Virus record (IMG/VR): IMGVR_UViG_3300047552_000142
Location: 1-20,067 of that record
DNA from: a virus
Length of the DNA: 20,067 bases
Direction: 5' to 3' (one strand)
A program made the position numbers and the translations under genes. The notes under the pieces are model-generated. The model was not told where the DNA came from and searched no databases. It saw only the letters and a list, made by a program, of their open reading frames with translations. This document shows positions 1 to 20,067 of the stretch, one piece after another; the stretch's first letter is position 1; each line of letters opens with the position of its first letter.

Positions 1-1882
1 CTTGATATTTGCTTAACTGAGCATTAGTTAGTCTACTAAGAGCCGCTATCTCTCCAGCCGCTTGTGGACCTCTTTGTAACAAGTCTTGAAAAAGTGCCGA
101 GTCTCCACCTAATCTCGATCTCAAGTCATCAAGTGACTTCTTCCAGCCAGCTAACACATTTAATTGGCCCTTCAACCTAGCCATTAACGTAGTTGGTGAT
201 AGTTTCTCTGTTACGGCCTTGTCAAACAGTCCTAGAGCATCTCTGAATTGCTGTGCTTGTGATTTAACAGCGTTAACAAACGCACCCAAACCATCCTTTG
301 CTTCCTTTGTTGACCCTTCAAGAGATCCCTTGAGGCTCTTCATTAGATCGTCAAGATTAAACTCGTTGGCTGTGTCGGCTACCTTAGCTATTTCGTCACC
401 AGCACCACCCAGTTCACCCACTATACTTTTTAGATCCTCACCAAGTTTATTTTTGACATCTCCCCACCAGTTCTCTACTGATTGGCCTACATCGGCTGTA
501 CTGCCTGAAAGTTGCTTTTGAACCTCATCACGCCTCTTTATGAGACTAGCCAGTTCATCTTCCCACAGTTTATAATCTACAGATTTGCCCTTTTTAAGTA
601 GATCTTTTGCACCCATTTGAGCAGGGGTTAATCCCTTCGTACTACCGCTAAGAGCATCATACATCTTAGGCGCTTTTTTTCGTAGCTCGTCGATTTCTTT
701 ATTTAGTTTTGATAGTGTTACCATCTGAGATGTTTGCTTACCCATACTCGTTCCAATATCTAACCACGAGCTCCACGTTCTTTTTAGTACGTATATTGAG
801 CCGATCAGTAGTAAAATCTGTGCAGTCACTACAGTGAAGGTTCCTAGAGCTGTGGCTCTGAATGCTATCATTGCAGTCCTTGCTGTAGCTAGCGAGCTTT
901 TAATTAATACGGTAGCTTGCACTAGCATTGAAAATCCTAGGAGTACCGGACCTATGCTGGCCGCTAACGCTCCTATCACTACAACGGTCTTCTTAGCTTC
1001 AGGACTGAGAGCTCTGAACTGGTCGACTAGCTTAGACATAAGTTTTACTATCTTAGTAGCGACTGGAAGTAGCAAAGTACCAAACTCTCCAGCTAACTCA
1101 CGTACAGACTCTCCGATCATCCTTTGCTGATTAGCAAAACTCTCACTTGTTCTTACAAAGTCTCCCTGAGCATTCTTGGCGGCGTCCATGATAAATGCAT
1201 ATCGTGCCATGACCTTCTGTGCCTGTGTCATGTCTTCGGTGTTTGCCTTGATGCCCTTACTCATTAAAAAGCTCTGTAAGTTAGTCTCAGTCATTACATA
1301 ACCAATACCTTTTAAGGCTTCCGTTTCACCAGTAAATACACCTGTGAGTGCTGTCTGCGCTCTACGAATATCAAGATTCTTAAACGATGCTATATCTCCA
1401 GCTAGTCCTATCATCGACATAGCCATTTTAGCGGCCTCCTGCTGTGTTAATCCCATTCCGGTTGCCATATCACCGAAAAGGGCTGTCATATCCATGGCAG
1501 AAGGCTTAGCTATACCAAAGCTTTTCAGTGTGGTGTTGGTAAATTCGTGCACTGACTTAGCGGACTCACCAAACGCTACGTCAATTTTGTTCACCGACTC
1601 CCCAATATCAGATGCTGTCATAATCATCTGTCTACCAAAATTCATTAGAGGTCTGGTTACTGATCCCATCAACGTCTGACCGACATTACGAATCATATTA
1701 GTCATACTGTCCATCGTCAATATGGCCATCTGTCCATCAGATGCGAGGTTTCGAAAGCCACTACCAGCTCCATTTGCTGAGCTTTGCAGACTTCTAAGAT
1801 CATTGGTTACTTCCTGAACTCCTCGAGTGGCCCGTGAAGTATTGGCCGCAAAGTCGAATGATAATGTTCCTAAGCTTGGCAT
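1..1882 (-). CDS. Tail tape measure protein (3' end outside window)
   Basis: The tape measure fixes tail length and is later released from the tail tube. The frame is open for 627 codons from ATG 1882 to the window edge with no stop, so the C-terminus is missing. The N-terminal third is helical and rich in Met, Ala and Gln; residues about 85-205 resemble the conserved core of TP901-type tape measure proteins. Two hydrophobic stretches follow at about 299-325 and 349-366, typical of the membrane-inserting parts of these proteins. After residue 390 the chain is helical and charged. The start is fixed by AGGAGG at 1898-1893, and the stop of the frameshifted chaperone lies just behind that site. 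Position directly after the chaperone genes is the classical siphovirus order. The family call is firm; the exact length is unknown. Confidence 0.95.
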   Translation of the reverse strand, partial: MPSLGTLSFDFAANTSRATRGVQEVTNDLRSLQSSANGAGSGFRNLASDGQMAILTMDSMTNMIRNVGQTLMGSVTRPLMNFGRQMIMTASDIGESVNKIDVAFGESAKSVHEFTNTTLKSFGIAKPSAMDMTALFGDMATGMGLTQQEAAKMAMSMIGLAGDIASFKNLDIRRAQTALTGVFTGETEALKGIGYVMTETNLQSFLMSKGIKANTEDMTQAQKVMARYAFIMDAAKNAQGDFVRTSESFANQQRMIGESVRELAGEFGTLLLPVATKIVKLMSKLVDQFRALSPEAKKTVVVIGALAASIGPVLLGFSMLVQATVLIKSSLATARTAMIAFRATALGTFTVVTAQILLLIGSIYVLKRTWSSWLDIGTSMGKQTSQMVTLSKLNKEIDELRKKAPKMYDALSGSTKGLTPAQMGAKDLLKKGKSVDYKLWEDELASLIKRRDEVQKQLSGSTADVGQSVENWWGDVKNKLGEDLKSIVGELGGAGDEIAKVADTANEFNLDDLMKSLKGSLEGSTKEAKDGLGAFVNAVKSQAQQFRDALGLFDKAVTEKLSPTTLMARLKGQLNVLAGWKKSLDDLRSRLGGDSALFQDLLQRGPQAAGEIAALSRLTNAQLSKYQ

Positions 1883-1889
1883 ATAGATG

Positions 1890-2494
1890 TCACCTCCTGA
1901 CACTTCTCTTTAACTTACTTTTCTGCTCTTCATGTGCTATCTCTTCTTGCTCTAGTTTATAGAATGCCGTCCAATACACCAGTTCTGAGGCCGACATTCT
2001 ATCTAGCATTTCACAAACAGTCATACCACCCAGTTCTCTACACAGGGACATATAGAGCTTTAATTCTGGGTGGTTTCTGAGTTTTTTACAGCATCTTTTA
2101 CACTCCCATCGCCTACGCCATTCATAGCAAGTGCTTTCTCGTGAATGCTCGATAGTACTTCTGACGGTAATGATTCTAATTCATATATGTCCTCTACAAG
2201 TCTATTTCCATCTGCATCGCATAGTGAGTGAGCTACCACATGTAACATGAATGTGAATAGTGCTTTATATGTGACTTTGATATTACTAGCACTTTCTGGA
2301 GACTTAGTCATCTCCTCGACATCTACACTGTACTCCTTCTCCATAATATCCAATATTGATGCCCTCTCCAATGCTGACCAGTGTCTTAACAGAACCACAG
2401 TATCACTATCTGGTATTGCATACTCAACTGTGGTGTCCTTCTTAAATGCATTTAACAGACCTTCCCTGCTAATAATCTTGTTTTTCATACACAT
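1890..2494 (-). CDS. Frameshifted tail assembly chaperone (gpGT-like fusion)
   Basis: This is the long product of the chaperone locus. Ribosomes slipping by -1 at A AAA AAC (2087-2081) leave the frame that stops at 2060 and read 63 further codons to TGA at 1892-1890. The extension begins Leu-Arg-Asn-His-Pro and contains ELGGMTVCEMLDRMSASEL and then VYWTAFYKLEQEE, the usual look of a gpT-type extension. With the preferred start at 2488 the fusion is about 199 residues (201 from ATG 2494). In lambda-like phages the fusion recruits tail tube subunits to the tape measure, which fits the neighbours on both sides. The extension has no start or ribosome site of its own. Slippage is inferred from the heptamer, its frame and the coherent extension; efficiency cannot be read from sequence. 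Confidence 0.88.
2060..2488 (-). CDS. Tail assembly chaperone, short form (gpG-like)
   Basis: Zero-frame product of the chaperone locus, about 142 residues, acidic and helical, ending Thr-Thr-Gln-Asn at TAA 2062-2060. It sits between tail tube and tape measure, where gpG-type chaperones belong. Two ATGs lie six bases apart (2494 and 2488). AGGAGG ends only 3 bases before the first but 9 before the second, so 2488 is preferred. In related phages the short form is made in excess over the frameshifted form and both are absent from the finished virion. Sequence similarity alone would be weak; the assignment rests on position, size, the in-frame slippery heptamer and the extension frame. Confidence 0.85.
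   Translation of the reverse strand: MKNKIISREGLLNAFKKDTTVEYAIPDSDTVVLLRHWSALERASILDIMEKEYSVDVEEMTKSPESASNIKVTYKALFTFMLHVVAHSLCDADGNRLVEDIYELESLPSEVLSSIHEKALAMNGVGDGSVKDAVKNSETTQN
2081..2087 (-). promoter_or_regulatory. -1 ribosomal frameshift slippery heptamer A AAA AAC
   Basis: On the minus strand the zero frame reads GTA AAA AAC TCA, so the heptamer A AAA AAC lies in the X XXY YYZ phase needed for simultaneous -1 slippage of both tRNAs. It is at codons about 135-136 of the short chaperone, eight codons before the stop. I did not find a clear strong downstream pseudoknot or hairpin by eye. Confidence 0.87.
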
Positions 2495-2524
2495 TATCCT
2501 CCTAATTATTATATCTATATGTTA

Positions 2525-2932
2525 CTAAAATGTCTGCCTCGATATTGCGCCAGATACTTGAAATGAAGCTGTAAATGTATCTTCGGTAGTAACGTCAGCA
2601 GGAGGGTTATATTCGGTAAGAATACACTTTCCTGTATATTTGACATTACCTGAGGACGAGCCAGCTGGTCCGTATATAAAATCTCCTTCATTTGCTCCTA
2701 CGAGTCCATCGAGAAGTGCGTCCACCGTTGGGTCCCACTTACCTTCAATGGAAATAGTCGCATCGGATAGTCCTGTAATATACTTCTTAGCACTGTTACC
2801 AAATGTCGTGACATCTGCTGTCTCCACACTACGTGGAAAGTCTACTGAAGTAGTGTACGAACTGATATCAGTAGGAGAACCACCTACTGAGTCGATATTG
2901 AAATACGCATTCTTACCATGTACAAAAGCCAT
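2525..2932 (-). CDS. Major tail tube protein (short paralogue)
   Basis: A 135-residue tail tube subunit forming the channel for DNA. It opens MAFVHGKNAYFNI and carries VETADVTTFGNSAKKYITG at about residues 36-54, a signature shared with the next upstream gene and common in siphovirus tube proteins. The rest alternates short beta-type segments rich in Thr, Ser and Gly, as expected for the tube beta-barrel. AGGAGG lies 8 bases before ATG 2932. It precedes the chaperone locus. Being the simpler of the two paralogues it is probably the main tube subunit, which is an inference. Confidence 0.9.
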   Translation of the reverse strand: MAFVHGKNAYFNIDSVGGSPTDISSYTTSVDFPRSVETADVTTFGNSAKKYITGLSDATISIEGKWDPTVDALLDGLVGANEGDFIYGPAGSSSGNVKYTGKCILTEYNPPADVTTEDTFTASFQVSGAISRQTF

Positions 2933-2947
2933 ATTCTATTCCTCCTT

Positions 2948-3652
2948 TTAATTTCTATGCAATCCTACTTGCATCGTTATAGTTTCGCCACCACCTAGGG
3001 TGTATGTTACCTTAGTATACCTATATACATCACCAGTGAAGGTTACCCTCTCACTTATGTGGTCTGTGTCCACATCTGTGAATGAAGCTAGATCACTGTA
3101 CGATATATCGTCTTGCGAATGCTCGATTTTGACACTAACAGTGCCAGTCACATCTGTTACATGAAGATACGCACTACCTCCATTGGTAGTGTCAGCTCCG
3201 TTGTCGATAGCTGTAGATGAGCCTGTTGAGGTTTTCTGTCCTAGAGCTAGTAATGATATCAATCGCTCTCTACCTTCTGAGACCTGACCACCAATTGTAG
3301 TTCTAACTGCATCGTCAATTGTAGACATTATGTTGTACTCGTTATTGATTGTTTTAGCACCATAACCGATGTTACCAGCAGTGTCACCCCCGAAGTACCA
3401 TGACCACAGGCCGTACTCTGCTCCAAGGGCTGTATTGATAATGTCATCAACTGCTCCTGTTGCTCCGTCGTATAATCCTTCAGCCATTAAAGTGGAATCT
3501 ACTGGTCCAGGTATATACTTCTTCGCAGTATTGCAGAAAGTTGTAACATCAGCTGTGTCAACTGTTACTCCCGTCTCTATCTTCGAAAGATAACCAGTTA
3601 GATCGTAACCGTTCAAATAAACTTTTGTACATTTACCGTGTAAAAATGCCAT
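2948..3652 (-). CDS. Tail tube paralogue with extra C-terminal beta domain
   Basis: A 234-residue tube-type protein. Its first 130-140 residues align with the downstream tube gene (MAFLHGK at the start, VDTADVTTFCNTAKKYIPG further on). A Ser/Thr linker near residue 145-155 leads to about 80 extra residues (SAYLHVTDVTGTVSVKIEHS and onwards, ending MQVGLHRN) that look like a beta-sandwich decoration domain. The chosen ATG 3652 has AGGAGG 8 bases upstream; an in-frame GTG at 3661 overlaps that site and is rejected. It resembles the SPP1 pair gp17.1/gp17.1*, where some tube subunits carry an added domain, although there the long form arises by frameshifting. The two genes look like a duplication. 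Confidence 0.85.
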   Translation of the reverse strand: MAFLHGKCTKVYLNGYDLTGYLSKIETGVTVDTADVTTFCNTAKKYIPGPVDSTLMAEGLYDGATGAVDDIINTALGAEYGLWSWYFGGDTAGNIGYGAKTINNEYNIMSTIDDAVRTTIGGQVSEGRERLISLLALGQKTSTGSSTAIDNGADTTNGGSAYLHVTDVTGTVSVKIEHSQDDISYSDLASFTDVDTDHISERVTFTGDVYRYTKVTYTLGGGETITMQVGLHRN

Positions 3653-3657
3653 ATTAC

Positions 3658-4041
3658 TCACCTCCTAACCTGACACGCGAAATTGAGAGAATACATTATT
3701 CTACCATTAGAATCTCTTCCTAGTGGTAAAACATCTCCCTGCTGTAGCACTACCATGTAGTAGTGCCCGTTGATTGTTTTGTTTACTACTCCATCCAATG
3801 CATTTTTTATACTCTCAATCCAAGTCAGTGCTGTCGAAGCCGTAGTGTGTCTAACCATGATCTGAATAGTAGGGTTCTCCCAAACAGCTTTTTGAGTCCC
3901 CATTGTATGTTGGGGATCTCTACCGGCTGAATGATAAAGTACAATCAAGTTGTCAGGTGTTTCTGGCATTTCGTCACCATACACATTTGATGTAATTGAA
4001 GTCAGCAAAGTTGCTAAATCTGCACATATATCAAAGGCCAT
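3658..4041 (-). CDS. Tail terminator / tail completion protein
   Basis: A 127-residue protein beginning MAFDICADLATLLTSI, with GTQKAVWENPTIQIMVRH and a helix TALTWIESIKNALDGVVNK in the middle. Size, alpha/beta character and place just before the tube genes fit tail terminator proteins (also annotated as minor capsid proteins of the SPP1 gp17/lambda gpU functional class), which cap the tail and join it to the neck. The end Gln-Val-Arg-Arg-stop is written by AGGAGGTGA, which also serves as the ribosome site of the next gene. Recognition is mainly by position and general look. Confidence 0.75.
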   Translation of the reverse strand: MAFDICADLATLLTSITSNVYGDEMPETPDNLIVLYHSAGRDPQHTMGTQKAVWENPTIQIMVRHTTASTALTWIESIKNALDGVVNKTINGHYYMVVLQQGDVLPLGRDSNGRIMYSLNFACQVRR

Positions 4042-4053
4042 GTGATTTCCCTC

Positions 4054-4479
4054 CTATCTAAAGTATCGTTTTATTCTTCTTGATATTCTGTCGAGAGAAC
4101 CACCCTGCTCCTCATTCACTGGATGTTCTAGGAATTTGTAGGTTCCAACTCTGTGCGGTCTGTTTATCTCATGTACGTATAATGCATAGGAGGTTGTGGG
4201 TACACCTGTAGAAGGGTTTACTTTGGTCGCAACACCTCCGAATCCGAATCTTGTAAATACAATTGTATTGCCACTACCGATGTTTGTTGGTGCATCAACG
4301 AATCCAGAGTTTCTTAGTGCCGCTGTATCCACTGGTACTCGACGCTTTGCCTTAGTCATTATGTACTCAGCCTCTCTATACATAGCACTTCCTAGAGCAT
4401 CTTTCAGGGCTCTCCTGCTGACTTCCATATTCTGTGTTATTGTGTTTACTCCTCGAATTGTTATTGTAATGTTGACCAC
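4054..4479 (-). CDS. HK97 gp10-like neck/tail protein
   Basis: A 141-residue basic protein of the HK97-gp10 family. Visible family features are a helical N-terminal half (RALKDALGSAMYREAEYIMT), then KAKRRVPVDTAALRNS, then a glycine-rich beta part with SYALYVHEINRPHR near residue 105-120 and FLEHPVNE. The segment RVPVDTAALRNS is the strongest family signature. The likely start is GTG 4479, 8 bases after AGGAGG; an in-frame GTG at 4488 overlaps that site and is rejected. Members act at the head-tail interface. The stop TAG at 4056-4054 leads into the next ribosome site. Confidence 0.85.
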   Translation of the reverse strand: MVNITITIRGVNTITQNMEVSRRALKDALGSAMYREAEYIMTKAKRRVPVDTAALRNSGFVDAPTNIGSGNTIVFTRFGFGGVATKVNPSTGVPTTSYALYVHEINRPHRVGTYKFLEHPVNEEQGGSLDRISRRIKRYFR

Positions 4480-4491
4480 GCAGATCACCTC

Positions 4492-4806
4492 CTATGTAAA
4501 TATACACTTGTAGTAGATATTGCCAGTCTCATCAGGCATCTCTTGGATATTGATAATCCTAGGAGTACCTCCATCTGGAAGAGTAACACGCGAGTTTACA
4601 TTCACAATAGTGCTACCATCGACATATATCTGACAGGAACTCACAACGTCTCTACCATCAACGTTCTTTATAACTTTTGTGTCGTTCTCAATTCTGGAGG
4701 CAACTGAGACGTTAGTGCCGTATGTAAATTCGTTATTGAAGTTGCGTGATACATAAGGAGCAATTTGAACTGTTTGCTTGAGTAGTTGCTTTAAACAATA
4801 ATCCAT
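4492..4806 (-). CDS. Head closure / head-tail joining protein
   Basis: A 104-residue protein starting MDYCLKQLLKQTVQ and continuing into a beta-rich chain with RVTLPDGGTPRIINIQEMPD near the C-terminus. This beta-barrel style, size and position between adaptor and gp10-like genes fit the SPP1 gp16 / head closure class. ATG 4806 is preferred (9 bases after the purine-rich AGGAGGAGG); an in-frame ATG at 4815 abuts that site. The adaptor gene stops one base earlier in a TAGTATG junction, so translation is probably coupled. The stop TAG is part of TAGGAGG for the next gene. Confidence 0.75.
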   Translation of the reverse strand: MDYCLKQLLKQTVQIAPYVSRNFNNEFTYGTNVSVASRIENDTKVIKNVDGRDVVSSCQIYVDGSTIVNVNSRVTLPDGGTPRIINIQEMPDETGNIYYKCIFT

Positions 4807-4807
4807 A

Positions 4808-5221
4808 CTACTCATCCTCCTCCTGATCTATATCTGACATAAATTCTCTTTTAAATGCTGGCTGTACTAGATCACTATCAGTATCGTACACTTCTTTTCC
4901 GGATCTGCTTAAACCTCCCACATATGGTACTAAAAACTTATTTGACTGCCTTCGTAAGGAAGCGATCACACCCTTTAAATTAGCTATTCTTGAGGAGAAT
5001 GATAAACTTAAACTTCCTACACTCTTGCTATCGGGGCACCTACTTAATTCCGCTATAATTGCCTCAGCGGCTCCAATGGCCGCATCCCTAACGCTCCCAT
5101 TATTCTCTGTCAGTAGAAAGTCTATCTCCGCATCTTCCAGAACGTAATCTGAGCTATTCGTATCTCCAACGTAAAATCTTACCTTTCCTCTGTTAGTTGA
5201 GATGTCGTATGTAAATGCCAT
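4808..5221 (-). CDS. Head-tail adaptor (connector) protein
   Basis: A 137-residue, mostly helical protein. The opening FTYDISTNRGKVRFYVGDTN, followed by an acidic LEDAEIDFLL and a long Ala-rich helix (IGAAEAIIAELSRC), is the usual pattern of HK97 gp6/SPP1 gp15-type adaptors that bind under the portal. The C-terminus is acidic (DIDQEEDE), and its GAG-rich codons double as the ribosome site of the next gene. AGGAGG lies 8 bases before ATG 5221. It begins the four-gene neck cluster. Family call is good by pattern and context. Confidence 0.82.
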   Translation of the reverse strand: MAFTYDISTNRGKVRFYVGDTNSSDYVLEDAEIDFLLTENNGSVRDAAIGAAEAIIAELSRCPDSKSVGSLSLSFSSRIANLKGVIASLRRQSNKFLVPYVGGLSRSGKEVYDTDSDLVQPAFKREFMSDIDQEEDE

Positions 5222-5232
5222 GTTACCACCTC

Positions 5233-6555
5233 CTATTTGACATATCGTTGACGACTACCGCTGGTGTCGCATGGTATGTGCAAAGCACATTTGTAGAAGA
5301 TCACATCGTCTGTGTATGTGTCAGCTCCATTGGTTGGTGTTCTGGTAAGAGTAAATTCAATGAGATCTCCAATATCAAAACCACCTACTGGAACTACCAA
5401 ATTATCTCCTACTAATAAATTATAGTACTGCTGGTTAGCAGTGATAGCCTTGGTGAGCACTACTTGAGTTCCTGCTATAGGAGCACCATTTGCTTTTATT
5501 AGACACCAATCAATAGTAAATCGACAGGTGCCAGTATTATTAGTACTAGGTCCTATATGTATATGAATCTCAAGGCTCTCACTACCGGCATTAACTCCTG
5601 CTATGTCCATATCATGTGGTATCTCGAAGGTGTTGCTTAAGGTTTCGCTCAAGGTCCCACCATCAAATGCGTACTTTCGTGTCACTACTCCACCAATAGT
5701 TGGAGTTACCATGTCAGGTGCTGTTGCACCCAACGGTACAAAGTACTCACCACCAACATACTCATCACGATATGTTATAGCATCACCTTTGTTAACTAGT
5801 GTTCCGTCTGCTTCAAAGTAGCTGTAATCCCCACCATCGACGTCACCAAACATATACTTATCTTCGTGTATTCTAACACATACCCAACCATCTGTTACAT
5901 GTGATTTCACTACCATACCTACTAATACTCGTGCTACTCCATCAGAGGGCTTCGTAGCAGTCATCTGTCCTGCGGTCTCACTTAGGTATAGGCAATCACC
6001 CTCGTTATAGCTATTAGTGTTCAAGTCTCTTACTAGACCACTTATTGTAACATATCCCTCGTGGTTATTTGTTATGTCAGCAGTGACCACACCAATTACC
6101 TTCTGACTATTGCCATAGCTATTTGCGTCAGCGAGACTAATCACCGGTCTGTTACCCTGTGCACCACTTACATACACTACTGAGCCATTGATAATCGTAC
6201 TCCCACTCTTGTTCACCGCTCTTATAAATTGCTCCTGTCCTATCTGCAACTTAACAGTAGTATCTAACTGCAAACTGAGAGTTTTATCTTGTTCGTCCCA
6301 AAATAATTCGCCAATCTCGCCCTGCAGAGCTGGAGAAGTGTTAAACAATACACTGTCTGCACCGATAGTATCTGTTGTTATTCCAGTAGCTTCTAGTGTA
6401 TCTGTTGTTATTCCAGTAGCTTCTAGTGTATCTGTTGTTATTCCATTAAAGGCACCTGCTACTGCTTCGATGGAATCTGCAAGTATTTGACCTATGCTGG
6501 CTATCTTAGCCGTTATCTTACCAAATAAACCGTTACCAGTTGTCTTTCTATTCAA
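5233..6555 (-). CDS. Virion appendage/fiber protein with 10-residue repeats, TTG start
   Basis: A 440-residue structural protein, probably a head- or neck-attached fiber. Residues 1-23 (MNRKTTGNGLFGKITAKIAS...) match the N-terminus of the protein encoded at 10817-10356. Residues 38-63 hold 2.5 copies of GITTDTLEAT. Residues about 108-235 form a beta-rich domain (SGSTIINGSVVYVSGAQG, GYVTISGLVRDLNT) of a kind seen in phage fiber and decoration proteins. Residues 236-440 look like a beta-sandwich tip. The start codon is TTG at 6555, 8 bases after AGGAGG; the match of the MNR leader to an ATG-started protein supports it. It lies between capsid and neck genes. Receptor binding or decoration is inferred only. 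Confidence 0.72.
   Translation of the reverse strand: MNRKTTGNGLFGKITAKIASIGQILADSIEAVAGAFNGITTDTLEATGITTDTLEATGITTDTIGADSVLFNTSPALQGEIGELFWDEQDKTLSLQLDTTVKLQIGQEQFIRAVNKSGSTIINGSVVYVSGAQGNRPVISLADANSYGNSQKVIGVVTADITNNHEGYVTISGLVRDLNTNSYNEGDCLYLSETAGQMTATKPSDGVARVLVGMVVKSHVTDGWVCVRIHEDKYMFGDVDGGDYSYFEADGTLVNKGDAITYRDEYVGGEYFVPLGATAPDMVTPTIGGVVTRKYAFDGGTLSETLSNTFEIPHDMDIAGVNAGSESLEIHIHIGPSTNNTGTCRFTIDWCLIKANGAPIAGTQVVLTKAITANQQYYNLLVGDNLVVPVGGFDIGDLIEFTLTRTPTNGADTYTDDVIFYKCALHIPCDTSGSRQRYVK
6368..6445 (-). repeat. 30-bp tandem repeat, 2.5 copies, inside fiber gene
   Basis: On the plus strand tctgttgttattccagtagc recurs every 30 bases (6371, 6401, then a partial copy at 6431). Copies 1 and 2 appear identical. 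The period is exactly 10 codons and keeps the frame, encoding GITTDTLEAT. Near identity at DNA level suggests recent expansion by slippage or recombination. Confidence 0.95.
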
Positions 6556-6560
6556 TCACA

Positions 6561-6767
6561 TCACCTCCTCAACTGAAGACCTAACTCTTGTATTCTTAGA
6601 TCTAGCTCCTCCTGCGAGTTAAACAACTCCATTTCGTACTTAGTACCACATGCGATGTTGTGATAATTTAGAAATCTGTTAACGATAACCTTACTGCCAT
6701 CGTGAACTAACACATATCCTCTCACTACCCCAGTAGTCTTCATGCCATCGACTGCCACAATATTCAT
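6561..6767 (-). CDS. Small protein of unknown function in appendage cassette
   Basis: A 68-residue protein, MNIVAVDGMKTTGVVRGYVL at the start and a helix NSQEELDLRIQELGLQLRR at the end. The first half looks like a small beta unit, the second like a short coiled coil. I do not recognise the family. GAGGAG precedes ATG 6767 by about 9 bases. The last codons AGG AGG TGA are also the ribosome site of the TTG-started fiber gene. Position between two surface-protein genes suggests a structural or assembly role, but nothing in the sequence proves it. Confidence 0.75.
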   Translation of the reverse strand: MNIVAVDGMKTTGVVRGYVLVHDGSKVIVNRFLNYHNIACGTKYEMELFNSQEELDLRIQELGLQLRR

Positions 6768-6781
6768 ACACTACTCCTCCT

Positions 6782-8749
6782 CTATAATAAAATCCACGTT
6801 GGTCCTCCCATCCACAGGTAGCCACCTGCCTGCTTACCATTACCATCATACACGGTCTTGAAAGCATACTCGGCATCGTGGGTACCCATACCAAACTCAT
6901 CACCTGATATGTCTACATTAGCGCCTAGATATATATAGGTTAGTGGGCAAAAGTAGAAGGCATTTCGCAGGCTTGTGATCACTTCTGGCACTTCAACATA
7001 TGATAGCTTTGTGTAACGAAGACACCCTTCCAACATTGAGGTTACATGAGCTAAGTTAATACTTAGTATGCTAGCGCTATCGAGGGCATTAATGCCAAGT
7101 GTGGTTAGTGTAGTGGGCAGTTGAATGGACGTAATACCAGGATTGAGAGCAAGTCCAGAAGTATCTATCGTTGTAATGCCTTCAGGTAGTTCTATGGATA
7201 CTAAACCCTTATTAGAGAATGCGAAAGGACCTATCGCGGTTACTGGAACTCCATCTATAGTACTCGGTATTACAACATTTAAGCCTCCGTTTGTATCATA
7301 GTCGGTTATTGCTCCAGTGTTACTATCAAATGTGAAGTATTGTTCCGGAGTCGCCTCCGCTCCACCATCCATGATAATCCATCCGCGACTAATCATAGCG
7401 TCCCTTGCCGCTTCAGGAGCACCACGCGAGTACTTAACATTTCCCATCGACAACAGAACATCAGAGGTGTCTTGGGCCTCCCATCCTACCAGAAGTAGAT
7501 TATAGTTCTGGGTGGAGAATGATGATCCTTCGAGAAATTCATACGCACTTACAAGGGAACTTATGTCCCACATTGACACGTCCTGATCGAAGTTTGAGCA
7601 ACCATAAAACATACTGTCAAAATACTCTACGGATGATGTATTAAAGTGGCTCACCGGCTGATCAAATAGTTCACATTGTGCAAACATTCCTGCCATAGTA
7701 ATTGCTGATGAGGTGTTTAGGTTTGCTATACTACTGTTAAATTTGAGACATCCTGACAACATTTCTTCGAAGGTTTGGACTTTGGAAACATCCCATGTGG
7801 ATAGTGGCTGATCAAAACTGACACAATCGGCAAACATAAAAGACATATCTTCCACATTGGAAACATCTAGTCCTGCAACAGACTGATTAAAACTTATGCA
7901 TCCTCGAAGCATGTTCTGCATTGTTGTTACACTTGAGGTGTTCAACCAAGTTTCGCCTACATTCAATGGCTGATTATACATAGGGCAGTTAGTCAATAGG
8001 TTTGCCATATTTGTGACAAGAGCTGTGTCCAACAATACCAGCGACTGATTAAATTCAAGACAAGCACTTAGCATGCCGTTCATGGTTGTAACACTGCTCG
8101 TATCTAATGTGTCCACTGGCTTGTTGAACTCTCTACAGTTGTCAAAGGCCTGGCTCATGTCCTGAACTCCTGCCGTGTTTAGTGACTTTATGCTTGAGTT
8201 GAACTTGAAGCAGTTGTTAAGCATGTTAGACATATTCGTAAGCCCAGCACCCTTCAGTGCTGTCAATGGACCTTCGAACTCGTAATTGTCTTTAAACAAA
8301 CTCGTGGCATTCACTAAACCTAGAGAAGTGTTGGTCTCCCTATTAGTCGCCGAGATCTTCATGTTGCGACATCCTAGAAATAAACTAGTGATTGATGTGT
8401 TGCTACCAATCAATCTAAAATTATTACCCCACTGAGCTATGTTGGTTACTTTGCGGGCTGAGGAGGAGTTGTTAAACTGCCACCCCCAGCACTGTCCTGT
8501 GATCTTAATGTGGTATACACCACCTGATGCGTATGTGTGTGTTCTAGCAGCGGCATTATACACAGTTATTGTATCAGATGACCCGTCTCCCCAGTCTACA
8601 TCAAAGTCATAGGTTCCAGATATTATGAGAGGCAAAGTGAATGTGTTACCTGTTCCAAGTGTCGTGTCAATTGAAAAATTAAATGAAGCTGTGAAAGGTG
8701 CCGTAATAGTATTCTTCATAATCCTTAACGCCTGTGTTAACTTTAGCAT
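6782..8749 (-). CDS. BspA-like repeat surface protein (DUF285 and leucine-rich repeats)
   Basis: A 655-residue modular protein. Residues about 20-90 look PKD-like (VDWGDGSSDT, HTYASGGVYHIKITG). Residues about 145-400 hold roughly ten repeats of about 25 residues with the pattern NTSSVTTM..ML..C..FNQ, the DUF285/BspA-type surface repeat, closed by the usual end segment (RDAMISRGWIIMDGG). Residues about 470-620 are BspA-type leucine-rich repeats (VVIPSTIDGVPVTAIGPFAF, SIELPEGITTI). No signal peptide or membrane anchor is seen, so it is more likely a virion part than a secreted cell protein. The site before ATG 8749 is GGGGGG, weaker than neighbours. Such repeats bind host surfaces in bacteria and parasites; an adhesive role on the particle is inferred. 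Confidence 0.85.
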   Translation of the reverse strand: MLKLTQALRIMKNTITAPFTASFNFSIDTTLGTGNTFTLPLIISGTYDFDVDWGDGSSDTITVYNAAARTHTYASGGVYHIKITGQCWGWQFNNSSSARKVTNIAQWGNNFRLIGSNTSITSLFLGCRNMKISATNRETNTSLGLVNATSLFKDNYEFEGPLTALKGAGLTNMSNMLNNCFKFNSSIKSLNTAGVQDMSQAFDNCREFNKPVDTLDTSSVTTMNGMLSACLEFNQSLVLLDTALVTNMANLLTNCPMYNQPLNVGETWLNTSSVTTMQNMLRGCISFNQSVAGLDVSNVEDMSFMFADCVSFDQPLSTWDVSKVQTFEEMLSGCLKFNSSIANLNTSSAITMAGMFAQCELFDQPVSHFNTSSVEYFDSMFYGCSNFDQDVSMWDISSLVSAYEFLEGSSFSTQNYNLLLVGWEAQDTSDVLLSMGNVKYSRGAPEAARDAMISRGWIIMDGGAEATPEQYFTFDSNTGAITDYDTNGGLNVVIPSTIDGVPVTAIGPFAFSNKGLVSIELPEGITTIDTSGLALNPGITSIQLPTTLTTLGINALDSASILSINLAHVTSMLEGCLRYTKLSYVEVPEVITSLRNAFYFCPLTYIYLGANVDISGDEFGMGTHDAEYAFKTVYDGNGKQAGGYLWMGGPTWILL

Positions 8750-8762
8750 GAATTAACCCCCC

Positions 8763-9041
8763 TTAAACTGCGTGATATGCTATTACACTACCGCTGGCCA
8801 GTGTACAGCTCGTGAACCTCCCGTAAATTGTGAGACCTGCAGGAACAGAAACCGATGTTATACCATCGATGTTGCCTACTAGTGTAATTTCCGCAGTTGT
8901 AATAACGTATACAGCAAAGAATACATAGCCGTCGTCGGGGGTCACTGCATCTGTGTCATTAATATACTTGCCACCACTAAATCCTAGGCTGTCTAAATTT
9001 GCTTGCGGTGCTGACTGTCTCGGTAGGCTTTTTGTACCCAT
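8763..9041 (-). CDS. Small structural-like protein, unknown
   Basis: A 92-residue protein. After a short polar head (MGTKSLPRQSAPQANLDSLG) it is a compact beta-rich domain with VFFAVYVITTAEITLVGNID and a C-terminal VPAGLTIYGRFTSCTLASGS, reminiscent of small beta-barrel decoration or fiber-base proteins. I do not recognise a named family. GGAGG precedes ATG 9041 by 8 bases, inside the last codons of the preceding gene (Lys-Glu-Asp-stop). It directly precedes the BspA-like gene, so a role as its base or partner is possible but unproven. Confidence 0.75.
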   Translation of the reverse strand: MGTKSLPRQSAPQANLDSLGFSGGKYINDTDAVTPDDGYVFFAVYVITTAEITLVGNIDGITSVSVPAGLTIYGRFTSCTLASGSVIAYHAV

Positions 9042-9044
9042 ACT

Positions 9045-9434
9045 TTAGTCCTCCTTCATTAATTTACGTAGAAGAAATGACTCTCGTGGAGTCACCTTCA
9101 AGTTATTGTTCTTTAGATCGTCAAAACTTATTGATAATAAATCTATCTCGACCTCTTCCTCAAGTAATGCTTTCACGTCAACGTAGAATAGGTCCTTTTT
9201 ACTGTTGTCGATCACATACTCTCCATCGAGGACTACCTCTGTACCGTCGAGCATCTTTTGTACGTATTTTTTGCATATATCTAAACGCCTGTCGTTTAAG
9301 CTATCTACTGCTGACTGAAGAGACTGAAGATTCGTCGCTATATTGGTGGCTACCTGCACCTCCATGGGTACGTCTAGTAGTCTTCCAAATAGCAAGTACA
9401 AGTCCTCAATCTCCTGATAGTTCAAGGTCTTCAT
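9045..9434 (-). CDS. Hypothetical protein with helical N-terminus, acidic
   Basis: A 129-residue acidic protein beginning MKTLNYQEIEDLYLLFGRLL. Predicted long helices span about residues 5-60; the rest is short and charged, ending ESFLLRKLMKED. I do not recognise it. ATG 9434 follows AGGAGG at a good distance; an in-frame start at 9464 lacks such a site and is rejected. It overlaps the end of the Rossmann-fold gene by 29 bases, so the two are probably translated together. A chaperone or accessory role for neighbouring fibers is only a guess. Confidence 0.7.
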   Translation of the reverse strand: MKTLNYQEIEDLYLLFGRLLDVPMEVQVATNIATNLQSLQSAVDSLNDRRLDICKKYVQKMLDGTEVVLDGEYVIDNSKKDLFYVDVKALLEEEVEIDLLSISFDDLKNNNLKVTPRESFLLRKLMKED

Positions 9435-10272
9435 CGTATACCCCCTCCTGATCGTAGTATGCATATAGCTCTCTTAAAGCCTGATACATGCTGATAGAAG
9501 AAACCAGATCCTTCTGGATCTGAGCTAGTAGTCTGTCCTGATTTTTTATTAACTCCGCTATGTCGTTTGAGCAATTGTTTCTTTCCTCTTCAGGAAGTTT
9601 GATAAAGTTCTGTATAGTAGAATAACCTCTTAATCTACACATGCCCTCAAGCTCGTGTGATTTCAAGGCCTTTATGTTCGCCTTTAATTCGTGAATCTTT
9701 GTTCTCATAATTTTAGCCATCTCTACATCAAACAGTTCGTATCCGTATAGATGTGTTGTTCGCAGTAGGTCAGACTGCTCTGGAATGATAATATTAATGC
9801 CCTTGCCTCTTAGAAACCCTACGAAATACTCGCAACTGGACTTCTGATGTCCATACTCAGATGCGTGAGCCATATTGACCCCATATATGTGTATCTCCTT
9901 GTAGCCACACAACGATGCGAAAGCTAACATGTAGCTGATAGAGTTTGTAAAGTACTTTGTTTCCATATGTTTAATAGCCTTCTCCAGAGGAAACTCTACG
10001 GAGTAAGGTATGTTGTTGTGAGTCTTCTGCATAACCACTGGAACTTTTAAATTTCCTAGCGCCTCCCAGTAAGTAAGTCGTGAGTCGCTGTGCCTTCGTA
10101 GCTTGTGAGCCTCTATGACCTCGTCCTTGTGCATTTCAAATACAGCATCGTACCTTGGTAGTGATAGGAACATATCGTTAACTGTCCAGATATCCAAGGT
10201 TGTGTCCTCAAAAGGACATAACTTCCAGTTTGGTGCGCTACCTACTATCGCTAACCTCTTAGTATCACTCAT
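9406..10272 (-). CDS. Rossmann-fold phage protein, GT42/MptE-like
   Basis: A 288-residue protein. The N-terminus LAIVGSAPNWKLCPF is a beta strand and glycine loop like the nucleotide-binding start of GT42 sialyltransferases and the DUF115/MptE-like group. Further matches are DIWTVNDMF (25-35), YFTNSISYMLAFASLCGYKE (107-126) followed by IHIYGVNM, and a late GINIIIPEQSDLL. The C-terminal third (about 180-285) is helical and charged, likely coiled coil. Similar proteins occur among structural genes of many tailed phages without, to my knowledge, a proven role. A sugar-transfer reaction on a virion protein is conceivable, but the catalytic residues cannot be confirmed by eye. Start ATG 10272 follows GAGGAG. 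Confidence 0.65.
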   Translation of the reverse strand: MSDTKRLAIVGSAPNWKLCPFEDTTLDIWTVNDMFLSLPRYDAVFEMHKDEVIEAHKLRRHSDSRLTYWEALGNLKVPVVMQKTHNNIPYSVEFPLEKAIKHMETKYFTNSISYMLAFASLCGYKEIHIYGVNMAHASEYGHQKSSCEYFVGFLRGKGINIIIPEQSDLLRTTHLYGYELFDVEMAKIMRTKIHELKANIKALKSHELEGMCRLRGYSTIQNFIKLPEEERNNCSNDIAELIKNQDRLLAQIQKDLVSSISMYQALRELYAYYDQEGVYDEDLELSGD

Positions 10273-10301
10273 ACACTATTACTCCTCTCATAGAAGAGTT
10301 G

Positions 10302-10326
10302 GAGAACACGTAACACACGTGTTCTC
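10302..10326. repeat. Perfect 10-bp inverted repeat in the longest intergenic gap
   Basis: GAGAACACGT and its exact reverse complement ACGTGTTCTC flank a 5-base loop, inside the 83-base gap 10273-10355. On the transcribed (minus) sense no T-run follows, so it is not a classical terminator for the operon. A T-rich stretch follows on the plus sense. It could be an mRNA hairpin, an RNA-processing site or a protein-binding operator. Confidence 0.8.
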
Positions 10327-10355
10327 TGTCTCTATTTTCTTTTTTGTTTATTTTA

Positions 10356-10817
10356 TTAAGTGGAACTTGATAATGCTACACTTCCATTATTTACTAGGAT
10401 TTGCCATCTCGTTGCACTTCTGGCTTTTAACACTAGTGCATCGTCAGCCGCATTAAATGTGGCTGTGTTATTGGTACCATCGAAAGTAACACCGCTAGCA
10501 GTGTACACTACCATCGTGTTATCAGTAGAGCCCGCGGAAGCCACTATCACCTTATCTAGTCCAGCTGCTGGTGCCGGAAGATCGTAGTACTTAGCTCCGT
10601 CAGTCGATGTGATAATACTCATACCACCTACTGACAAGTCAGTGCCATTCCCAACTGCTGAAGTAGTTGAACCACTAATGGTTTCTACTCCAGTAGCTAT
10701 ACTATCAGCTGTTATGTCTTCGGCAGTTACGTCAGCTAGAACTGTTGATTCGATAGCTGTTAACTTCTTGGTGTGCACGTGGCCCACTAGACCTTTTCCT
10801 CTTGTTACTCTGTTCAT
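10356..10817 (-). CDS. Head fiber-like protein
   Basis: A 153-residue protein. Residues 1-20 (MNRVTRGKGLVGHVHTKKL) match the leader of the 440-residue appendage protein. A short polar repeat zone (TAEDITADSI) follows, then a beta-rich C-terminal domain (DLPAPAAGLDKVIVASAGST, TATFNAADDALVLKARSATR) like the tips of small head fibers. Its place right after capsid genes supports attachment to the head. The ribosome site AAAGGAG is 12 bases upstream of ATG 10817, longer than elsewhere, and the upstream stop lies between. Fiber role is inferred from composition and context. Confidence 0.72.
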   Translation of the reverse strand: MNRVTRGKGLVGHVHTKKLTAIESTVLADVTAEDITADSIATGVETISGSTTSAVGNGTDLSVGGMSIITSTDGAKYYDLPAPAAGLDKVIVASAGSTDNTMVVYTASGVTFDGTNNTATFNAADDALVLKARSATRWQILVNNGSVALSSST

Positions 10818-10821
10818 CTGC

Positions 10822-10995
10822 TTACTTCACTCCTTTCTTACTCGATTTCTTATCAGGTTTAAGCTCTTCATTTACGTGTTTTATAAAGCGAAGTTTTATT
10901 AGCTTCTCATAGTGTTTGCAGGCTGATAGGTCTACAACATCGCCATGTTTGTAGACCTCAGTTCCTGCAGAGAACGCCTTGATTACGATATCCAT
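10822..10995 (-). CDS. 57-residue protein after major capsid gene
   Basis: A small protein, MDIVIKAFSAGTEVYKHGDV and on, with a central charged helix (CKHYEKLIKLRFIKHV) and a Lys-rich tail (KPDKKSSKKGVK). ATG 10995 is one base after the capsid stop (TAGTATG) and no strong ribosome site precedes it, so termination-reinitiation is likely. A longer in-frame reading from 11073 lies inside the capsid gene and is rejected. Small proteins at this place in related phages are often neck or head-completion factors. I do not recognise this one. Confidence 0.7.
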   Translation of the reverse strand: MDIVIKAFSAGTEVYKHGDVVDLSACKHYEKLIKLRFIKHVNEELKPDKKSSKKGVK

Positions 10996-10996
10996 A

Positions 10997-11974
10997 CTAT
11001 TCAATAGCCGCAGTGAAGTATGCTCCAAGGTCAGCCGCAACAACTTTGCAATCGAAAGCACTTTCACCTTCAACTCTATCTGATTTTAGGTGGTCCATTC
11101 TGAACTTACTTACAGCAGTTGAGAACCCTAAGTTTGATAATCCTGTCCAAGCAAACGTGTAACCAGCTGATGGAGTCATTAGTGATGGAGCTGAAGCGGT
11201 GTAGCAAAGTAATGCATTCTTCGAGTTAATAAAGCTATAAGCTCCTGTTTCTCCTTCTACGTTAGTTGCTTTTACAGCACCGGAGATGAACAGTCTGTCA
11301 ACTTCGAACAATCTAGCTAACATATCAGCAGTCACAACAGAGGATGTGGTGTATTTGTATCTGTCAATTATGTCGGGATGACTCTTTAGAGTTTCGAACA
11401 CTTCCTCAGATAGAACTAATGTGTTAGGTCTAAAGCCTGTGATACTTTTGATGTATAATCTAGCGATCTTCATGTCTTCTACAGGATCACTGTTTGCATA
11501 GTCAGACCACTTGATGAATTGGTTAGCTCCAGGAGCCGCCGCAACACCTGTGTAGTCTTTACCCCACACACCAGTGGTCATGTATTTAGTAGCAAATTGT
11601 ACTTCTCTTCTAAGTAAAAGTCTTTGAGATACGAACTTAGTAGCTTCGGAGTCTACATCGAAGACACTATCAGCATTTGCTCTAACTTGGTCAGGTACAT
11701 CCTTATGGAAAGCATAGACTCCACAGTGGTAAGTAGCACTACTGTCTACATTGTATCCACCTCCAGCTGATTCTGTTCCAGGTCCCCTCAATGTAGCTTC
11801 GTCTCTGAACCAGTCATTCTTTGTGTACGTGTAATAAATGTCGCTTTGCTTTGATACAGGAACTACAGGAAATACCTTGTCAGCGATAAAATCATTCGCT
11901 GATTGAATGTACGCTATTGATACATTTGTTAACGGTGCATTAACGTGCACTTGGCTTGCATTTGGTTGTGACAT
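10997..11974 (-). CDS. Major capsid protein (HK97-fold type)
   Basis: A 325-residue capsid subunit. N-terminal NDFIADKVFPVVPVSKQSD, followed by YYTYTKNDWFRDEA, HKDVPDQVRANADS and RLLLRREVQFATKYM, is the standard opening of a widespread phage capsid family; FRPNTLVLSEEVFETLKSHP and a late VSKFRMDHLKSDRVEG fit the remaining domains. Position after scaffold and decoration genes is as expected. AAGGAG precedes ATG 11974. It shows no long N-terminal delta domain, consistent with scaffolding supplied by a separate gene. One of the safest calls of the window. Confidence 0.93.
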   Translation of the reverse strand: MSQPNASQVHVNAPLTNVSIAYIQSANDFIADKVFPVVPVSKQSDIYYTYTKNDWFRDEATLRGPGTESAGGGYNVDSSATYHCGVYAFHKDVPDQVRANADSVFDVDSEATKFVSQRLLLRREVQFATKYMTTGVWGKDYTGVAAAPGANQFIKWSDYANSDPVEDMKIARLYIKSITGFRPNTLVLSEEVFETLKSHPDIIDRYKYTTSSVVTADMLARLFEVDRLFISGAVKATNVEGETGAYSFINSKNALLCYTASAPSLMTPSAGYTFAWTGLSNLGFSTAVSKFRMDHLKSDRVEGESAFDCKVVAADLGAYFTAAIE

Positions 11975-12007
11975 TGTTATTTCACTCCTTCTTTTTTTAA
12001 ATTACAA

Positions 12008-12403
12008 TTAAGATCCTGCGGTTAATACTGGGCTTGCACAGTTGATCAATGCTGAGATTAGACCACCAGCTCCAGTTGATGTGTCTAATGCTTGACCTAC
12101 ATAGTATGCTTCAGCGGCACCGTCTGGATCTGCGGTAACAGCTTGACCATCAGTTGAAGTTCCTAAAAGAGCTCCAGCTGTGATTCCTGCATTACTTGAT
12201 AATTTTGTTATACCGCTAACCATAATTTCAGCGGCTCCACCCGATGTAGGAGCATTCTGTAGTACTCCTACAGGAATGTCTGTTGTTGCTGTACAAAGAC
12301 CTACAGTGTTAGCTCCTGTAATCTTTACAAAGTGGTGTTGGTAGGAACTTAGATCGGCTCCTGCAGTTAGTGTGATCTTTAATCCTGGTAATTCATAAGC
12401 CAT
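12008..12403 (-). CDS. Capsid decoration protein (DUF2190-like)
   Basis: A 131-residue beta-rich protein. GLKITLTAGADLSSYQHHFV at the start, then PVGVLQNAPTSGGAAEIMVS, and a late DGAAEAYYVGQALDTSTGAG are typical of DUF2190-type proteins, which stabilise capsids from outside. It sits between scaffold and capsid genes, the usual place. AAAGGAGG, formed by the last codons of the scaffold gene, serves ATG 12403. Confidence 0.85.
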   Translation of the reverse strand: MAYELPGLKITLTAGADLSSYQHHFVKITGANTVGLCTATTDIPVGVLQNAPTSGGAAEIMVSGITKLSSNAGITAGALLGTSTDGQAVTADPDGAAEAYYVGQALDTSTGAGGLISALINCASPVLTAGS

Positions 12404-12405
12404 AA

Positions 12406-13323
12406 TTACTTACCCTCCTTTAGGTACTCATCATATAACTTCTTGCCTTCCTCGGTTGACATTACTTCTATAAATGCTTGTTGCTTCGTGATGTTCTTTT
12501 CAGTAGCCACTGCTTCAGCCCTCTTCTCAAGTAATTGGTACGAATTCCCTACATCGTTAGATACTTGTGAACTTCCAACTTCTTTGAACAGATCAGTATC
12601 TACAGCATTATTAGCGGCCTTCAGCACATTGAAAACCTTCTCGTATGCTTCTGGTACTGCGTCAGAGATGCTCTTTAGTACAGGACCAAATTCATCTGAG
12701 TTTACTCCTAGCTTATCGAGCGACTTAGCCACCTCTTGGAAGGACTTGAGACTCTCCACCTCAGCTAGTTCGTTCAATCTCTTCTCGAGAGCTTCTTTTT
12801 CAGCTAAAAGATCTGCATTTGCCTTTTGAATTGCTTCAAAGTCTCTCTTCATTATTTCATCCATTTCCTCTTCTCCCCCTTCTGGCTCCTCGCCAATAGA
12901 CTTGTTTATAACATACTCAGCGTATTGAGACGCTGTTGTACGTATTAACTCAGCTTTGTTGATCTCGTCAGACTCTAAAATGGACTCAACAGAAAGATCA
13001 AGAGCTAGTGCTTCATCACTCTTCATCATTTTCTTCTTCTCCTTACCCTTCTTACCCCACATGTCATCCATTACGTCTTCCATACCATCCATCTCATCTT
13101 CGTCGTCCATCATTTCGATGTCATCCATCATTTTTTTCTTCTTACCGGTCATGCCCATTTTCTTCATTGCCTTAGCTAATAGATCAGTGAGTATTGAGAC
13201 TTGCTCGTCCTCAGCATCCACCTCATCGCGTTTAGCTATTACTATTTTAGAATGCGCATTTGCTGGTCTGTCGACTAAATCCACCTTGTACACCTCCATA
13301 TCGGTTATCTTATTCCTCTTCAT
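12406..13323 (-). CDS. Scaffold-like protein with Met/Lys/Asp-rich segment
   Basis: A 305-residue, highly charged, largely helical protein, probably the internal scaffold of the procapsid. Residues about 10-32 (VYKVDLVDRPANAHSKIVIA) resemble the tail of XkdF-type protease regions in other phages. Residues 53-100 are a low-complexity run with 13 Met plus many Lys, Asp and Glu. Residues about 155-300 are coiled-coil-like and end in KLYDEYLKEGK. The start ATG overlaps the protease stop (ATGA at 13323-13320), so translation is coupled. It lies directly between protease and decoration genes. The scaffold role is inferred from composition and place. Confidence 0.78.
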   Translation of the reverse strand: MKRNKITDMEVYKVDLVDRPANAHSKIVIAKRDEVDAEDEQVSILTDLLAKAMKKMGMTGKKKKMMDDIEMMDDEDEMDGMEDVMDDMWGKKGKEKKKMMKSDEALALDLSVESILESDEINKAELIRTTASQYAEYVINKSIGEEPEGGEEEMDEIMKRDFEAIQKANADLLAEKEALEKRLNELAEVESLKSFQEVAKSLDKLGVNSDEFGPVLKSISDAVPEAYEKVFNVLKAANNAVDTDLFKEVGSSQVSNDVGNSYQLLEKRAEAVATEKNITKQQAFIEVMSTEEGKKLYDEYLKEGK

Positions 13324-13952
13324 TCTTCAATCCTCTCCCTTCTACCTCGACCTTCTATTGAAAAAGCTTTGTACACTCCCGACTTTATGGCTTCCCAAGC
13401 CTTATCGTCAGTCACTTCAAAGCCAATCCACCAACCAACGGGTACTACTCCTTCCGGAATACCCAATGCCTTTTGCTTCTCTATAGTAAACACCATAGAC
13501 TCAATCATGGTAGCTGAACCACCCTTCATATGCATCTCTCCACCTTCTCTGTACAGCTTAGCGAACATATAAGCGGCATCTTCTAACGTATTTTCTTCTA
13601 GCATATCACCTTGATGGTCACAAACCTGCACTAGCTGTAGTGATTTGGCCACCGTATCGTAATCCCAGTCATGCGAAACATTTGCCCATCCAAATACTTG
13701 ACGTTTGTCGGTGTCAACCTTCTCTATGGTGACTAACTGTTCACTACTTTTCTTCACTTCGACCCACTCACCTTCCTCATTCTTACCCCAGCCAGCATTC
13801 TCCAGTCCCGACCAAGCAGTTCTTATTGCTCTTACATCATCGTTATACTCAGCAAAGGCATTATTGAAAATCTTACGCCAAGTTGATTGAGCCCTTGTAG
13901 GTAAGCTACTCTTAACTGGGGCTGGTAGGTCCGCATTACTTTTGTATGGCAT
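13320..13952 (-). CDS. ChaB domain fused to XkdF-like prohead protease
   Basis: A 210-residue fusion. Residues about 1-60 are a ChaB domain (MPYKSNADLPAPVKSSLPTR; RAIRTAWSGLENAGWGK). Residues about 72-205 match the XkdF-like serine protease region: DHQGDML at 112-118, HMKGG near 141, ESMVF at 151, WWIGFEVTDDKAWEAIKSG and the Ser-bearing AFSIEG at 196-201. His141 and Ser198 are candidate catalytic residues by position, not proven. The enzyme would trim scaffold and other internal head proteins during maturation. GGAGGGGG precedes ATG 13952. It overlaps the scaffold gene by ATGA. ChaB units at this place are known in some phages; their role is unclear. Confidence 0.87.
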   Translation of the reverse strand: MPYKSNADLPAPVKSSLPTRAQSTWRKIFNNAFAEYNDDVRAIRTAWSGLENAGWGKNEEGEWVEVKKSSEQLVTIEKVDTDKRQVFGWANVSHDWDYDTVAKSLQLVQVCDHQGDMLEENTLEDAAYMFAKLYREGGEMHMKGGSATMIESMVFTIEKQKALGIPEGVVPVGWWIGFEVTDDKAWEAIKSGVYKAFSIEGRGRRERIEE

Positions 13953-13954
13953 GG

Positions 13955-15214
13955 TTATCCCCCTCCACTTATTAGGTCGCGCAACATTTTTACTATTGGT
14001 TTTGTGATCTTGAGTTTATCGATGACCCACCTATCTATTAACTTATGTTGCTTGCCCTTAGTACCTGTGAACGACTTGCCAACATCATCCTTCGGCTTCA
14101 TACCAGGAGGATAGTAGTAATAGCCCCCTTTTCCTCCTCGGTACTCCCACTCGTATCCCATATTCAAGAGTTCGTCATTCATCTTAGTCGCTAGATCCGT
14201 TTTTGCAGGGTCCTTGGACCACATCTTGTGCTTGTCAATGAACTTGGCTCTTTTTGCCAGCTCAGCTTGAGGTATTGGACCCTCATGTACCGTGTACTTA
14301 GGTCTAGTGGGAGGCTTTAGACTGGACAGCTTACCAGGTTGCTCCTGCACTTTGATAATAACGAGTCCCTCCTCGTTCGTCTTCATACTGGTGATCTTTA
14401 ATTTAGAGGTTCCACTAAGTATTACCTCATTCTCCTCGGGAAACTCCGAGAGTGCCTTTAAAGAAGCAGCATTTACTGGTTTATCGAGTTGTATTACACA
14501 ACCCTTACTGTTGATTCCCTCATCCTCATCTAGCCCCTTAGTATCACGAGCGTATTGCTCCGCTACAGATTTGTCGCTGGTCCAGCTTGATACTCCTTGC
14601 ATATCAAGTACTGATCCTTCCTTCATATTGGCTAACTGCTCCTCACTAATTGACATACCTCTAGCGATGGGCTTTGGAAAGCCGTCCTCCTGACTGTGTA
14701 TAAATTTCTCCATGTCGTGATTAACTTTATAAGCCACACTACCAACGTCAGGATTCGTCTTACGCATCTCGTCACGCACGTCTCTATATTGACCTGTCAC
14801 ATACTCTTCCACAGAGTCCTTGATCTCCCAGCATTCCTCAGTAGAGAGTGCTCCACCGGTTCTCTTATCGATGTACCTAACACGTTGGCCTTCCTCCTCT
14901 AGCCATCTACCGTGTCCTCCTGCGCCTTTCTTTTTTGCCTTTGGCGGTGCTCCCCCACCATCAGGTGCTGACCCTCCACGTTGACCTTTAACTCCTTTGT
15001 GGTCGAAATTCCCACTGCCAGCTCCACCCTTCAATACTTCTTGAAAAAGTTTCACTACAGGGGCGGTCGTGTGGTCGAATGTGGGGTTTTTTAGGCCCAT
15101 AAACTCTCTGAATTCGTCAACTATGTGCCTTGGTGCACCGTCTTTTAAATGCCAATTGCCCTTCTCCATGACGAAATAAGGGCTATCAATAAAATCTGGT
15201 CTATTAGGTGTCAT
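13955..15214 (-). CDS. ADP-ribosyltransferase-like protein 3, leader-bearing, ExE type
   Basis: A 419-residue protein. Residues 1-60 are unique; residues 61-83 carry the glycine-rich leader (LKGGAGSGNFDHKGVKGQ then RGGS) shared with the two upstream ART genes. Residues about 120-290 are an ART domain of the R-S-E class: Arg185 in PIARGMS, SSWTS at 209-213 before a helix (DKSVAEQYA), and Glu261-x-Glu263 in EENEVIL. The ExE form usually marks arginine-directed enzymes; it would transfer ADP-ribose from NAD+ to a protein. Residues 300-419 are an unrecognised extension with GGYYYYPP and a basic helix. It overlaps the MuF gene by 11 bases. Activity and target are inferred. Confidence 0.8.
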   Translation of the reverse strand: MTPNRPDFIDSPYFVMEKGNWHLKDGAPRHIVDEFREFMGLKNPTFDHTTAPVVKLFQEVLKGGAGSGNFDHKGVKGQRGGSAPDGGGAPPKAKKKGAGGHGRWLEEEGQRVRYIDKRTGGALSTEECWEIKDSVEEYVTGQYRDVRDEMRKTNPDVGSVAYKVNHDMEKFIHSQEDGFPKPIARGMSISEEQLANMKEGSVLDMQGVSSWTSDKSVAEQYARDTKGLDEDEGINSKGCVIQLDKPVNAASLKALSEFPEENEVILSGTSKLKITSMKTNEEGLVIIKVQEQPGKLSSLKPPTRPKYTVHEGPIPQAELAKRAKFIDKHKMWSKDPAKTDLATKMNDELLNMGYEWEYRGGKGGYYYYPPGMKPKDDVGKSFTGTKGKQHKLIDRWVIDKLKITKPIVKMLRDLISGGG

Positions 15215-16817
15215 AAGGGTTCTCTCCTCTCTTATCTTTGAAAAAGTCTTCTAGCATCTTATGCATATCCTTTGTGTAGTTATTTGTATCAGGTCCTGTT
15301 GCTCTCATTTGTGCAAATACCTCTGCCAGGAACTCTGAGCCGTCTAAACTCTCAGTAGCGTACACACTCACGAGGTCTGCAATTTTCTCGCCATTACCAT
15401 CTACCCAATGCTTAGTGAGGTATTTCTTTATACTAAATTGTAGATCCTTCATCTCAAAAGCTTCGGAGCCTTCAGCGGCCGCTTGTAGCAGATGCCAATA
15501 CTCGTGATCTAGTGTGCCTTTTAGCACGGTTGTTCCTTCTGGATGGAACCCTTCCTCTACCGTGTCGTTATAATTTTTTGTAAATGTGTCCATGCTTAAG
15601 GTGTTATCTACATATTTTTTGTTAAGTTCGATGTATCCTATACCAATTCTCTCATTGTACTTGGTGTGACCAAAAGCGTTTGGAGCTGGATTACCGTTTA
15701 CAGTGATATATCTGGTCAGCAGTAAGCTACGCTGTATTGGGTACTCACTGTCTAGCTCTATTAGTTGTTTGGATATCTCTTTGCTGTGTTTAAAGTGGAC
15801 CTCTTTCGGATTTGGAGCTTGATACATAAGCCTTCCATCGGTTGCCATCATTGTAATATCTTCCAAGGCTTTAGCATTCCTAGCCGTATCTACTTGCGAC
15901 TTGTACTCTTCTAACTGTTCCTCGTATGTCATTTGTTGTTCTTCTTCGTCTTCAGGGAAAACCTCTACAAGACCCATTGCACATCGACACCTTGGATGTC
16001 GTGCCGGTCTCTTACCTCCCCATGAAAACGCATCATCGATAGGAACCTGCTCACCATCTAGTGGAGCACATATATCACATAGTCTATCATCTGGAGTGAC
16101 AATCCACTCTTTCATAGTATCTTCATCGCTGATTACACCTGTGTTTCGCATATCTCTCCAGTGTGCTAACTGTCCTGCATTTGCGGAGTTCACTGTCTCC
16201 GTTCGAGCAATATTCTCAGCTCTTGCTTTTAGGAGCTTTTTAGAGTACGTATTAGTCATGGAATCAATCTTATCGGCAGATCGACCTTCATCAGTGAGCA
16301 TCTTTCTATACTTTACAACACTTCTTGCCTGTCTTTCAGTGAGTCCTACACCATCCCTTATTTGACGTGCTACTTCGTACGGATGTCCTCCGTATTCGAA
16401 TGCATATCCAATAGCTTCTCGAATGCCCTTCTTAGTTTCTTTAGATACTCCAGACACTAGCTCCGCACTACTTTCCTGTGCGTACTTGATTGCTTCTGGA
16501 TTTCGCATGTTAAAGTTTTGGCCTATGTCAGCTTTTCGAACCTTTCTTGGATTGAAGTTCTCAGCCGCTACCTTACCACCCTCTATAACGGTGTCTAGCA
16601 TAAGTGCCATGTACTTTGATAATTCCTGTTCGAATACGTGCCATGGAAACGCTCTTTCTACTTCATCATAGCTTTTAGTTTGTATTGCCTCAGCTAGCTT
16701 GTCGAGGTCAATTGACTTCTTCGTTAACTCTACAGCACGAAGAAAGAGGTTTTGGTATTTATTAACGTGGTTATCAGCAACATCGTGTAGTTGCTTCCAC
16801 TCTGGAGAAGAACCCAT
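15204..16817 (-). CDS. MuF/SPP1 gp7-like minor head protein fused to zincin domain
   Basis: A 537-residue fusion. Residues about 105-290 are the head-morphogenesis (MuF/SPP1 gp7) domain: ARTETVNSANAGQLAHWRDM, then DDRLCDICAPLDGEQVP with Cys247 and Cys250, and RHPRCRCAMG with His274, Cys277 and Cys279, a probable zinc site. A Glu-rich linker (288-305) leads to a C-terminal domain with HEYWH at 438-442 (15506-15492), Tyr486 and EFLAE at 495-499, the order found in anthrax lethal factor-type zincins. It would sit at the portal and could enter the cell with DNA. ATG 16817 is one base after the portal stop (TAGTATG) and follows GGAGGAG; the upstream TTG at 16841 is rejected. Confidence 0.88.
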   Translation of the reverse strand: MGSSPEWKQLHDVADNHVNKYQNLFLRAVELTKKSIDLDKLAEAIQTKSYDEVERAFPWHVFEQELSKYMALMLDTVIEGGKVAAENFNPRKVRKADIGQNFNMRNPEAIKYAQESSAELVSGVSKETKKGIREAIGYAFEYGGHPYEVARQIRDGVGLTERQARSVVKYRKMLTDEGRSADKIDSMTNTYSKKLLKARAENIARTETVNSANAGQLAHWRDMRNTGVISDEDTMKEWIVTPDDRLCDICAPLDGEQVPIDDAFSWGGKRPARHPRCRCAMGLVEVFPEDEEEQQMTYEEQLEEYKSQVDTARNAKALEDITMMATDGRLMYQAPNPKEVHFKHSKEISKQLIELDSEYPIQRSLLLTRYITVNGNPAPNAFGHTKYNERIGIGYIELNKKYVDNTLSMDTFTKNYNDTVEEGFHPEGTTVLKGTLDHEYWHLLQAAAEGSEAFEMKDLQFSIKKYLTKHWVDGNGEKIADLVSVYATESLDGSEFLAEVFAQMRATGPDTNNYTKDMHKMLEDFFKDKRGENPYDT

Positions 16818-16818
16818 A

Positions 16819-18159
16819 CTAATCTCCTCCCTCCTCCTCAAACATCTTAAGCAATTTCGTCATCGTTTCCTTAAATTCCTCATCTTCAGCTTCTGGCTTA
16901 GTTGGAGCTTCTTTTGGAGCTTCTACTGGTGTAGCCGATTCTGTCCTAGTTGGAAGATTTGCGGCTTTTAGCAGGTGATTCTCCAACTCAATATCAGGAA
17001 ATAGTGTAAATCCAGCACCTGATAGCTTTTGTATATAGTCACCAAGCTCTCCAAGATCTGGAGTCTCGATGTCCTCATTTGTTATTAGTGGATATTTCTC
17101 TATCTGGAAATCATTTAGGGCCATTAGCTTTGGTATTGCATTATTATTGAGTTCTTCTTTTACAACCCTCAATATTGCACCTAATGCTGTCGCGAATAAC
17201 GATGTTTTACTACTCGCTAAGGCAAATGATCCAACATTACTTTGTCCTAATAGCAAAAAGTCTGCAAGTACTGTCATAGCAATACGTTGTTCGTATCGAG
17301 TGATAATCTGAGATGTATCAAACTGTCTTTTGGAACCAGTTGAAAGTAGCTGAAGATCATACATCTTGTTACCATTCTCATCAAATGCTAACGGCATAAT
17401 GATTCCTTCTTGCTCATCTCTTCGTATGTTCGATACCATCTTTTTGTACTGCATGAATGCCTGTTGTGCTTCTTCAGTTTCTCCTGCAATGATCTCCGGT
17501 GGAATCCACATTATTGGAAGACCAGCTAAGTCGCGTTCTACACCAATACCTTCAATCTCTTCGATGTGCTTCTTAAAGTACCACGATCTGTAAGAGTTTC
17601 TAAGTATTGATCTACCTTCTGGATTATCCTTCGTAGTCCACAGTCTAAAGTGTAAGCATTTACTCATTGGTATCTCAGTAATCTTATATTTAGGTGGTGC
17701 TAGCTGTTGCATAGCTACTAGACTTTCGGTACTTTCATCATAAATCCACTCGTATAGTGTTTCTTGAGCTCTGTGAGCCCACTTTTGCCAGCCTATTCTA
17801 CCATCTGCTCGCTTCTTGTACACAACTTCCATAACCGACCAGCCAAAAGGAAGCATTGATAATATTGAACTTAGGGTTTCACTCCAAGTACCACTCATAT
17901 CCTGCAAACAATCCTCAATGAATTTAGCCGCTTCTTTATCTTGTGCCGTGTCACCTTGTGGATCTACACGCCACTCAACCTGTCTAAGTAGCATCTCTAC
18001 AGCGAATAGGAATGCACCTATGATTGACTCGTTGTCTCTCATCTCGCGATAGATCTTTACCCCACGTATTCCGCGTAATTCATGCAACCACTCTTCTGAG
18101 ATCATACCACCAAACCTAGTCAACCCAGTTGATCCTAACTCTTTGTAATTATTAGCCAC
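16819..18159 (-). CDS. Portal protein (DUF935, Mu gp29-like)
   Basis: A 446-residue portal, the dodecameric ring at the head vertex through which DNA passes. Typical DUF935 features are RDNESIIGAFLFAVEMLLRQ followed by VEWRVDP near residue 40-65, LPFGWSVMEVVYKKR at about 103-117, LHFRLWTTKDNPEGRSILR at about 168-188, and the FDTSQIITRYEQRIAMTVLA helix with SNVGSFALASSKTS near 285-325. The C-terminal 60 residues are acidic and Pro/Glu-rich, as in many portals. The start is GTG 18159, 7 bases after AGGAGG. No terminase gene is seen upstream within the window, where ART genes lie instead. Confidence 0.93.
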   Translation of the reverse strand: MANNYKELGSTGLTRFGGMISEEWLHELRGIRGVKIYREMRDNESIIGAFLFAVEMLLRQVEWRVDPQGDTAQDKEAAKFIEDCLQDMSGTWSETLSSILSMLPFGWSVMEVVYKKRADGRIGWQKWAHRAQETLYEWIYDESTESLVAMQQLAPPKYKITEIPMSKCLHFRLWTTKDNPEGRSILRNSYRSWYFKKHIEEIEGIGVERDLAGLPIMWIPPEIIAGETEEAQQAFMQYKKMVSNIRRDEQEGIIMPLAFDENGNKMYDLQLLSTGSKRQFDTSQIITRYEQRIAMTVLADFLLLGQSNVGSFALASSKTSLFATALGAILRVVKEELNNNAIPKLMALNDFQIEKYPLITNEDIETPDLGELGDYIQKLSGAGFTLFPDIELENHLLKAANLPTRTESATPVEAPKEAPTKPEAEDEEFKETMTKLLKMFEEEGGD

Positions 18160-18175
18160 TTACTCACCTCCTCAA

Positions 18176-18874
18176 TCAATTCTCTGTTAAATACACATGT
18201 AGCGTACTACCCTTGTTTTGCGTTTGTTGTATACCATACTTCGCTGTGGAAGGAGCTACAACCTCTTTTTGGTACGGCATAGCGGCTAAATGTGCTATAC
18301 TTGCACCTGATTTGTTGTTCACGTGAAATATAACTGCTTGGTTATTGTTACCCGCACCACTTGCGAAGCTCTCTGCTATGCCTTGATCGCTTGACCAGGA
18401 GCTCATTCCCTTCATGTTTATAGTGGCACCTGCTTTTAATGCGTTTGCCTCTTCAGGGGACACTATTACACCTCTGTGTACTTCACCTTCAAACTTAGGA
18501 CTCTTATTTATAAACTTGTCCATGTTCTGTGCTTTGCGTTTTATGTCCTCATTTGCATCCTGTCCTACAGATGCTGACCTTATTTCCCGATACTCACTGC
18601 CAGCAAAGCCTCTAATAGCCTCCTGATACGAATCTGCTTCTTGTCGACTTACTCCTAAGTCGTTGGCAATAAAGTTTGACATCTTATCGGAATAAGTAGC
18701 TCCAGGTGCATTGATCACTTGTTGTTGGTCAACGTGTTGAGATCTGCTCTTAGTTCCAACACGGTGCTTACCACCTCCAGGAGAACTACCACCACGTTTT
18801 CCCTTCACTCCAGCATGTCCAAAGTTTCCGCTACCAGGTCCACCTTTAATAATGTCACTAAACATCCTTAACAT
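18176..18874 (-). CDS. ADP-ribosyltransferase-like protein 2, leader-bearing, QxE type
   Basis: A 232-residue protein. Residues 1-34 are the leader (MLRMFSDIIKGGPGSGNFGH, then AGVKGKRGGS). A basic linker follows, then from about 60 a helical part and an ART fold: Arg134 in EVHRGVIVS, SSWSS at 158-162 before DQGIAESFA, and Gln202-x-Glu204 in PYQKEVV. Gln in place of the first Glu recalls C3-type enzymes, which do not modify arginine. ATG 18874 is chosen because GAGG lies 8 bases before it and the result aligns with the upstream paralogue; GTG 18883 and ATG 18880 are too close to that site. It lies directly before the portal gene. NAD-dependent activity is inferred. Confidence 0.8.
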   Translation of the reverse strand: MLRMFSDIIKGGPGSGNFGHAGVKGKRGGSSPGGGKHRVGTKSRSQHVDQQQVINAPGATYSDKMSNFIANDLGVSRQEADSYQEAIRGFAGSEYREIRSASVGQDANEDIKRKAQNMDKFINKSPKFEGEVHRGVIVSPEEANALKAGATINMKGMSSWSSDQGIAESFASGAGNNNQAVIFHVNNKSGASIAHLAAMPYQKEVVAPSTAKYGIQQTQNKGSTLHVYLTEN

Positions 18875-18884
18875 CGGCATCACC

Positions 18885-19112
18885 TCAATCCTCTACTTTG
18901 AACCCTGCATCATCAAGCTTCCATCTATCAACGATACTTGATTGCTTACTACTAGCGGCCTTCTGCACAGCTACATACTTACTGTAAAAGTCCTCAACCG
19001 TCAGATCCAGAGAATCCTCGAATATTCTGTTCCTAGTGTCGCTATCTGCTTTGTAGTAGTACTCTGAATTCTTAAATTGTGCACATGCTCTACTCATCTG
19101 TTCTTTTGTCAT
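18885..19112 (-). CDS. Small charged protein paired with ART 2
   Basis: A 75-residue protein starting MTKEQMSRACAQFKNSEYYY, mainly helical and charged. The C-terminal half (FYSKYVAVQKAASSKQSSIV, DRWKLDD, ending VED) matches the protein that ends at 19921. ATG 19112 is one base after the stop of ART 1 (TAGTATG). The stop TGA at 18887-18885 is in the run GATTGAGGTG that serves ART 2. Being small, paired and upstream of an ART it could be a chaperone, immunity partner or virion adaptor. I do not recognise a named family. Confidence 0.8.
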   Translation of the reverse strand: MTKEQMSRACAQFKNSEYYYKADSDTRNRIFEDSLDLTVEDFYSKYVAVQKAASSKQSSIVDRWKLDDAGFKVED

Positions 19113-19113
19113 A

Positions 19114-19911
19114 CTAATAATCCTCCTTCGAAACTATTACAGCTCCTCTGTTTAGTATGATGTAATACTTCTCAGAGCTCTCAGAGGATGGCTTACTTGA
19201 TACAGCATCAATACCCTTGCCAGTTAAATATGTTCCCAAGCCCATCGTGCTTGTTCCAATATTCTGTGCATAGTCCTTCTTAAGCTGATAAAACTCCTCC
19301 GAGTCCGTATCCACGATTTTGGAGTCTTTATGTAATGTCATCTTACCAACACTTCCCTTACCTTTGTCCTCACTGGTATACCTTCTAGCATAGTGTTGAG
19401 CCGTCACTTCCGCAGTTGTTGTATACGTACCATTCATAGATATTCCTAGACCTCCATAGTACTCACCGCTACGAAAGCTCTCAGCTCCCTCTCGAGTAGA
19501 ATATCCTCTGTAGAGGACTGGCTGACCGTTAGCCTGTGCATACTCAACAACTTGCTCGTCACTAGCTATATGTGGTTTTTTAGCTGCACCAGTCATAGAA
19601 GCAACTCTCTCTAGCTGACGGTCTCGCAATCGCTGTGCAGAACCAAAGGGTGAGGTTCCAGCTGTAGCTTCGAATAGCTCCTGGTTACTCATGACCTTAG
19701 GTTTATTATATTTGACGTCGGGAACTTTGTTAGTTATCTTAGATTTGTCAGTTGTTTTTGATGCTCTATGTTCGCTTACCTTATCTCTACCACCTATTTT
19801 ACTATGTCCACCACCTGGTGCAGAGCCACCCTTCTTACCTTTAACTCCGGCGTGACCAAAATTGCCACTAGTTGGGCCTCCTTTGATAATATTGTCAAAC
19901 ATATATACCAT
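19114..19911 (-). CDS. ADP-ribosyltransferase-like protein 1, leader-bearing, atypical
   Basis: A 265-residue protein with the leader MVYMFDNIIKGGPTSGNFGH followed by AGVKGKKGGS. A basic, disordered linker (40-75) leads to a domain with YRGYSTREGAESF (Arg135), GTYTTTAEVTAQHYARRY (161-178) and a late EKYYIILNRGAVIV near 247-260. These fit the Arg, the STS-type strand and a terminal strand of ART folds, but no clear ExE or QxE pair is visible, so it may use another arrangement or be inactive. GAGG lies 7 bases before ATG 19911. It follows the partial small gene and forms the first half of a duplicated pair. Confidence 0.72.
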   Translation of the reverse strand: MVYMFDNIIKGGPTSGNFGHAGVKGKKGGSAPGGGHSKIGGRDKVSEHRASKTTDKSKITNKVPDVKYNKPKVMSNQELFEATAGTSPFGSAQRLRDRQLERVASMTGAAKKPHIASDEQVVEYAQANGQPVLYRGYSTREGAESFRSGEYYGGLGISMNGTYTTTAEVTAQHYARRYTSEDKGKGSVGKMTLHKDSKIVDTDSEEFYQLKKDYAQNIGTSTMGLGTYLTGKGIDAVSSKPSSESSEKYYIILNRGAVIVSKEDY

Positions 19912-19920
19912 AGTGTCACC

Positions 19921-20067
19921 TCAATCTTCCACTTGGAACACGTCGTTGCTATCAAGTTTCCATCGTTCCATAATACTTGATTGCTTTTTACTGTCACCCT
20001 TCTTAACAGCTACATACTTGTCATAGGCATCCATCACTGGTTTTGCATCTCCTTTAAAATCTTTGAA
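19921..20067 (-). CDS. Small charged protein paired with ART 1 (5' end outside window)
   Basis: The last 48 codons of a gene that starts beyond 20067. The end reads DAYDKYVAVKKGDSKKQSSI, MERWKLDS, then VED and TGA at 19923-19921. It matches the C-terminal half of the 75-residue protein at 19112-18885 closely. The stop sits in GATTGAGGTGAC, the ribosome site of ART 1, exactly as in the second copy. Full length is probably near 75-80 residues. Function unknown. Confidence 0.82.
   Translation of the reverse strand, partial: FKDFKGDAKPVMDAYDKYVAVKKGDSKKQSSIMERWKLDSNDVFQVED

What the first reader, a model, noticed from the sequence alone, without database searches (positions are those of the whole stretch)
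18176..20067. Tandem duplication of a two-gene unit: small protein plus ART
The order small charged gene then leader-bearing ART occurs twice. The small proteins share YVAV-x-K...KQSSI...RWKLD...VED, and both end with GATTGAGGTGA leading into the ART start. The first small gene is cut by the window edge, so more copies may lie upstream. Strict pairing suggests that the small protein serves its ART as chaperone, immunity partner or adaptor. The first ART has diverged strongly from the second, so the duplication is old or each unit has been exchanged.
Basis: seen in the sequence. Interest (0 to 1): 0.72.

Follow-up and report, generated by a model that had tools for sequence, protein, structure and literature searches.

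The report
Phage ADP-ribosylating enzymes with shared tag
Just before its portal gene this phage carries two different ADP-ribosylating enzymes that share a conserved N-terminal tag, each preceded by a small gene; the tag recurs across many phages on head proteins and likely injected enzymes, while the small protein has no detectable relatives and an unknown role.

Summary
The repeat is real but is not a tandem duplication of a whole small+ART unit. One continuous ~213-nt block is shared (small-gene 3' part, junction, ART leader). The ART bodies are not paralogues: ART1 has a diphtheria/PARP/RES-type ART fold, ART2 belongs to the Alt/VIP2/Vis-type family, and ART2's closest relative in the window is a third leader-bearing ART (13955-15214) with no small gene before it. 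The two halves of the block differ in synonymous divergence, so one event does not explain both. The leader (GGxGSGN[FW]GHxGRPGxxGGS) is a widespread phage motif: 214 copies in 120 viral loci, up to 9 per locus, on proteins with portal, MuF or head-protease domains and ART, NUDIX, Zeta, topoisomerase IB, nuclease or peptidase domains; none in 398 Bacillota genomes. I infer head-packaged, injected effectors that share a modular tag. The small family is an orphan. Its conservation beside two unrelated ARTs argues against an ART-specific immunity protein. Unrelated small families alternate with leader genes in other phages, and there they do not covary with their cargo. Strict small-ART pairing is not supported; adaptor, immunity and passenger roles remain open.

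The parts
19924..20067 (-). small1, C-terminal 47 codons and stop; 5' part beyond the contig end
   Evidence: homologous to small2 (65% over 37 aa)
19114..19911 (-). ART1: 265 aa, leader plus C-terminal ART-fold domain (diphtheria/PARP/RES type)
   Evidence: no Pfam hit
19790..19900 (-). ART1 leader MFDNIIKGGPTSGNFGHAGVKGKKGGSAPGGG (approximate ends)
18885..19112 (-). small2: complete 75-aa small protein gene, starts 1 nt after the ART1 stop
   Evidence: orphan in all searches
18176..18883 (-). ART2: leader plus Alt/VIP2/Vis-type ART domain; start probably the ATG at 18874 by analogy with ART1
   Evidence: PF01129 1.1e-6; phrog_16619 2.7e-19; Vis 3e-5
18762..18870 (-). ART2 leader MFSDIIKGGPGSGNFGHAGVKGKRGGSSPGGG (approximate ends)
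16819..18159 (-). Mu-type portal gene directly downstream of ART2
   Evidence: PF06074 6.6e-34; phrog_113 3e-86
15204..16841 (-). MuF head protein with C-terminal extension containing HEYWHLL (possible metallopeptidase cargo)
   Evidence: PF04233 2.8e-11; HExxH-like motif read by eye
13955..15214 (-). ART3: 419 aa, leader at about aa 65-100, ART domain homologous to ART2, extra C-terminal region; no small gene before it
   Evidence: 30% over 236 aa with ART2; PF03496 6.2e-5

Best explanation
[quoted passage not shown] Their common N-terminal leader GGxGSGNFGHxGVKGKxGGS is a modular tag or linker, found in many tailed phages on head-associated effectors, that marks the boundary between head-associated and enzymatic parts and lets unrelated catalytic domains be swapped onto the same N-terminus. 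The window shows this: two ART clades sit behind near-identical leaders. The small gene before each ART is translationally coupled to it and most likely acts on the common part (leader or loading step) or is a passenger carried with the exchange module, rather than being specific to the catalytic domain. Shown: architecture, homology, leader distribution, the ART fold by prediction. Inferred: packaging, injection, tag function, translational coupling, the role of the small protein.
For: Leader: 214 copies in 120 viral loci, 46 loci with two or more, up to 9; positions outside the search pattern are 93-99% conserved (GG at -5/-4, G -2, S -1, S +14); 0 of 398 Bacillota genomes. Partners among 142 leader proteins: portal families, MuF, XkdF/DUF2213 protease, ChaB, and ART, NUDIX, Zeta toxin, topoisomerase IB, PBECR, Ntox50, InPase, peptidase. 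Order portal-NUDIX-leader-ART in L088, MuF-leader in L159, portal-leader-topoisomerase IB in L173. L148 fuses a portal to both ART2-type and ART1-type domains. ART1 fold: best solved match, Z 9.8, is a cyanophage pre-ejectosome chain, then diphtheria toxin and relatives. Published: phage ARTs are often encoded beside terminase, portal and capsid genes and predicted to be head-packaged (PMC9503650), and T4 Alt is injected (PMC5512222). Leaders are saturated at third positions (29% identity) but 77% identical in protein, hence selected as protein.
Against: No virion proteomics or delivery data for this phage; the leader could be a linker, a protease site or a portal/MuF docking site. One sampled phage (L146) has the leader before, not after, the MuF domain, so it is not a simple N-terminal signal. 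The ART1 model is moderate (pLDDT 71.9, pTM 0.71) and Foldseek E-values are only about 1e-3. The leader sample is the first 120 stretches of a capped scan, not a random one. The portal relatives of this phage (51 viral loci) lack the leader entirely.
Confidence: 0.6

Rival explanations
1. The small genes are immunity proteins: each neutralises an ART in the producing cell, as with Bxa and its two small immunity partners. With the usual toxin-then-immunity order small2 would protect against ART1 and small1 against an unseen upstream cargo.
For: Small ORFs follow MuF toxin genes in 89% of cases (PMC5576092) and two ORFs adjacent to bxa are immunity proteins (PMC11699363). Small2 starts 1 nt after the ART1 stop. 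Orphan, fast-evolving small proteins are typical of immunity genes.
Against: small1 and small2 share 65% over their C-terminal 37 aa although the neighbouring ARTs are from different clades; ART2 and ART3 have no following small gene; in the L085/L184 arrays small identity does not track either neighbouring cargo (Spearman 0.04 and 0.16 over 19 non-orthologous pairs).
Confidence: 0.25
2. The small genes are passengers or minor structural genes of this phage lineage; the second copy arose when recombination between leader or small-gene sequences inserted another cargo, and there is no functional tie to the ARTs.
For: The shared block is short (~213 nt) and its two halves differ in synonymous divergence, as expected from patchy recombination or gene conversion. 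The family is absent from all other leader loci, and no leader occurs in the portal relatives, where TerL directly precedes the portal in many of those inspected.
Against: Small then leader-gene order is kept in both copies with an identical stop/Shine-Dalgarno junction, and unrelated phages show the same alternation with their own small families, which suggests a recurrent functional arrangement.
Confidence: 0.35
3. The whole small+ART unit was duplicated once, long ago, and the ART bodies simply diverged beyond recognition.
For: Same gene order twice and continuous DNA similarity across the gene junction.
Against: ART2's body is recognisably related to ART3 (30% over 236 aa) but not to ART1; ART1's body has its own relatives as C-terminal domains in other leader proteins (L087, L148, L163, L180) and L148 carries both ART types side by side.
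Confidence: 0.08

Closest known systems
Head-packaged phage ARTs (Alt/VIP2, N4-ART families; T4 Alt), PMC9503650
   Same: ART genes beside portal, MuF and capsid genes in late modules; ART2/ART3 match ART and Alt-like profiles
   Different: free-standing ARTs behind a short shared leader, in tandem, with small genes between; packaging untested
MuF polymorphic toxins and Bxa (PMC5576092, PMC11699363)
   Same: phage head module carrying ART and peptidase-like cargo, small ORFs adjacent; phrog_16625 'Bxa ADP-ribosyl transferase' matches five leader proteins
   Different: ART1 and ART2 have no MuF domain; they carry only the leader; the small gene lies before the ART
Polyvalent proteins (PMC5512222)
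   Same: same effector repertoire (ART-PolyVal, InPase, PBECR, ddrB-ParB) occurs in leader proteins
   Different: window ARTs are short single-effector proteins
T6SS cargo-defining domains RIX and WHIX (PMC10435454, PMC12135965; seen as search results only)
   Same: analogy: a shared delivery module fused to diverse toxins
   Different: different machine; no homology tested

Membership tests
Alt/VIP2-type (R-S-E) ART: ART2, ART3 | profile match to ART families | tested here: met
   ART2: PF01129 1.1e-6 above its cut-off, Vis 3e-5; ART3: PF03496 6.2e-5, just under cut-off, and homology to ART2
Alt/VIP2-type (R-S-E) ART: ART2, ART3 | catalytic R, S-x-S, and E-x-E | tested here: inconclusive
   Alignment with Vis and ART2/ART3: R of VHRG and SSWSS present; last motif reads Q-K-E in ART2 and E-N-E in ART3, so ART2 may not be arginine-specific
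Diphtheria/PARP/RES-type ART: ART1 | ART fold | tested here: met
   AF2 pTM 0.71; nearly all listed PDB matches are ART-fold proteins; best Z 9.8 then 7.9; shared fold does not show activity
Diphtheria/PARP/RES-type ART: ART1 | conserved catalytic residues | tested here: inconclusive
   R78, Y106, N197 invariant among five relatives but no invariant Glu
MuF toxin family | N-terminal MuF domain on the toxin | tested here: not met
   ART1-3 have no PF04233 match; the window's MuF gene is separate (15204-16841)
Head-packaged phage effector | presence in the virion and injection | not testable with these tools
   only genomic context and leader partners
Toxin-immunity pair (small/ART) | small protein neutralises its toxin and covaries with it | tested here: inconclusive
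   no covariation in the parallel arrays (7 small genes); conserved small beside unrelated ARTs; neutralisation untested

The most novel reading that the evidence does not exclude
GGxGSGN[FW]GHxGRPGxxGGS is a general phage cargo tag: a short conserved module by which many tailed phages load, process or deliver unrelated injected effectors, in arrays of up to nine copies, with lineage-specific small accessory proteins translated just ahead of the tagged cargo.
Probability: 0.35. Interest if true: 0.85.

Novelty: new variant of a known kind. Interest (0 to 1): 0.55.

Why it matters
How most phages select which proteins to package and inject is poorly known outside T4-like models (own knowledge). 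A short motif shared by portal, MuF and protease fusions and by many enzyme types gives a testable handle on that question and a way to find candidate injected effectors by sequence. No paper in the held library contains the motif strings, which is not proof that it is undescribed.

Tried and rejected
Close relatives of small2, ART1 and ART2 in viral contigs by peptide pattern: none. Small family by profile in viral and genome contigs, phages, PDB, PADLOC, NCBIfam, 398 Bacillota genomes: none credible; the one weak hit (L186, E 0.005) lies antisense to a longer ORF and has no phage context. Structure of small2: poor model (pLDDT 53.7, pTM 0.41, helical), not searched. Small1 as the C-terminus of TerL: considered because TerL precedes the portal in relatives; no TerL-like sequence seen in the 48 residues; not formally excluded. 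Narrow leader pattern (SGNFGHAGVKG): no other virus. tblastn with the bare leader: no match, probably masked as low complexity. Two genome-search runs failed for a wrong handle.

Full report
What is there. The window is a complete 20,067-bp virus record, so nothing lies beyond 20067. On the minus strand the order is small1 (cut), ART1, small2, ART2, portal, MuF, ART3, a protein with a ChaB-like N-terminus, then further late genes.

The repeat. small1 and small2 are homologous (E 5.7e-10). At DNA level there is one continuous block of about 213 nt from KYVAV in the small gene through the junction to the end of the ART leader (score for the small part 106 against a shuffled maximum of 36). After the leader the similarity stops. 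BLASTP between ART1 and ART2 finds only the leader, whereas ART2 and ART3 align over 236 residues at 30%. In the small tail 14 of 20 identical residues use the same codon, in the leader 8 of 27 (Fisher p 0.0085). The leader is thus old and protein-constrained, and the small tails were shared or homogenised more recently. A single duplication of the unit is not a sufficient account.

The enzymes. ART2 matches Pfam ART (1.1e-6), phrog_16619 minor head protein (2.7e-19) and the solved Vis toxin (3e-5). ART3 is its relative. ART1 has no family match, but its domain recurs at the C-terminus of other leader proteins, and a five-sequence AlphaFold2 model (pTM 0.71) matches ART folds; the best is a cyanophage A4 pre-ejectosome chain (Z 9.8, rmsd 4.2, 146 residues), next diphtheria toxin and relatives at Z 7.9 and below (Foldseek E about 1e-3). 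Fold does not prove activity, and ART1's catalytic glutamate is not identified.

The leader. A pattern for GN[FW]GHxGxxGxxGG returned 120 viral stretches before the scan stopped at its limit. They hold 214 copies; 46 loci have two or more, L180 has nine; single proteins carry up to five. Positions that the pattern left free are nearly invariant (GG at -5/-4, G -2, S -1, S +14; R and P at +7/+8 about 81%), so this is a true motif. In 398 genomes of the phylum of a Clostridium MAG it is absent. Among 142 leader proteins the recognised domains are head proteins (portal, MuF, XkdF/DUF2213 protease, ChaB) and effectors (ART, NUDIX, Zeta, topoisomerase IB, PBECR, Ntox50, glutamine deamidase, InPase, peptidases). 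In several fusions the leader lies between the two sorts (L088, L159, L173), though in L146 it precedes MuF. No held paper contains the motif strings.

The small genes. The family is absent from every collection searched, including all leader loci. The pattern nevertheless has a parallel. In L085 and L184 (two related phages) three and four paralogous ~86-aa genes alternate with leader metallopeptidase-like genes (HExGHW), several with 4-nt overlaps. L153 has two paralogous 65-aa small genes flanking a leader gene. These small families are unrelated to the window's. In L085/L184 small-protein identity does not follow either neighbour's identity once orthologous pairs are removed (only seven small genes). 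So small-plus-tagged-cargo arrays are recurrent, while a cargo-specific partner role is not supported.

Mechanism. Most likely these are late-made, head-packaged and injected ARTs whose catalytic domains are swapped behind a shared tag; published work places phage ARTs in this context (PMC9503650; PMC5512222). Packaging, injection, the tag's biochemical role and the small protein's function are inferred. The small protein may act on the leader or loading step, may be an immunity protein as for Bxa (PMC11699363), or may be a passenger; I cannot separate these here.

Lineage. The 51 portal relatives found in viral contigs have no leader, and in many of those inspected TerL directly precedes the portal, so the insertion before the portal is specific to this lineage among those sampled.

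Noticed in passing
window 15204-16841: MuF protein whose C-terminal extension holds HEYWHLL, a possible metallopeptidase cargo; it has no leader.
   Followed up: no
window 13955-15214: ART3 has an extra 60-aa N-terminal part before its leader and ~120 aa after its ART domain, both unassigned.
   Followed up: partly
window 6782-8749: 655-aa protein that looks like a BspA-type or DUF285-type repeat protein by eye, among the late genes.
   Followed up: no
L184 1500-9560 (G002 10507-18557): Array of six leader metallopeptidase-like genes interleaved with four paralogous ~86-aa small genes, followed by a gene that looks SLOG-like by eye.
   Followed up: partly
L148 1-4455 (-): One 1485-aa frame joins portal, NUDIX, ART2-type domain, leader, ART1-type domain and an Ntox50-like end.
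   Followed up: partly
L180: Nine leader copies in 13.9 kb, five of them in one 1012-aa frame.
   Followed up: partly
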